DNA of 64,000 nt from Synechococcus sp. UW69. Lineage in GTDB: Bacteria > Cyanobacteriota > Cyanobacteriia > PCC-6307 > Cyanobiaceae. The stretch lies in NCBI RefSeq assembly GCF_900474185.1, contig NZ_UCNW01000011.1:124001-188000 (forward strand), in the 5' to 3' direction. The position numbers and the translations under genes are program-made. The notes beneath the pieces were generated by a model. It saw nothing but the letters and a program-made list of their open reading frames with translations. It searched no databases and was not told the origin of the DNA. Within the stretch, counting starts at the first letter, position 1. Each line of letters starts with the position of its first letter. Below, piece after piece: positions 1 to 64,000 of the stretch.

Positions 1-369
1 ATCTGCTCGCACAGCAAGCGGTTGATCAGCCGTGACGGACAGCTGCCCTTCCACTCCGCTGACCCGAGCATCGGCATTCACCGTCACTGCTCCCGCAATC
101 GATTTCACCGACACGGGGCCTTCAATCGCAAGAGGGACATCTCCGGAGATGGTCACCTGCTCCTGCACCACCACCGGTAAAGGCGTATCTGAGCGGATGG
201 TGACGCTGGGGGGAAGGACCAGCTTGTCCACCTGCAATCCACCCTCAATCGCAATGGGGATAGGCCGACTGAGCAGCTTTATTGCCGTGGCCGCCAAAAC
301 CAGGCTGGACAAGACGACCGCCGCAGGCCAGCGGTACGCCATCAGCAGATCACGGCTGGACACAGGCAT
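1..369 (-). CDS. Membrane-anchored hypothetical protein, C-terminus cut by the window edge
   Basis: Reading the minus strand from an ATG at 369 gives 123 codons with no stop before the window edge, so the C-terminus is missing. Residues 10-30 form one hydrophobic segment (about AAVVLSSLVLAATAIKLL), probably a signal anchor. The rest is rich in Val, Ile, Ser and Thr with repeated short strands such as PLPVVVQEQVTISGDVPLAI, suggesting a beta-rich extracytoplasmic domain. No family is recognised. A plus-strand ORF over the same bases is taken as its shadow because only the minus frame shows a membrane segment. Confidence 0.55.
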   Translation of the reverse strand, partial: MPVSSRDLLMAYRWPAAVVLSSLVLAATAIKLLSRPIPIAIEGGLQVDKLVLPPSVTIRSDTPLPVVVQEQVTISGDVPLAIEGPVSVKSIAGAVTVNADARVSGVEGQLSVTADQPLAVRAD

Positions 370-670
370 GTGAACAATGACTTGAGCGCATTACAGCGTG
401 TTTGGAGCAAACACGCTCGCCAAGAGGCCATCGCCACCTCTCGATCGACACATCAAGGGGAATCAAGCGACAGAGAAATTCAAAAACCATCAAACAAGGG
501 CAATTACTGAAGACTTCGAAGTACCGGATTAAAACTAAAAATTGAATACCTTTTAAACACAATCCTGCCTAGCAAACTCACCATAACCCCCGAAACAAAC
601 CAACCCCCTAGGCAATGTAAATGTCAGGGAGCACCATAAGAGCTAGCATAGTTTTGATCGCTAACCAGTG
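370..670. other. Intergenic region between divergent genes
   Basis: This stretch of about 300 bases separates the minus-strand partial gene from the glutathione S-transferase gene. The part from 470 to 660 is visibly more A+T-rich than flanking coding DNA and should carry both promoters. A CCCCCTAGG run lies near 605. No hairpin, tRNA or convincing ORF was seen; a 70-codon minus ORF here has no protein-like features. Confidence 0.4.
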
Positions 671-1234
671 ATGACTCTTTATCTCTACGGCGGCCCCAAG
701 ACCCGTGCATCGATGCCGAAATGGTATGCGGCAGAAAAAGGGATTTCCTACAATTACGTCAACGTTGACCTGGCAGCTCGCCAAAATCTTGCACCGAGTT
801 ATTTGGAGGTGAATCCTTTCGGCAAGTTACCTGCCCTTAAAGACGACAGCAATGGATTAATGCTATTTGAGTCAGGCGCCATTCTTCAATATCTCTCCGA
901 GAACTACACCAACGAAGTCAAAGATCCAGCAACACGAGCCTCCATCAGCCAGTGGATTCTTTTCGCCAACTCCACACTGGCGATCGCTTTATTCGTTCCC
1001 TCCAATAAGGAACGGGAGTTTCCAAGACTGATGGCGACACTGAATGACCTCTACAGCAAGAAAAAGTTTTTAGTGGGGGATTGCTGGACAGCCGCCGATT
1101 GCGCAGTCAATGCATATCTTGGCTACCTCCCCATTTTTTATCCCAACGAAGATCTCTCAGCCTATCCAGAAATCCAGTCCCTCAATCAGCGAACACGTTC
1201 CAACCAAAATTACAGGCAGATCATGGGCCTTTGA
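671..1234 (+). CDS. Glutathione S-transferase family protein
   Basis: A cytosolic-type GST of 187 residues. The N-terminal thioredoxin-like domain (about 1-80) starts with TLYLYGGPKTRASMPKWYAAE and contains NPFGKLPALKD followed by LFESGAILQYLSE. That is the canonical cis-Pro and Glu-Ser glutathione-binding arrangement. The C-terminal helical domain (about 90-187) holds FLVGDCWTAADCAVNAYLGY, the conserved N-capping Asp region of GSTs. GTG at 668 directly precedes ATG 671; the ATG is preferred. The protein is a little shorter than typical 200-220 residue GSTs. The substrate cannot be told; such enzymes conjugate or reduce electrophiles and peroxides. Confidence 0.85.
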   Translation: MTLYLYGGPKTRASMPKWYAAEKGISYNYVNVDLAARQNLAPSYLEVNPFGKLPALKDDSNGLMLFESGAILQYLSENYTNEVKDPATRASISQWILFANSTLAIALFVPSNKEREFPRLMATLNDLYSKKKFLVGDCWTAADCAVNAYLGYLPIFYPNEDLSAYPEIQSLNQRTRSNQNYRQIMGL

Positions 1235-1753
1235 CCCAACCTGAGCTGAGGTTCACTTGTTAGCGAGAGAGCAAAATTCAAAACCTCAAAACCAGCAAAA
1301 TATTCACCTCAGAGCTTAAAGAGCAAGAAGCAACATAAGGTCCACATGACTGCAAAATCACCCGATAACAAATTCACAGCTTGTTATTGACCACATCAGG
1401 GCTATCGTCCCGCACGATATCGGGAGCAGCTTTCGACTCTGGCCCCAACCAAGCTCCGAAAAAAAAGACGCACATTGCTGACTTCAAGAGATTCAAATAA
1501 AACTCCAGTCAGATCATTTATCTGTTCCTACATCCTCAAGCTTGGACCAACCAAGATTCACGAAGAGAATCATCATCAATTTCAAAGCATCTCACCATCG
1601 TCCTTGGAGTGAATTGATCTCTCCCACTCCAACATCAACCCATCGCCCCAATCGCACCAAAAAAACCATGACGGAAGCCTCCGCATCGTGATTGGGAACG
1701 GTATTTGTCTGCTATGAGCAGTTTCACGCAGGGCGCTGCTTAGTCTTGCCGCC
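1235..1753. other. Intergenic region, about 520 bp
   Basis: A long spacer between the GST gene and the GpsA-like gene. It is A+T-richer than the coding DNA, especially 1261-1560. ORFs here (for example 1582-1830 minus) have low-complexity, Arg-rich products and overlap the start of the next gene, so they are not accepted. A small untranslated RNA is possible but no strong hairpin followed by T-run was seen. Confidence 0.3.
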
Positions 1754-3268
1754 ATGCGCAACTCCTTCTTCGACCAAAGCCTGGATGCCGGAGCGATAAG
1801 GCGGCGCGTGCAAGAGCTGTCGAACGGCAAGGTCGGCTTCTACAGCGTCGGGCTCTACCCCGCATCCCTGGCTTACAACTGCGCCATGCAGAACGCGGAA
1901 GGGCGTCTGCTGTTAGCCCCACGTCCAGGCCGGGACCTGCTGGGAGCCTTCCCCAGAGAAACGATTGCCAACATGGATGACGAGCACGTGGAGACAGTGC
2001 TTGAGATGGGTGGCCATCGCAGCGGCGGTGAACTGGTGGCCAACACCCTGAGCGATCTCATCGAGCGCTGCGAACTCGTGGTGCTCAGCGCCAACAGCAA
2101 TCACATCGAAGAAGACCTCCACGAAGCCCGTCGTTTAAAGGAAGAGCTCAATCGTGAGCAGGTGGTGCTGGCCTGTTTAGCGGGATCCTTCAACCATGAC
2201 CCGATCAGCAACAGCGCCTATGTGCTCTGTGAACAACAACCGGAGCTCGCCTTCTTCTCCGGCTTCCACCGCCATGGAGCTCTGCGAAACCCCTTCGACA
2301 GCTTCACGGCCAACTTCTGCCATCCCAATGCCCTAACAGCGATGTTGGGTGCCCAGCTGATGGACCAACTGTCCCCCAACATCCAGGTCTCCGCCGGTGT
2401 TCACAACGTTGAGGGGCAATTCATCAAAGCCGCCAAAAACATGGCGTCGGTGTTCGCCGGGTTCGGCTACGGCTTCCATCAAGACAACCCAGGCGTGTTG
2501 CCAACGCTCCTAACTCTGCTGCTGAACCAGTGCCTGGATCAGGCAGCCACCGTATCCATGGCACGACCCGATCGGCAACGGCTGTACCACCGTCAGCCCT
2601 TTCCTCTTACAGAACTGGGATACGCCGTACCAAGAATTGAATCCACCCTGGTGCGCGACGGCGATTTCGAGCGGGTACGGGACCACACCTTTAGCCAGCT
2701 CACGGCCATGGTGGCTGATGTGCGCGGCAGCATGATGCTGCCCGTTTCCGGTAGCCCAACCCGTAATTTCCAGGCCGGTCAAGTGATGGCCCAGGAGATG
2801 CGCGATCAGGGCCGCTGTCCCCATTCCATGGAGGAGTTGGAACAGTGGTGTGAAGCTGCAGGCCTGCGAAAAGGTGGACTAGAGGGCTTGAAATCTCTGC
2901 GGTATTGGCCTCAAATCGCCCGTAAATACGCGATCCCAGCCCACGACGCTTCCATGGTGAATCTGCTGTACATGGCGATTTACGGACGTGCTGGCGTCAA
3001 GGACACCGCCTACCGGGTGATGACGGAAAGCCGGGAACTCTCCAGCTACTGCCAGGAATCAGTACGGCCTAGCCACAGCCGTCGGTATGCCGAGGCTCTG
3101 CAAAACCTGGAGGTCCCTAAAGCTCTCGACCTCGTGGTGAATGCCGTCATTGCGGACAATGCCAATCAGGCCATGCGCAGAAAGATGGCCCTCGACGAGA
3201 ACGGTGAGACCGGAACACCGGCCTACCTGCAATTGATGGACGTCATCGAAAGCCAGCTCGAAGCCTGA
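1754..3268 (+). CDS. GpsA-like NAD(P)-dependent dehydrogenase-fold protein, function unknown
   Basis: A 504-residue protein. Near the N-terminus KVGFYSVGLYPASLAYNCAM resembles a degenerate Rossmann start. ELVVLSANSNHIEED (about 110-125) sits where glycerol-3-phosphate dehydrogenases have the strand after the cofactor site. VEGQFIKAAKNMASVFAGFG (about 222-241) strongly resembles the GpsA signature GxEL.GA.KN..A...G, including the catalytic Lys-Asn pair. The protein is much longer than GpsA (about 330 residues). Family knowledge suggests a 6-phosphogluconate-dehydrogenase-superfamily oxidoreductase; the substrate is unknown. It is followed 70 bp later by a sugar-kinase-like gene in the same direction, hinting at a shared small-molecule pathway. 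Confidence 0.6.
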   Translation: MRNSFFDQSLDAGAIRRRVQELSNGKVGFYSVGLYPASLAYNCAMQNAEGRLLLAPRPGRDLLGAFPRETIANMDDEHVETVLEMGGHRSGGELVANTLSDLIERCELVVLSANSNHIEEDLHEARRLKEELNREQVVLACLAGSFNHDPISNSAYVLCEQQPELAFFSGFHRHGALRNPFDSFTANFCHPNALTAMLGAQLMDQLSPNIQVSAGVHNVEGQFIKAAKNMASVFAGFGYGFHQDNPGVLPTLLTLLLNQCLDQAATVSMARPDRQRLYHRQPFPLTELGYAVPRIESTLVRDGDFERVRDHTFSQLTAMVADVRGSMMLPVSGSPTRNFQAGQVMAQEMRDQGRCPHSMEELEQWCEAAGLRKGGLEGLKSLRYWPQIARKYAIPAHDASMVNLLYMAIYGRAGVKDTAYRVMTESRELSSYCQESVRPSHSRRYAEALQNLEVPKALDLVVNAVIADNANQAMRRKMALDENGETGTPAYLQLMDVIESQLEA

Positions 3269-3338
3269 GTCGGCTGCTGTTCTGCACACCTGAACGGGGC
3301 AGAACGCAGGAAGAGCGGCAAGGTGCGGCCTGAGACCC

Positions 3339-4469
3339 ATGCGACCGTTCATGACCGAGGCCCTGGAAGCCATCGCTGATCGCTTCCATCCTCGCGAGGG
3401 GATCAAAGCCATTCGCTCCCTTGGCTCAGGCAACGTCAACGAAACCTTCCTCGTGACTCATGAGGGACAAGACGGCGCCTTCGTCATGCAGCGGCTGAAC
3501 ACGAGCGTTTTCGATCGTCCCGACCTGGTGATGCAGAACCTGCAGGCCCTGGGCGATCACATGGAGCGCCGTCTCGCCTCTCCACCTCCACAACTGAAGG
3601 GACGCCGCTGGGAAGTGCCCAGAGTGGTTCCCTGTCGTCGGGAAGCCTCCCCCTGGATCGAACAAAATGGAGAATTCTGGCGCTCGATCACTTACATCGG
3701 TGCAGCGACCACTAGTGATGTCATCAGGGACAGTGCTCACGCCCAGGAAGTGGGTTATGGACTGGGGATGTTCCACCACCTGATCAGTGACCTGCCGACC
3801 GATCAGCTGGCTGACACCCTGGAAAATTTCCATGTCACACCGGCCTACCTTCAACGCTTCGATGACATCGCCGCGTCCACGAGCCGCATAGGTCCCGCCG
3901 AACGTGACGCCTGCGCGTTTGTGGAGCAGCGCCGTCAGGGCGTGGATGTTCTGGAAGCAGCTCTCGCGCGCGGCGAACTCCTTCACCGTCCCATCCACGG
4001 GGACCCGAAGATCAACAACGTCATGATTGACGAGGCCAGCGGTCAGGCCATCGGACTGATTGACCTGGACACGGTCAAACCGGGACTCGTTCACTACGAC
4101 ATCGGCGACTGTTTGCGGTCCTGCTGCAATCCAGCCGGAGAAGAAACACTCTCCCTGGATGATGTGGAATTCGACATGAACCTCTGTGAGGCCATTCTCA
4201 AGGGCTATCTGTCAGTTGCTGGTGGGTTTCTGAGTGACTGGGACTTGCACTATCTACCCCACTGCATCCGTCTGATCCCGATGGAACTGGGGCTGAGGTT
4301 CCTCACGGATCATCTTGAGGGCGACGTGTATTTCCGCTGCGATCGACCTGGGCACAATCTGCAACGGGCCCTGGTTCAATTCCGACTCACAGAAGCGGTG
4401 GAACAACATTTCAGCGACTTGGAACACCTGGTCAAGCGGCTGCAGCGTCAGCAGGGACCAAGCCACTGA
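3339..4469 (+). CDS. APH-fold small-molecule kinase, N-acetylhexosamine-kinase-like
   Basis: 376 residues of the aminoglycoside phosphotransferase/choline kinase fold. LGSGNVNETFLVTHEG (about 27-42) is the nucleotide-binding loop, close to the GNINDTYLV pattern of N-acetylhexosamine 1-kinases. LLHRPIHGDPKINNVMID (about 217-234) carries the catalytic HGD...N motif and IGLIDLDTVKPGLVHYDIGD the metal-binding Asp. It should phosphorylate a small hydroxylated substrate, plausibly a sugar, in the cytoplasm. ATG 3339 is used; ATG 3351 is an alternative. The next gene starts one base after this stop, so the two are probably cotranscribed. The exact substrate is not deducible. Confidence 0.75.
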   Translation: MRPFMTEALEAIADRFHPREGIKAIRSLGSGNVNETFLVTHEGQDGAFVMQRLNTSVFDRPDLVMQNLQALGDHMERRLASPPPQLKGRRWEVPRVVPCRREASPWIEQNGEFWRSITYIGAATTSDVIRDSAHAQEVGYGLGMFHHLISDLPTDQLADTLENFHVTPAYLQRFDDIAASTSRIGPAERDACAFVEQRRQGVDVLEAALARGELLHRPIHGDPKINNVMIDEASGQAIGLIDLDTVKPGLVHYDIGDCLRSCCNPAGEETLSLDDVEFDMNLCEAILKGYLSVAGGFLSDWDLHYLPHCIRLIPMELGLRFLTDHLEGDVYFRCDRPGHNLQRALVQFRLTEAVEQHFSDLEHLVKRLQRQQGPSH

Positions 4470-4470
4470 G

Positions 4471-5046
4471 ATGGGTCGTTCTGCAGTGATGCTGCGTCAG
4501 GCATGCCGCCTGATCCCCTTTGAACGGTCCATGCCTCCAGGGTTCCAGATCAGCGCCGAGCTCGTCTGGACGCGCGATGGCTGGCTGGAACTCAGCTATG
4601 GAGTCCTGGCCCGCGCGGCCACAGGCATCAATGCGCTGCGTCTGCCGACGGATCTGAATGATGGGCCACAACAGGGACATCGCAGGGATGATCTCTGGAC
4701 CACCACGTGCTTCGAGGCGTTTCTCGCCGCCCCTGGCGAGCAACGTTATTGGGAAGTCAATCTGGCTCCCAATGGGGATTGGGCGGTTTATCGCTTTGAT
4801 CACTACCGCAGTGGCCAGACCCAGCAAGAGCTCAGCACACCCCCAACGGTGCGGCTGCAACGCGGGGCGCATCAACTGCGGCTGGACGCCAGGATTGCTT
4901 TGGAACCCTGGTGGACGCCAGGGGGCTGCCCAGACCTGGCATTGACGGCTGTGATCGATAGCAATCAGGACGGTCTGAGCCATTGGGCTCTCTGCCACGG
5001 ACGCAAGCCGGACTTTCACGACCGCAGCACCTTCCTTACGGCCTGA
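4471..5046 (+). CDS. DOMON-like domain protein
   Basis: 191 residues beginning at ATG 4471, one base after the upstream TGA; longer in-frame readings would run deep into the kinase gene and are rejected. The body contains DDLWTTTCFEAFLAAPGEQR, WEVNLAPNGDWAVYRFDHYR and, near the end, HWALCHGRKPDFHDRSTFLT. This pattern matches the DOMON-like proteins of cyanobacteria and proteobacteria. DOMON domains are beta-sandwiches that bind haem or sugars; no haem ligand can be assigned here. The association with an APH-fold kinase suggests sugar binding, which is inference only. Confidence 0.65.
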   Translation: MGRSAVMLRQACRLIPFERSMPPGFQISAELVWTRDGWLELSYGVLARAATGINALRLPTDLNDGPQQGHRRDDLWTTTCFEAFLAAPGEQRYWEVNLAPNGDWAVYRFDHYRSGQTQQELSTPPTVRLQRGAHQLRLDARIALEPWWTPGGCPDLALTAVIDSNQDGLSHWALCHGRKPDFHDRSTFLTA

Positions 5047-5085
5047 ACCGCACCGGTAGTGTCAGCACAGCGCCCCTGCCTCACC

Positions 5086-6069
5086 ATGCGCAGCCGCAAC
5101 GTGTTGATTGTCTCGGCTCTCACGGCAACCCTGCTGGGGGGGCTGTGGCTTAAACCGAAACAGCCACGGGCCGAAGCGTTAGTGACCGCACCGGTGGTAA
5201 CCGCGGCAGTGATGACGGCGCCGGTAGCACTTCCTGCCCAAGCGACCCAACCCAAAACACGAGACGGCAGGCAATACCCCCTTGTGCCTGCCGACACAAC
5301 TGAACTGGCAACGCTGCTGGCAGCTGTTGAAAAGGCGTTACGGGACCCAGCCACGCCGGCCGATGCACTGCCCGATCTTGGGCATCAACAACAGGTGATC
5401 TACCGGGTGCTGTCCACGGACCAGTCCAGAGCCCAAGAGGTCATCAACGGCCTGCCTCCGCGCTGGCGCAACGTGGCAGAAAGGCACCTCGCAGCACGGC
5501 GCGAATTCGTGCGTATGAGCCGTGGCCGTGGACCGTCCATGCTCCCCGCCTGGCGGATCATTCAGCCCGAAGCAGCGGAAAAGCTGCTCAGCCACTACCG
5601 CAAGGCCGAGGCGGCGACGGGGATTGAATGGGAGGTTCTAGCTGCGGTAAACCTCGTGGAAACCGGCATGGGGCGCATCGATGGCGTCTCCGTGGCCAAT
5701 GCCCAGGGGCCCATGCAGTTCCTGCCCACCACCTGGGCAGAACCTGGGATTGGCGCCGGGAACATCCGCGATCACCACGACGCCATCCAGGCTGCGGCGC
5801 GATATCTGGTGCGCCGTGGCGGACTTCAGGACATTCGCCGCGGCCTATGGGGCTACAACAACAGCGATTACTACGGCCGCGCGGTGCTCCTGTATGCCTC
5901 GCTGATGAGGGAGGATCCCGCGGCCTACACCGGTTTATATCACTGGGAAATCCACTTCAATGCTGCAGCCGGCGATCTTTGGTTGCCGGTGGGCTACAAC
6001 CAGCCGCAGCGGATCAGTGTTCAGGAGTTTCTTCAGACCAACCCCGCCAGCAGATCACCAAACCGGTGA
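5086..6069 (+). CDS. Lytic transglycosylase (SLT-domain murein hydrolase)
   Basis: The N-terminus MRSRNVLIVSALTATLLGG is a signal peptide or anchor, so the protein is exported to the periplasm. A linker (about 20-150) precedes the catalytic domain. There, WEVLAAVNLVETGMGRIDG holds the probable catalytic Glu and ANAQGPMQFLPTTW the conserved glycan-binding GPMQF segment; GLWGYNNSDYYGRAVL closes the lysozyme-like fold. It would cleave peptidoglycan between MurNAc and GlcNAc, forming 1,6-anhydro ends. Start chosen at ATG 5086 because the signal peptide begins there; GTG 5059 is an alternative. Confidence 0.8.
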   Translation: MRSRNVLIVSALTATLLGGLWLKPKQPRAEALVTAPVVTAAVMTAPVALPAQATQPKTRDGRQYPLVPADTTELATLLAAVEKALRDPATPADALPDLGHQQQVIYRVLSTDQSRAQEVINGLPPRWRNVAERHLAARREFVRMSRGRGPSMLPAWRIIQPEAAEKLLSHYRKAEAATGIEWEVLAAVNLVETGMGRIDGVSVANAQGPMQFLPTTWAEPGIGAGNIRDHHDAIQAAARYLVRRGGLQDIRRGLWGYNNSDYYGRAVLLYASLMREDPAAYTGLYHWEIHFNAAAGDLWLPVGYNQPQRISVQEFLQTNPASRSPNR

Positions 6070-6112
6070 GCATCGACACCTACGCTGAGAACTGGCGTGA
6101 TCCAGGAAGCGG

Positions 6113-8139
<2,027 letters not shown>

Positions 8140-8156
8140 ATGCCAACACAGCCCCC

Positions 8157-9050
8157 ATGGCGCTGATCCTTCCTCGCAACTACCACAAAATCGCGGAGGT
8201 TGAACGCAACCGGATCTCCTGGATTGAGCCTAAACAGGCCGAACGCCAGGACATCCGGCCCCTGCGTATTGGCATTCTCAACATCATGCCGCTGGGCAAG
8301 CAGTACGAGTTCAACCTGCTGCATCCGCTGGGTCTTTCGGTGCTGCAGATCGAACCGATTTGGATTCGACTCAACTCCCATGCCTACAAGAGTTGGGATC
8401 AGAACCATCTCAACCAGCTGTATGTGAGCTGGAATGAGGCCTTGTCCCAGGGTCCCCTTGATGGCCTGATCATCACCGGTGCCCCCGTGGAGCACCTGCC
8501 CTTTGAACAGGTCAGTTACTGGACAGAGCTGGTCAAATTGATCGAGGAAGCGAGACAAACCTGCGCCAGCACCCTTGGCCTGTGCTGGGCCGGTTTCGCC
8601 CTCGCCTACCTGGCTGGCGTGGACAAGGTGTCGTTCCCTCAAAAACTGTTCGGGATCTACCCCATGCGCAGCCTCGTTCCTGGTCATTCCTTAATGGGTA
8701 CCCAAGACGATGATTTCGTCTGTCCCCAGAGCCGTCATGCAGGGCTGCCGGACGCTGCCATGGAAGCTGCACAACGGGATGGACGTCTCCGTCTGCTCGC
8801 CCACGGCGAGCAGGTGGGCTACACCATTTTCGAGACCCCGGATCAACGCCAGCTGATGCACTTGGGCCACCCCGAATACAACGTCGGGCGAATCGTCGGA
8901 GAGATGGAACGTGACGGGGCCCGGGGTGATGTTCCCCCGCCTGAGAATTTTGATCCCGCCCGTCCCCAGACCCTCTGGCGGTCTCATAGGAACCTTCTGT
9001 TCCAACAGTGGCTCTGGTTCTGCTATCAGCGAGTCAGCCTTAGGGTCTGA
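8157..9050 (+). CDS. metA: Homoserine O-acyltransferase, MetA family; predicted acetyl-CoA-specific
   Basis: 297 residues. The catalytic Cys is in STLGLCWAGFALAYLAG (about residue 142), with conserved KLFGIYPM and a downstream His in MHLGHPEYNVGRI. The enzyme activates homoserine for methionine synthesis. In this family the residue after TGAP[LV] decides the acyl donor: Gly in E. coli (succinyl), Glu in acetyl-specific members such as the Bacillus enzymes. Here the motif reads ITGAPVEHLPFEQVSYW, so Glu is present. That predicts an acetyltransferase, in agreement with the adjacent metY, even if homologues are commonly labelled succinyltransferase. Confidence 0.9.
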   Translation: MALILPRNYHKIAEVERNRISWIEPKQAERQDIRPLRIGILNIMPLGKQYEFNLLHPLGLSVLQIEPIWIRLNSHAYKSWDQNHLNQLYVSWNEALSQGPLDGLIITGAPVEHLPFEQVSYWTELVKLIEEARQTCASTLGLCWAGFALAYLAGVDKVSFPQKLFGIYPMRSLVPGHSLMGTQDDDFVCPQSRHAGLPDAAMEAAQRDGRLRLLAHGEQVGYTIFETPDQRQLMHLGHPEYNVGRIVGEMERDGARGDVPPPENFDPARPQTLWRSHRNLLFQQWLWFCYQRVSLRV

Positions 9051-9085
9051 TGCACCTCAGGCAAGTCAAGCTGTCCGGGGGCCCC

Positions 9086-9403
9086 TCAACCGGTTCGTTC
9101 CGGGGTTGCTTCGAGGGCGGCTGGGGGCTCAATAGAAACGGAGGCAGGACGCTGAGCGGACTTGCGGTTGAGTTCCCTCTCCAGCGAGGCAATGCGTCTT
9201 TCACGAAGACAGTGGCGGCATCCGCCCAAGGTTTGGAGATGCTTTTCCGGCGTGATTGTGATCAGTTGAACCGGATGCTCTTTGCATCGGATTTGAACAG
9301 GGCTCTTGTAACTACGCCAGCGGATCAGGCTGTAGTCGAATTGATCACCAAAACGCTGAACAGCGCGCTTGAGGAATTCTTCTTCAGTGATTCGGGCTCC
9401 CAT
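9086..9403 (-). CDS. Small Cys-containing protein with a DUF723-like motif
   Basis: About 105 residues from ATG 9403 (a GTG at 9460 would add 19). The core, EEEFLKRAVQRFGDQFDYSL then PVQIRCKEHP and LQTLGGCRHCLRER, follows the pattern F..KA...FG..YDYS...Y....V.I.C..HG.F.....HL...GC..C. That is the small zinc-ribbon-like DUF723 repeat known from phage and endonuclease-associated proteins. Three Cys and a His could bind zinc. The C-terminal tail is Pro/Glu-rich and probably disordered. It is divergent from the AlkB-like gene, 59 bp apart. The family call is by eye. Confidence 0.55.
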   Translation of the reverse strand: MGARITEEEFLKRAVQRFGDQFDYSLIRWRSYKSPVQIRCKEHPVQLITITPEKHLQTLGGCRHCLRERRIASLERELNRKSAQRPASVSIEPPAALEATPERTG

Positions 9404-9462
9404 GCATTCGAATGTATGGGACAGTCTCGGGGTGGAACCGACCTCGTCATCCGACGTCACGA

Positions 9463-10047
9463 ATGAACGTCAATCCGGCCGCTCCCGAAACGGAATGGTC
9501 CCTGCAAGAGGGGTGGCTTCAGGCAAACGAAGCAAGGCGCTGGCAAACGCTTCTTGAACAACAGCTCCTGTGGCAACAGCCAGTCGTGCAGGTCTATGGC
9601 AAGCGTCATCCAGTCCCCAGGATGACGGTGTTTCTTGCCAACGAAGGCATTCAATATCGCTATAGCGGTGCTGTTCACAAGGGCTGTGGTTGGCCCGAAT
9701 GGTTCAAGCCATTGCTGATTCAGGTCAATACAGCCTGTGAGACCGAGTTCAACGGATGTCTGCTCAATCTGTATCGCCACGGGGATGACCGCATGGGATG
9801 GCACGCTGATGACGAACCGGAGATTGATCAGCGGGCTCCGATTGCCTCCCTTTCACTCGGGGCTACACGCGATTTTCAGCTCCGCCATCGCAGCACTCCC
9901 CAACGCCGGATATCGCTGCCATTAGCCGATGGTGATCTGCTCGTGATGCACCCGGGGTGTCAGAGCCAATGGATGCACAGTGTTCCGCAACGGCGGAAAG
10001 TACAAACCACGCGCATCAATCTCACCTTTCGCCGTTTTCAAAACTGA
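9463..10047 (+). CDS. AlkB-like 2-oxoglutarate/Fe(II)-dependent dioxygenase
   Basis: 194 residues from ATG 9463. LLNLYRHGDDRMGWHADDEP (about 102-121) contains the HxD iron ligands; the distal His is in MHPGCQSQWMHSVPQR and the 2-oxoglutarate-binding arginines in TRINLTFRRF near the C-terminus. PIASLSLGATRDFQLRHR is typical of ALKBH2/3-like demethylases. It probably repairs alkylated bases (1-methyladenine, 3-methylcytosine) in DNA or RNA by oxidative demethylation. Its 3' end overlaps the convergent transporter gene by 10 bp. Confidence 0.88.
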   Translation: MNVNPAAPETEWSLQEGWLQANEARRWQTLLEQQLLWQQPVVQVYGKRHPVPRMTVFLANEGIQYRYSGAVHKGCGWPEWFKPLLIQVNTACETEFNGCLLNLYRHGDDRMGWHADDEPEIDQRAPIASLSLGATRDFQLRHRSTPQRRISLPLADGDLLVMHPGCQSQWMHSVPQRRKVQTTRINLTFRRFQN

Positions 10048-10946
10048 GATCGCAGCAGCACACCCCAAGCAGGCGCCGTGACCAACGCCAGCAGCGTGCT
10101 CCAGAACACCAGACCTGCAGCCCGCTCCTGATCAGCCCCCACAGACTCCGCAATCAACAGCAGTGAGATCGCCGTCGGCGCTGCCCCCTGCAGCGCAACC
10201 GCCTGAACCATCAGCGGATCGAACCGCAGCAGAGATGCAAGCAGCAGCAGCAGCAACGGATAAAGCAGGAGTTTGGCTACCAGTGGCCTCAGCAGTTGCA
10301 ACGGTCGGGCCGATGGAGTGATTCCCTTGCGATGGATGCTGCCAAGGCGCATGCCCACCACCATCAAAGCCAGCAAGATCACCAAGCGGGAAGGCCACCA
10401 CAAAGCGTCGGTCACCAGTTCAGACCAGGGGGTCGCCTGAATCAGCAATGCACCGATCAGCCCGCGGGTCGCTGGGCTCGCCGCAACGCTGCTCATGAGA
10501 CCGTGCAGCCTTTTAGAGCCATTGACCCGCTCACCGATCAGCAGCGGACCAAGACTCCAAGTCAGCAGTGTCGCCCCAAGGTCGTAGCCAATGCTGATCG
10601 GGAGGGCCTCATCAGGCAGAAAGGCCAAGGCCAGAGGCACTCCGAAATAAGCCGTGTTTCCAGTGCAGCTCCCCAACCGCAGCGTTGGAGAGACCAGCTC
10701 AGCCAATCCCGGTAACCGCGACGCCCCCACCAGCACAAGGCCCATGGCCAGCACCGCAAGACCCGCTGCCTGCAACATGTCGCCGCTCAGGCCACCCTTC
10801 AACAGCAGGCCCATCACACTGATCGGTACCCCGAACCTCACCAACGGCGTGGCCAAGCGGGCGGCGAGGGTTTCATGGCGTCCTCCAGCCCAAAACCCGA
10901 TCAGCAGGGAAGGCGCAAGCTCCAGCAAAAACCGAAGCATCGGCAC
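10038..10946 (-). CDS. AEC-family (auxin efflux carrier type) permease
   Basis: 302 residues with about 8-10 hydrophobic segments. The N-terminal half has LVRFGVPISVMGLLLKGGLS and LGSCTGNTAYFGVPLALAFL, the typical broken-helix region with Asn and Gly. The C-terminal half repeats the pattern with MVQAVALQGAAPTAISLLLI and ends in GLVFWSTLLALVTAPAWGVL. AEC carriers move small organic anions such as malate across the inner membrane; the substrate here is unknown. It stands alone, facing the AlkB-like gene tail to tail. Confidence 0.8.
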   Translation of the reverse strand: MPMLRFLLELAPSLLIGFWAGGRHETLAARLATPLVRFGVPISVMGLLLKGGLSGDMLQAAGLAVLAMGLVLVGASRLPGLAELVSPTLRLGSCTGNTAYFGVPLALAFLPDEALPISIGYDLGATLLTWSLGPLLIGERVNGSKRLHGLMSSVAASPATRGLIGALLIQATPWSELVTDALWWPSRLVILLALMVVGMRLGSIHRKGITPSARPLQLLRPLVAKLLLYPLLLLLLASLLRFDPLMVQAVALQGAAPTAISLLLIAESVGADQERAAGLVFWSTLLALVTAPAWGVLLRSQF

Positions 10947-11120
10947 ATCCAGCTCACATCACGACCCTAGAAAGCTGAGGCGGCTGACGCATCAGACCAA
11001 AACCATTCATTAGGGAAAGAACGACAACTTGAACGACAAGCAGATTCCATGAAGACACCGTCCTAATTCACCCACGGACGCGCCTAATCTGCGTTCCGAC
11101 ATGTCGCGTGAAACCAGCTG

Positions 11121-11336
11121 ATGAATCCAGCTTCACGCCATCGCATCGTGCGTAGCGACAGTACGGAGGACCGCCTGACGCGGCAACGTTTTGACAGCTA
11201 CGACGCTGCATACGATGAGCTTGAGCGGTACTACAGCGATTTCTGCTGTTCTGATGATGATCGTGTCGACTACACGATCATCTGTGAGGGTTCAGACAGT
11301 CTCCACGACGCGAGCCTGAAACGACCGCTTGAATGA
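11121..11336 (+). CDS. Small acidic hypothetical protein
   Basis: 71 residues, rich in Asp, Ser, Tyr and Arg (LTRQRFDSYDAAYDELERYY, then DDDRVDYTIICEG). No membrane segment or signal peptide. It lies alone between an A+T-rich promoter region and the AbrB gene. Evidence for coding is the clean start at ATG 11121, codon use and the non-random pattern of aromatic and acidic residues. Function unknown. Confidence 0.5.
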   Translation: MNPASRHRIVRSDSTEDRLTRQRFDSYDAAYDELERYYSDFCCSDDDRVDYTIICEGSDSLHDASLKRPLE

Positions 11337-11539
11337 TCCTGAGGTAAAACCGCTGCACAGGACTCAATATCACCCAGTCAAGGTTCATAACAAGAAAGCA
11401 GTCTCAAGGGTCAGACCACAGAGACGCATCCCTAGATGCCAAAAATCAGGCCACTAAGTCATGGAAATATTGGGTCAACTGATTGACACCCAGCCAACCA
11501 ATCAGTTATGAACTAATCATCCAATGAGATGCATTCACA

Positions 11540-11929
11540 ATGCTGACCGGTTCCGAGCTGCTTGCAAAGGTCAAAGAACTAGGGGATGTTTCCAAATCCG
11601 ATCTAGTGAGAGCTTGTGGCTACGTCTCTGACAAGAAAGACGGTGGCGATCGCCTGAATTTCACTGCTTTCTATGAGGCGCTGCTTGAGGCCAAAGGCGT
11701 CAATCTGAGCAGCGGCGGTGCTGCAATTGGCAAAGGTGGCCGCAAGTTGAGCTACATCGCCAAAGTGCAGGGCAACGGCAACCTGCTGATCGGCAAGGCC
11801 TACACCGCCATGCTGAATCTCGAGCCAGGTGATGAGTTTGAAATCAAACTGGGCAAAAAAGCCATCCGTCTGATCCCCACAGGTGCAGCTGCAGAGCACA
11901 GCGAAGCCGCTGACCAGGTAGACGAGTGA
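11540..11929 (+). CDS. Cyanobacterial AbrB-type (cyAbrB) transcriptional regulator
   Basis: 129 residues. The N-terminus, LTGSELLAKVKELGDVSKSD and VRACGYVSDKKDGGDRLNFT, is characteristic of cyAbrB proteins. The DNA-binding swapped-hairpin domain is C-terminal (KVQGNGNLLIGKAYTAMLNL, then EFEIKLGKKAIRLIP), unlike Bacillus AbrB where it is N-terminal. In cyanobacteria these proteins regulate carbon and nitrogen metabolism genes; whether this is cyAbrB1 or cyAbrB2 is not decided. A strong terminator follows, so it is probably monocistronic. Confidence 0.88.
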   Translation: MLTGSELLAKVKELGDVSKSDLVRACGYVSDKKDGGDRLNFTAFYEALLEAKGVNLSSGGAAIGKGGRKLSYIAKVQGNGNLLIGKAYTAMLNLEPGDEFEIKLGKKAIRLIPTGAAAEHSEAADQVDE

Positions 11930-11969
11930 TCTGCAGATCCATCTTCTGAAGTTTCCCAACCTCTTCCAA

Positions 11970-11998
11970 CCCCTCCCATCCATGGGAGGGGTTTTTTA
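11970..11998 (+). terminator. Rho-independent terminator of the abrB-type gene
   Basis: Ten-base-pair perfect stem CCCCTCCCAT/ATGGGAGGGG with a two-base minimal loop, immediately followed by TTTTTTATT, 41 bp after the stop codon. Confidence 0.9.
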
Positions 11999-12065
11999 TT
12001 GAGGACTGAACAACCAATACGCTCCTGCAGAGATCAGAGGGCTGGCACAGCAATTCTTGCTCGGT

Positions 12066-12368
12066 ATGGTGAGCCGGAATGGAGCGACAGGGTTGAAATC
12101 CTTCAAGGAAGCCGTCGCTTCGGTCTTGAGCAATACGTTCCTATTTGGTGGTTCAGTTGCCCTGTCGATCCATATTGTGCTGACCTTTTTTCGGATGCAT
12201 GGTCTGGTGATGACCCTCGCTTTTGTGATGTTTTGGCTGGTCAGCGTCACCGCTTACTTCCATTGGAAGGGGCAGCAGTCGAAGCGAACCACATCCAGCA
12301 AAGTTCCATTGCCTCAAGCCAACAGCAGAAAGGCCGCTGAACCGTGGAGGGAACGACAGTCAGCCTGA
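12066..12368 (+). CDS. Small membrane protein, unknown function
   Basis: About 100 residues from ATG 12066 (TTG 12057 would add three). Two hydrophobic segments, VLSNTFLFGGSVALSIHIVL and VMTLAFVMFWLVSVTAYFHW, are joined by a short FFRMHG turn; the C-terminus is basic and polar. Two competing ORFs in other frames lack membrane character. It lies between the AbrB terminator and the 3' end of the convergent ABC transporter operon. Confidence 0.5.
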   Translation: MVSRNGATGLKSFKEAVASVLSNTFLFGGSVALSIHIVLTFFRMHGLVMTLAFVMFWLVSVTAYFHWKGQQSKRTTSSKVPLPQANSRKAAEPWRERQSA

Positions 12369-12395
12369 TGGCTGAAACGAAGTCTCTCAGCTCTT

Positions 12396-13139
12396 TCAGT
12401 GCTGCATCTGGTTCAGGAATCTGCGGCTGCGTTCTTCTCTGGCATTGGTGAAGAACGTCTGCGGGTCGGAGGTCTCCACCACCTGGCCCCGGTCCATAAA
12501 CATCACCCGATCCGCCACCTCACGGGCAAAGCCCAGTTCGTGGGTCACCACCACCATCGTCATGCCGCCCTGGGCTAATTGGCGCATCGCATCCAGCACT
12601 TCCTTCACCCGCTCCGGATCCAAAGCGCTCGTGGGCTCGTCGAACAGCATCACCTCCGGATCCAAGGCCAAAGCCCGGGCGATCGCCACCCGCTGTTGTT
12701 GACCACCACTGAGTTGCGCCGGGTACTTCCGTGCCTGCTCCCGAATTCCCATCTGGTCGAGAAGCTCGATGGCGCGATGCTCCGCATCAGCCTTTGCTCG
12801 CTTTTGCACCTTGATCGGGGCAAGGGTGATGTTGTCGAGGATCGAGAGATGGGGGAACAGGTTGAACTGCTGAAACACCATGCCCACACGTTTGCGAATC
12901 GCCCGCACCTGACGTTCCCCATGGGTGGCATCCAAGCGTTCCCCCAGCACATCCAAGGCACCGCCATCCAGCGATTCCAGACCATTGAAGGTACGGATCA
13001 AGGTGCTCTTTCCGGATCCCGAAGGACCCATCACCACCAGAACTTCGCCGCTGTTCACTTCCAAACTGACGCCATCAAGAGCTTTCACCCCTTGGGAGTA
13101 GCTCTTGACCAACTCAGTGGCACGAATGGCAACGGTCAT
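12396..13139 (-). CDS. General L-amino-acid ABC transporter, ATP-binding protein
   Basis: 247 residues from ATG 13139, which overlaps the 3' end of the permease gene by 4 bp. Walker A is VVMGPSGSGKSTLIRTFNGL, the Q-loop is VGMVFQQFNLF, the signature is AQLSGGQQQRVAIARALAL and Walker B is VMLFDEPTSALDPE; VVTHELGFAREVADR has the switch His. The sequence is of the GlnQ/AapP/BztD polar amino-acid type. It powers uptake by the two permeases and binding protein encoded upstream in the same operon (16061 down to 12396). Confidence 0.92.
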   Translation of the reverse strand: MTVAIRATELVKSYSQGVKALDGVSLEVNSGEVLVVMGPSGSGKSTLIRTFNGLESLDGGALDVLGERLDATHGERQVRAIRKRVGMVFQQFNLFPHLSILDNITLAPIKVQKRAKADAEHRAIELLDQMGIREQARKYPAQLSGGQQQRVAIARALALDPEVMLFDEPTSALDPERVKEVLDAMRQLAQGGMTMVVVTHELGFAREVADRVMFMDRGQVVETSDPQTFFTNAREERSRRFLNQMQH

Positions 13140-14110
13140 GGGGCAGAGCGGGCAGGATCGAGCTGAAGTTCCAGGTGCCGGGCCAGCAGAGCCATCGCCG
13201 TACACGCCAGCCAGTAAACCGCAGCAAGCCAGAGATACACCTCCAAATAGCGACCGATGAAAGCGGGATTCGCCAACAGGCTGCGGCTGATGCCCAGCAA
13301 CTCGACCAAACCGAGAATGGCCATCAGGCTGGTGTTTTGCAGCAGACCCACCGCCTGGTTGGTGAGCGACGGCAGTGCCACCCGCAGCGCCTGGGGCAGC
13401 ACCACCAGTTGCAGTGATTGTCGTGGTGAAAGGCCAAGCACGGCTGCCGCTTCCCGCTGGGTGGGCGGAATCGCTTGCAATCCACCGCGCACATCCTCAG
13501 CGATGTAGGCCGCTGCAAACAAGGCGAAGGCCACGACCGCCCGTAAAACCCTGTTGATCTCAAGCCCTGGCGGAAGGAACAGCGGAATCAGCAATTGTCC
13601 GAAAAACAGAACGGCGATCAACGGGACAGCCCGCATCAATTCGATGTAAGTGGAGCTGCTCCAGCGCAACACCGGAAGGTCACTGCGGCGGCCCAAAGCC
13701 AGCAGGATTCCAAGCGGCAGCGCCAAAGCGCCGCTGCCTCCCGTGAGCAGCAGCGTGAGTGTCAGCCCACCCCAACGACGCGATCCCACCGGCAGAAGGC
13801 CAAGGCCTCCTGCCAACAGCCAAAGCCCCAGCGGTGCCATTGCGATCCAGAGCAGCGGCAGCCAACGGCGAACAGGACCACGCTTCGGACCGCAGAGGGT
13901 CAGCAACGTGAGGGTGATCAATCCAGCCATCCACAGCAGCGGGCGCCAACGTTGATCCGCCGGGAAACTGCCCACCGCATAAAGCGGCAGATTCGTTGTC
14001 ACCACAGACCAGTCGGCCGTGTGCAGCAACCAATGCAGCAGCGACCAGCCGGCCCAACCGAGCAGCGCCACCAGGAGGAGGGTGATCGAGCGATCCAACC
14101 AACGGTTCAT
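13136..14110 (-). CDS. General L-amino-acid ABC transporter permease (AapM/BztC-like)
   Basis: 324 residues with many hydrophobic segments. The N-terminal half is an extra membrane region (LITLTLLTLCG, MAPLGLWLLAGGLGLL) found in AapM/BztC permeases but not in GlnP. The conserved polar amino-acid permease core includes STYIELMRAVPLIAVLFF, EDVRGGLQAIPPTQREAAA and LPQALRVALPSLTNQAVGLL, the EAA loop that docks to the ATPase. Its start touches the stop of the preceding permease gene. It sits in the cytoplasmic membrane. Confidence 0.9.
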   Translation of the reverse strand: MNRWLDRSITLLLVALLGWAGWSLLHWLLHTADWSVVTTNLPLYAVGSFPADQRWRPLLWMAGLITLTLLTLCGPKRGPVRRWLPLLWIAMAPLGLWLLAGGLGLLPVGSRRWGGLTLTLLLTGGSGALALPLGILLALGRRSDLPVLRWSSSTYIELMRAVPLIAVLFFGQLLIPLFLPPGLEINRVLRAVVAFALFAAAYIAEDVRGGLQAIPPTQREAAAVLGLSPRQSLQLVVLPQALRVALPSLTNQAVGLLQNTSLMAILGLVELLGISRSLLANPAFIGRYLEVYLWLAAVYWLACTAMALLARHLELQLDPARSAP

Positions 14111-15000
14111 CAGCGGCTCCTGTTCAAACGGCCCAGCACCGCACTGTTGAAGGCGGCCATGCCACCGCTGATCAGCAAATTCAGCAGCAGAAAGCTGAGC
14201 AACAGAAGCAGGAATCCTTCAATCGCGCGGCCGGTTTGCGTGATGGTGGTGTCACTTACGGCGTAGAGATCGGCATAACCCACCGCAATCGCCAACGTGC
14301 TGTTCTTGGCAAGATTGAGGTACTGGCTCGTCAGCGCAGGAAGAATCGCCGGTAGCGCCTGGGGCAGCACAATGCGACGCAACCCGAGACCTTCTCCGAG
14401 TCCAAGACTGCGGAAGGCCTCCCATTGGCCCCTTGACACTGCATTGATGCCACCGCGCACAATCTCGGCAATCGATGCACCGGTAAATACGGTGAGTCCG
14501 ACGAGAACAGCGCAAAATTCAACGCTGAGATTCAATCCCAACAACTGAATGCCCTGATTCGAGAGCCTGATCAAGCCACCGATCGGTGCTGCAGGAAGAC
14601 CGAGGAAGGCAACGAAATACCAGAACAGCAACTGCAGGAGCAGGGGAACCTGACGAATCAGCGCCACGTACCCCCCGGCCAGGCTGCGAAGCAGACGGTT
14701 GCCGCTGCTGCGGGCTGCACCTGCAGCCACACCCAAGATGGTGGCCAGCACAAGACCAGCCACGATCACCTTGAGGCTGTTGAGCCAACCGATGGTCAGC
14801 GCCCAGAGATAGCTGTCGGATGGGGCATAAGGGAGAGCGGTTTCCGCCAGAGCGAAGCCTGCCGGTCGGCCAAGCCAGCCAAAACCCAGCCCCAGCCCCG
14901 TACGGATCAAATTGACGGCCAGATTATTGACCAACAGGGCCAGCAAGCCGAACAGAACCCCGGCAACACCAACCTGAAGCAGAAGACGACGATGCCGCAT
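14110..15000 (-). CDS. General L-amino-acid ABC transporter permease (AapQ/BztB-like)
   Basis: 296 residues; pairs with the downstream permease to form the membrane channel. Core motifs are ALIRQVPLLLQLLFWYFVAF, VRGGINAVSRGQWEAFRSLG and VLPQALPAILPALTSQYLNL (EAA loop). A long hydrophobic N-terminus (LQVGVAGVLFGLLALLVNNL) and the inserted segment with SYLWALTIGWLNSLKVI are usual for AapQ/BztB. One-base overlaps on both sides indicate a translationally coupled operon. Confidence 0.9.
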   Translation of the reverse strand: MRHRRLLLQVGVAGVLFGLLALLVNNLAVNLIRTGLGLGFGWLGRPAGFALAETALPYAPSDSYLWALTIGWLNSLKVIVAGLVLATILGVAAGAARSSGNRLLRSLAGGYVALIRQVPLLLQLLFWYFVAFLGLPAAPIGGLIRLSNQGIQLLGLNLSVEFCAVLVGLTVFTGASIAEIVRGGINAVSRGQWEAFRSLGLGEGLGLRRIVLPQALPAILPALTSQYLNLAKNSTLAIAVGYADLYAVSDTTITQTGRAIEGFLLLLLSFLLLNLLISGGMAAFNSAVLGRLNRSR

Positions 15001-16061
15001 CAGGTGAAGGGTGGAGCAATCATCAAACCACCCTCACCGGCAAGGCGATTGGCACCCCTTGGGATGGCCACCGCACTCTCCGGACCCAGATGGCGGTTGT
15101 AGATCTCGCCGTAATTACCGGTCGAACGAATCACCTGAACGACAAAGTCATCGGGGAGCCCGAGTTTGCGACCCAGGCCTGCATCCACACCCAGGAATCG
15201 CCGCAGAGCCGTCTGGGAAGGGTCGGCTTCAACTTGCTGCACCAAGGCGTCGACATTGGCCTGAGTGATGCCCCGCTCCTCCGCCTCGATCAGGGCATAG
15301 ACCACCCATGCCATGGCATCGCCCAAGGGCTGATCACCACCAACCACGGCCGGAGCCAAAGGCTCTTTGCTGATCCTGTCGTCGAGAATTAAATGCTGCT
15401 GTGGATCGCTGAAGCCAGAACGTGCAGCCGCCAGTTGAGACCGATCCGAAGTCATGGCTTCACATCGCCCCTGGAGGTAGCCACCGACCACCTGATTGAG
15501 ATCCTGATATTTAATCGGGGTGTAAGGCAGCTCTTGAGACGCGAAGGCGTCGTTGAGGTTCTGTTCGGTGGTGGTGCCTGATCCCACGCAAATGGATTTG
15601 CCGCTCAAATCAGCCAGAGAGCGCACTCCGCTGGCTGCATTCACCATCAATCCCTGGCCATCGTGGAACACCACTGGAGCAAAGCGCAGACCGTTCCCGC
15701 CCACCGCATCGCGACTGAGGGTATGGGTCGTGTTGCGGGATAACAGATCAATCTCTCCCGATCGCAATGCAGTGAATCGCTCTGGAGCGGTCAAAGGCCG
15801 GTATTGAACCTTCTCAGCGTCCCCCACAAAAGCAGCTGCCATGGCACGGCAGACATCGACATCCAATCCGGTGTAACGCCCATCAGGACTAAGAAAACTG
15901 AAACCTGGAATTTTGCCGCTCACCCCGCAGAGCAACTCGCCTCGCGCTTTAACGAGATCCAGGCGCGAACCACCCGCACTATCCAGTGAGGCGCAAGAGC
16001 TGAGCAGGGCAGACAGACCTGCCAATGCAGCGATCAGAGCACGCGAATGGGATCGGAACAT
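15000..16061 (-). CDS. General L-amino-acid ABC transporter substrate-binding lipoprotein (AapJ/BztA-like)
   Basis: 353 residues from ATG 16061. A lipoprotein signal, ALIAALAGLSALLSSCASLD, places the lipidated Cys near residue 22. The mature part has the AapJ/BztA hallmarks KARGELLCGVSGKIPGFSFL, TGLDVDVCRAMAAAFVGD and SGEIDLLSRNTTHTLSRDA. It captures amino acids in the periplasm for the two permeases and the ATPase. An upstream in-frame ATG at 16106 is rejected because the signal peptide starts at 16061. First gene of the four-gene operon. Confidence 0.92.
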   Translation of the reverse strand: MFRSHSRALIAALAGLSALLSSCASLDSAGGSRLDLVKARGELLCGVSGKIPGFSFLSPDGRYTGLDVDVCRAMAAAFVGDAEKVQYRPLTAPERFTALRSGEIDLLSRNTTHTLSRDAVGGNGLRFAPVVFHDGQGLMVNAASGVRSLADLSGKSICVGSGTTTEQNLNDAFASQELPYTPIKYQDLNQVVGGYLQGRCEAMTSDRSQLAAARSGFSDPQQHLILDDRISKEPLAPAVVGGDQPLGDAMAWVVYALIEAEERGITQANVDALVQQVEADPSQTALRRFLGVDAGLGRKLGLPDDFVVQVIRSTGNYGEIYNRHLGPESAVAIPRGANRLAGEGGLMIAPPFT

Positions 16062-16151
16062 CAGCGTTGGTACGGATCGGGTGGGATTGTCCCAGATCCC
16101 GGGCAAATCGATTGGAACCGACTTAATTTCGCCTTAATTAAATTCACCGCA

Positions 16152-16475
16152 ATGAAAGTCTTGGCCGGGCTTTTGGCCGGACTGATCGCTGGAACCACTG
16201 CCCCCGCTGCTCTCTCGTGGGAGGGCAGCGATCGGGGGGCTTACAACAACAAAATGGCTCTGTTGGGGGTTCTTTTAGAGAGTGCTCAGCAACGCGCTGG
16301 TGGTGACCTTCAGACGCTTTGCCTGTTGTTGAGCATCAGCAACGACGTCACCGAAAGGTACGTGGAGACCAACCCTGAAGATGCGCAGGTTCAGCAACGC
16401 CTCCTGGCCATGCACCAAGACCTCAGTGTCTGTCTCGCCACGATGGGGGCTCCCAATTCAGCCTCAAGATTCTGA
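16152..16475 (+). CDS. Small exported protein, unknown function
   Basis: 107 residues from ATG 16152. MKVLAGLLAGLIAGTTAPAA is a classical signal peptide with a cleavage site after APA-ALS. The mature part is helical with two Cys (LCLLLSIS and SVCLATMG) that might form a disulfide. It is divergent from the amino-acid transporter operon, about 90 bp apart, and tail to tail with the SulP gene. No known family. Confidence 0.55.
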   Translation: MKVLAGLLAGLIAGTTAPAALSWEGSDRGAYNNKMALLGVLLESAQQRAGGDLQTLCLLLSISNDVTERYVETNPEDAQVQQRLLAMHQDLSVCLATMGAPNSASRF

Positions 16476-16490
16476 AATCAAAGCTCAAGA

Positions 16491-18053
16491 TCAGGCATGC
16501 GCTGATTCCTGCCCCCCAATCCGCTCGAACAGATCAAGGCTTTCTTCGTTGAGGCCTACAACGCTGACGACCGAACCACCGTTGCGATATTTGCGGATGA
16601 CCTGATCCAGTGCAGCCACGCCGCTCTGGTCCCAGATATGGGCCTTGGACAGATCAAGAGTGATGCGCTCGGGATGGTCGTGAAGATCAAATGCCTGAAG
16701 GAAGTAGACCTTGCTCACAAAAAACAGCTGCCCCTCAACCCGGTACAGACGCTCCTGATCACTGATCTCGATGGTCTCCACCTGAATCACCTTGGCAACT
16801 TTGCGACTGAACAGAATTCCTGCCAAAGCCACGCCAGCCAAAACACCAAGGGCGAGGTTGTGAGGGGTCGTGAGCATGGTGACGGCGAAGGTCATCAGCA
16901 TCACCGACGTGTCGCTCTTCGGAATGCGACGCAAGTTGAGGAGGCCATTGATGTCAGCCGTGCTGACGGCAATGCTGATCATCACGGCCACCAAAGCCGC
17001 CATCGGAATTTGCTTCAGCCAAGGTCCAGCCAGAAGGATCATCGCCAGCAGGCTGACTCCAGAAAACAAGGTTGAGAGGCGCGTGCGACCACCGTTATCC
17101 ACGTTCATCACGGACTGGCCCACAAGGGCACAGCCAGCCATGCCACCAAACAAGGACGCGACAATGTTGGCAATGCCCTGACCCCGGGCCTCAACGTTTT
17201 TGTTGGTGGTGGTGTCGGTCTTGTCGTCGAGGATGTCCTGGGTCAGGAAGGTTTCCATTAGGCCCACGAGCGAAATGGCCAGGGCGGTGGGCAGCACCAG
17301 CCCCAGAGTGTCCAGGCTGAAGGGAACACCTTCGGCGCCGAAGGGAAGACTGAAGGAGGGGAGGCCAGAGGGAAGGGTGCCCAGGCTGCTGACCGTAGGG
17401 ATGTCGAAGCTGAAACCCACGCTGATCGCCGTCAGCACAACGATGGCGACCAGCTGCGATGGCACCACACGGGTCAGCCTTGGAAGGCCATAGATGATGA
17501 CCAGGCCGAGCAGGACCAACCCCCAGACGACTGGGATCTGCCCGCCATGGGGCAACAGAGAGGAGGCTCCGTGATCGGCTTCTCCAGCATGGAGATTCAA
17601 ACCGAGCTGAGGCAACTGGGCCTGAAAGATGAGCAAGGCCAGCGCGTTCACAAACCCGCTCAGCACCCCTTGGGGAACAAAGCGCATCTGATACGCCAAT
17701 CGCAGATACCCCCAAAGGATCTGGAGCAGGCCCGTCACCAGACCAGCCACCATCAGATATTGCACCCCAAGGCCTGGCCCCCGAGCCTCACCCGTCGCCA
17801 CCAGGCCTGTCATCAAGAGCGCCGTGGAGCCGGTTGCCGACGTGATCATCGCCATCCGGCCCCCAACCACAGCGATGGTCAGCGACAGGCAAAACGCTCC
17901 GAACAGACCGACCTTGGGATCCACCCCAGCGATCCCAGAAAAAGCGATGGCCTCCGGGATCATGGCGAAAGCCACCACAAGTCCGGAAAGAAGGTCTTTG
18001 CTGGGATTAGCAAACCACTGATTCACCAGGGTTGGGTTGGATCGCTTGGCCAT
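16491..18053 (-). CDS. SulP-family anion transporter with STAS domain (bicarbonate or sulfate)
   Basis: 520 residues. The SulP signature lies at the N-terminus: [20 protein letters not shown] then [14 protein letters not shown]. About 12 membrane segments follow, with the [20 protein letters not shown] region and [19 protein letters not shown]. The C-terminal STAS domain (about 430-520) ends in [20 protein letters not shown], the usual DxS loop. Marine cyanobacteria use SulP proteins such as BicA for Na+-dependent HCO3- uptake in carbon concentration, but others carry sulfate, so the substrate is left open. Confidence 0.85.
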
Positions 18054-18083
18054 CAGCGGATGCCGGTTAGGGGCGACCGTAAA

Positions 18084-19289
18084 TCAGAGCGCCGGCAGGA
18101 TGCCTGCCGGATCCAAGCGCTGTTTCAGCTTTCGCAACTCCAGCAACCAGGGTCCAAACGCTGCCTCCAACTCCCTTTGGTGAAACGGCAGGTGGTCATG
18201 AAACTGCGCCAGATGCACTCCAGGGCAGACCGGTTGGAGGATCTGCCAAACCGCTTGCAGCCAAGCGAGGCTGCGGCATCGGCCATCGGCATCCCCTGGC
18301 GTCCAAGCCGCCGTGATCCAAGGTTTCCACTCGGCATCGCGGTGGACAAACGAGGTAGCCGCGACTGGAACCTTTTTTGTCACCACACCAAGCTGCTGAC
18401 AGGCCAGGTTGCAGCCCGGATGCGGACGGTGCTGCAGCAGATGGCGTAGCTCCGGCATCAAATGTCCCCAGGCCTCAGCAGCTGCAGGGCCCAACAAACC
18501 AACGACCTCCGAATGACAACGGGGAGGCAGCGGAGCTGATCCTCTCAACGATGGGAGCTGATGCAACCCCTCGATCCGCTGCGCTCCGGCCCATGCAGCA
18601 TGACCAACCCAAAGCGACTGCACCGCGTCGGTGCTCTCCCAATGCCATTGCAGGCTGGCGCTGGAGTCCGATGCTTCCGCCTGGAGCATGAGTGCAGCGA
18701 GTTGATCCGGAGAAACCGAACGCTGCTCCACCCACAGCGGCTGAACGGGATGGGTGGTCATGCGCACCTCGCTCACCACACCCAGAAACGGTGCAGCACC
18801 ACACAGGCCGCGCCACTCCAACGAGCCACCATCAGCTGCTCGTGACAGCGCAAAGGGGGTGCCATCACCCCACACACCATGAATCTCCAGCAATTGGTCG
18901 ACAGCCAGCCCCACTTGTCGACTCAGCGGCCCCATGCCGCCGGTGAGCACATAACCAAGCCCGGGCAGCCCCGACAAACCGGCAGCCATCGTTCGGCCGT
19001 AAGGAAGCAACGCATCGAGCACCTCTCCCATTCGGCACCCTGCACCGATCAACACCGTCTGATCGGCAGGCTCCCAATCAAGACGTTTGAAGTGGGTTTG
19101 AACATCCACCGTCCAGTTGTCGGCGGCGGCGGCGCGAGATGTGGTGCCACCCCCACAGAGTCGTAATGGCCGCGGACCACTCCAATCCCGAATGCAATCA
19201 CTCAAGGTTTCCGGCCGTGGAGATACCAGGCCGGAGCACCTCGCATCAGCCGCCTGCGCATTGATGAAAACGGGACGGTCTGAATCCAT
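18084..19289 (-). CDS. FAD-linked oxidase (GlcE-like glycolate-oxidase-type subunit)
   Basis: About 402 residues from ATG 19289. The N-terminal FAD-binding type 4 (PCMH) domain shows PRPLRLCGGGTTSRAA, VLIGAGCRMGEVLDALLPYG and LGYVLTGGMGPLSRQVGLAV. The C-terminal half is divergent but ends with LRKLKQRLDPAGILPAL, the typical closing helix (D-P-x-G-I-L/F) of the GlcD/GlcE family. It likely oxidises a 2-hydroxy acid such as glycolate. The gene is divergent from the CbiX-like gene 27 bp away, so they share a promoter region. Confidence 0.75.
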   Translation of the reverse strand: MDSDRPVFINAQAADARCSGLVSPRPETLSDCIRDWSGPRPLRLCGGGTTSRAAAADNWTVDVQTHFKRLDWEPADQTVLIGAGCRMGEVLDALLPYGRTMAAGLSGLPGLGYVLTGGMGPLSRQVGLAVDQLLEIHGVWGDGTPFALSRAADGGSLEWRGLCGAAPFLGVVSEVRMTTHPVQPLWVEQRSVSPDQLAALMLQAEASDSSASLQWHWESTDAVQSLWVGHAAWAGAQRIEGLHQLPSLRGSAPLPPRCHSEVVGLLGPAAAEAWGHLMPELRHLLQHRPHPGCNLACQQLGVVTKKVPVAATSFVHRDAEWKPWITAAWTPGDADGRCRSLAWLQAVWQILQPVCPGVHLAQFHDHLPFHQRELEAAFGPWLLELRKLKQRLDPAGILPAL

Positions 19290-19316
19290 CGCGATGCGAC
19301 CGATATCGTCAATCCA

Positions 19317-20453
19317 TTGGAACAGCAGAGCGACCTTTTGGCCGAACAGCACGCGGAAACCGGCAACGAGCATCTTGGCGTTCTGATCTGCGGCCACGGG
19401 AGTCGCAACCGACTGGCCGTTGAAGAGTTCGCCCAGATGGTGGAAGCCCTACGGCCTCGGCTCGCCCCGATGCCGGTGGAACACGGCTACCTGGAATTTG
19501 CCCGCCCCATCCTTCGGGATGGTCTTGAAGCGCTCCGCGAGAAAGGCGTCACCAAGGTGCTGGCCATTCCCGCCATGCTTTTCGCCGCGGGGCATGCCAA
19601 GAACGACATCCCCTCCGTTCTCAACACCTACACCGCTGAAACTGGTCTGCCGATCGATTACGGCCGTGAGCTGGGCGTGGATCGCCTGATGGTGTCGGCT
19701 GCCGGAGCAAGGGTTCAGGAATGTCTCGACGCCGCCACGAGCACCGTCCCGCTGACAGAAACCCTCCTGGTGGTGGTGGGTCGAGGTTCATCCGATCCAG
19801 ACGCCAACTCCAACGTGGCCAAGGTGACGCGCCTACTGGTGGAAGGGTTTGGCTTCGGCTGGGGAGAAACGGTGTATTCCGGCGTGACCTTCCCGCTGGT
19901 GGAACCAGGGCTACGCCATGCGGTGAAGCTGGGTTTCAAACGTGTTGTGGTGGTGCCCTACTTCCTCTTTTCAGGGGTTTTGGTAAGCCGAATCCGCCAA
20001 CACACCGCTCTGGTGGAAGCGGACCACCCTGAGGTGGAGTTTCTCTCGGCGGGGTACCTGGGCGACCACACACTGGTGGTGGACACCTTCAAAGAGCGGG
20101 TCGAGGAAGTGTTGCGTGGCGACACTGCCATGAACTGCTCGCTCTGCAAGTACAGAGCCCAGGTGCTGGGCTTCGAACAGGACGTGGGGCGTGCGCAGGA
20201 AAGCCACCACCATCACGTGGAAGGACTTGCGGAAAGCTGCACGCTCTGCGAATTGGAGTGCACAGGGGCTTGCCAACCCGACGGCCTACCGATTGCCCAT
20301 GACCACAGCCATGAGGCAGATCACAACCATGGGGCAGACCACAGCCATGGGGCAGACCACAGCCATGACCACCATCACCCCCCTTATCCCCATGCCGATC
20401 ACCCCTTGGGGCCCACCACGCTGAAGCGCACCAGCGACGCTCCTAAAGATTGA
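19317..20453 (+). CDS. cbiX: Sirohydrochlorin chelatase, long CbiX type with Fe-S-like motif and His-rich tail
   Basis: 378 residues from a TTG at 19317. Two repeated CbiX/CbiK chelatase halves are visible: GVLICGHGSRNRLAVEEFAQ (active His) and LLVVVGRGSSDPDANSNVAK, with VVVVPYFLFSGVLVSRI. The C-terminus has MNCSLC, which matches the MXCXXC cluster motif of the long Bacillus megaterium CbiX, then ESCTLCELECTGAC. A tail from about residue 325 holds repeated DHSHxAD units. The enzyme inserts cobalt (for B12) or iron (for sirohaem) into sirohydrochlorin; the tail probably binds metal. Confidence 0.88.
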   Translation: MEQQSDLLAEQHAETGNEHLGVLICGHGSRNRLAVEEFAQMVEALRPRLAPMPVEHGYLEFARPILRDGLEALREKGVTKVLAIPAMLFAAGHAKNDIPSVLNTYTAETGLPIDYGRELGVDRLMVSAAGARVQECLDAATSTVPLTETLLVVVGRGSSDPDANSNVAKVTRLLVEGFGFGWGETVYSGVTFPLVEPGLRHAVKLGFKRVVVVPYFLFSGVLVSRIRQHTALVEADHPEVEFLSAGYLGDHTLVVDTFKERVEEVLRGDTAMNCSLCKYRAQVLGFEQDVGRAQESHHHHVEGLAESCTLCELECTGACQPDGLPIAHDHSHEADHNHGADHSHGADHSHDHHHPPYPHADHPLGPTTLKRTSDAPKD

Positions 20454-20837
20454 ATCCATAACCCTTAAGCAAAACCGTTCCTCGGTCACCAATGACACGG
20501 TTCTTGAAAGCGACAGGAGCGACGGAGCAAAGATCAGATTTGCTTATCGAACATCCTTTACAGGGGTTCGCCCGCTTTCTCCACAGGAAACACAGCTCTT
20601 TTCCACAGGCTGAAGGTGGCTTGCCTGACGTGACGGTCAACCTGTGAATTTCCACGGGAAGGGCGCCATCGGGTTGACAGTCCGCTCTAACTCCCTAGGC
20701 CAAGCCATCTTCGTCGCCCTTCATGCGTCCAACCCAAGTCTCTGACTGCTGTCTCATCTCGTCTCATTCGTAATTCAGCAAATGGAGACGGCTTTGACGC
20801 AAATGGCGGTTGTGTGGCTTTCTTAGTGGCGTTGGAC
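20454..20837. other. Intergenic region with DnaA-box-like repeats
   Basis: About 380 bp without an accepted gene. A 70-codon minus-strand ORF (20443-20655) overlaps the cbiX end and looks accidental. The segment holds three TCCAC-containing DnaA-box-like elements (listed separately) and, near 20673, TTGACA, a candidate -35 element for the DUF2811 gene. No terminator hairpin with a clear T-run is visible after cbiX. Confidence 0.35.
20577..20656 (+). promoter_or_regulatory. Cluster of three DnaA-box-like 9-mers
   Basis: TTCTCCACA at 20577-20585, TTTTCCACA at 20599-20607 and ATTTCCACG at 20648-20656, all in the same orientation. The middle one equals the box TTTTCCACA reported for cyanobacterial origins; the others differ at one to three positions. 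Spacing is 13 and 40 bp. The cluster could be part of an origin or a DnaA-regulated site, or chance. No obvious A+T-rich unwinding element lies beside it. Confidence 0.35.
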
Positions 20838-21122
20838 ATGGGCGAGCTAGACAAAATGGATCGAAATCATCTCGAGCGATGCCATGAGATGGGGACAACG
20901 GAACGCGGAACCTCTGCAAAAGCCAGCTACGTGAGCCTGGAGACTGAAATTCCCGAGGTGCTCTATCGAGGCATGAAGGATTTCATCGGTGAGAACCCCA
21001 CCTGGGATCAATACCGCGTCATGAGTTCCGCCCTTGCCCACTTTCTGTTTCAGAACGGCAGTGACGACCGCGCCGTGACCGAGCGCTATCTCGACGATTT
21101 GTTTATCCGCCCCGACCACTAA
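20838..21122 (+). CDS. DUF2811 family protein
   Basis: 94 residues from ATG 20838; GTG 20814 and ATG 20856 are possible alternatives. The conserved core runs from YVSLETEIPEVLYRGMKDFI through TWDQYRVMSSALAHFLFQNG to AVTERYLDDLFIRPDH, the pattern of DUF2811, a small family known mainly from cyanobacteria and of unknown function. The variable N-terminus is polar. The last 20 bp overlap the 3' end of the convergent GMC oxidoreductase gene. Confidence 0.75.
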   Translation: MGELDKMDRNHLERCHEMGTTERGTSAKASYVSLETEIPEVLYRGMKDFIGENPTWDQYRVMSSALAHFLFQNGSDDRAVTERYLDDLFIRPDH

Positions 21123-22746
21123 GGGCCAACAGACACGCCCGACGGCTGAGGGCCATCATGGTGAGCGTTGGGCTCTGCCAGGCCGAGGAGGGCCAACAGG
21201 CACCGTCAACCACCAGCACATTGGGGACGCGCCAGAGCCGGTTGAAGGAATCGAGGACGCTGCTTGTCTCGTTCGAGCCCATCGCAGCCCCTCCAACCTC
21301 ATGGATGTAATAACCCGGTGGTGCTGCGCCGTCAGACAGAGCAACCGCCCCATCCAAGAAAGGCTCAACGAAGGGGAGATGGAAAAGGTCCTTAATCGGC
21401 TGGGCCTCACCTCCGGCAGCGTCGATACAGGCCTTGATGGAAGCGCGCATGTGCGTCACCATCGCCAGCTCATTGCGACTCCAACGACAGGAAATCAAGG
21501 GAACACGCACGCCCCAGCGATCCCTGCGCTCACTCAGCGTCACTTTGTTCTCAACTCTCGGGAGGACTTCACCGTGGCCAATGAGGAACCCGGTGATGCA
21601 GGACGGGCGACGCCTCAACCATCGAGGTGGGTCAAACCGCCCAATACCTCCCCAGAGTCCATAGCCTCCCTGAAATTCAGCAGATGAAAGGTGCCGCCCA
21701 AAGGGCACAAAGAAACTTCCGGCCCCCGTGAGAGGTGGCTGCGCTGCATGGACTTGCTCGGGGAAAGCAAAAAACTGCGACGTAGAGACGTGATCCATCA
21801 AGCGTGTACCGAGACGTCCTGAAGGGTCGTCAAAACCGTTGCTCTGCTCTCCACGACGGGAACGCAGCAGGATGGATACGGTCTGAATCGTCGAAGCAGC
21901 CAAGACCACGAGATCCGCCTTCAACTCCTTTCTGTTGCCATTGGCTTGATCAACGGCAACCACACCAGTGGCTTTATCGCCGCCTGCATCCACCAGTAGA
22001 CGCTCCACCAGATGCTCAGACAGCAGCTGTGTGCGTCCTGTAGCCATGGCACGAGGAAGGCTGCTGCCGCGACTGCTTGAGCGAGGCCATGCGGGATCCC
22101 GCCCCTGCGGCGCCGGACCAAAGCCCCTTGAGGGAATCACGGGGTAACCCAACCGATGCCGCACAACCTCGGCAAAGCGCTGCTCTGCCGGCGTCGCCGC
22201 CAGAGCCGGTTGCGTGTCTCCATCCGGCAGATAATCCAAACCATCGCGCCCACCATGAACGCCGAGCCAGCGCTCCAGTTCGGCGTAATGCGGCATCAGG
22301 TCACGGCTACGCAGGGGCCAACCAACCTGTTCGCCGTCAACGTTGACACCGGCCAGATCCTCATCGGAAAGACGCAGGGTGATGCCACCCCAGGTCAGGC
22401 TGCGACCGCCAACCTGCAAACCTCGCGTCCAGAGAAAAGGCTGGTCCGTCGGGTGGTCGTAAGGGTGGATTCTCTCGTCGGCGTACAGCCGAGGGTTTGC
22501 TTTCCAGTAGCCAGGATGCTGGGACTGCCGGCGATGACTGCCGCTGGTCAGTCCCACGATCCGCCGCAACAGATTGCCCGGCTCAGACCCGAAGGCTTCC
22601 GTGCTGGTGAGGTCAGGGCCAGCCTCCACCACAAGCACCCGCGCGCCGCCCTCAGCCAGCGTCATGGCTGCCACACCTCCACTCGCTCCCGAGCCAACGA
22701 CGATGGCGTCCCAGGGGCCATCGCAGTTCATAGAGCGACTGCTCAT
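21103..22746 (-). CDS. GMC-family FAD-dependent oxidoreductase
   Basis: 547 residues from ATG 22746. DAIVVGSGASGGVAAMTLAE and LVVEAGPDL are the N-terminal dinucleotide-binding fold. QVGGRSLTWGGITLRLSDED is the typical GMC segment, and GACWPSSAWQSPTLTMMALS with HEVGGAAMGSNETSSVLDSF forms the C-terminal catalytic part. Members oxidise alcohols, sugars or long-chain substrates; the substrate here is unknown. The ATG 22794 alternative is rejected because its extension is polar, non-conserved and runs over the tRNA terminator. Confidence 0.85.
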   Translation of the reverse strand: MSSRSMNCDGPWDAIVVGSGASGGVAAMTLAEGGARVLVVEAGPDLTSTEAFGSEPGNLLRRIVGLTSGSHRRQSQHPGYWKANPRLYADERIHPYDHPTDQPFLWTRGLQVGGRSLTWGGITLRLSDEDLAGVNVDGEQVGWPLRSRDLMPHYAELERWLGVHGGRDGLDYLPDGDTQPALAATPAEQRFAEVVRHRLGYPVIPSRGFGPAPQGRDPAWPRSSSRGSSLPRAMATGRTQLLSEHLVERLLVDAGGDKATGVVAVDQANGNRKELKADLVVLAASTIQTVSILLRSRRGEQSNGFDDPSGRLGTRLMDHVSTSQFFAFPEQVHAAQPPLTGAGSFFVPFGRHLSSAEFQGGYGLWGGIGRFDPPRWLRRRPSCITGFLIGHGEVLPRVENKVTLSERRDRWGVRVPLISCRWSRNELAMVTHMRASIKACIDAAGGEAQPIKDLFHLPFVEPFLDGAVALSDGAAPPGYYIHEVGGAAMGSNETSSVLDSFNRLWRVPNVLVVDGACWPSSAWQSPTLTMMALSRRACLLALSGRGG

Positions 22747-22761
22747 GGAACGACCACAGAC

Positions 22762-22792
22762 AAAAAAAGATCCCCCCTGAGGGAGATCTTTC
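22762..22792 (-). terminator. Rho-independent terminator of the tRNA-fMet transcript
   Basis: On the minus strand an AAAGATC...GATCTTT stem, extended by C/G pairs around a short loop, runs into seven T residues. It lies 13 bp beyond the 3' end of the tRNA. Confidence 0.75.
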
Positions 22793-22805
22793 ATTCAATC
22801 AGAGT

Positions 22806-22882
<77 letters not shown>

Positions 22883-22928
22883 GCGACCTGAAAATCATAC
22901 ATGTCGGTGTCACGCATGACTGCAGAGG

Positions 22929-23897
22929 TCAGGTGTGCAAGGCGCCATTCACGGTGAGCTTGACGCTCGGGTTCACGACCAGCACCTGCTCGTCCAGCTC
23001 GTCGAGCCCCATGGGCGTGAGCCAATCCAGTTGACGCAACACATGCAATGCAACCGCCTGCTTGGCACGACGGGAGCCGTCTTCAACCTTGATGGCTACC
23101 CCAAGACCTTCACCAATGCGGCTCAGACATTGAATGCCCTCAGCTCCACCTTTACTCAAGACCTGACCATGGCTGCGGCGCATCAGCTCGGTGTCGAAAC
23201 GCCCCTCGCCTGCCACCAGGTCGGGATGACTCAGCATGGCCCGACTGATCTGTTCAAGTTCAGCATGCTGTGAGGCCCCGAGATGGGCATACAGAAGCGC
23301 CATCTGGGCCAACTGCAGCACCAAGGTCGGAGCGCCGCAATCATCCCGTTCTGCAACCAATTCGTCGGCAGGCAGGCCTATCAGTTCAGCAACCCGACGG
23401 TTCACTTCAACCTGCAGCGGATGGTCGTTCTGCAGATACGACTCGAGCGGCCATCCCATCTTCCGACTGGTGGCCAGAAAAGCAGCGTGTTTGCCGGAAC
23501 AATTGTGCTGAAGCGGACTGTCAGCACCATCCGGAACCGGACATTGAAGTGAAGCGCTGTCCAACTCCGCTTTCCACAGCAACCGGAAGGCTTCCCGCGC
23601 ATGGGCATTGGTGCCCGCATGGGACGCGCAACTGATGGCGATGCCCCGGTCATCGACATCCATCTGGCCGGCGGTGCCACTGCTGAGAAAGGGCAGAGCC
23701 TGAAACGGCTTGAGCGCCGAGCGCATGAAACTTTCCAAGCCAGGATTCCCAGCCGACATCAGCACCCGACCACGTCCATCGCAGACCACCGCATGGACAC
23801 GATGCACCGACTCCGTGATGGATCCCCGCCGAAGACAAACCTCAAGGGGCGCTGACCCGGACCGGGCTGCAGGGCTGAAGCCCGAGGGCAAAGTCAT
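22929..23897 (-). CDS. L-asparaginase II family (rhizobial-type, PF06089-like) protein
   Basis: 322 residues. Conserved features are RRGSITESVHRVHAVVCDGR, SALKPFQALPFLSSG, SCASHAGTNAHAREAFRLL and LQHNCSGKHAAFLATSRKMG. This is the AnsII class found in Rhizobium and cyanobacteria, unrelated in sequence to E. coli AnsA/AnsB. It would hydrolyse asparagine to aspartate and ammonia in the cytoplasm. The gene lies 46 bp upstream of the tRNA and reads the same way; its 3' end is 18 bp past the next genes' promoter side (CGLD27 at 23915). Confidence 0.85.
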   Translation of the reverse strand: MTLPSGFSPAARSGSAPLEVCLRRGSITESVHRVHAVVCDGRGRVLMSAGNPGLESFMRSALKPFQALPFLSSGTAGQMDVDDRGIAISCASHAGTNAHAREAFRLLWKAELDSASLQCPVPDGADSPLQHNCSGKHAAFLATSRKMGWPLESYLQNDHPLQVEVNRRVAELIGLPADELVAERDDCGAPTLVLQLAQMALLYAHLGASQHAELEQISRAMLSHPDLVAGEGRFDTELMRRSHGQVLSKGGAEGIQCLSRIGEGLGVAIKVEDGSRRAKQAVALHVLRQLDWLTPMGLDELDEQVLVVNPSVKLTVNGALHT

Positions 23898-23914
23898 CGG
23901 TCACCCCGAGTGGT

Positions 23915-24409
23915 TCAAAGAGCCTGACAGAGACTGGCACCAGCAAGCATCAAACCGGCCGAGGTGGCCATTGCACGGCCTAAACGCCCAAGGATTGGTC
24001 GAACCTCATGCCGAGCTACAAGCAAATCTCGTTCTCGCCATGACAAGGGTTTTTCCCAGGTCTGCCCGTCGTACCAGCCGGATTCCTCGTAGTCGACGGA
24101 TTCACGCAGCAGACGCTGCATGACGTAGGTCCATCCCAGCCATTGGCGCACAAGGAGCAGCAAAGGCAGAACGAGAGCCGCAACTGCGGCTGCAGCCACG
24201 AGCCTGGGCGGATCCTGCTTGAGAGTCCAACTGCCACTGGCGATCAAACTGCACACCGGCAGCATCAACAGCCAGCTGCCGGCAAGGTGTTGCATCAAAC
24301 GAGGATCCTGGCCTGCCGGCCAAGAAAAAAACCACGACTCACAGAGCTGCTGAAACTCCTCAAGAGGCCGCTGCTCCGGAGGAACGGGGCAGGACACCGC
24401 TTCTGGCAT
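23915..24409 (-). CDS. CGLD27-family membrane protein (Ycf36-like, DUF1230)
   Basis: 164 residues. CPVPPEQRPLEEFQQLCESW and FFSWPAGQDPRLMQHLAGSW open the domain; two membrane helices follow (about 45-60 and 70-90), then RQWLGWTYVMQRLLRESVDY and EESGWYDGQTWEKPLSWRER, the most conserved part of the family. CGLD27 proteins occur in cyanobacteria and chloroplasts; in plants they are linked with iron homeostasis and photosynthesis. The biochemical function is unknown. It is followed closely by asparaginase and preceded by rsfS, all on the same strand. Confidence 0.8.
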   Translation of the reverse strand: MPEAVSCPVPPEQRPLEEFQQLCESWFFSWPAGQDPRLMQHLAGSWLLMLPVCSLIASGSWTLKQDPPRLVAAAAVAALVLPLLLLVRQWLGWTYVMQRLLRESVDYEESGWYDGQTWEKPLSWRERDLLVARHEVRPILGRLGRAMATSAGLMLAGASLCQAL

Positions 24410-24420
24410 AGGGAAAGCGG

Positions 24421-24783
24421 CTAGTGAGCTGACGGTAAGAAGGTTCTACTTTCACCGTGACTCCAGAAAGCCTCAAGGTCGTAGTAACCGCGCTCATCGG
24501 GCATCAGCACATGAACGATGACATCGCCGTAATCCAGAAGAGCCCAGCGCCCTTCATTGAGACCTTCCTTACGCAAGGGCAAGAGATCTGCCTCAGCCTC
24601 CAGCCTGTCTTCAACAGACCGTGCAATGGCACGAACCTGGACGTCGGATTGACCACCGGCGATCACCATCCAATCGGCCAGGCTGGAGACCTCATCAACG
24701 CGAATCAGACGGATGTCGGTGGCCTTGCGGTCATCGCAAGCGTCGGCGACCAGCTCGGCAAGCTTTTGACTATCCATAGACAT
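24421..24783 (-). CDS. rsfS: Ribosome silencing factor RsfS (Iojap/DUF143)
   Basis: 120 residues. Family motifs are KATDIRLIRVDEVSSLADWM, VIAGGQSDVQVRAIARSVED and RWALLDYGDVIVHVLMPDER followed by YYDLEAFW. RsfS binds ribosomal protein L14 and blocks joining of the 30S and 50S subunits during starvation. The start overlaps the upstream DUF3318 gene by 14 bp, so the two are translationally coupled, an arrangement common in cyanobacteria. Confidence 0.92.
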   Translation of the reverse strand: MSMDSQKLAELVADACDDRKATDIRLIRVDEVSSLADWMVIAGGQSDVQVRAIARSVEDRLEAEADLLPLRKEGLNEGRWALLDYGDVIVHVLMPDERGYYDLEAFWSHGESRTFLPSAH

Positions 24784-25405
24784 TTTCGCTAGTGACTGAG
24801 CTGCGCGAGCCCTCTTGCTGAGCCATTTCGGCCCTGGCCTTGCTGGCGCTTTTCCGCAGGGCTTCCAGACGGTCCTCGTAGTAGCTGCGACGACTCTTCT
24901 TGCGGGTCTTTTCGACCAACTCTTTCAGTGCTCCCCCCAGACTCCGATAGGCGTTCGGAACGCTGTAACCAAACCGGCAGGCCAGATCAATCGCACGCTC
25001 ATCGGCACTGATGGCGTCCTGAAGACGCTTTTCCGAATTGTTCTTCAGGTAGAGCCTGTATCCCGCGAAGCCAGAAAGGCCAAGGGCCATGAGCAGCAGC
25101 AGGCCGTCCTGAACCCACAATTCACCGATGGCACCGCCGAGGCCGATGGCCAGGGCGGCCATCTCCCACCCATCCCTGGGAATGGTGTCGTTCTGAATGC
25201 GACCAACCTCGTGCCAGAACAGCAAATTGCGGTGGTCCAACGCGAGGGAATCCCATTCGTCGAGATCCACCTGGATCTCCACTTCATCCCGACCGATCTC
25301 TTCAAGGGTGATTAAGGGAGGATCAACTGCAGCAGCTGATTCCACAAACACCCAGCTCTGCATTTCCGGTGGCAGCACCCCCTTCAGGCGCTGGAGCTCA
25401 CTCAT
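24770..25405 (-). CDS. DUF3318 family membrane protein
   Basis: 211 residues. The N-terminal part has HRNLLFWHEVGRIQNDTIPR followed by two membrane helices (about 83-115, including LLLLMALGLSGFAGYRLYL). The C-terminal region is helical and basic: AYRSLGGALKELVEKTRKKS and YYEDRLEALRKSASKARAEM. This matches DUF3318, known from cyanobacteria. It resembles small predicted metalloprotease-like membrane proteins (HEVGRI), but zinc binding is not shown. Coupled to rsfS. Confidence 0.75.
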   Translation of the reverse strand: MSELQRLKGVLPPEMQSWVFVESAAAVDPPLITLEEIGRDEVEIQVDLDEWDSLALDHRNLLFWHEVGRIQNDTIPRDGWEMAALAIGLGGAIGELWVQDGLLLLMALGLSGFAGYRLYLKNNSEKRLQDAISADERAIDLACRFGYSVPNAYRSLGGALKELVEKTRKKSRRSYYEDRLEALRKSASKARAEMAQQEGSRSSVTSENVYG

Positions 25406-25509
25406 CGCAAATCTGGTGCTGATATTCCATCACCGTAGCGAGGCCAAGCTCGGGGCTCAGGGCTTGGCCGCGTGAGAGGCTTGAACTGTTTGGCCTAGGA
25501 CGATTTCCC

Positions 25510-28500
25510 ATGCCCAGGCGGTCTGACCTGAGTCGCATTCTCCTGGTGGGGTCAGGTCCGATTGTGATCGGCCAGGCCTGCGAGTTCGACTACTCCGGAA
25601 CCCAGGCCTGCAAAGCCCTCAGAGCCGAGGGATATGAGGTCATTCTGATCAATTCCAATCCGGCGTCGATCATGACCGACCCGGAGATGGCGGATCGCAC
25701 CTACATCGAACCGCTCACGCCGGACATCGTCACCCGGGTGATCGAACAGGAGCGACCGGATGCTCTTCTCCCCACCATGGGCGGTCAGACCGCTCTGAAC
25801 CTGGCAGTCACCCTGGCTGAAAACGGCACCTTGGAGCGCTTCGGCGTCGAATTGATCGGTGCCGACCTCAAGGCGATCCAAAAGGCGGAGGACCGTCTGC
25901 TGTTCAAGCAGGCCATGGAGCGCATCGGTGTGAAGGTCTGCCCATCAGGGATTGCCTCATCTCAGGAGGAAGCCGAAGCCGTTGGGGCCGCAATCGGCAG
26001 TTTCCCCCGGATCATCCGGCCTGCCTTCACCCTCGGCGGAAGTGGGGGGGGAATTGCCTACAACCCCGAGGAATACGCAGCGATCTGCAAGAGCGGGCTT
26101 GAGGCGAGTCCGGTCTCCCAAATCTTGATCGAGCAATCGCTACTGGGCTGGAAGGAATTCGAGCTCGAGGTGATGCGTGATCTGGCGGACAACGTGGTGA
26201 TCGTCTGCAGCATCGAAAACCTGGACCCGATGGGGGTGCATACAGGGGATTCGATCACGGTGGCCCCAGCCCAAACCCTCACGGATCGGGAATACCAACG
26301 GCTGCGCGACCAATCGATCGCCATCATTCGCGAGATTGGTGTTGCCACAGGCGGCAGCAACATCCAGTTCGCCATCAACCCGGACAACGGCGACGTTGTG
26401 GTGATCGAGATGAATCCAAGGGTGAGTCGATCCTCTGCTTTGGCGAGTAAGGCCACCGGCTTCCCGATCGCGAAGATCGCCGCACGTCTCGCCGTTGGCT
26501 ACACCCTCGACGAAATCCTCAACGACATCACCGGCAAGACGCCAGCCTGCTTTGAGCCGACGATCGATTACGTCGTCACCAAAATCCCGCGCTTCGCCTT
26601 CGAAAAATTCCGGGGCAGTCCGGCGGTGCTCACCACGTCGATGAAGTCGGTGGGCGAAGCCATGGCCATCGGCCGCTGTTTCGAAGAGTCGTTCCAGAAA
26701 GCCATGCGTTCCTTGGAGACAGGGCTCTCGGGCTGGGGAGGCGACCGGGAGGAACCGAACCACAGCGACGGTGAGCTCGATCGTCGGCTGAGGACCCCCT
26801 CACCAGAGCGCATCCTCAGCGTGCGAACGGCGATGGTGCGCGGACGCAGCGATGAAGAGATTCATCGAATCAGCAAGATTGACCCGTGGTTCCTGGCAAA
26901 ACTGCGGCGGATCATCGAGGCGGAAACAAGGCTCATCAAGGGCAAAAGCCTCGAGCAGCTCAATGCCGAGAGCCTGTTTGAAGCCAAGCAGCTGGGCTTT
27001 TCAGACCGACAGATCGCCTGGCAGACCAAAAGCGATGAATTGTTGGTGCGTCAGAGACGTCATCAGCTCGATGTTCGCGCCATCTTCAAAACCGTCGACA
27101 CCTGCGCTGCGGAGTTCGCCTCATCCACCCCGTACCACTACTCGACCTATGAACGTCCGCTACAGACCCTGCAGGCGGATGGGTCCCTAAAGACCCTTCC
27201 AGCCTCTTCTGAAGTGACGCGTCGCCAGGACAGTCGCAAGATGATGATCCTGGGCGGAGGCCCCAACAGGATCGGGCAGGGCATCGAATTCGACTACTGC
27301 TGCTGTCATGCCTCCTTTGCCGGGCAGGAGCAAGGGATCACCACAGTGATGGTGAACAGCAATCCCGAAACGGTGTCCACCGACTACGACACCAGTGACA
27401 GCCTTTACTTCGAACCACTCACGTTGGAGGACGTTCTCAATGTGATCGAAGCGGAACGTCCCGATGGAGTGGTGGTGCAGTTCGGTGGACAAACCCCCCT
27501 GAAACTTGCCATTCCCCTGCTGCGCTGGCTCGAGAGTGAGGAGGGACGCGCGACAGGCACCAGCATCTGGGGCACCTCCCCTGAATCGATCGACCGCGCC
27601 GAAGACCGCGAGCAGTTCGAGGCCATCCTCCGCGATCTGAACATCCGGCAACCCCGCAATGGCCTGGCGCGCAGTGAGGAGGAAGCGCGGGCCGTGGCCA
27701 CCAGAGTGGGCTATCCAGTCGTCGTTCGGCCGTCCTACGTCTTAGGTGGACGAGCCATGGAGGTGGTCTTCGACGAAGAAGAACTCAACCGCTACATGCG
27801 CGAGGCCGTTCAGGTGGAGCCCGACCATCCGGTTCTGATTGACCAATATCTGGAAAATGCCGTTGAAGTAGACGTTGACGCCCTCTGCGATCACAACGGC
27901 GCTGTCATCGTTGGGGGTCTGATGGAGCACATCGAACCGGCTGGGATCCATTCCGGTGACTCAGCCTGCTGTTTGCCCTCGGTCTCCCTTGGTGAAGCGG
28001 CGCTGAACACCATTCGCGACTGGAGTCGCTCCTTGGCACAAACCCTGGAGGTTCGTGGACTGATCAACCTCCAGTTCGCCGTTCAGCGCAACACCGATGG
28101 TTCGGAAGTCGTCTACATCATTGAAGCCAACCCCCGCGCCTCCAGGACGGTCCCCTTCGTCGCCAAAGCCACAGGACAACCTCTGGCACGATTAGCGACC
28201 CGTCTGATGGCGGGCGAAACCCTCAGCGACATTGGCTTGACCCGCGAACCGAAGCCGCCGCTGCAGTCGATCAAGGAGGCCGTCCTTCCCTTCCGGCGAT
28301 TCCCTGGAGCTGACACGGTGCTGGGGCCAGAAATGCGCTCCACTGGGGAGGTGATGGGATGCGCCGACAGCTTCGGAATGGCCTACGCCAAAGCCGAACT
28401 CGGCGCAGGTGAAGCGCTGCCCACCCAAGGAACAGTGTTCCTCTCCACCCACGACCGCGACAAGCAAGCATTGGTGCCCATCGCCGCTCGGCTGATCGAA

Positions 28501-28833
28501 CTCGGGTTTGATGTGACAGCAACCTCAGGAACCGCTCAAGCGCTCGCCAACGCAGGACTGAAAGTGCAATCCGTGCTCAAGGTGCACGAGGGTCGACCCA
28601 ATATCGAGGACCAGATCCGCTCCAATCAGGTCCAGCTGGTGATCAACACACCGATTGGCCGTCAGGCAGCCCATGACGACAAATATCTACGCCGGGCAGC
28701 GCTTGATTACGCCGTACCAACCGTGACAACCCTCGCAGGCGCACGGGCTGCGGTGGAAGCAATCTCCGCGCTCCAGCAACAGCCAAGGCTCAGCATCCAT
28801 GCACTGCAAGACGTCCACGCCATGCAGCGTTAA
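25510..28833 (+). CDS. carB: Carbamoyl-phosphate synthase large subunit
   Basis: 1107 residues, the usual size. Two homologous ATP-grasp synthetase halves are clear: [20 protein letters not shown] with [20 protein letters not shown], and [20 protein letters not shown] with the [20 protein letters not shown] segment. The C-terminal MGS-like allosteric domain (about 935-1070) includes [17 protein letters not shown]. With CarA (not in this window) it makes carbamoyl phosphate for arginine and pyrimidines. It starts at ATG 25510, divergent from the DUF3318/rsfS genes about 100 bp away. Confidence 0.97.
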
Positions 28834-28868
28834 ACCACCGGTAGGGTTGCAGAAGCCACTTCACTGCT

Positions 28869-29534
28869 GTGACAGCCTCCGTTCCCGTCAAGCCTGGATG
28901 CGACCTGCGTGATGTTTTTCGTCGCGCCTACGAGAACCGCTACACCTGGGCCCCTGGTTTTTCCGGCTATCGCGGACGCTGCATCTGGCAGCAGGACGAT
29001 CAACGGGTCGAAGGCCAATTCGAAATCGGCGCTGATCTGAAGGCCAAGGTTGAGGGAATTGAGAACGAAGACATTCTGAAGGCGGTGAATTCACAACTTT
29101 GGGAGGTGGCGATCCATCGCGTTCGTCGCAGCTTCGATCAGACCCACGGGGAGAACACCTTCACGGCCGGTGACACCAACGAGGTGGGAACCGAAGTTCT
29201 GATCGGCGGCAAGGGAGCAGGTGACAAATACCGCATCAAGGATGACGTGGTGACCATGGTTCACCGACACATCCACGGCACCGTCGTGACGATCTACACC
29301 ACCGATGTCACCCACACGGGCTCGGGATACCTCAGCCACACCTACACAAGTCAATACGCCGACCCAGCAACGGGAGAAGCCCGGGGCGGCCGCAGCAGCT
29401 TCAAAGACACCTTCGCTCCTCTTCCAGGGGATGGTCCCTGGGTGCTGACTGAGCGGGTCGTGACCACCGAAGCCCACGGCGACACCCCAGCCGGACGTCA
29501 GACCTTCCGCTTTGAAGATCTCGAATCACTCTGA
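28869..29534 (+). CDS. DUF3386 family protein
   Basis: 221 residues from a GTG at 28869, 35 bp after carB. Conserved-looking segments are DVFRRAYENRYTWAPGFSGY, IHRVRRSFDQTHGENTFTAG and a C-terminal FKDTFAPLPGDGPWVLTERV. The protein is beta-rich and soluble and fits DUF3386, a cyanobacterial and plastid-lineage family of unknown function. It shows no signal peptide. Its position between carB and a transporter looks like simple packing and does not suggest a role. Confidence 0.75.
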   Translation: MTASVPVKPGCDLRDVFRRAYENRYTWAPGFSGYRGRCIWQQDDQRVEGQFEIGADLKAKVEGIENEDILKAVNSQLWEVAIHRVRRSFDQTHGENTFTAGDTNEVGTEVLIGGKGAGDKYRIKDDVVTMVHRHIHGTVVTIYTTDVTHTGSGYLSHTYTSQYADPATGEARGGRSSFKDTFAPLPGDGPWVLTERVVTTEAHGDTPAGRQTFRFEDLESL

Positions 29535-29590
29535 GTTGATTGCCGGTACCAGCCGGCTATGAGACCATCCGCCCAAACTTGTTGAAAGGC

Positions 29591-30943
29591 ATGGGCGGAG
29601 TCGAGTCGACCATTCAGGCCATCAATGGCCCGATCAACAGTGTCGTTTGGGGATGGCCCACCGTCATTTTGATTGCCGCGACCGGCATTCTCTTGATGGT
29701 GGGGTTGCGGTTCATGCCGCTGCAAAGGCTGGGATATGGCATCTCGATGATGCTCCGCCCTGCTGCATCACAAACCGAAGGGGAGATCACGCCCTTTCAG
29801 GCGCTGATGACATCCTTGTCCGCCACGATCGGCACAGGGAACATCGCCGGTGTTGCAGGGGCGATCGCCGTTGGCGGGCCTGGAGCCGTCTTCTGGATGT
29901 GGATCATCGCGATCTTCGGTATCGCAACCAAATACGCCGAAGCGGTGCTTGCGGTTCAATTCCGTGAAACCGACGGGGAAGGCAACCATGTCGGTGGCCC
30001 GATGTATTACATCCGCAATGGGCTCGGCAGCGGCTGGAGCTGGATGGCGGGCCTGTTTGCTCTCTTCGGCATGTTGGCTGGCTTTGGCATCGGCAATGGG
30101 GTTCAGGCCTTTGAGGTTTCGTCTGCCTTGAGCCTGATTGGCATTCCGAAGCTGGTCACCGGAATCGTTCTGGCAGCACTTGTTTTTGCCGTTGTGATCG
30201 GAGGCATCAAGCGCATCGCCCAAGCGGCTTCAGCCATCGTTCCCCTGATGTCGATCCTCTACGTAGCGGCATGCTTATTGGTGCTGCTTCTCAATCTGGG
30301 GGGCGTACCTGAAGCCTTCGCAACGATTTTCTCCAACGCCTTCTCCGGCAAAGCAGCTGCCGGTGGTGCTCTTGGTCAGGTGGTGCTGATGGGTTTCAAA
30401 CGGGGCATCTTCTCCAATGAAGCAGGCCTCGGCAGCGCACCAATCGCTCACGCTGCCGCAAGAACCGATGACCCCGTTCGACAGGGCACGGTGGCCATGC
30501 TGGGCACCTTCATCGACACCCTGATCATCTGCACGATGACCGCTCTGGTGATCATTACCACCAAAGCCAATCTGATCCTCGATGCAGCTGGCGAAAAACT
30601 AAGCGGCGCAGACCTCTCCATCGCTGCCTTCAACACCGGAATCTCCGGCAGTGGCGTGGTGGTCACGCTGGGGTTGGTGGTCTTTGCCTTCACCACCATT
30701 CTGGGCTGGAGCTTCTACGGCGAACGCTGCACCACGTACCTGTTCGGTGAGTCTGCCGTGATGCCGTTCCGTCTGGTTTGGGTGGCTGTTGTTGTGATCG
30801 GCGCTGTGGCCGGTGACCGTGGCGTGATCTGGTCGATTGCCGACACGCTGAACGGGCTGATGGCCCTCCCCAACCTTGTTGCCCTTCTGCTTCTCTCGGG
30901 AACAGTGTTCAAACTCACCAAGGCTTACAAGTTCAGCGACTGA
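29591..30943 (+). CDS. Alanine/glycine:cation symporter (AGCS family)
   Basis: About 450 residues from ATG 29591 (TTG 29540 would give 467, with a non-conserved extension). About 10 membrane helices. Family signatures are FQALMTSLSATIGTGNIAGV, GPGAVFWMWIIAIFGIATKY, GGPMYYIRNGLGSGW and KRGIFSNEAGLGSAPIAHAA. It imports alanine or glycine with Na+ (or H+) across the inner membrane. A bidirectional terminator closes the gene. Confidence 0.92.
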   Translation: MGGVESTIQAINGPINSVVWGWPTVILIAATGILLMVGLRFMPLQRLGYGISMMLRPAASQTEGEITPFQALMTSLSATIGTGNIAGVAGAIAVGGPGAVFWMWIIAIFGIATKYAEAVLAVQFRETDGEGNHVGGPMYYIRNGLGSGWSWMAGLFALFGMLAGFGIGNGVQAFEVSSALSLIGIPKLVTGIVLAALVFAVVIGGIKRIAQAASAIVPLMSILYVAACLLVLLLNLGGVPEAFATIFSNAFSGKAAAGGALGQVVLMGFKRGIFSNEAGLGSAPIAHAAARTDDPVRQGTVAMLGTFIDTLIICTMTALVIITTKANLILDAAGEKLSGADLSIAAFNTGISGSGVVVTLGLVVFAFTTILGWSFYGERCTTYLFGESAVMPFRLVWVAVVVIGAVAGDRGVIWSIADTLNGLMALPNLVALLLLSGTVFKLTKAYKFSD

Positions 30944-30961
30944 TGCCGCAAAGATTCATCC

Positions 30962-30989
30962 AAAAAGGGGGCTCCTGGCCCCCTTTTTT
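30962..30989. terminator. Bidirectional terminator between convergent genes
   Basis: AAAAAGGGGGC-TCCTG-GCCCCCTTTTTT: six G:C pairs flanked by an A-run and a T-run, so it can end transcripts from both the symporter and the DUF6447 gene. Confidence 0.85.
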
Positions 30990-31001
30990 ATTGGCAGGCA
31001 A

Positions 31002-31235
31002 TCAGTCCTGACCATCAGGCAGCGGGGTAACGGACTGAAGCTTGTCATTCAGCTGCGTGGCGAGGCTCTGACGTCCTACAGCCAGAACCTTGAGGGTGTC
31101 TTCATGCATCCGCAGCTGAGCATCGGCGACCTGCATGCCACGCACAAGCTCCTTGAGCTCATCAGGGAGTGTATTGAGGTCGTAGCGCTTGCCCTCAAAC
31201 GTCAAGACAGGGTTGTTGGCTGCAGAGTCAGTCAT
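31002..31235 (-). CDS. DUF6447 family small protein
   Basis: 77 residues. VLTFEGKRYDLNTLPDELKE, VRGMQVADAQLRMHEDTLKV and LAVGRQSLATQLNDKL make one compact alpha/beta unit that fits DUF6447, a small family of unknown role seen in cyanobacteria and other bacteria. It lies 49 bp downstream of the exporter gene on the same strand. Confidence 0.7.
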   Translation of the reverse strand: MTDSAANNPVLTFEGKRYDLNTLPDELKELVRGMQVADAQLRMHEDTLKVLAVGRQSLATQLNDKLQSVTPLPDGQD

Positions 31236-31284
31236 CGTTCATCGCCGGGATTGCGTGGAACCGGCGGCCAGATCGTAGATGGAT

Positions 31285-33030
31285 TCAGGACGTCTGCCGA
31301 TCCCTTATGAACTGGCGTTCGCACAACTCGCGGTAACGCCCACCACGCTGCATCAGCTCATCGTGGGTTCCTCGATCAACAACAGCACCTTTCTCAAGAA
31401 CCACAATTCGATCCGCCTCCTGCACCGTTGCCAAACGATGAGCGATGACCAACACCGTTCGTCCTTTCATCGCCTGCTTGAGACCGAGTTGAACCGCAGC
31501 CTCCGCCTCAGCATCGAGAGCACTGGTGGCCTCATCAAGCAGCAACAGCGCTGGATTGCCTAAGACCGCACGAGCAATGGCGATTCTCTGCAGTTGTCCA
31601 CCAGAAACGTTGGTCCCTCTTTCTTCCAACTGGGTGTCGTAACCACGAGGCAAGGAACGGATGAACTCATCTGCATTGGCCAAACGCGCGGCATGACGAA
31701 CCTCGTCGTCCGTCGCGCGACGTCCAAACCGGATGGCTTCCGAAATCGTTCCAGAGAACACGGTGGTTCTCTGGGGAACCAGGGCCACCTGCTGACGCAG
31801 CTCACGGGCACGCATCAGGCTGATGTCGGTGCCATCGAGACGAATCTGGCCCTGTTGCACCGTGTTGAAGCGCAGCAGGAGCGACAGCAGGGTGCTTTTG
31901 CCAGCACCTGAGGGCCCAACGATGGCCAACACCTGGCCCGCATCGACCCACAGATCCAGCTGTTGCAGCACCGGCTCGGCAGGGTCATAGCCAAAGCTCA
32001 CCTGGTCAAAGACCAGATCCCCCTTGAGAGTGCCGATGGATTGCGCCTCCGCTGGATCAGCGGCCTCTTGTGGTTCTCTTTCGATCTGACGCAGACGTCG
32101 CAGCGATGCCTGTCCCTGCTGGAATTCGTTGAAGTTGTTGGTGACGTGCGCAATGGGATCGATCAGCACGATCAGTCCCGTCAAATAACTGCTCAGCCCG
32201 GCAATGCTCAGATCACCGGTCTGGATTCGCCAGGCGCCGAGCGCCAACACCGCAAACAGGCCCACCACCTCGATGATGCCGACCACCGGATGCTGGAGAG
32301 CCACAAGGCTGTAGGTGCGGTGACGGGCCTGCCGGTGCTGGTCAATCTCCGTCTCGAAACGGTCCTGCAGCCAGGGCTCAGCCGCGAAAGCTCGCACCAA
32401 AGGCAAGCCCTCAATCGCCTCACCCAGCAAACCGGCCAATTCGCTCACCTTTTGCTGACTGCGTTCGGTGGCTGCCATGACGCGAGCACCAAACAGGCTG
32501 ATCAGCCAGACGATCACAGGCGCAAGCAACAGGATGGCAAGCGTCAGCTTCCAGTCGAGCCAGAGCATCATCCCCAGCACCGCGAGGAGCTGCAGCACGC
32601 TTGGGACTGTGTCGTGGATGGTCTTGTAGAGGACTTCACTGACGCGATCAGCGTCTTCCGTAAAGCGGTAGGTGAGATCACCGGCCGAGAGCTTCTCAAG
32701 CGCACCGAGCTCAACGGTCTGCAAGCGACGGAACAGATCCCGACGTAACCCCTGGCTCACCAGCAGAGCAGGACCGGCCAGCAGAGAGTCCTGGCCGAAC
32801 TGAGCGATTTTCTGAACAGCAAAGATCAGTAACGCCAAGCCAATCAGGTGAAGCACTCGGGTGAGATCACCCGACCCCAATGCGGGAAACAGATCTCCTG
32901 CCAGCTGAACGAGGAGCGGAAAACTACCGACGTAGACGACCATGCAGCAGCCCCCCCAGAGCAGTTCACGCAGGTGGGGGCGGAGCAGCGGCAGCAGTCG
33001 GCGGAAACCGGCCTGGGATGGTGTCAGCAT
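31285..33030 (-). CDS. MsbA-like ABC exporter, fused permease and ATPase
   Basis: 581 residues. The N-terminal half has six membrane helices with the half-exporter signature LEKLSAGDLTYRFTEDADRV. The C-terminal ATPase shows Walker A AIVGPSGAGKSTLLSLLLRF, Q-loop VALVPQRTTVFSGTISEAIR, signature NVSGGQLQRIAIARAVL, Walker B ALLLLDEATSALDAEAEAAV and switch HRLATVQEADRI. It should act as a homodimer exporting lipids, lipid-linked compounds or drugs; the cargo is unknown. Divergent from the S4 protein. Confidence 0.88.
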   Translation of the reverse strand: MLTPSQAGFRRLLPLLRPHLRELLWGGCCMVVYVGSFPLLVQLAGDLFPALGSGDLTRVLHLIGLALLIFAVQKIAQFGQDSLLAGPALLVSQGLRRDLFRRLQTVELGALEKLSAGDLTYRFTEDADRVSEVLYKTIHDTVPSVLQLLAVLGMMLWLDWKLTLAILLLAPVIVWLISLFGARVMAATERSQQKVSELAGLLGEAIEGLPLVRAFAAEPWLQDRFETEIDQHRQARHRTYSLVALQHPVVGIIEVVGLFAVLALGAWRIQTGDLSIAGLSSYLTGLIVLIDPIAHVTNNFNEFQQGQASLRRLRQIEREPQEAADPAEAQSIGTLKGDLVFDQVSFGYDPAEPVLQQLDLWVDAGQVLAIVGPSGAGKSTLLSLLLRFNTVQQGQIRLDGTDISLMRARELRQQVALVPQRTTVFSGTISEAIRFGRRATDDEVRHAARLANADEFIRSLPRGYDTQLEERGTNVSGGQLQRIAIARAVLGNPALLLLDEATSALDAEAEAAVQLGLKQAMKGRTVLVIAHRLATVQEADRIVVLEKGAVVDRGTHDELMQRGGRYRELCERQFIRDRQTS

Positions 33031-33045
33031 CGCGGCACAGTATCA

Positions 33046-33267
33046 ATGGTGGGCTTAAAACTCTCTCCGATGAAGCTGGATCAGTTCCTGAAATGGAAGG
33101 GTTGGGTGTCCACAGGTGGTGAAGCGAAACAGCGCATTCAGATGGGTGAGGTGGAAGTCAATGGAAGCGTTGAAACCCGGCGAGGACGCCAACTTTCCTC
33201 GGGAGATCGGGTTGTGCTTGCTGGGGAGGAGTCCGTTGTGGGGAGCGAAAACGCGGCCGGGCCGTAA
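33046..33267 (+). CDS. S4-domain RNA-binding protein (YaaA/RlbA-like)
   Basis: 73 residues from ATG 33046, or 65 from ATG 33070 (MKLDQFLKWKGWVSTGGEAK), which is equally credible. The S4 fold is clear: KQRIQMGEVEVNGSVETRRG then RQLSSGDRVVLAG. Stand-alone S4 proteins bind structured RNA, often rRNA or stalled ribosomes. It lies 16 bp from the divergent exporter start and 15 bp before tpiA. Longer in-frame readings run into the exporter gene and are rejected. Confidence 0.8.
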   Translation: MVGLKLSPMKLDQFLKWKGWVSTGGEAKQRIQMGEVEVNGSVETRRGRQLSSGDRVVLAGEESVVGSENAAGP

Positions 33268-33282
33268 GTTGGCTGCCATTCC

Positions 33283-34029
33283 ATGGGGAAGCAAGGCGTG
33301 CGAAGACCGGTGATCGCTGGCAACTGGAAAATGCACATGACGTGTGCCCAGTCGCGGGAGTTCATGGCGGCCTTCCTGCCGTTAATCGCTGACACCCCTG
33401 ACGACCGCGACCTGGTCTTGGCACCACCGTTCACGGCGGTATCCACAATGGCGGATCTCAGCCAAGGCTCCCGCCTTTGTCTCTCCAGCCAGAACGTGCA
33501 CTGGGAAGGCCAAGGAGCTTTTACTGGCGAGATCTCCCCTGCAATGCTCAAGGAGCATGGGGTCACCCACACGATCGTGGGCCACAGCGAACCAAGAAAA
33601 TATTTCAGTGAAAGCGACGAGCAAATCAACCACCGAGCCAGGTCATCCCAATCGAACGGTTTAATTCCGATCGTTTGTGTCGGTGAAAGTGATGAGCAAC
33701 GCGAACGCGGCGAAGCCGAACGGGTGATTCGACGCCAAATCGAGCAGGGTCTGGAGGGACTCGACGCCGAGAAGTTAGTCGTGGCCTACGAACCGATCTG
33801 GGCGATCGGAACAGGCAAAACCTGCGAAGCCGAGGAAGCAAACCGTATCTGCGGTCTGATCCGGAGCTGGGTCGGCTCCCCTGATCTCGTGATCCAGTAC
33901 GGAGGGTCCGTCAAACCCACCAACATCGATCAGTTGATGGGCATGAGCGATATCGATGGGGTGCTTGTGGGGGGCGCTTCCCTGGAACCCGAAAGCTTTG
34001 CCCGCATTGCGAATTACCAAACCGCTTGA
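33283..34029 (+). CDS. tpiA: Triosephosphate isomerase
   Basis: 248 residues from ATG 33283; GTG 33298 gives [14 protein letters not shown] directly at the N-terminus and is a strong alternative start. Catalytic residues are the Lys and Asn in AGNWKMH, the His in [18 protein letters not shown] and the Glu in [15 protein letters not shown]. It interconverts dihydroxyacetone phosphate and glyceraldehyde 3-phosphate in glycolysis and the Calvin cycle. GHSEPR replaces the more frequent GHSERR. The 3' end overlaps folP. Confidence 0.96.
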
Positions 34030-34852
34030 CTCAGGGGCCTGGCCCCAGGGCTGGCGCCAACGCACGACGGTGATGGGGGTCATCAACATCACCCCCGACT
34101 CCTTCAGTGATGGAGGAAGGTTCCTTGCAAGCGAACGTGCCCTCGCTGAAGCGCAGCGGCAACTGAACAACGGGGCCGACGTGTTGGATCTGGGCGCCCA
34201 GAGCACCCGACCTGGCGCGGAGGAGGTGGGTGAAGAGGAGGAATTGCGCAGGCTCCTGCCAGCACTGAAAACCATCCGGGAACGGTGCCCAGACGCCCTG
34301 ATCTCCGTCGACACGTTTCTCGCTCCGGTTGCCGCCAGGGCACTGGAGGCAGGTGCAAGCTGGATCAATGATGTGAGCGGTGGCAGACGCGACCCCGATC
34401 TGCTGCGGGTGGTCGCCGATGCCGGGTGTCCAGTGGTGCTGATGCACAGCCGCGGCAACAGTCAAAGCATGGATCAACTCACGAGCTACTCCGATGTCGT
34501 AGCGGATGTGAAAGGAGCGTTAGTGGAGCGCAGTGAGGCCGCCATCAAGGCGGGCGTCCAAGAAAGCCAGATCATCTGGGACCCAGGCCTTGGTTTCGCC
34601 AAGACTCACGAGCAGAACCTGCAACTGCTGCGGGATCTGGAACAACTGACCCGGGGGCCTCGACCTGTGCTGGTCGGCCCTTCACGCAAACGCTTCATTG
34701 GTGCCGTGCTCGACGAACCGAGACCAAAGGCGCGGCTCTGGGGAACCGCTGCGGTTGCCTGCCGTTGTGCTCAGGCCGGTGCAGCCGTGCTGAGGGTGCA
34801 CGATGTGGGTCCAATCAGCCAGACACTACGCATGGCTGCCGCACTCTGGTGA
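34007..34852 (+). CDS. folP: Dihydropteroate synthase
   Basis: About 281 residues from a TTG at 34007 that overlaps the tpiA end by 23 bp; ATG 34073 would remove the upstream WRQRTTV strand and is less likely. The first signature is [18 protein letters not shown], the second [18 protein letters not shown], followed by DVSGGRRDP and [15 protein letters not shown]. It joins p-aminobenzoate to the pterin pyrophosphate for folate synthesis. The stop is joined by an overlap of 4 bp (GTGA) to the glycosyltransferase gene. Confidence 0.93.
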
Positions 34853-35832
34853 CTGTCACGATCTTCGTGCAGATTGCGGCTTACCGAGACCCAGATCTTC
34901 CGGCCACACTTCACAACCTGATCGAGAGGGCAGCCCAGCCAGAACGCCTGCGCTTCGGCATCTGCCTGCAACTTGCCGATAACGATCCGAACCATTGGGG
35001 GACCAATGCGTTTCCGGATCATCCTCAGATCAGCGTCTGCTCGTTTCGTGCTTCTGACAGCCTGGGAGCCTGCTGGGCGCGACGACAGGCTCAGAGTTTT
35101 TACGGCGGGGAAGATTTTCTGCTCCAGATCGACAGTCATATGCGCGCTGTGGAGCACTGGGATGAGCTGCTGCTCATGACCTGGGCGGAATGCAGCGATC
35201 CAGGTGCAGTTCTGAGTGTTTACCCCAATGGCTTCCAGCCACCGTGCTTCCTACAGACGTCAACACTGCCGGTCATGGGAGCCGACGGCTTTGACGACAA
35301 CGGCATTCTCAGGTTCCAAGGCATCAGTCGTTTCCGATTGCCAGAACAACAGCCTGAGCGTCCAATCCCCGGGGCATTCATCGCCGGAGGATTCCTTTTC
35401 GGGCCTGGGTCGATCGCCAGCAGAGTGCCCTACGACCCAGGGCTCTATTTCTATGGGGAGGAAGTGGCCATGTCGGCACGGCTGTGGACCTCAGGCTTCA
35501 ATATTTACGCCCCGAACCGTCTGCTGCTTTTCCATCTCTACAAAACGGAAGCCACACCGGTCGAGCCATCAGCCAACCATTGGAGCGATCACGACAACTG
35601 GTTGGAGCTGAACCGAAAATCCTTGGTGCGGGTGCACACGCTCCTGCAAAGCCTTGATCGCGCTCCTCAGCAACTGAGGCCGACGGCCCGTGACGTGACT
35701 GACATCCACGACTACTGGCTTGGAGAGCAACGCTCCCTGCATGACTACGAGCGATGGGCGGGGGTGAATTTCAGGACGTCAGAGATCAGCGAAAGTGCTG
35801 AGCGTGGTCATTTCAGCACAACGCAAAACTGA
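34849..35832 (+). CDS. GlcNAc-transferase-domain glycosyltransferase (PF11397-like)
   Basis: 327 residues from GTG 34849, inside the folP stop. TIFVQIAAYRDPDLPATLHN, RFGICLQLADND and GACWARRQAQSFYGGEDFLL with LQIDSHMRAVEHWDELLL are the marks of the eukaryote-like UDP-GlcNAc transferase family (Skp1 type) that also occurs in bacteria. The DSH motif is the probable metal-binding DxD equivalent. GGFLFGPGSIASRVPYDPGL and FYGEEVAMSARLW follow. It is the last core-like gene before the A+T-rich P-loop genes. Confidence 0.8.
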   Translation: MTVTIFVQIAAYRDPDLPATLHNLIERAAQPERLRFGICLQLADNDPNHWGTNAFPDHPQISVCSFRASDSLGACWARRQAQSFYGGEDFLLQIDSHMRAVEHWDELLLMTWAECSDPGAVLSVYPNGFQPPCFLQTSTLPVMGADGFDDNGILRFQGISRFRLPEQQPERPIPGAFIAGGFLFGPGSIASRVPYDPGLYFYGEEVAMSARLWTSGFNIYAPNRLLLFHLYKTEATPVEPSANHWSDHDNWLELNRKSLVRVHTLLQSLDRAPQQLRPTARDVTDIHDYWLGEQRSLHDYERWAGVNFRTSEISESAERGHFSTTQN

Positions 35833-35845
35833 AGATGCATAAAAA

Positions 35846-35968
35846 CTGACCACTCCCAATCAGCACACAGAAGTGAAGACCTGAGGAGCAAGCAAAAGCG
35901 GAGAACCGCTCCAAACTAGACATTAAGAGGAAATTAAGCTAAGGTTAGATTGAGGTCTAGATCGCTAG
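35846..35968 (+). repeat. Leader repeat, copy 1
   Basis: The 123 bp before the first P-loop gene align by eye with 36826-36949 before the second. Shared blocks are CTGACCACT at the 5' end, GAGGAGCAAGCAAA, AACTAGACATTAAG, AATTAAGCTAAG and GCTAGATGCAAATA at the start codon. The duplicated unit therefore includes promoter and gene, with a period of about 980 bp. Confidence 0.8.
35920..35949. promoter_or_regulatory. Three 11-bp-period repeats upstream of P-loop gene 1 (operator-like)
   Basis: ACATTAAG-AGG-AAATTAAG-CTA-AGGTTAGA: three 8-mers separated by 3 bp. Read on the minus strand they fit the cyanobacterial Pho-box pattern PyTTAAPyPy(T/A) with one mismatch in two units. An 11-bp period is usual for OmpR/PhoB-family sites. 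They end 19 bp before the ATG, the same distance as in copy 2. Confidence 0.45.
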
Positions 35969-36790
35969 ATGCAAATAGCAGAAACGGCTGAGCAAAAAAG
36001 AGCAAAAAAGAAAGGGCACAACGAAAAAGATTTAAAAACCTGCTTCATCATCGCGGGCTGTTCTGGAGCAGGGAAATCAACCATCGTCAAACATTCCCAT
36101 GCTCTTGACGTAAAGCTCTTCGGGAAAGAATTCCATGAGGATTTCAAGAAAACAAGGAGTGGTAGCCCCCATCAAGAATTTGATAAATATTCCGATGCAA
36201 TCAGAAATGGGGCAACCTTCGAAGGAAGGCACATTAAAAATCTAAAGGACGAAAAAGACCCACCAAAGCATATCCTTATGCATGTCGATCTTAAATCTTT
36301 AATCCGCACTCTTGGTCACCGTGCTGCATCAGAAAACGATAAAAGAAAAATCAAATCGCTCACCAAATTCCCCACACCCCACGAAGACAGAGTGAATCCG
36401 AAGGTCTGTGACTTATTAGTATCTAGCTTTCTCAAGCATCAATTTTTTTCAAGGTTTGACGCTATTGTTATCAACACAGTCTACACAGATTGCGATAAAA
36501 ATTACGTGCAAAAAATGAAAAGAGATCGACCAAACGAAAAAATCAAAAGACACAAAAAAAGTGAAATATTTTCTAGGGAGCATCACGCCATGTACGAGGC
36601 GTGGGAACGAAATATTTACCTGCTTAAACCTTCCAGAATATCATTTACCACAGTCTGTGAAGACGGAGGGCTTTACTCTAACAATAAATGCATCTGCCCA
36701 GACTGGACTTCAAAAGTAAGCCCGAACAATGATCTAAATTATTTCAACAAAATTCTCGCCTATTTCAGGAAATCCGAAAGCAAAAACTAA
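35969..36790 (+). CDS. P-loop NTPase of unknown family, tandem copy 1
   Basis: 273 residues. Walker A lies at about 28-45: FIIAGCSGAGKSTIVKHS. Downstream conserved blocks are EDFKKTRSG, HILMHVDLKSL, VSSFLKHQFFSRFDAIVINT and AWERNIYLLKPSRISFTTV; NKCIC near the end might bind metal. The N-terminus and many surfaces are Lys/Glu-rich. Codon use is A+T-rich (Lys AAA, Ile ATA, Asn AAT), unlike the G+C-rich neighbours, which suggests recent transfer. It could be a kinase or sulfotransferase-like enzyme, but no family is recognised. Copy 1 carries an extra C-terminal 19 residues or so. Confidence 0.75.
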   Translation: MQIAETAEQKRAKKKGHNEKDLKTCFIIAGCSGAGKSTIVKHSHALDVKLFGKEFHEDFKKTRSGSPHQEFDKYSDAIRNGATFEGRHIKNLKDEKDPPKHILMHVDLKSLIRTLGHRAASENDKRKIKSLTKFPTPHEDRVNPKVCDLLVSSFLKHQFFSRFDAIVINTVYTDCDKNYVQKMKRDRPNEKIKRHKKSEIFSREHHAMYEAWERNIYLLKPSRISFTTVCEDGGLYSNNKCICPDWTSKVSPNNDLNYFNKILAYFRKSESKN

Positions 36791-36825
36791 TTCTTTAATG
36801 TGAGCTGCAATTGTTGCTATCCAGG

Positions 36826-36949
36826 CTGACCACTAGCACATTCAAAACACAAAGCACATACCAGAGGAGCAAGCAAAGGCATAGAGCCCATCAAAACTAG
36901 ACATTAAGAAGGAATTAAGCTAAGATTAGGATTAGGCCTGGTTTGCTAG
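36826..36949 (+). repeat. Leader repeat, copy 2
   Basis: Counterpart of 35846-35968, diverged but with the same order of blocks from CTGACCACT to GCTAGATGCAAATA. It replaces any separate terminator between the two genes. Confidence 0.8.
36901..36930. promoter_or_regulatory. Three 11-bp-period repeats upstream of P-loop gene 2 (operator-like)
   Basis: ACATTAAG-AAG-GAATTAAG-CTA-AGATTAGG, same spacing and same 19-bp distance to the ATG as in copy 1. The repeats are better conserved between the copies than the flanking leader bases, which suggests selection. Confidence 0.45.
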
Positions 36950-37714
36950 ATGCAAATATCAGAACCAATAAATCAGAAGAATAAAATTGAGTACAGATCA
37001 ACTGCAAAAGATTTAAAAACCTGCCTGATTATTGCTGGATGCTCAGGGGCAGGGAAATCAACAATAATCAAACATTCTCACACTCTTGACGTAAATCTCT
37101 ACGGCCAGAAATTCCACGAAGATTTCAAGAAAACAAGGAGTGGCATCCCCCATCAAGAATATGATGATTACATCGAAGCAATTAAAAATGGATCAACCTT
37201 TGAAGGCAGATTTATTAATAATTTAAACAACCAGAAGCAGCTCTCGAAGCATATTCTCATGCACATCGATCTAAAACTTTTAACCGCTATTCTTGGACAT
37301 CATGCCTCAGACGAAAGCGACAGAAGAAAAATTGCATCGCTTACAAAAATTCCAGTACCTCGCAAAAAAAGAGCAGATCAAAAAATTTGCGATTTAATGG
37401 TGTCCAGTTTTCTCAAGCATCAATTTTTTTCAAGGTTTGAAAATATCATCGTCAACACAATATACACCAATTCAAGCAAGGCTTACATTCAAAAAATGAA
37501 GCGAGATTGCCCTGAGAAAAACATCAAATCCCAAAAAGAGTTGAAAATATATGCAAGGGAGCATCGTGCGATGTATAGAGCATGGGAAAAAAATATTTAC
37601 CTTCTCAAGCCTTCAAAAATATTTTTTACCACAGTTGGCGAAGACGGAAACCTTTACTCCAACAACAAGTGCATTTGCTCTAATTGGACAATCAAAACAG
37701 GATTAAACCATTAA
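36950..37714 (+). CDS. P-loop NTPase of unknown family, tandem copy 2
   Basis: 254 residues, about two-thirds identical by eye to copy 1 over most of its length. Walker A is LIIAGCSGAGKSTIIKHS. The blocks EDFKKTRSG, HILMHIDLKLL, VSSFLKHQFFSRFENIIVNT and AWEKNIYLLKPSKIFFTTV and the final NKCIC are retained, so both copies look intact and under constraint. The N-terminus differs more. A+T-rich codon use as in copy 1. It is followed by a 177-bp A+T-rich spacer and then the 3' end of chlH. Confidence 0.75.
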   Translation: MQISEPINQKNKIEYRSTAKDLKTCLIIAGCSGAGKSTIIKHSHTLDVNLYGQKFHEDFKKTRSGIPHQEYDDYIEAIKNGSTFEGRFINNLNNQKQLSKHILMHIDLKLLTAILGHHASDESDRRKIASLTKIPVPRKKRADQKICDLMVSSFLKHQFFSRFENIIVNTIYTNSSKAYIQKMKRDCPEKNIKSQKELKIYAREHRAMYRAWEKNIYLLKPSKIFFTTVGEDGNLYSNNKCICSNWTIKTGLNH

Positions 37715-37891
37715 CATTTGATAGAAGACAAAAGGCTAACAATTACAGGAATTAGCCAATAAAAGTCATCCTATCGATGCTTAATGCATTTCATTCATTC
37801 AACTATCATGCAAGGTAGAACTAAAAATAGCGCAAAGCTATTCAAGTATATATAGATCTAAGTTTGGCTTAATTGCATTAAAACAACGAGA

Positions 37892-40800
37892 TTAGTCTGT
37901 AACAACACCCTCAATACGATCCTCCACTTCTTGATAAAGCTCCTGCAACTGCTCGATGTTTTCGTCTGAGGTCTCCCAATAACCCCGACCATGCACCTCG
38001 AGAAGCGTGCCCACAATTTGGCGGAAACTATTGGGGTTCAGTTCCAGCAGACGCTTGCGCATCTCCGGATCATTGATGAAGGTTTCATTGGCTTCCTCGT
38101 AGACAAAATTGTCGACGGCGCCACTAGTGGCACTCCAGCCCAGAGTGAAGTTGAGCCGTTTTGAAACCTCACGCACACCCTCATATCCGGAATTAAGCAT
38201 GCCCTCATACCACTTGGGGTTCAGCAACTTTGTGCGTGAATCCAATCGAATGGTTTCGCTCAACGAGCGAACCTGGGCGTTGGCCGTGGTGGTATCAGCG
38301 ATATAGCTGGTGGGAGCTTTGCCGTCGTCACGAAGTCCGGCAATCAACTTTGTGGGGTCGGAATCGAAGTAGTGGCTCACATCGGTGAGGGAGATCTCAG
38401 CAGAGTCCAAGTTCTGGAAGGTGACATCCGCGGTCTTCATCACGTTCTCGAACACCTCCCGCTTCTGGTTCATCTCGCCAGGATTGTCGGCATTGAAGGC
38501 AAAAGTCTTACGAGAGAGATACATCTCCTGAAGTTCGCCCTCCTCTTCCCAGGTGCTGTTTTCAACAGCCAGATTCACGTTGGAGCTATAGCTGCCGCTG
38601 GCATTGGAAAACACCCGGCAGGCTGCATCCCGAAGACTGGTTCCTTCCTTCTCCGCCTGCTCCAGGGCATGCTTGCGCACGAAGTTCTGCTCCAGGGGCT
38701 CATCGGCCTCGGCCGCCATTTTCACGGCCTGATCAATCAGGGCCATCTGGTTGATGAACAGATCACGGAACACACCGGAGCAGTTCACCACCACATCAAC
38801 ACGGGGGCGTCCGAGTTCTTCCAGAGGAATCAGCTCGAGTTTGTTGACTCGACCAACGGAATCCGGCATCGGCTTGACACCAACGAACCAGAGGATCTGA
38901 GCCAGGGATTCGCCGTAGGTCTTGATGTTGTCAGTTCCCCAGAGCACACAGGCAATGGTCTCGGGCCATGTGCCCTGCTCCTCGCGCTGACGGTCAATCA
39001 GCTTGTCAACAACACCCTTGGCTGCTGCGACCGCAGCGCGGGTAGGAATCGCCTGCGGGTCCAGTGCATGGATGTTCTTGCCACTGGGCAGCACGCCAGG
39101 ATTACGAATCGGGTCGCCACCAGGACCCGGAAGGATGTATTCGCCATCAAGAGCCTTCAACAGACTCTCCATCTCCATGTCGGCACACACCTGCTCGAGA
39201 CAGAAGCGCAGGTAAGCAAAGAGCTTGTCGAGCTCGGTGGCGTCGATCTGAACGAAGCCAGCGGTGCAGCAGGCCCGCAGCCAGGGGGAGGGCAGCTTGA
39301 AACCAAACTTGGCCAGGAGGTCGTAGAACCAGCCAAAGCTGTTGCGCAAGCTGACCCGGCCGTCACGACCGGTGAGCGTACGGACCATGGCTCCGATCGC
39401 AGCTCGGGATGTCTCCGTGATCGTGCGATTGAGCTCAACGTCGGCGAGCACACCCTCGTCATTGCCTTTGTAGACATCCTCGATGGAACGACCTATCGCT
39501 TCAGCCAACAATCCGGGAAGCGAACGGAGGCCATCCTCCTCACGCTCCAGAGCAGCGATGTTCACCAATGTGGCAATGGCTTCCTCTGCAGTGGGAGGTT
39601 TACCGATGGTGTGGAGACCACAGGGCAGAAGACGGCTCTCGATCTCCATCAACTGTCGGTAGACGGCACCGACCAAGGCATCGCGCCCTTCCAGGTCGAT
39701 GGAAGAGGCGTCGTCTTCGGGCAGGTCGACATCCTTATCGAGGTTGCACTGACGCGCCGTCTCAATGATGGTGTTGACGATTTGAACGCCGCGGCCACCT
39801 TCACGCAGCTGTTGGTAGGAACCAACAAGCTCACCCAACTCCTTCAGACCCCGGTAGAGGCCTGCATTTTCAGCCGGTGGGGTGAGGTAGCTGATGGTCG
39901 AGGCGTAGCCACGACGCTTGGCGATGGTGGCTTCCGAGGGGTTATTGGCGGCGTAGTAATAGAGGTTTGGGAGGGCACCGATCAATGAATCGGGGTAGCA
40001 GGTTTCACTCATGCCCATCTGCTTGCCGGGCATGAACTCCAGGGAGCCATGGGTGCCGAAGTGGAGCACCGCATCGGCCTTCCAGATCTTCTGCAGATAG
40101 GTGTAGTAGGCAGCAAATCCATGGTGGGGACTTGCACTACGGGAGTAGAGCAAGCGCATGGGGTCGCCTTCGTAGCCGAAGGTGGGCTGAACGCCGACAA
40201 AGACATTGCCGAAGTGGCGACCGAAGACCAGCAAATTTTGGCCATCGCTGTTGAGATTGCCGGGAGGCTTGCCCCAGTTCTCTTCAAGCCTCTCGGAGTA
40301 AGGGGTCAGGCGTTCGTATTCCTCAACGCTCATCCGATGGGCAATGGAAAGCTCCGGCGAGCCCTGCATGGCATCGGCGTCGTTGATCACCGCCTCCAGC
40401 AGATCACGAGGCGTCGAAGGCAAGCCCTGCACGTCGTAGCCCTTCGCCTTCATCTCCTGCATCACCCGATGGATGGAACCGAAGACGTCGAGATAGGCCG
40501 CCGTTCCGACATTGCCCTTGTCGGGAGGGAAGCTGAACACCGTGATCGCCAGCTTCTTGTCGATCCGGGGCTTGATCCGTAGCGACGACCAACGAATCGC
40601 GCGCTCAGCGATGGCATCAACACGATCTTGAAGGGTATGTGCCTTGCCGGTGGCATCGTCGCGGCCGGAGAGAACGATCGGCTCGATCGCGCCATCCAAT
40701 TCAGGGATGGCGATTTGCAGGGCCACCTGCACAGGGTGAAGGCCGAGGTCGCTCTGTTCCCACTCCTGGGTGGTTTGGAACACAAGAGGAAGCGCGACCA

Positions 40801-41902
40801 TATATGGACGATTGAGCTTCTTCAGGGATTCAATGGCTTTCGGGTGGTCCTGGCGAGCAGGCCCTCCGACCAGTGCAAAGCCCGTCAGGGAGACGATCCC
40901 ATCCACCAAGGGCTGCTCGGGATTCAGGGGGTCGAAGAAGAAGGCGTTTACCGGCTTGGAGAAATCGAGACCACCGCAGAAGATCGGGAGGACTCGCGCA
41001 CCGCGAAACTCCAGTTCCTGAATGATGGCGACGTAGTGGGCATCGTCACCGGTGACGATGTGGCTGCGCTGCAACACCAGACCAATCACGGGCCCCTTAA
41101 GGGCTTTCTCAGAAAGATCAGTACGACTTGACGTCCAGTTCAGATACTCCTTGAGGTCCTCAAACATCGAAGGGGCAAGGGGGTGCCAAATGCCAAGGTC
41201 AGGGAAGACCTCGGGCTCCGCCACCTCCATCGCTGGACGTTCATCTCCTTCCGCTGCAGGAAAGACGTACTTGTCCGCCAGCATCAGCAGGAAATTGCGC
41301 AGGTTGTCGGGCGTCCCCCCCAACCAGTACTGAAAGCTCAGCATGAAGCTGCGGGCATCCTGCGCTTTTTCAACCGGCAGGTACTTGAGAACGGTGGGCA
41401 GCGTGTTCAGCAGCTTGAGCATGGCGTCTTGGAAACCGGCGCCACCGGCTTCCTTCCGCTTCTTCATGAAGCCAGCAATGGCGCTCTTGCTCTGACCAAG
41501 CTGCGCCATGGAGAAGCTGCCCAGCTTGTTGAGCCGCATCACCTCGGGCATGGACGGGAAGACCACCGCTGCTTTCAGGCGATCTCGGTGAGGAGCCACT
41601 GCATCAACAACCTTTTGTGCCAGGTCCTCGATGAAGATCAGCGAGGCGATAAACACATCCGCCTCGGCCACGTCTGCACAGAACCCGGCGTAGTTGTCCT
41701 CGTCTCGCAGTTCCTCGATCAAGTAGCCGCTCAGCTCGATTCCGAGATCTCCACCAGAGGCGTTAAGCGCAGTAGCTGCCTGGGTTAGGGCGTTTTGATA
41801 CTGGGGCTCAAGCACCACATAAACCGCCTTCATCACGGATTTGTGGTTCTGACCCTCCACAGGAGCAACGCGGCGATCGGCGGAGCGGACCTGTGTGAAC
41901 AT
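37892..41902 (-). CDS. chlH: Magnesium chelatase subunit H (protoporphyrin IX-binding)
   Basis: 1336 residues from ATG 41902, the usual ChlH/BchH length. The start is chosen because [20 protein letters not shown] followed by [19 protein letters not shown] matches the family N-terminus; ATG 41917 adds five residues. Conserved CobN/Mg-chelatase parts include [40 protein letters not shown] and [20 protein letters not shown]-like C-terminal sequence. With ChlI and ChlD, absent here, it inserts Mg2+ into protoporphyrin IX, committing it to chlorophyll. Long plus-strand ORFs over it are shadows. Confidence 0.97.
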
Positions 41903-42016
41903 CAGCGCTTTGAGCAATGTGAAGAACCTTACGGTGACCGCCCCTTGGGCGCGAGGATTTTGGATCGGCCGTTACACGAGCCGCCCCATAGGCTTTGAAG
42001 CGTCTGCTGCGCTTTC

Positions 42017-42850
42017 ATGACCGCTCCTATTCCCGTCGTTGTCGCCGGCGCCCTGGGGCGCATGGGAGCCGAAGTCATCAAGGCTGTGGTGGGAGCCCAG
42101 GACTGCAGCCTGGCTGGAGCAATCGACAACACTCCTGGCAAAGAAGGCGTGGATGTTGGGCTGGAATTGGGGTTGGGCGAGCTGGAGGTGGCCGTCACAG
42201 CCGATTTCGAAGGTTGTCTTTGTGCTGTGAGCCAGTCGGTACGTGACAGCGGCAGCGGTGCCGTCCTGGTGGACTTCACGCACCCCTCGGTTGTGTACGA
42301 GCACACCAGGGCAGCGATTGCCTATGGCGTTCATCCCGTGATCGGCACAACCGGGTTATCCCCTGAGCAACTCAACGACCTCACCGAGTTTTCCTCGAAA
42401 GCGTCCGTGGGTGGAGCCGTGATTCCCAACTTTTCTGTGGGCATGGTGCTGTTGCAGCAAGCGGCGGCAGCCGCGGCGCGGTTTTACGACCACGCAGAAC
42501 TGACGGAGTTGCATCACAACCGGAAGGCGGATGCACCCAGCGGCACTTGCATCAAAACCGCTGAGCTGATGGAAGAACTCGGCAAGACGTTCAATCCGGA
42601 CGAGGTGGAGGAGCACGAGTCCCTGACGGGTTGCCGCGGCGGGCAACGGGATAGTGGCCTGCGGCTTCACTCCGTACGCCTGCCAGGGCTAGTGGCGCAT
42701 CAGGAGGTCATGTTCGGCGCCCCCGGGGAGACCTACACCCTCCGTCACGACACGATCGATCGTTCTGCCTACATGCCAGGCGTGCTGCTCACAGTGCGCA
42801 AAGTAGGGAGCCTGAGCAGCCTTGTTTATGGCCTCGAGCGTCTGATCTGA
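42017..42850 (+). CDS. dapB: 4-hydroxy-tetrahydrodipicolinate reductase
   Basis: 277 residues. [20 protein letters not shown] is the NAD(P)H-binding start; [20 protein letters not shown] and [12 protein letters not shown] follow; the catalytic [15 protein letters not shown] motif (His and Lys) lies at about 160. It acts in lysine and diaminopimelate synthesis. It is divergent from chlH, about 115 bp apart, and followed 10 bp later by a membrane-protein gene. Confidence 0.95.
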
Positions 42851-42860
42851 GGGCGACACC

Positions 42861-43511
42861 ATGCTCATTCCCCTCCGCCCCGGTGAACTGCAACGCCTGA
42901 TTCCAGCCGTTGCAACCGGCAACCAATTCCGCGTCTCCCTCGGCAAGCCCCAGGAGGTGCTGCAACGCCTGATGGTCGCCGCCATCGGCGGGGTGATCAC
43001 CCTGCTGATCAGTCAGAGCCAGATGTCCAGCCGCTGGGGCCCCTTCTGGCTGGTGACAGGCGTGGTGTTTCTGCTTTACGTGCTCTGGGGACCGATCCTT
43101 CAGGCAGGTCAACGCAATGCCACCCTGCGTCGCTACCCGGCGGCAGCCCTCTTCGAAGGAGAGGTGGCAGACGTGATCACCCGAGAGCGCATCGAGAACC
43201 GCCACGAACAGGCCGATAGCCGCGGCCGGCTTGAACTTGTGGAGAACCGACGCACCTGGATGCTTCTTGAACTCGAGGACGAGGAGGGTTATCTCGGTCG
43301 GGTTGCTTTTCCGATGGACAAAAAACATCAATCGATTCGCCGGGGCAGCCTGATCCGCTGTCTGGTGCTGAGTGAGCGCAAGGATTTCTCAAAAATCGGT
43401 GCTCTCAGCGATGCCTGGCTGCCTGGCTTGAAGATGTGGGTGGGTGAATACCCCTTCTTGTTGAGACCCGCCTTTGAAGAGCTGTGCCAGCTCCGCATCA
43501 ACCGCCGTTAA
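42861..43511 (+). CDS. Conserved-looking membrane protein, unknown function
   Basis: 216 residues. Two hydrophobic segments lie at about 36-75 (LMVAAIGGVITLLISQS and FWLVTGVVFLLYVLWGPIL), then a soluble C-terminal domain with LFEGEVADVITRERIENRHE, TWMLLELEDEEGYLGRVAFP and a final LPGLKMWVGEYPFLLRPAFE. The soluble part is beta-rich and probably cytoplasmic. Packed 10 bp after dapB, probably one transcript. No function is proposed. Confidence 0.7.
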   Translation: MLIPLRPGELQRLIPAVATGNQFRVSLGKPQEVLQRLMVAAIGGVITLLISQSQMSSRWGPFWLVTGVVFLLYVLWGPILQAGQRNATLRRYPAAALFEGEVADVITRERIENRHEQADSRGRLELVENRRTWMLLELEDEEGYLGRVAFPMDKKHQSIRRGSLIRCLVLSERKDFSKIGALSDAWLPGLKMWVGEYPFLLRPAFEELCQLRINRR

Positions 43512-43554
43512 AACGGCCGGCAAGCAAGCATCAGTGAATATTTCTTAAAATTGG

Positions 43555-43572
43555 TTTACACTTCGTAGCAAT
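43555..43572 (+). promoter_or_regulatory. Imperfect HLR1-like element upstream of the hli gene
   Basis: TTTACACTTCGTAGCAAT fits the RpaB-binding HLR1 layout, (G/T)TTACAWW-NN-(G/T)TTACAWW, with mismatches in the WW of the first half and at two bases of the second. It ends only 15 bp before the ATG, so it may act as a repressor site if real. Confidence 0.3.
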
Positions 43573-43587
43573 TCACCAGTGGTCCCC

Positions 43588-43842
43588 ATGTCCCAGGCCC
43601 CCTCCTCCAACGCTGCGGTCATCCGTGGAGCAACGGTCACAACGGAAGACGGTGGCCGTCTCAACGCCTTTGCATCCGAACCCCGCATGGAAGTGGTTGA
43701 AGCTGAACAAGGCTGGGGGTTCCATGACCGCGCCGAGAAGCTGAACGGCCGCATGGCCATGCTCGGCTTCATTTCTCTGCTGGCCACTGAGTTGGCACTG
43801 GGCGGCGAATCCTTCGTTCACGGGCTGCTCGGCCTGGGTTAA
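43588..43842 (+). CDS. hli: High-light-inducible protein (Hli/SCP, chlorophyll-binding)
   Basis: 84 residues from ATG 43588 (GTG 43579 also in frame). One membrane helix, [20 protein letters not shown], contains the chlorophyll-binding ExxNGRxAMxGF motif of the one-helix LHC relatives. Hli proteins bind chlorophyll and carotenoid at photosystem II under light stress. The N-terminal 45 residues are polar and variable, longer than in the shortest Hli proteins. Confidence 0.93.
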
Positions 43843-43883
43843 TCCTCTCGCGCTCCGGAGGGATGGCTGGCCAGACTTGATGA

Positions 43884-45029
43884 ATGGCTCCATCCCTTCC
43901 TGAAATACGCGTTCTGGGTGCTGGTCCAACCGGTGCCCTCACAGCACTTGCCCTCGGCCTCAATGGTCAGCGTGTCGTCCTGTTTGACCCGTTGACAGCT
44001 TCCGAACTTCAGGCAAGAAGCCGGGCCTACGCAATCACACATTCCAGTCGTCGGCTGCTGACGACCCTCGGGCTCTGGGAGGACCTCTCCGATGCCTTGG
44101 TGCCCTTCCGAGAACTGGATTTACGGGACGGTGCCACGAATTCTCGGGTCCTGTTCGGCCAGGCCGATCTCGCTGCCGCCAACAGGAACCACGATGGAAT
44201 TGGTTGGATCCTGGATCACCGTCCATTGATGGAGCTGTTGCTGGCCCGACTGCAGGGCCACAACAACGTTGAATTGCATCTGGCAGAACCATGCCCTGAC
44301 CCAAGCCCAGATGCCCTGGTCGTTGCGGCTGATGGACCTGCTTCCCCCACCCGAGAATCCTGGGGAATCCGTCACTGGCAGATGCGTTATCGCCAGGGTT
44401 GTCTCACTGCCAAGGTCGTTCTGCGGGGACTCACCCACGACAGAGCCTGTGAGTTGTTTCGGCCGGAAGGACCGTTCGCTGTCCTGCCTTTGGGGCAGGG
44501 ACGCTTCCAGGTGGTGTGGAGCGCACCCTGGCAGCGTTGCCAACAGCGCAGCACGCTGAAGCGCAGTCAGTTTCTGGATCAGCTGGCCGCCGTTCTTCCC
44601 CCAGGAATTGAGCCAGATCGTTTGCTCGATCAACCCAGAGCTTTCCCTCAACAATGGCTGCTAGCTCGGCGCTTTCACCGCGGTAGAGGCGTGCTGATCG
44701 GAGAAGCCGCTCACCGCTGCCATCCCGTAGGAGGGCAGGGGCTCAATCTGTGTTGGCGCGATGTTGATGGTCTTCTCTGCGCCGTGCAACGGGGCGGCAG
44801 CGCCGCAACGATCGCGAGGAACTACGGGATGAGCCGCTGGCTGGATGTGCTCCAAGTGGGTTTGGCGACTGATCTTCTGGTGCGTGTGTTTTCCAACCGC
44901 CAACCGCTGCTGTTGCCGCTGCGGCGCTTGGCTCTGCAGCTGCTGAAACAGTTTTCTGGTCTGCGCAGGCTCAGCCTGCGGGCCATGAGTGACGGCCCCA
45001 TGCAGCTTTGGCAGGCGTTGCCAAACTGA
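43884..45029 (+). CDS. FAD-dependent monooxygenase, UbiH/VisC type
   Basis: 381 residues. IRVLGAGPTGALTALALGLN is the FAD-binding dinucleotide fold; GVLIGEAAHRCHPVGGQGLN is the GD/GE second FAD motif (about 272-291), with Glu in place of the usual Asp; ARSRAYAITHSSRRLL matches the ubiquinone hydroxylase N-terminal block. In cyanobacteria such proteins may hydroxylate the plastoquinone ring or other aromatics; the substrate is not proven. The C-terminus, about 330-381, is Leu/Arg-rich. Confidence 0.8.
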   Translation: MAPSLPEIRVLGAGPTGALTALALGLNGQRVVLFDPLTASELQARSRAYAITHSSRRLLTTLGLWEDLSDALVPFRELDLRDGATNSRVLFGQADLAAANRNHDGIGWILDHRPLMELLLARLQGHNNVELHLAEPCPDPSPDALVVAADGPASPTRESWGIRHWQMRYRQGCLTAKVVLRGLTHDRACELFRPEGPFAVLPLGQGRFQVVWSAPWQRCQQRSTLKRSQFLDQLAAVLPPGIEPDRLLDQPRAFPQQWLLARRFHRGRGVLIGEAAHRCHPVGGQGLNLCWRDVDGLLCAVQRGGSAATIARNYGMSRWLDVLQVGLATDLLVRVFSNRQPLLLPLRRLALQLLKQFSGLRRLSLRAMSDGPMQLWQALPN

Positions 45030-45049
45030 TAGCAGCGCCGGTCAAGACC

Positions 45050-45262
45050 ATGGTGTTGTGCAGCCATCGGCAACCTCCACCAGCCGACTCCCTGCTGCAA
45101 TTTCTTCAGCGTCGGCTGGGACTGAGCCCCAGTGCCCTTGAACTGGGGCAACGCCAGGCGGAACTGGAACAGGCCCCACTGCCGATCGTGCTTTGGAGCT
45201 TTGGCTTGTTGAGCTTGAACCAGCTCGAAGAGGTCTTCGACTGGCAGAACAGTCAGCCGTAA
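45050..45262 (+). CDS. DUF2949 family small protein
   Basis: 70 residues from ATG 45050. [20 protein letters not shown] then [20 protein letters not shown] matches DUF2949, a short helical cyanobacterial family with unknown role. An in-frame start at 45008 would overlap the upstream monooxygenase gene and is not needed. The 3' end overlaps the convergent apt gene by 10 bp. Confidence 0.75.
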
Positions 45263-45792
45263 CGCAACAACGCTTCCACGGGTTGACCTGCGGGCAACGC
45301 TTGGCGCCCACCAAGCCCCTCCAGCTCGATCACAAACGCAAAACCCACCAAGCAACCACCGGCCTGCTCCACCAGTTGTCCCGTCGCTGCAGCCGTTCCA
45401 CCCGTGGCAAGCAGATCGTCCACCACAAGCACCCGCGGCGAATTTTCAAAGGCATCGGCTTGGATCTCTAGCCGATCGGTGCCGTACTCCAGGGCGTAAT
45501 CCAAACCAACCACCTCACCGGGAAGCTTTCCGGGCTTCCGCACAGGCACGAAGCCAAGTCGTCGGTCGCTGGCCAGAGGAGCCCCAAAAATGAAACCCCG
45601 GGATTCGATCCCCACGATCAGATCAGGCTTCACCTCATCGCACACCCGGCCCAGCTGCCGGATCACTTCAGCCATGGCCTCTGGTGATCGCAGAAGCGGG
45701 TTGATGTCTCGGAACAAAATTCCAGGCTTGGGAAAGTCGGGAATTGAGCGAATGTGCGACTGAAGATCCAAATCCAGGTGACGCAATGGCAT
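45253..45792 (-). CDS. apt: Adenine phosphoribosyltransferase
   Basis: 179 residues from ATG 45792. [20 protein letters not shown] is the adenine-binding N-terminus; [20 protein letters not shown] and [15 protein letters not shown] follow; the PRPP-binding loop is [20 protein letters not shown]. It salvages adenine to AMP. The reading frame continues upstream to 45924 but that part overlaps the divergent DUF3038 gene and is unlike Apt. The two divergent starts are only about 22 bp apart. Confidence 0.93.
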
Positions 45793-45814
45793 GGCCCCTG
45801 GCATCATCGCAGCC

Positions 45815-46363
45815 ATGACTGAAGCTCCATCGTCCAGCATTCTCCAAGGGGGTGCACGACTTAGCCGACGGGGCGTTGAGCGTCTCGATCTGCTGTTGCT
45901 GACCATCGAGGCTCTCGACCTCAATGGTGGCGAGGCGATGGTCTGGACCAGCCAGCAGATGGGCCTCCAGGCTCAATTCCCTAACCGGGTTGAGCTCTGG
46001 AAGCGGCGTTGTCACAACCCCCTGAGGCGCACCACCTGCCGGGACCAGCTCGACCCTGTCGATGCCGAATCCCTGATCTGCCTGGTCTGTGCCATGTCGG
46101 AGCGGCTGTATCCGATGCTCCACCAACTCCTGTCGAGCCGCGAGCCGGAACAGCTCACTCAACAGCGTTGGCAGTTATTCCACGAGCGTCTGCGGGACCT
46201 TATTGAGGAGCGAATGAATCTGCGGCGGGAAGCCGTGGTTCGCCTTCTCAAGATGGAGCCGGCGGGAGCTCTGCACCGTCAGCTGATCAGCACCCTGGCG
46301 TTCTGCGCAGGCCCAGGTGGAATCAATCGGCTCCGCGCCACCTTGCTCGATCCCACTCCATAG
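45815..46363 (+). CDS. DUF3038 family protein
   Basis: 182 residues from ATG 45815. [34 protein letters not shown]-like [19 protein letters not shown] and [20 protein letters not shown] fit DUF3038, found in cyanobacteria. It is soluble and helical. The DUF4335 gene starts 7 bp later, and this pair is known to be conserved across cyanobacteria, which suggests the two products work together. Function unknown. Confidence 0.8.
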
Positions 46364-46370
46364 GCCGACC

Positions 46371-46985
46371 ATGTTGAAAACGACCTACCAATACGAACAA
46401 ACGGCAGCACGGCTTGTGGTGGAGGGCTTTCCAGATCTCTCCGCCGGGCATTCCAGTGATGCGGTCGGAATCCTCTCGTCCTGGCGGCTGCAGTTGGTGG
46501 GAGCACCGGAACTGGAAGGCACGCGGGATCATCTCGAGGCCCTGATGGCAGCAGTGATGCCCTACGCCAGACATCGCTTATCTGGAGTGCAACGCCGCTT
46601 TGGCCAGGAGAGCGGTTTTGTGAGCATCGGGCCGAATCAGACAAACCATCTGCTGGAACTACGCAGCAGCCGAGAGGGCGTTGAGCCGCTTCAGCTCAAG
46701 CTCGATGACGCTGAATTGGCTGACCTGGTGCGCTGCCTCGATCAGTTGCGGATCGACACCAGGGTCAAGCTGACCTGGACGTTTCCCGAGGACCGGCCCC
46801 TGCAGCGCCAGGAGATCGTCGATCGCATTCCTTTGCAGAAACGCCTAGGACCGCCACTTCTTGCTGGGGTCGCCCTGGCATGCTCCATTGCGACCGCATG
46901 GCTGGTTCCATTGCCTCAGGAGATCAAGGAGACATCGCCAGCTGCAGCGCCCGTGGAGAAGCCGGAAACGCAGTCAGACCGTTGA
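46371..46985 (+). CDS. DUF4335 family protein
   Basis: 204 residues from ATG 46371. The N-terminal LKTTYQYEQTAARLVVEGFP, then SIGPNQTNHLLELRSSREGV and QLKLDDAELADLVRCLDQLR, match DUF4335. A single membrane helix (LLAGVALACSIATAWLVPLP) lies near the C-terminus, so the protein is tail-anchored with its domain in the cytoplasm. It is coupled to DUF3038. Confidence 0.8.
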   Translation: MLKTTYQYEQTAARLVVEGFPDLSAGHSSDAVGILSSWRLQLVGAPELEGTRDHLEALMAAVMPYARHRLSGVQRRFGQESGFVSIGPNQTNHLLELRSSREGVEPLQLKLDDAELADLVRCLDQLRIDTRVKLTWTFPEDRPLQRQEIVDRIPLQKRLGPPLLAGVALACSIATAWLVPLPQEIKETSPAAAPVEKPETQSDR

Positions 46986-47044
46986 CGTGCAGGAAACACG
47001 CTTCAGAATCGCCGGAGTGACGGCACCCTGATCCGCACCAGGCC

Positions 47045-47413
47045 ATGAAGAAGGCACGCCGGAGCAGCAAACTCGATCAGCGGCGAGTCTTCCGGCCCCG
47101 GCGTCGGTTTCCCTACGGCCCAGTCTTGCGTCAGTTCACTGTCGTCGTGCTGATGCTGGCTGGTGCAGCGGGCCTCGTCGTGCTGCTGCAGCAGTTGCCC
47201 CAGCAGGTCGACATCATGCTGCTGGTCAGTGAAGCCATCGATGATCTGATTGGCGGCGTCCAGCAATTGCTGGAGGCCCTGCTCAGGCTTGCCGCCATCG
47301 TGCTGATCACTGCTATTGCGCTTCTGGCTGGAGTGCTCCTGCTTGGTGCTCTCTGGAGGTTGATTCGCATCATCCGACTGGTGGTGTCTCCCCCCAATCA
47401 AGGAAGGCGCTGA
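47045..47413 (+). CDS. Small membrane protein, unknown function
   Basis: 122 residues. A strongly basic N-terminus (KKARRSSKLDQRRVFRPRRR) is followed by two hydrophobic helices, FTVVVLMLAGAAGLVVLLQQ and LLRLAAIVLITAIALLAGVL, and a short basic tail. The positive N-terminus predicts it stays in the cytoplasm. It lies 59 bp after DUF4335 and may be cotranscribed; the last 16 bp overlap the convergent EF-hand gene. Confidence 0.55.
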   Translation: MKKARRSSKLDQRRVFRPRRRFPYGPVLRQFTVVVLMLAGAAGLVVLLQQLPQQVDIMLLVSEAIDDLIGGVQQLLEALLRLAAIVLITAIALLAGVLLLGALWRLIRIIRLVVSPPNQGRR

Positions 47414-47862
47414 CGCGGAGCTAAGGAGCGCTGATGATTCCACAACTCCTGCAAGGTCACGGTTCCGTCCCGATCACGATCCAAAACGTTGAAGTTGCGA
47501 CTGATCCAAGGGATGCGTTTGGCTTCCCGTCGATCCAAGCCACGGTTCCGGTCGCGGTCGGCCTGGCTGAAATGCTGCTTGAGCCTTGGCCCACTGGGCG
47601 ATGAATCCTGGAGACGTAGATCCTCCAGCAGAAGATAGGAACGATTGTTCTGGCGTTTGAGCCGACGGCTCAGCCCACGGCGTCCCTGCACTTCAGACGC
47701 ATCCAGTCGACCATCACTGTTGACGTCCAAGCGGATGAACAATGTTTCCATCCTGGCGCTGTAAACACGCATGGTCTTGTTGCCCGGGCCAGCCTGCAGT
47801 GCCAAGGGACTCACCACGAATGCCAACGGCCCGAGCACACGGATGGCGGTCAGCGCATTCAT
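47398..47862 (-). CDS. Exported EF-hand calcium-binding protein
   Basis: 154 residues with an N-terminal signal peptide (TAIRVLGPLAFVVSPLALQA). Three EF-hand-like loops are visible: DVNSDGRLDASE, DRDRNRGLDRRE and DRDRDGTVTLQE. The first and third keep the DxDxDG pattern and final Glu; the second has Arg at the usual third Asp. It may be a periplasmic calcium sensor or a calcium-stabilised protein. No enzyme domain is fused to it. Confidence 0.75.
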   Translation of the reverse strand: MNALTAIRVLGPLAFVVSPLALQAGPGNKTMRVYSARMETLFIRLDVNSDGRLDASEVQGRRGLSRRLKRQNNRSYLLLEDLRLQDSSPSGPRLKQHFSQADRDRNRGLDRREAKRIPWISRNFNVLDRDRDGTVTLQELWNHQRSLAPRQRLP

Positions 47863-47992
47863 GACGCCAGCCTATGGAGCTTGGGCATCTCTGACGATGA
47901 CTGATGGATGACCGACGCCTGATCAGCTGTGACTGGGTCCTACCGGAAAGGGACAGAGGCTTAGCCACTGCATACCATCAGCCCAACCGCTG

Positions 47993-48724
47993 ATGGACAT
48001 GGCCAAGGACACCATGATCTGGGTGGTGGATGACGACCCGGAACTGAGAAAGATGGTCGGCACGTACCTGATGGATCAGGGATACGACGTACGCAGTCTC
48101 TGCGATGTAAAGCAATTCGAAGCGCGTCTGGAGTGCCAACGCCCAGACCTGGTGGTGTTTGATCTGATGCTGCCCGGCGATGATGGCCTGACGGCGCTGC
48201 GGAGACTGCGGGATGCCGGAGATGATCTCCCTGTGGTGATGCTCACCGCCCGTGCCGACGGTGTTGATCGGATCATCGGCCTCGAGCAGGGCGCAGATGA
48301 TTACATCGCCAAACCGTTCTTACCTCGGGAACTCACGGCCCGGATCGAAGCCGTATTGCGACGGCGCAACGCATTGCCGGCAGGAACACCGGTGGAAGGT
48401 GGTGAGTGCGTCGGTTTTGGAGACAACCAGCTGGATCTCTCCTCGCGCACGTTGCTGAAGAACAATCAACCGGTTGTGATCACCAGTGGTGAGTTCAGTC
48501 TTCTGGCCGCCTTTGTTCGCCACCCGCATCGGCCCCTCTCCCGGGAGCGCCTGATCGAACTCGCCCGAGGTCCCGGCAGCGACACCGATAGCCGCAGCAT
48601 GGACGTTCAGGTGTCACGGGTGCGCAAGTTGGTGGAACCGGATCCAAGCCGGCCCCGCTACGTGCAGACGGTTTGGGGATATGGCTATGTCTTTGTCCCG
48701 GATGGCACGCCGAGATCCCGCTGA
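47993..48724 (+). CDS. OmpR-family DNA-binding response regulator
   Basis: 243 residues. Receiver domain: IWVVDDDPELRKMVGTYLMD has the acidic pair, DLVVFDLMLPGDDGLTALRR the phosphorylated Asp, PVVMLTARAD the Thr and DDYIAKPFLPRELTARIE the Lys. The winged-helix domain includes NQPVVITSGEFSLLAAFVRH, LIELARGPGSDTDSRSMDVQ and YVQTVWGYGYVFVP. It is paired with the kinase that begins one base after its stop, as in OmpR-EnvZ. The regulated genes are unknown. Confidence 0.9.
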   Translation: MDMAKDTMIWVVDDDPELRKMVGTYLMDQGYDVRSLCDVKQFEARLECQRPDLVVFDLMLPGDDGLTALRRLRDAGDDLPVVMLTARADGVDRIIGLEQGADDYIAKPFLPRELTARIEAVLRRRNALPAGTPVEGGECVGFGDNQLDLSSRTLLKNNQPVVITSGEFSLLAAFVRHPHRPLSRERLIELARGPGSDTDSRSMDVQVSRVRKLVEPDPSRPRYVQTVWGYGYVFVPDGTPRSR

Positions 48725-48725
48725 G

Positions 48726-50051
48726 ATGCCCAGCCAACGGGGGATAACAAGTGGACTAGCCCGCTTCGGTGTCTGGGGTACGACGCTTCTGGCCAGTTGG
48801 ATGCTGGCCCTACTGGTGCTGCAGGTGCTGTTCGGGCGGCAACTGGAACGCATCCAGACCCTGCAGCTGGGTCGAGATCTGGCGTTGAACGTGCGCCTCA
48901 CTGAATTGACCCTGGAGCGCTATCCCCCCGCACTGATCAGCGAGCTCACCGGTCTGGAACTGCTGGTCAGCCAACAACCATCGAGACCAACCAAAGAGAC
49001 GCAGGGGATGGCCCAGCGGCGCCAGGAACTGCAACAGGTGCTCTGCTCTCGCCTGACGCACTGCCCTGAGCTCCGACCAGCCCCCAACAGGTCTGGAACG
49101 CCCGAGGTTTGGATTGAGCTGTTTTCTCCGCTGGAACCGGTCTGGCTGCGCACACCCCTACCGATGGCACGCGCCTGGCCGCCGCAACCGATGCTCCTGC
49201 TGCTGGCCCTGGTGAGTGCTGTCGTGATCACTGGGGTGCTCTACCTACTCCTTGATGTCGCCCGTCCCCTTCGAAAGCTCGAGGACGCGGTCTCCCGCGT
49301 GGGGGAGGACAACGACCGCGATCCAGTCCCGGAGCAGGGGGCTCCAGAGGTTCGGCGAATCTCGCGACGCTTCAACGCCATGGTGCGTCGGCTCGCGGAA
49401 GCTCAGAGGGAGCGCGTCACCATGCTGGCGGGCATCGCCCACGATCTGCGGGCACCTTTGACGCGGCTGCAGTTCCGTCTGTCGATGCCGGAGCTGAACG
49501 CAGATGAGCGAACGCGCTGCCAAAGCGATCTGGATGCACTCGAGCGGATCACAGGCCAGTTTCTGCTGTACGCCGGAGGCGGTGAACGCGAGGAGTATGT
49601 CGTCTGTCCGCTGGATCAGTGGCTGGCTGAAACGGTTGCTGGACAGCCCAGTAACCAGCTGCAACTCCAACTCAGTTCCATCAGCGCGCGAATTCGACCG
49701 ATTGCCCTGGGGCGCGCCGTGAGCAACCTGGTCGACAATGCATTCAGTTATGGCACCACACCAGTTGTCGTTCGCCTACGAAAGACGGGATCAGAGGTAG
49801 CGATTGAAGTCTGGGACCAGGGCGAGGGGATACCCAGCAGTGATTGGGAACGTGCTCTGCAACCCTTTCAACGCCTGGATTCGGCACGGGGACGTCAAGG
49901 CCATTGCGGCCTAGGGCTGGCCATCGTGAATCATGTGGTCCGCACCCATGAGGGAAAGATCAATTTCCGGCAAGGGAACGGTGACCCAGGACGATTTGGC
50001 GTCATCATCAACCTCCCCAGGGATGAGACGAAAAGTACCGTAATTCCGTAA
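48726..50051 (+). CDS. EnvZ-like sensor histidine kinase
   Basis: 441 residues from ATG 48726. Two membrane helices at about 14-35 and 150-175 flank a periplasmic sensor of about 110 residues that contains ELLVSQQPSRPTKETQ and two Cys (VLCSRLTHCPELR). A HAMP region (VARPLRKLEDAVSRVGEDND) leads to the H-box TMLAGIAHDLRAPLTRLQFR. The ATPase domain has the N-box VSNLVDNAFSYG and G-boxes VWDQGEGIPSSD and GHCGLGLAIVNHVV. It is cotranscribed with its regulator. Confidence 0.88.
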   Translation: MPSQRGITSGLARFGVWGTTLLASWMLALLVLQVLFGRQLERIQTLQLGRDLALNVRLTELTLERYPPALISELTGLELLVSQQPSRPTKETQGMAQRRQELQQVLCSRLTHCPELRPAPNRSGTPEVWIELFSPLEPVWLRTPLPMARAWPPQPMLLLLALVSAVVITGVLYLLLDVARPLRKLEDAVSRVGEDNDRDPVPEQGAPEVRRISRRFNAMVRRLAEAQRERVTMLAGIAHDLRAPLTRLQFRLSMPELNADERTRCQSDLDALERITGQFLLYAGGGEREEYVVCPLDQWLAETVAGQPSNQLQLQLSSISARIRPIALGRAVSNLVDNAFSYGTTPVVVRLRKTGSEVAIEVWDQGEGIPSSDWERALQPFQRLDSARGRQGHCGLGLAIVNHVVRTHEGKINFRQGNGDPGRFGVIINLPRDETKSTVIP

Positions 50052-50118
50052 AAAATCGGCCCGGATCGTGCCCGCTGACGGCGTGCCTGCCAAAACAGAA
50101 GAAAGATCCACCTCCAGC

Positions 50119-51033
50119 ATGCGCCAGTCAAAAGAACATGACTTCACAGGCGTACTCGAGGCCATAGATCACTACAGCGATGGCGATATCGACCATCCTC
50201 AGGAACTCATGGTGGAGCTACAAGAGGGCTTTTCCAACAAGCACAAACGGCTGAGCAAAAAGATCTACGAAAAGGAGCTGGCCAAACTCCAGACAGAACT
50301 GGTCAAGATGCAGTACTGGGTGAAAGCCACGGGCTTTCGCATGATCATCCTGTTTGAAGGACGGGATGCCGCAGGCAAGGGAGGATCGATCAAACGTCTG
50401 ACGGAACCATTGAACCCAAGGGGCTGTCGGGTGGTTGCCCTGGGTACCCCGTCAGAGCATCAGAAAAGCCAATGGTATTTCCAGCGCTACGTCGAGCACT
50501 TCCCCGGTGCTGGAGAAATCGTCGTCTTCGATCGCAGCTGGTACAACCGGGCCGGGGTGGAAAAGGTCATGGGTTTTGCAAGCGCCGAACAGGTCGAGCA
50601 GTTCTATGTGTCCTGCCCCCGGTTTGAGCAAATGCTGGTGCAGGACGGAATTCTGCTGCTGAAATACTGGTTCTCCATCAATGATGATGAGCAGGAGAAG
50701 CGTTTCCAGGAACGCATTGATAACGAAGAGCGGCGCTGGAAAATGAGTCCTATGGACATCGAGTCGCGCAATCGCTGGGTGGAGTACTCCAAAGCGAAAG
50801 ACATCATGTTTTCCAAGACGCATATTCCAGAAGCACCTTGGTTCACCGTGGAAGCCAATGACAAACGTCGCGCTCGCCTGAATTGCCTAAGCCACATTCT
50901 CAGCAAGGTGCCCTATGAAGACATGACACCAGAACCGATCAAGATGCCAAAACGTCCAAAACAAGGCGGCTACAAGCGACCTCCCTTCAACGAACAGTTC
51001 TTTGTTCCCAACCACTATCCCTACAAAGACTGA
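50119..51033 (+). CDS. ppk2: Polyphosphate kinase 2
   Basis: 304 residues from ATG 50119; GTG 50068 would add 17. Walker A is MIILFEGRDAAGKGGSIKRL, Walker B with lid is IVVFDRSWYNRAGVEKVMGF; PRFEQMLVQDGILLLKYWFS and HIPEAPWFTVEANDKRRARL are typical of class I PPK2. The enzyme transfers phosphate between polyphosphate and nucleoside diphosphates, usually toward ATP or GTP synthesis. It follows the kinase gene by about 70 bp. Confidence 0.93.
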   Translation: MRQSKEHDFTGVLEAIDHYSDGDIDHPQELMVELQEGFSNKHKRLSKKIYEKELAKLQTELVKMQYWVKATGFRMIILFEGRDAAGKGGSIKRLTEPLNPRGCRVVALGTPSEHQKSQWYFQRYVEHFPGAGEIVVFDRSWYNRAGVEKVMGFASAEQVEQFYVSCPRFEQMLVQDGILLLKYWFSINDDEQEKRFQERIDNEERRWKMSPMDIESRNRWVEYSKAKDIMFSKTHIPEAPWFTVEANDKRRARLNCLSHILSKVPYEDMTPEPIKMPKRPKQGGYKRPPFNEQFFVPNHYPYKD

Positions 51034-51321
51034 AGGGCTCTCCTGCGCACAAGCGGAGCTAAAAAATATTTAAACCAAATCAATACTCTTTTTTATAAAG
51101 CAGCATTAAGGTGCATAGGCATCGTCGCATGTCGACCGCCTCTGTGCACCTGAGCGGCTTCAGCAAACCCTGAATCCCCCCACCAGGAAGCCAACCGGGG
51201 AAACCAATGGGGGCTCAACCCGATCTCACTGAGACAAAGCAACTGCAAAAGCAACTGCAATCGAACAGGACCGAACTACATATCGGGATACACCAATCCG
51301 ATGCTGATACCTAAAGCCTCG
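51034..51321. other. Intergenic region, about 290 bp, with a candidate 35-codon ORF
   Basis: The first 80 bases are A+T-rich. A small plus ORF at 51207-51314 (MGAQPDLTETKQLQKQLQSN then 15 more residues) has a GGGGAAA Shine-Dalgarno-like run just upstream but no other support. The repeat AAGCAACTGC occurs twice at 51237-51258. It may hold a small RNA; no clear terminator is present. Confidence 0.3.
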
Positions 51322-51624
51322 TCAATAAACAATGAAGCAGAACAAATAGATCAGCAGCGAAAAGCCAAACACCAACATTCCAACCGATGTCTTGATACGC
51401 ATCCATTTCTTATCCCACTTATAGGGTGCCATCACCAAAATCGAAAACAACGTCAACCCGGCATACACAACCAAGGTGTGTTTTGGATGCTCCTTTGCAA
51501 GAATCATGCCGATCCCATGCCAAAAGAATGTCAGCATGGATGCATAGGACGAAATCGCTCCAAGGTTATAGAGCAACTCTTTGTGCTTTCTAAGTTGCTC
51601 TCCAATCCAGTATTGAAGACGCAT
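51322..51624 (-). CDS. Small membrane protein, unknown function
   Basis: 100 residues. Three hydrophobic segments are seen: YNLGAISSYASMLTFFWHGI, HTLVVYAGLTLFSILVMAP and TSVGMLVFGFSLLIYLFCFI, with a basic N-terminus (EQLRKHKEL). The composition is A+T-rich compared with flanking genes. A plus-strand ORF on the same bases is Lys/His/Gln-rich and is taken as its shadow. Confidence 0.6.
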   Translation of the reverse strand: MRLQYWIGEQLRKHKELLYNLGAISSYASMLTFFWHGIGMILAKEHPKHTLVVYAGLTLFSILVMAPYKWDKKWMRIKTSVGMLVFGFSLLIYLFCFIVY

Positions 51625-51780
51625 CGAGGAACTCGAAGAGAGATAGCTGAAATTTAGCGATCAAAAGTTTTACCTCAACCCTGGAGAAATAACGTCACAG
51701 AATTAAGTGCTGATAGCAAATGAGCAGGCTTCACCCGAAGTACTCACTGGGCTTGAGTCGAGACGTCAGCACGCTTTAAG

Positions 51781-52044
51781 GTGTCGGACCATCCAGTCCT
51801 GCGGGTTTTGCTCGGTTCCTGGCAAGTCCTAATGCGATGCATCGCCAGTGCGTTGTTCCTGTTGGCCCATGGCCTGCTGGTGCTTGAGCACATCGCGATG
51901 GGCACAGCACTCCACGGGATTGCTGAATTGTTTCTCGCTCCTTGGGCCCTGCGTCATAAGGCCTGGGACATCATCGTGATCGGACTAATTTTCTGTGTCT
52001 TCGACCTGTGGGGAACCCTGCGTCTGACCGGCGCCCTTGTCTAA
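51781..52044 (+). CDS. Small membrane protein, unknown function
   Basis: 87 residues from a GTG at 51781. Hydrophobic segments are LMRCIASALFLLAHGLLVLE and AWDIIVIGLIFCVFDLWGTL, with a middle amphipathic stretch. It is isolated, flanked by minus-strand genes on both sides, and has G+C-rich codon use like the core genome. No known family. Confidence 0.55.
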   Translation: MSDHPVLRVLLGSWQVLMRCIASALFLLAHGLLVLEHIAMGTALHGIAELFLAPWALRHKAWDIIVIGLIFCVFDLWGTLRLTGALV

Positions 52045-52074
52045 GAGCACCGCATCAATCCAAGTTTCAAACGC

Positions 52075-52185
52075 TCAACCGCTGAGCCGCTGGGACCAAA
52101 AGCCAAAGAGCTGCCAAGACGACCAAAGAAACATCCCGAGAAACACCCAGTTCAGCCAAGCGGGACGGCGGTCGTTTTCAAACAT
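52075..52185 (-). CDS. 36-residue membrane mini-protein
   Basis: ATG 52185 to TGA 52075 encodes MFENDRRPAWLNWVFLGMFL followed by 16 more residues (WSSWQLFGFWSQRLSG). A charged N-terminus, a single Trp/Phe-rich transmembrane helix and a short tail give the profile of a genuine small membrane protein. It lies 47 bp downstream of the frameshifted membrane gene on the same strand. Confidence 0.5.
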   Translation of the reverse strand: MFENDRRPAWLNWVFLGMFLWSSWQLFGFWSQRLSG

Positions 52186-52231
52186 CTCTAAAGGAAGCGA
52201 AGGCGACACCTGACCTTATCGGTGACGCGCA

Positions 52232-52970
52232 TTAATGGCCATGGCGAAGGAGTTGGAGCAGCAGCAGCCCTCCCATGCCGCCGCATCCCACCAAGAGCCA
52301 GGGAAGACGAGCCTGCCGGGCGTCAGGCAATTCATCGCGAAACACCGCCATCAAAAGCCCTCCTCCCAAGAATGCCGTCGCGATGGCCAGGGTGAGCGCA
52401 TCCACGGGATGAAACACCAAGGCGTGCAGAAGCCCCCACAACAAGGGCGGCGCTTCCAATCCAACGATTCCGACGGCGAAATCGCTGAGGATGGTGCACC
52501 GCGGCGTAGCGGTCCGTCAACAGAACGTGGGCGCTGATCGCAACAGTGAACAAGATGCCGTAACCAATCCCGGTTGTGATGAGTGATGGCAGGGAATAGG
52601 CATAGAGATAGTTGATCGCCGCAAAGCTGAAGAGCTGCAACCACACCGCAAAAGGAGGTGCATCTTCCCTTTGCTTCATCACCACGTTCAGACTGAAAAC
52701 CACCAGGACGCCCAAGAGGGCAATCAGGAACAGCAAAGCCTCCACCAGAGGTGTCGGCACGTAATCGATGAGACCCCGAGCGTCCGAAAGTTCAGATCCC
52801 CCCGTTGCCAACTCCGGCAGGAGATGGAGAAACACATAGGCCAAGCCAGCCCCACCTCCAACCGACGCCCAGCGTTGCTGATGCTGCTCTGGACGCGAGA
52901 AGACCAAACTGGCCAGCCAATGACAACTGCCGATCGCCAGCACACAGAAAAAAGCGACCCCCCAGACCAC
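52232..52970 (-). pseudogene. Polytopic membrane protein broken by a frameshift in a G5 run
   Basis: From GTG 52970 the frame encodes membrane segments (VWGVAFFCVLAIGSCHWLAS, GAGLAYVFLHLLPELA, LLFLIALLGVLVVFSLNVV) up to RRRNRWIGSAALVVG, then turns into an Arg/Ser/Gly-rich non-membrane sequence. The next frame resumes sensible membrane sequence, LLHALVFHPVDALTLAIATA, ending at 52232. Removing one base from the CCCCC run at 52433-52437 (plus strand) joins them into about 245 residues with 7-8 helices. It resembles ZIP-like transporters only loosely. Either a sequencing error or a real lesion. Confidence 0.65.
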
Positions 52971-53019
52971 TGAACGGAATCAGTTGCTCAAAGTCTGATC
53001 AGCAGCGGCCGAACCAGCA

Positions 53020-53265
53020 TCACTTCGCCGAGGAACTCCAATCGGCAGAGCGAAACGACACATTGGCACCACCACTCCGTTTTAAGTCGTGCATGCCTTC
53101 CAACTGGTTGTACACCGACAGAAGCTGCCGCCGCATGTGATCGGTGTGGGGCAGATCAGCGATCAAACGCAGCACATCTTCCAGGGATCGCTTGGCGTCG
53201 ATCACCAAACGACAATCAGGGCTGCCAGGTTCATCGCGCATCAGATCGGAAGCGAATAATTCCAT
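53020..53265 (-). CDS. Small hypothetical protein
   Basis: 81 residues. MRDEPGSPDCRLVIDAKRSL, EDVLRLIADLPHTDHMRRQL and LSVYNQLEGMHDLKRSG form a regular helical pattern. The competing plus-strand ORF is Arg/Gln/His-rich and lacks such a pattern. It sits between the broken membrane gene and the nuclease gene, all on the minus strand. No known family. Confidence 0.5.
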   Translation of the reverse strand: MELFASDLMRDEPGSPDCRLVIDAKRSLEDVLRLIADLPHTDHMRRQLLSVYNQLEGMHDLKRSGGANVSFRSADWSSSAK

Positions 53266-53330
53266 TCAGCAGAAAATTCCGGCATTCGGGTGTCTGAATC
53301 CCTACCAATGCAGCGATATTCAGCAGAAAT

Positions 53331-53828
53331 TCAGGGTTCACCACCACCTTCCCGTTCCATCACATCCCAAGGACGCTCGAGCGGAGGTTGCGCTGACCAG
53401 ACCCCAAGCTCTGCAGAGGCCGCCTCCGTTTCAAGAACGGAATAATCGAGATCATCACAACGTCCAAGGAAGCCATCCCAGGCAACAACCGCACCTTGAC
53501 GAATCAAGGCAGCACCGAGATCTTCCCCATCGATCAGGAGGCGTCCCACCAGGCGTCCGTACACATCGCGTGAGCGGAGCTCAAACAAAGCTTGGTCTCC
53601 GACCTTCACTAAGGCACTGATGGCCACCGATGCACGCGTTGCCCATGGCGTCTGACTCCGTCGCGGAGCCTGGAGACAAGCCAGCCGAACCGCTCTCCCC
53701 TGACCATCCAACTCAACCAGCAGCTGCTGCGCGTTGCTGATGCTCAACACCCGAACCGGCTGCAACTCTGCGCGACTCGAAAGCGGCAGAGCCAAAGCCA
53801 TCAACAGTGCTGCAGCAATCCTCTTCAT
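53331..53828 (-). CDS. Staphylococcal-nuclease-like (thermonuclease family) exported protein
   Basis: 165 residues from ATG 53828, overlapping the arsJ stop by 4 bp (ATGA). RIAAALLMALALPLSSRAEL is a signal peptide. The SNase-like barrel has QLLVELDGQGRAVRLACLQA, then RDVYGRLVGRLLIDGEDLGA and LIRQGAVVAW. The two arginines are kept, but where SNases have IDAPE it reads LQAPRR, so the acidic catalytic residues appear to be lost. Activity is therefore doubtful. Confidence 0.75.
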   Translation of the reverse strand: MKRIAAALLMALALPLSSRAELQPVRVLSISNAQQLLVELDGQGRAVRLACLQAPRRSQTPWATRASVAISALVKVGDQALFELRSRDVYGRLVGRLLIDGEDLGAALIRQGAVVAWDGFLGRCDDLDYSVLETEAASAELGVWSAQPPLERPWDVMEREGGGEP

Positions 53829-55078
53829 CCTGGGGCATTTCGCACAGCCGGCAGTCTGAGGCTGCTGACCCATGACAACAACACCAGCAGTGACGATGCC
53901 CAGAGGCAGGCCTGCATGCCAGCGGCCTCCGTCTTCCCGAGCATGAACACCGCTCCAGAGAGCATGGTTCCCACCAGGCGCCCAGCAGCATTGGCCATGT
54001 AATAGAAGCCCACGTTGAGGCTGACACTCTCCGCATCGGTGTAGGCCAGCACCATGTAGGAGTGGATGGACGAATTCATCGCGAACACCACACCGAAGGC
54101 GGCAAGGCCGGCGGTGATAGCAACCGCCACATCAACCTCTCGCCAAAGCGCAACAGCAATCAGAGCCGGGATCGCCGTCAAAAGCGCACTCCAGAACTGC
54201 ACGGCGGACACGCCAGGCGGAGCGGTCTGACCCCAGAGTTTTCGTAGACCAGGAGCTGTTCCCTGGACGATGCCGTAACCGATCACCCAAAGGCCAAGGA
54301 AGCCACCGATCTCCCAGAAGCTCCACCCCAAGGAAGCCTCCAGAAACACCGGTAAGGCCACCACGAACCAGACATCACGGGCACCGAACAGAAAGAAGCG
54401 CGCCAAAGACAGCACATTGATGCCCTGGGATTTGGAGAACAGGGCTGCAAACGCTGGTTTTGACTTCATCTTTCCGATCTCCCCCGGCAGCACCAGGGTC
54501 AGCAGGAAGGCGAGGGCAAGGCCCGCGGCCATCCAGCCCACGGCGGCGTTGAAGCCAAAAGCGGTGAGCAACACCCCACCCAGAAAAAAGCCCACACCCT
54601 TGAGAGCATTCTTCGATCCCGTCAGGATCGCCACCCATTTGAACAGCTTTTGTTGCCCCTGCTGTTCATCCTCTGGGGTTTCGGGCACCACAGTCTTGAT
54701 GGCACTTTTGGCGCTCATCTTGTTGAGATCTTTGGCGATGCCACTGATCGCCTGAGCCACCATCACGTAAACCACGCTCAACAGCTTCGGCCACCCAGCT
54801 GTGACGGGAATCAACATCAGCAGTGCAAGGATCTGGAGCAGCGTGCCCATCCAGAGGGTTAGCCGAAGCCCATAGCGGGCACCAATCCAACCGCCGTACA
54901 GGTTGGTGACCACCCCAAAGAATTCATAAAAGAGGAACAGAGCGGCGATCTCGAGGGTGGTGTAGCCGAGCTGGTGGAAATGGAACACCACCAACATCCG
55001 CAGGGCACCGTCGGTGAGCGTGAAGGCCCAATAGTTGGCGGTGACGATGCCGTATTGCTGCAGCGGCGAGAGCTTCAT
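53825..55078 (-). CDS. arsJ: ArsJ, MFS exporter of 1-arseno-3-phosphoglycerate
   Basis: 417 residues from ATG 55078. About 12 helices. The family hallmark is the N-terminal [20 protein letters not shown] then [20 protein letters not shown], with [20 protein letters not shown] and [20 protein letters not shown]. The assignment rests on this match and on the neighbours: the GAPDH gene directly upstream overlaps it by 4 bp, and an ArsR gene is divergent. GAPDH makes 1-arseno-3-phosphoglycerate from arsenate and ArsJ exports it; together they remove arsenate. Confidence 0.9.
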
Positions 55079-56097
55079 GACTCGCGTTCCACCACATGAC
55101 AGGTGAGGTCGGCCATGCGGCAGCTGTAGCCCCATTCGTTGTCGTACCAGGCGAACACTTTCAGCTGGTTGTCATCCACCACCATCGTCGAGAGGGCATC
55201 GACGATCGAGCTGCGGTTGTCGTTGGTGTAGTCGCAAGACACCAACGGGCGTTCCTCGTAGCCGAGGATTCCGTGCAGCGGACCATCGGCTGCAGCTTTG
55301 AAAGCAGCATTCACCTGCTCCACCGTGACGTTCTGCTTGAGCTCGAACACCGCGTCAGTGAGGGAACCATTCAGCAGGGGAACGCGCACGGCATGGCCAT
55401 TGAGCTTGCCCATGAGCTCGGGGAAGATCATGGCGATCGCCTTGGCCGACCCGGTGGTGGTGGGGATCAGTGAGGTCAGTCCGGAACGTGCCCGGCGCAG
55501 ATCACTTTTGAAGGAGTCGATCGGCACCTGGGTGTTGGTGATGTCATGAATGGTGGTGATCAGTCCGTGCTCGATCCCAAAGTTTTCGTGCACCACCTTC
55601 ACCACCGGCGCCAGGCAGTTGGTGGTGCAGGAGGCCGCCGTCACCAATTTGTGCCGCGCTGGCTCATACAGCTGATGATTAATGCCATAAACAATGTTGA
55701 GCGCCTCCTCACCGGCAACAACACCCTTCACCGGACAGGCCACCACCACACGCTTCAGGCCCACCTGCTCGAAGTAGGGGTTGAGGGTCTCCGGCGTCTT
55801 GATCTTTCCGCTGGCCTCCAGCACCATCTCCACACCCCGATCGATCCAAGGCACAGCCGTGGGATCTTTTTCGCTGGACCAGGTGAGCTCGGATCCCTCC
55901 ACAGTGAAACCATCGGCACTGCTGGCGATCCCCCGATCCCAACGACCATGGACGGAATCGAACTCCAGCAGGTGAGCCGCCGTTGCAGCGTCACCAGCGG
56001 GATCATTGACATGCACCAGTTCAATGCCAGGCCGACCCCAGAGAGCCCGAAACACCAGACGACCAATCCGTCCAAACCCGTTGATACCGATGCGCAT
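55075..56097 (-). CDS. Glyceraldehyde-3-phosphate dehydrogenase of the ArsJ pathway
   Basis: 340 residues from ATG 56097 (ATG 56115 would add six). NAD-binding start [20 protein letters not shown]; catalytic Cys in [18 protein letters not shown] (about 152); active His in [11 protein letters not shown]-type loop near 176; the C-terminal [15 protein letters not shown]. Its place between arsR and arsJ identifies it as the arsenate-dedicated enzyme, not the main Calvin-cycle one. It couples arsenate to glyceraldehyde 3-phosphate and NAD(P)+. Confidence 0.92.
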
Positions 56098-56114
56098 AGC
56101 AACCCCACTGATCA

Positions 56115-56130
56115 ATCAAATTATGTTGAT
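56115..56130. promoter_or_regulatory. ArsR operator ATCAA-N6-TTGAT
   Basis: ATCAA-ATTATG-TTGAT is a perfect five-base inverted repeat in the classical ArsR-type operator form. It is placed between the divergent GAPDH (ATG 56097) and arsR (ATG 56161) genes and would overlap both promoters. Confidence 0.8.
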
Positions 56131-56160
56131 CAAAACAGATCGGTGGATGCTGCTCCTGTG

Positions 56161-56475
56161 ATGCAGAACACCCTTAATGTCGAGCAGTCGAGGCAGATGC
56201 TCAAAGCACTGGCCGACCCCATCCGCCTCAAGGTGATTCATGCACTGGCGCTGGGGGAACGATGCGTCTGTGATTTAACGGGGGATCTCAATCTCCCCCA
56301 GTCCAAACTCTCCTTTCACCTCAGGGTGCTTCGCGAAGCAGGGCTACTGACCGATCGGCAAAGCGGTCGCTGGATTTACTACCGGCTGCAACCGAATGCC
56401 CTCGCAGCGCTGGAGGCCTGGCTAGCCGATCTGCGCCTCCACTGCAGCCAAGACGCTGTCCCCTGTCAGGAATAA
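56161..56475 (+). CDS. arsR: ArsR-family metalloregulatory repressor
   Basis: 104 residues from ATG 56161. The winged helix-turn-helix includes MLKALADPIRLKVIHALALG and LPQSKLSFHLRVLREAGLLT. The ERCVCDL motif in helix alpha-3 carries the As(III)-binding Cys pair of the ArsR type (consensus ELCVCDL). It represses the divergent detoxification genes until arsenite binds. The long upstream in-frame extension overlaps the GAPDH gene and is discarded. Confidence 0.93.
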   Translation: MQNTLNVEQSRQMLKALADPIRLKVIHALALGERCVCDLTGDLNLPQSKLSFHLRVLREAGLLTDRQSGRWIYYRLQPNALAALEAWLADLRLHCSQDAVPCQE

Positions 56476-56477
56476 CG

Positions 56478-57095
56478 ATGGACCAACGGCTTTTTTTTCC
56501 GGCAACGGAACGCAATCGCAGGCCCATCGGGGATCTGCTGAGCCAGCTGCTGCCCGCTGCAGGAGCTGTGCTGGAACTGGCCAGCGGGAGTGGAGAACAT
56601 GCCGTCTGCTTTCAACAGCGGTTCACGAATCTGCTCTGGCAGGCCAGCGATCCGGATCCAGACCATCGCGCCAGCATCGACGCCTGGATCCGCCACCAAG
56701 GCCTGAGCAATGTCATGCCAGCAGCCCTCAATCTTGATGTTGAGGAACGACCCTGGCCCCTCCCCCAAACCATTGGAGCGTCACTGAACGCTGTGGTTTG
56801 CATCAACCTGCTGCACATCAGTCCAGCCAACTGCACCAATGCGGTGCTCGAAGAATCTGCCGTGCTGCTGCCCAGCGGCGCCCCACTGATCATCTACGGC
56901 CCCTTCATGCGCAATGGCGCCCACACGAGCGCGAGCAATGCCGCCTTCGACAGATCGCTAAGGGAGCGGAACAACCAGTGGGGGTTGAGAGAGGTGAGCT
57001 TGGTCACGTCTCTTGCCGCCAGCGCTGGGTTCAAAACCGACGACGTGGTGCCCATGCCCGCCAACAACCTGACTCTGGTGCTTCGCCGCCGTTGA
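56478..57095 (+). CDS. DUF938 family SAM-dependent methyltransferase
   Basis: 205 residues. DQRLFFPATERNRRPIGDLL then VLELASGSGEHAVCFQQRF gives the SAM-binding glycine loop; AVVCINLLHISPANCTNAVL and LIIYGPFMRNGAHTSASNAA are typical of DUF938, a class I methyltransferase-fold family of unknown substrate. It begins two bases after the arsR stop, so it is probably cotranscribed with arsR. A part in arsenic metabolism is possible but not shown; it has none of the Cys motifs of ArsM. Confidence 0.82.
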   Translation: MDQRLFFPATERNRRPIGDLLSQLLPAAGAVLELASGSGEHAVCFQQRFTNLLWQASDPDPDHRASIDAWIRHQGLSNVMPAALNLDVEERPWPLPQTIGASLNAVVCINLLHISPANCTNAVLEESAVLLPSGAPLIIYGPFMRNGAHTSASNAAFDRSLRERNNQWGLREVSLVTSLAASAGFKTDDVVPMPANNLTLVLRRR

Positions 57096-57160
57096 GCGAA
57101 GAGGTTCTTGCCAGCTCTCACCAGGCACTCCACAATTCAGCCTTAACAACGGCGGAAGGC

Positions 57161-58186
57161 ATGGGTCTTGGTGAGCTCTTGATAAAAATCCTGATCGGCA
57201 TCGCTGCCACCCTGGTCCTGTCCTTTCTGTGCAGGAAAATCTTTCCTCGCTTCACCAAGAGAAGCAAAACCAACTTCGACGACTTTGTCCTAAATGCCCT
57301 TGCGGATTCAATCATTCCGTTCGGAATTGTCGTCGTCCTGATCCTCACGCAAAAAGAACTTGGGCTGCCCATCAACGTTGAGCGTGCCTACGACACAGCA
57401 CTAAGACTTGTTGGAACAATCGTTCTGATCAGGTTTGTCAACCGTGTCGGCGCTCGCTTTCTGACGGGGGTCGCCCGACGTTCAGGTGCAGAAGATCTTG
57501 AGCATTTATTTCAAAGTCTTCTCCCACTACTAAGAGCAGTGATCTGGGGCATCGGCACCCTGGTGCTGCTGCAGAGCCTCGGTGTAAAGATGACCGTGAT
57601 CTGGGGCTTGTTAAGCGCCGGCGGTATCGGCATTGGCTTGGCCTTGAAAGAGCCGGCCCAGGAATTGTTTGCCTACATGATGATTCTTCTGGATAAGCCA
57701 TTCACCGTTGGTCAATTCATCTCGGTGGGCTCAACATCAGCAACAGTGGAAAGAATCGGTGTTCGCTCCACCCATCTGCGAAGCCTGCGTGGCGAACAAG
57801 TGGTGATGAGCAACTCAACCCTCACAGGCTCAACCATCCTTAATTTCGCCGAAATGGCGCAACGCCGCATGATCTATTCGATTGGCGTCACCTACGACAC
57901 AACTGTCGATCAGATGAAGTCCATCCCAACCATGATTCAAACCATCATCGATTCTCAGAAGCACAGCACCTTCAATCGCTGTCACTTCACCGAATTTGCT
58001 GATTCAAGTCTGAATTTTGAGCTTGTTTATTACATCGACACCCGAGATTTCACCGTTGCATTAAATGATCAGCAAGCGATCAACCTCGCAATCATGGATG
58101 CTTTTGCCCGAGCAGGCATTGAATTTGCCTTCCCAAGCCAAACGCTCTACTTAGAGGGAGATTCACTCACTGGCAAAGCGTCTTGA
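57161..58186 (+). CDS. Small-conductance mechanosensitive channel (MscS family)
   Basis: 341 residues from ATG 57161. About five membrane helices, then the MscS pore and beta domain: WGLLSAGGIGIGLALKEPAQ, ELFAYMMILLDKPFTVGQFI and VERIGVRSTHLRSLRGEQVV followed by MSNSTL. The soluble C-terminal alpha/beta domain runs to about 335. It opens under membrane tension to release osmolytes. The longer in-frame reading from 56798 overlaps the methyltransferase gene and is rejected. Confidence 0.9.
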   Translation: MGLGELLIKILIGIAATLVLSFLCRKIFPRFTKRSKTNFDDFVLNALADSIIPFGIVVVLILTQKELGLPINVERAYDTALRLVGTIVLIRFVNRVGARFLTGVARRSGAEDLEHLFQSLLPLLRAVIWGIGTLVLLQSLGVKMTVIWGLLSAGGIGIGLALKEPAQELFAYMMILLDKPFTVGQFISVGSTSATVERIGVRSTHLRSLRGEQVVMSNSTLTGSTILNFAEMAQRRMIYSIGVTYDTTVDQMKSIPTMIQTIIDSQKHSTFNRCHFTEFADSSLNFELVYYIDTRDFTVALNDQQAINLAIMDAFARAGIEFAFPSQTLYLEGDSLTGKAS

Positions 58187-58461
58187 TGGGTCGGGGCTGC
58201 CGAACGCCAGACAACACCACCAATCAACAAGGCCAACGCAGCCACAGCCGCCGTGAAAGGAATCAAGCGACGCTGATCCGCACTTGTTCCGAGAGTGATC
58301 TGCTGGGAGATGTTGTCGCGCCGCGACGCCAAAAATGATTCCTGACGACAGCTGGTGCAGACCGTGTTGGAAATGCCTGCATTTTTCAACTTGAAGCCGT
58401 AACGGCCTGGGATCTCAACAGGTGTTCCGCAGCTGGAACAGGGGAGAGAAAAAACAGCCAT
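58147..58461 (-). CDS. Zinc-ribbon, single-helix membrane protein
   Basis: 104 residues. VFSLPCSSCGTPVEIPGRYG and NTVCTSCRQESF make a CxxC...CxxC zinc ribbon at about 8-41; a membrane helix follows (FTAAVAALALLIGGVVW, about 69-86) and a short polar tail. The ribbon would be cytoplasmic and the tail outside, or the reverse. The last 40 bp overlap the convergent mscS gene. No function known. Confidence 0.65.
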   Translation of the reverse strand: MAVFSLPCSSCGTPVEIPGRYGFKLKNAGISNTVCTSCRQESFLASRRDNISQQITLGTSADQRRLIPFTAAVAALALLIGGVVWRSAAPTHQDALPVSESPSK

Positions 58462-58499
58462 CGGGAATCTGCCCTCTCCACAGGTCTATCACCACGATT

Positions 58500-58829
58500 T
58501 CATTCCAGAGGGATGGCCCCATGGGCGCAGACAGCGCCCCAACAGAGACTGCGATCCGCCGTCCAGGAGGGTTGCACCTGCAGCCACGCCTGGTTCTGAC
58601 CAACCCGCATCATCATCTGACCAGTTCCGTCATGGACGAATTCGACGCGCTGCTGATCCCAGGTCAACACCCAGCGCTGTCCAGGAGTCGCGGCGACCAT
58701 GCGGCATGGACTCCAGGCCTGCTCTCCGATCCGGCAGCGCATCGATGCCGCTGCAACGGACGTGCCGCCGACTGAACTACCGATTATCAGTAGAGCAGCT
58801 GTCCAGAGCTTGATGTGAAACACAGACAC
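58500..58829 (-). CDS. Small exported hypothetical protein
   Basis: About 109 residues from a GTG at 58829 (the frame is open to 58904 and the true start is uncertain). KLWTAALLIIGSSVGGTSVA is a signal peptide; the mature part has four Cys (MRCRIGEQAWSPCRM and LCWGAVCAHG) that could form two disulfides, and WVLTWDQQRVEFVHDGTGQM suggests a small beta-sheet domain. Divergent from purS. No known family. Confidence 0.6.
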   Translation of the reverse strand: MSVFHIKLWTAALLIIGSSVGGTSVAAASMRCRIGEQAWSPCRMVAATPGQRWVLTWDQQRVEFVHDGTGQMMMRVGQNQAWLQVQPSWTADRSLCWGAVCAHGAIPLE

Positions 58830-58959
58830 TCGCTGGGCAGCACGCTGGCGAAAGGACTCCTCCTCACCATGCGAACGGGCGACTGTCACGCCCGTGGGGG
58901 GCACCAGATCTCTTCAGGGTTTGGTGTCTGTCAGGATTCGATCAGACCAGTTGCTGATC

Positions 58960-59214
58960 GTGCCGCGTTTTCAAGCCCGCGTCCTTGTGCGTCTGCGCCC
59001 CTCTGTGCTCGATCCAGCCGGAGAAGCCGCGCGTGGTGCCGCTGAACGTCTTGGGGTGGAAGGCCTCAGCAAATTGCGGATCGGAAAAGCCGTGGAAATA
59101 GAGATAGAGGCCCCCGATGAAGCGGAGGCCCGCCGCAAGTTGGAATTGCTCAGTGATCGACTGCTGGCCAACCCGGTGATCGAGGACTGGACTCTGGAGC
59201 TGAACCACTCATGA
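58960..59214 (+). CDS. purS: Phosphoribosylformylglycinamidine synthase subunit PurS
   Basis: 84 residues from GTG 58960, the usual PurS length; the longer in-frame reading to 58894 adds unrelated residues. [20 protein letters not shown] and [20 protein letters not shown] are typical. PurS bridges PurQ and PurL in the purine pathway. Its stop overlaps the purQ start by 4 bp (ATGA). purL is not in this window. Confidence 0.92.
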
Positions 59215-59867
59215 GCATCGGGGTCATCGTTTTTCCGGGCTCGAACTGTGATCGGGACGTGCAATGGGCAACGGAGGGATGCCTGGGCTTGAGCACACGC
59301 CGGGTCTGGCATGAAGAGACCGACCTGAGCAGCTTTGACGCCATCGTTCTGCCTGGAGGGTTCAGTTACGGCGACTATCTGCGTTGCGGTGCCATTGCAC
59401 GCTTCGCACCAGCCCTGCAATCGCTGATTGACTTTGCAGCCCGGGGCGGTCGCGTGCTCGGGATCTGCAACGGATTCCAGGTACTGACGGAACTTGGGCT
59501 GCTGCCCGGAGCACTGACCAGAAACCGGGATCTGCACTTCATCTGTGAGAACACGCCCCTCAAGGTTGTGAGTCAGCGCTCGGCCTGGATGCAGGGGTAC
59601 AGCGACGGGGGCGGAACGCTGACCTTGCCGATCGCCCACGGGGAAGGCCGTTATCAGTGCAGTGATGACACGTTGAAACAGCTTCAGGACGAAGACGCCA
59701 TTGCCCTCAGCTACGGCAACAATCCCAATGGATCAATCGCAGACATCGCCGGCATCACCAACACCAGCGGCAACGTTTTGGGCTTGATGCCCCACCCGGA
59801 ACGGGCCTGTGATCCTGCGACTGGAGGAACCGACGGCCGACGCATGCTGGAGGCCCTGCTGGGCTGA
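59211..59867 (+). CDS. purQ: Phosphoribosylformylglycinamidine synthase subunit PurQ (glutaminase)
   Basis: 218 residues. Class I glutamine amidotransferase: [20 protein letters not shown] at the N-terminus, [20 protein letters not shown], the nucleophile Cys in [20 protein letters not shown] (about 86) and the His/Glu pair in LMPHPERAC. It supplies ammonia from glutamine to PurL for FGAM synthesis. Confidence 0.96.
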
Positions 59868-60832
59868 TGCAGAGCCGCCGGACGCTGCTGATCTCAGGGG
59901 CATCCACCATTGCATCCACTGTCGTCACGGCCCTGCTCCCCCCCCGGGCCATGAGCGCCCAGCGGAGGTTGGCACCGCTGAAACCTGGAGCACGCATCCG
60001 CGCCGTGAACCCCGGCACATGGATGGATCCAGACACCGATCTGAAACTCTTGCTCGAGCGCTGTGATGAACAGCGCTGGCATCTGGAGATCCCAGCAGCA
60101 GTCACCCGTCAGTGGCGCTATTTCTCCGGAACCGACCGGGAGCGGAGCAGCGATCTGACGGCTGCCTGGAATGATCCAACAGTTGATGCTGTGCTGACCG
60201 TCGGAGGTGGCTGGGGGGCCGCCCGCGTGCTCGAAGCCGGATTCCGCTTTCCACGACATCCAAAATGGAGCCTTGGGTTCTCTGACACCAGCTCCCTGCT
60301 GCTGGCCCAATGGGCCGCCGGCCTGCCTGGGGGGATCCATGGATCCAGCGGCGGCACAGATGCGCAGTGGCAACGGACGGTGGATCTGCTCCGTGGACGT
60401 CCGGTGGAACCTCTGCAGGGAGAGCCAAGACGGCGGGGGATCGCTCGCGGCCCTTTGGTTGTCACCAATCTGACCGTGGCGACCCATCTGATCGGAACGC
60501 GCTGGCTTCCCTCTTTGAAGGGGGCCATTTTGGTGCTGGAAGACGTTGGAGAAGCGCCCTACCGGGTGGACCGAATGCTGACCCAATGGCGCAGCGCTGG
60601 CCTTTTGCAGCACTTGGCGGGGGTGGCCTGCGGTCGCTTCAGCTGGGCAAAAGACGACATCCTCCCCGGTGATTTCACCATGGAGGAGATCCTTGAGGAA
60701 CGCCTGGGCGATCTTGGCATTCCCCTAGTGCTCAATCTGCCGGTGGGCCATGGTCGCCCCAACGAGGCTTTACCTCTGGGATCACAAGCACAACTGGATG
60801 GCCAGCGGGGCCTTCTCAGCCTGATTCCCTGA
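59867..60832 (+). CDS. Exported S66-family LD-carboxypeptidase (MccF/LdcA-like)
   Basis: 321 residues; its ATG shares one base with the purQ stop. The N-terminus QSRRTLLISGASTIASTVV looks like a Tat or Sec signal (twin Arg). The catalytic Ser is in PKWSLGFSDTSSLLLAQW (about 139-146), the Glu in ILVLEDVGEAPYRVDRMLTQ and the His in LNLPVGHGRPNEALPLG, the S66 triad. It should trim tetrapeptide to tripeptide in recycled peptidoglycan, or cleave related amide bonds. E. coli LdcA is cytoplasmic, so the signal peptide here is notable. Confidence 0.85.
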   Translation: MQSRRTLLISGASTIASTVVTALLPPRAMSAQRRLAPLKPGARIRAVNPGTWMDPDTDLKLLLERCDEQRWHLEIPAAVTRQWRYFSGTDRERSSDLTAAWNDPTVDAVLTVGGGWGAARVLEAGFRFPRHPKWSLGFSDTSSLLLAQWAAGLPGGIHGSSGGTDAQWQRTVDLLRGRPVEPLQGEPRRRGIARGPLVVTNLTVATHLIGTRWLPSLKGAILVLEDVGEAPYRVDRMLTQWRSAGLLQHLAGVACGRFSWAKDDILPGDFTMEEILEERLGDLGIPLVLNLPVGHGRPNEALPLGSQAQLDGQRGLLSLIP

Positions 60833-60836
60833 TCTG

Positions 60837-62024
60837 TTGGCAAAACGCTGGTCCTTCGGTGGCTTTGCCGCTAGCGATGGACCAAAGCAGCTGACCCTCG
60901 TGGCCGACCTCACCATCGCGAACACGGTGTCCGATCTGATCCTGGGTGATGTCCGCGAACATTTGCCGCTGGAGCGGATTCCCCTGCAGGGCGACGTGCT
61001 TGGGCTTGGGACCACGACCAGCATTGACAACGGAGAGCTGACCTTTCTGCAGGACAGCTCATCGACATCAGCCATCTGGCGTTGCGTGGCCCATGACGGC
61101 AGCATCATCAAACTCTCTCCTGGCGATGGGAGTGGTCACTTCCCATATGTGTGCTTCACAAGGGATGCATCCACCCTGCGTCGCCCTGTGGCGATTGAAT
61201 CGCTCGGACCCACGGAGGAAGCGCCTCTGCAAAGACTGGTGGCAGAAGCAATCGCCCAGGGACAACGCTCCGGAACCCTTGAGTCGGCTCCCATCTACGG
61301 AGTGCGGATGTTGACCCACTGGCATGAACTCGTGATCACCGTGGCCTCCAAGCTCTGCATGGGTCAGCAGCGGCGCAACATGAAAGTCGCCGCAAGTGAA
61401 GCGGGATCATCAACCGCAGGTCAAAGCATCTACGACATGCTTCAGCACTACCGACTGGCGCCGCAACCTACGGAGAAAACCAACGATCCAATCCGCTATC
61501 TGGGACGCGCGATGCAGTGGGATTGCTGTGGTTTTTTTGACACCGAACCGGAGCTGGGGCGCGTCACCGTTCCTCAGCCAGGCGCCCACTTGCATCTCCA
61601 TGGATGCAGCACTGATCTGGCCTATGGAGGACATCTTCACCATGAACATGCTTCAACCAGACTCAAACAATTGGAACGCCTTTGGCTGTATCCACTCCAG
61701 ACTTTCAGTGCCCTTGGAAGCGATATGGCCGTTGAAGACTTGAGCTTCGACAACGGAATGATTCGTTTTCGTGTTGTGAATGCAGGGGAAATGGACGTGA
61801 GCGACGTTGGCGTGGCCGTTGTGATTAATGACCGCTACAGCTGTCGTCGTTACATCAGGATCCCCTGGTTAAGTGCAGGCGACGATGAGGAATTCACCTT
61901 GTCGTTATCCCTCCCAAGCGGCAAGCAGCTGATCACAGTGATCGCAGATCCTGAGGAGATTGTGATCGAAGCGGAGAACCGTAGGAACAACAATCGATTG
62001 GACTTGGAAGTCCAGATTCCATGA
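60837..62024 (+). CDS. Acetolactate-decarboxylase-like domain fused to a CARDB-like domain
   Basis: 395 residues from a TTG at 60837, 4 bp after the S66 gene. Residues about 20-285 follow the acetolactate decarboxylase (ALDC) plan: LILGDVREHLPLERIPLQGD then VLGLGTTTSIDNGELTFLQD, IYGVRMLTHWHELVITVAS, and PGAHLHLHGCSTDLAYGGHL. The last contains H-x-H-x10-H, the same spacing as the three zinc ligands of ALDC. An insert of about 50 residues (AASEAGSSTAGQSIYDMLQH) breaks the domain. Residues about 300-395 (LSFDNGMIRFRVVNAGEMDV) are an immunoglobulin-like CARDB repeat. No signal peptide is visible. True activity is untested. Confidence 0.6.
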   Translation: MAKRWSFGGFAASDGPKQLTLVADLTIANTVSDLILGDVREHLPLERIPLQGDVLGLGTTTSIDNGELTFLQDSSSTSAIWRCVAHDGSIIKLSPGDGSGHFPYVCFTRDASTLRRPVAIESLGPTEEAPLQRLVAEAIAQGQRSGTLESAPIYGVRMLTHWHELVITVASKLCMGQQRRNMKVAASEAGSSTAGQSIYDMLQHYRLAPQPTEKTNDPIRYLGRAMQWDCCGFFDTEPELGRVTVPQPGAHLHLHGCSTDLAYGGHLHHEHASTRLKQLERLWLYPLQTFSALGSDMAVEDLSFDNGMIRFRVVNAGEMDVSDVGVAVVINDRYSCRRYIRIPWLSAGDDEEFTLSLSLPSGKQLITVIADPEEIVIEAENRRNNNRLDLEVQIP

Positions 62025-62045
62025 GCTTTGGCATCAATCATCCAC

Positions 62046-62072
62046 AAAAAAAGGGGCCCCGAAGGGCCCCTG
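62046..62072 (-). terminator. Rho-independent terminator of the class II aldolase gene
   Basis: On the minus strand AGGGGCCC-TTCG-GGGCCCCT is followed by a run of T. The 8-bp GC-rich stem with a TTCG tetraloop lies 20 bp past the stop codon; read on the plus strand it also follows the ALDC-like gene, but without a T-run. Confidence 0.85.
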
Positions 62073-62091
62073 CTGGAGATTGATCTCTGAA

Positions 62092-63165
62092 TCAGGCGGC
62101 GACAGCAGCCTTGGGATCGAGAGCACCCTTGGCGTACAGGCCGGCGAAGTGGGTGATGCTCTGCTGCTGGATCTTGCTGGCATTGCCGGCAGCCCAGAAC
62201 TGCTGGTAGCGGTCGAGGCAGACCTGCTTCATGTACTTCCGCGCCGGCTTGTTGAAGTGGCGGGGATCGAAGTTGGCAGGGTCAGCCATGGCTGCCTCAC
62301 GCACAGCGGCGGTGAAGGCCAGACGGTTGTCGGTGTCGATGTTCACCTTGCGCACACCATTGCGGATGCCCTCCTGGATCTCTTCAACGGGAACGCCGTA
62401 GGTCTCGGGGATGGAACCACCGTGCTTGTTGATCATCTCCAGCCATTCCTGGGGAACGGAGGAGGAGCCATGCATCACCAGGTGGGTGTTGGGGATGGCT
62501 TTGTGGATCTCAGCGATGCGGCTGATGGCCAGCACTTCACCCGTGGGCTTGCGGGTGAACTTGTAAGCGCCGTGGCTGGTACCGATAGCGATAGCCAGAG
62601 CATCACACTTGGTCTTAGCGACGAAGTCAGCTGCCTCAGCAGGATCGGTGAGCAGCATGTCTTTGGACAGCTCTCCCTCGAAACCGTGGCCGTCTTCGGC
62701 TTCACCCTTACCTGTTTCCAGGGATCCCAGACAACCCAGCTCACCCTCAACGCTCACACCGACGGAGTGGGCGAAGTCAACAACCTGCTTGGTGACGTTG
62801 ACGTTGTAGTCGTAGCTGGCGGGAGTCTTGGCGTCGGCTTCCAGGGATCCGTCCATCATCACGGAGGTGAAACCGTTGATGGCAGCGGAATAGCAGGTGT
62901 CAGGAGCGTTGCCGTGGTCCTGGTGCATCACCACAGGGATGTGGGGATAGGTCTCGGTCGCGGCCAGGATCAGGTGACGAAGGAAAATTTCGCCGGCGTA
63001 GCTGCGGGCACCGCGGGACGCCTGGAGGATCACGGGGCTGTCGGTCTCGTCAGCCGCTTCCATGATGGCCTGGACCTGCTCGAGATTGTTCACGTTGAAC
63101 GCAGGGATGCCATAGCCGTTTTCGGCGGCATGGTCGAGCAAAAGCCGAAGCGGAACGAGCGCCAT
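62092..63165 (-). CDS. fbaA: Fructose-bisphosphate aldolase, class II (zinc-dependent)
   Basis: 357 residues. [20 protein letters not shown] at the N-terminus, zinc ligands in [20 protein letters not shown] and [38 protein letters not shown] and [19 protein letters not shown], and [20 protein letters not shown] near 270-290. In cyanobacteria this CbbA-type enzyme serves the Calvin cycle on fructose and sedoheptulose bisphosphates. A class I enzyme gene follows on the same strand 126 bp upstream. Confidence 0.95.
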
Positions 63166-63291
63166 AGGAAAAATCTGATACGGAACCTTGACGGAAAGAC
63201 TCCGCCGGGCGACGACTTTACCTATTTGTGTTCAAATTGTCACCAAGCCCATCCAAACAAACGACAGGGCTTGGTGAAATTCGATTCATTA

Positions 63292-64000
63292 TCAGTAGGT
63301 GTAACCGGCGACAAACAACTGTTCATCCGACGAAGGCTGAGAGCCAGCCACGTATTTGCCGAGTGAGGCTTCAGAGTTGGCTTGGGCCCTTGCAGACAGT
63401 GCTTTCTGGCCAGCTTCGGTGTTAGTACCAGCCCAACCTTTGAGGCAAGAGTGCTGCAGGGCACGGCCATAGGAGAAGCCGAGGTTCCACTTGGCCTTGC
63501 GCTCAATGCTGTTCATGTGGTTCAAGTACACCGAAGCAGCTTCCTCACTCAAGCCTCCGGACAGGAACACAATGCCGGGCACACTGGCAGGGACACTGCG
63601 CTCGAGGGTTCGCACTGTCATGGCTGCGACTTTTGCAGGGTCTGCCTTGTCTGGGCAGTCCGCGCCCTGAACCGTCATCGAGGGCTTCAGCAGGGTTCCT
63701 TCAAGCAAGACACCGTTGGCGTAGCAAGCGTGATACACCTCCTGAATGACGTGTTCCTGAATTCGAGCGGTGGTTTCGATGCTGTGGTTGCCATCCATCA
63801 GGATTTCAGGCTCCACGATGGGAACAAGGCCGGATTCCTGAACCGAGCGGGCATAACGGGCCAAACCCCAAGCATTTTCGCGAACAGAGAGGGCTGAAGG
63901 GCAGCCATCTGCCGTGATTTGCAGCACAGCACGCCACTTGGCGAAGCGAGCGCCCTGGGCGTAATAGTCAGCAGCACGCTCGACCAACCCATCAAGACCA
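63292..64000 (-). CDS. Fructose-bisphosphate aldolase, class I (5' end outside the window)
   Basis: The C-terminal 235 residues of a class I (Schiff-base) aldolase; the frame is open to the window edge. Recognisable parts are YAQGARFAKWRAVLQI with one active Lys, VPIVEPEILMDGNHSIETTA, YANGVLLEGTLLKPSMTVQG with the Schiff-base Lys, GIVFLSGGLSEEAASVYLNH and WNLGFSYGRALQHSCLKGW. It is metal-independent, a different evolutionary solution from the neighbouring class II enzyme. Confidence 0.93.
   Translation of the reverse strand, partial: GLDGLVERAADYYAQGARFAKWRAVLQITADGCPSALSVRENAWGLARYARSVQESGLVPIVEPEILMDGNHSIETTARIQEHVIQEVYHACYANGVLLEGTLLKPSMTVQGADCPDKADPAKVAAMTVRTLERSVPASVPGIVFLSGGLSEEAASVYLNHMNSIERKAKWNLGFSYGRALQHSCLKGWAGTNTEAGQKALSARAQANSEASLGKYVAGSQPSSDEQLFVAGYTY

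Follow-up and report, generated by a model that had tools for sequence, protein, structure and literature searches.

A lineage-restricted, tandemly duplicated family of P-loop NTPases in Synechococcus sp. UW69 with Pho-box-like promoters and a probable place in the Pho regulon

Phosphate is limiting for marine picocyanobacteria in many waters. According to a 2007 survey, the cyanobacterial SphR/PhoB site comprises at least three tandem 8-bp repeats, the Synechocystis repeat unit being CTTAACCT, taken here with 3-bp linkers (PMC1906773); Pho regulon genes such as pstS and pstC-A-B carry tandem TTAA-cored repeats of this kind upstream, and the supplementary tables of the survey list many hypothetical genes with boxes. 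The same survey describes pstS and pstCAB without a Pho box in four marine picocyanobacterial genomes, including WH8102 (PMC1906773), a result that runs against expectation. A second described system is psip1, a picocyanobacterial phosphate-starvation gene that was long of unknown function and was later shown to encode an alkaline phosphatase (PMC11098088). Like psip1 (PMC11098088), the gene family described below is patchily distributed, restricted to certain strains and a predicted target of phosphate control, although it encodes a different protein, the likeness is that of a niche gene only, and its phosphate control is predicted from sequence. Like the cyanobacterial Pho regulon genes, its members are preceded by 8-bp repeats with a TTAA core, arranged in tandem with 3-bp linkers (PMC1906773); unlike Pho regulon products, the encoded protein belongs to no known type of transporter, phosphatase or regulator.

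We analyzed a 64,000-nucleotide stretch of the Synechococcus sp. UW69 genome (the window), in which two P-loop NTPase genes lie in tandem on the forward strand, copy 1 at 35969..36790 and copy 2 at 36950..37714. Both frames are open, with 273 and 254 codons, respectively, both contain the Walker A motif GCSGAGKST, and copy 1 is further supported by the family alignment. The two proteins are 64% identical, close to the two-thirds estimated by eye in the first-pass annotation, which had rightly described two intact tandem genes sharing this Walker A motif and preceded by similar leaders. The leaders (35833..35968 for copy 1 and 36791..36949 for copy 2, forward strand) agree at 104 of 135 aligned columns (77%), compared to 541 of 762 columns (71%) in the coding DNA, 31 of 36 columns (86%) in the box region described below, and 55% at third codon positions; the leader is thus conserved beyond mostly silent sites. 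The dN/dS ratio between the copies is 0.19 (NG86; dS 1.28), a sign of purifying selection on the pair, in agreement with the earlier suggestion that both copies were retained as useful. In the tree, copy 2 clusters with the chlH-side copy of another genome of the genus, G216 (support 98/96), so that the duplication is older than the split from G216; by this placement the tandem duplication is old. A third paralogue, with 28% identity, resides elsewhere in the same genome (C4, site B below). The G+C contents of copies 1 and 2 are 0.397 and 0.361, respectively, versus 0.580 for the window, which bears out the compositional contrast that had been noticed earlier.

Each leader contains a Pho-box-like operator made of three 8-bp repeats separated by 3-bp linkers, located at 35920..35949 for copy 1 and, in the same form, at 36901..36930 for copy 2; both read better on the reverse strand, with 19 nt between the end of the box and the ATG. 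The repetition of the leader had been seen in the first-pass annotation, but its nature as a Pho-box-like operator had been missed. TTAA-cored repeats with an 11-bp period near the start were also found at the genus copies of both genomic sites that hold the family. Two or three such 8-bp repeats or more stand in tandem upstream, the third being weak in two of the 13 genus copies. The same box is found before known phosphate genes of this genome, i.e., pstS and pstC. When the genome was searched for TTAA-N7-TTAA-N7-TTAA with at most one mismatch, four places were retrieved: copy 1, copy 2, the site B paralogue, and pstS. The reversed control pattern matched six places, so the count itself is ordinary and it is the placement that matters. 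Likewise, the number of exact TTAA-N7-TTAA matches was not raised (12 versus 30 for the control); four of these 12 lie at the family, one lies upstream of pstC, and the other seven are at genes not recognised as phosphate genes. Of the exact TTAA-N7-TTAA matches, one in the window (16123-16137) stands before a gene that by eye resembles an amino-acid ABC substrate-binding protein gene, and one elsewhere in the genome (C11:9364) before a gene that by eye is permease-like.

To compare the family with pstS across the genus, we counted TTAA letters at an 11-bp period within 250 nt upstream, a profile-free measure in which all 29 pstS loci were kept; the 165 control genes came from the window and 13 fetched stretches, after removal of split leaders and a truncated family copy. 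At least 11 of the 12 box letters were present at 9 of 13 genus copies and 12 of 29 pstS loci and at none of the 165 control genes, and two perfect boxes at 10 of 13, 7 of 29, and 1 of 165, respectively. With periods of 9, 10, 12, and 13, no family copy reached 11 letters; at period 10, four of the 29 pstS loci did so, which is some excess. A profile was then built from pstS promoters, using the best TTAA triple in the 400 nt upstream of 24 of the 29 loci, the five with no more than 8 of 12 letters being dropped; because it was built on the best triple, this profile leans towards the triple, a selection bias of which both the letter count and the profile of published boxes are free. By the pstS profile, 11 of 13 genus copies scored 15.4 to 27.8, while the top score among 181 controls, 17.4, belonged to the truncated family copy and the next was 13.6. 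The published-box profile was made from 27 of 30 tabulated boxes, excluding three PCC7942 rows that repeat PCC6301, and with it, for 11 of 13 genus copies, no more than 8 of 900 background windows scored as high or higher, some of the top windows being possibly family leaders cut in two; of 100 shuffles of the A+T-rich leaders, up to 10 attained the score in this profile.

Individual copies varied between these tests. The chlH-side copy of G216 and the site A copy of G004 were ordinary by the pstS profile, being reached by 10 and 12 of 181 controls, and have two perfect boxes each; by the published profile, the ordinary ones were the site A copy of G004 and the site B paralogue of the UW69 genome, with 32 and 43 of 900 background windows reaching them. 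Of two distant relatives, G231 was reached by 5 of 900 windows when scored with published boxes, was ordinary in the other tests and has no convincing box, and G142 is without a box; a fragmented copy in G225 was excluded from every box count. Altogether, the presence of Pho boxes upstream of both the family and pstS, together with their rarity in controls, suggests that the family probably belongs to the Pho regulon.

We also examined the pst genes and PhoB-like regulators of this genome. Its PstS scored over the model cut-off, with the three-box pattern upstream. At C8:202334-204450 there are two tandem pstS-like genes, 75% identical; the three-box pattern occupies the interval that separates them and precedes the second in the reading direction. 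Geometry and sign are the weak points of the Pho reading. The window boxes score best on the reverse strand, whereas the pstS box reads on the coding strand, with a gap of about 34 nt to the first possible start and of about 84 nt to the first Met; in orientation and distance, the window boxes do not follow the arrangement at pstS, being closer to the start codon than those of cyanobacterial Pho genes and inverted, a difference that need not concern a defining feature. With the box 19 nt from the ATG, activation there would mean a very short 5' leader, and the window boxes may instead serve repression. As for the regulator, 11 PhoB-like matches were detected, none over the PhoB cut-off; the best of them, C11:26479, scored 225 bits, below the cut-off of 296, with PhoB the best of 60 models, and is followed by a frame with the histidine-kinase motif HELKTPLT. 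Elsewhere, purified PhoB of strain WH7803 has been used in DNA-binding assays of the EMSA or DNase-footprint kind (PMC10976474).

These observations bear on an alternative that we consider unlikely, namely that the repeats are a true operator but are bound by a regulator other than PhoB, perhaps another OmpR-type protein, or that PhoB acts on them as a repressor. RpaB is an OmpR-type regulator able to bind direct repeats. Such a reading would accommodate the 11 PhoB-like matches, all under the cut-off, and the box near the start codon, inverted at the window site, but a different regulator would not be expected from the recurrence of the same 11-bp form before pstS in the genus (11 or more of the 12 letters at 12 of 29 loci) and before pstC in the same genome, or from its agreement with the published SphR sites (PMC1906773). 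Control by PhoB remains the preferred reading of the operator.

Next, we surveyed the distribution of the family. Ten of 34 genus genomes hold it, one of them (G225) as fragments only, so the family is patchy among relatives. A 13-member profile matched 13 of the 34 genomes at E 0.001; in three of these, G304, G305, and G309, the match covered only the surroundings of Walker A (E 3.6e-4 to 7e-4), and they were therefore left out, giving the genus count of 10. In family-level samples of 300 and 400 genomes, matches occurred in 11 and 14, respectively, and in a phylum sample in 4 of 386, all from the same genus. The genus copies occupy two fixed addresses. Site A lies between folP and chlH and is occupied in the window (two copies), G004, G234, G061, and G216, the last with two copies separated by about 28 kb, one next to folP and the other close to chlH; in the window its left border is folP (33956..34852, forward strand, TIGR01496 over cut-off) and its right border is chlH/bchH, encoding magnesium chelatase subunit H (37892..41917, reverse strand, NF009140 and TIGR02025 over cut-off). 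Site B, near an SMC-like gene, is situated between a methyltransferase-like gene and the few small genes that precede the SMC-like gene (named by eye), and is occupied in the UW69 genome, G004, G207, G242, G186, G225 (remains), and G302 (assigned by its upstream neighbour). At both sites the G+C content of the family copies is below that of the surroundings, in all 14 copies measured. The idea of an A+T-rich insert is therefore right in that the genes are A+T-rich and missing from most relatives, but it does not fit the two fixed addresses of the family; the pair is part of a lineage-restricted, duplicated family with a Pho-box-like promoter and no isolated insert curiosity.

Several irregularities were seen among these copies. 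The roughly 28 kb that separate the two copies at the folP-chlH site of G216 (C1 ~1353500-1381100) contain, at the ends examined, genes that by eye point to type I secretion (HlyD-like and ABC-transporter-like), an EAL-like gene and a Mur-ligase-like gene; the two copies seem to have been parted by the arrival of an island. In G061, G207, and G302, homopolymer runs (A8; T7, which is T6 in G242; and T6, respectively) interrupt the reading frame between the likely start and Walker A; slippage/phase variation, decay, or sequencing error could account for this. In four site B copies and in the G234 copy, the stretch before Walker A offers no ATG; TTG would suit as the start codon in the four, and perhaps CTG in G234. 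The folP-side copy of G216 contains an internal TAG and G225 retains fragments, whereas the TAG in G302 falls at the very end of the protein and was not counted as decay. Duplicated and patchy, the copies suggest active turnover.

It might be asked whether the window pair is itself a decaying accessory gene, with an operator merely inherited from an ancestor and little present role, given the internal TAG in G216, the fragments in G225, and the 24 of 34 genus genomes without the family. We regard this as decidedly unlikely, since the window copies are intact, their dN/dS is 0.19 over the time since a duplication that predates the G216 split, and the non-coding operator has outlasted the third codon positions.

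To characterize the protein, we compared family members with profile and structure libraries. No Pfam or NCBIfam model scored over its cut-off, and no match in PHROGs or PADLOC was better than E 3.5e-4, so the description of the genes as unrecognised holds. Matches in the family libraries and PDB were weak and mostly over Walker A: the PHROGs family phrog_2071, 'ATPase', matched 11 of 13 members (best E 4.8e-4), PADLOC gave E 0.0025 and 0.0098, the Pfam model Zeta_toxin matched 3 of 13 members (best E 0.017), and the best PDB match, at E 5.5e-5, was a small phosphate-loop protein. After removal of the Walker A part, no PDB sequence was matched at E of up to 10, and only two poor Pfam matches were left, ELMO_CED12 and Toprim, in one member each. 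Contig scans for named relatives, with one protein and a 6-row alignment as queries, returned none. Two AlphaFold models, of both window proteins and of one alone, had mean pLDDT values of 33.3 and 34.5 and were unusable.

In the 13-row family alignment (copy 2 numbering), the Walker A residues G30, G35, and K36 are invariant in all rows, as are F59, F84, L92, L103, D107, F160, R162, F163, T170, Q181, R185, H205, Y209, and W212. Like the P-loop kinases guanylate kinase and zeta toxin, the family has a Walker A motif of the form GxxGxGKS/T followed by a predicted strand ending in D (LLHxDL), and a later predicted strand followed by QxxxR, a possible lid as read by eye; unlike them, it has conserved FFxRF and HxxxYxxW motifs that match nothing known, and no P-loop kinase family model matched it over a curated cut-off. 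Read by eye, the order of Walker A, a likely strand ending in D107, a likely strand followed by Q181 and R185, and H205-W212 recalls P-loop kinases, and by this order the chemistry is probably that of a kinase-like phosphotransferase or an NTPase. Among the papers retrieved in literature searches, none describes the family in its title or in the opening of its abstract; an orthologue may be listed in the supplement of PMC1906773 or in two WH8102 phosphate studies cited in PMC11098088 (Tetu 2009, Ostrowski 2010). The protein family is unnamed, while its regulatory class is known.

The weak Zeta_toxin and PADLOC matches, and the patchy, A+T-rich, duplicated character of the family with its two decayed genus copies, would agree with a mobile accessory toxin or defence gene encoding a zeta-like kinase. 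We find this very improbable: the matches are all weak and those to Zeta_toxin disappear once Walker A is removed, viral contigs and phage records contain no relative, the family sits at fixed addresses, and no small partner gene is seen in an operon with the window copies. A phage or plasmid origin was also considered and set aside, as viral contigs and phage records lack a relative and the plasmid matches, in three records, were confined to 30 residues over Walker A.

Finally, the window pair is preceded by a glycosyltransferase gene (34855..35832, start codon not determined, forward strand; PF11397, E 1.5e-68), a neighbour by position that probably does not belong to the system, which had been named correctly as a GlcNAc-type enzyme and had led to the guess that the pair modifies surface glycans. 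We resolved the folP-chlH site in 29 of 34 genus genomes, the other five being unresolvable: a glycosyltransferase is present at 23, a P-loop gene at 5, both at 2, and neither at 3, so that the glycosyltransferase is alone at 21 sites and the P-loop gene at 3. The glycosyltransferase is thus the commoner tenant of the site and mostly lacks a P-loop companion; the two are largely independent, the neighbourhood looks positional, and the surface-glycan guess is left unsupported. In G249 and G273, this glycosyltransferase matches in two pieces or frames, and in G004 it is split into two open reading frames, so it may also be decaying there. That the P-loop genes act in surface glycan modification with the adjacent enzyme, which does adjoin them in the window and in G004, is scarcely tenable in view of the joint occurrence at 2 of 29 sites only, the lack of any relative of the PF11397 enzyme among the open reading frames fetched around site B, and the separate operator before each P-loop copy.

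We therefore return to the Pho regulon and assign a probability of roughly 0.6 to the reading that the two window genes and the third paralogue are members of a lineage-restricted, kinase-like P-loop NTPase family of this regulon, concerned with phosphate stress and not with glycans. Under phosphate shortage, PhoB/SphR is predicted to bind the repeats; this binding, activation over repression, and kinase-like chemistry are what we infer, beyond the computed results on the pair and its boxes. As each copy has its own Pho-box-like operator, all three copies would switch together, and the two tandem copies would provide a greater dose. The protein is predicted to bind nucleotide via Walker A, and the resulting enzyme, kinase-like by its motif pattern, would act in phosphate-stress metabolism. 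The pair thus probably serves the response to scarce phosphate rather than the building of a sugar coat, within a patchy, duplicated, phosphate-stress family that probably belongs to the Pho regulon.

For an orphan P-loop family, the predicted regulation is a first handle, as it indicates when an activity should be sought. We see about even odds that this undescribed multi-copy P-loop kinase family, with up to three copies per genome and strong Pho boxes, constitutes a niche-specific arm of the phosphate-starvation response in some of the picocyanobacteria, and that it supplies a new activity, phosphotransfer or NTP-consuming, at the very time when phosphate runs short. Among strain-specific phosphate genes without a known function, some have proved important, as in the case of psip1 (PMC11098088). 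If the present reading is true, an ATP-using enzyme induced when phosphate is scarce would pose a problem well worth pursuing.
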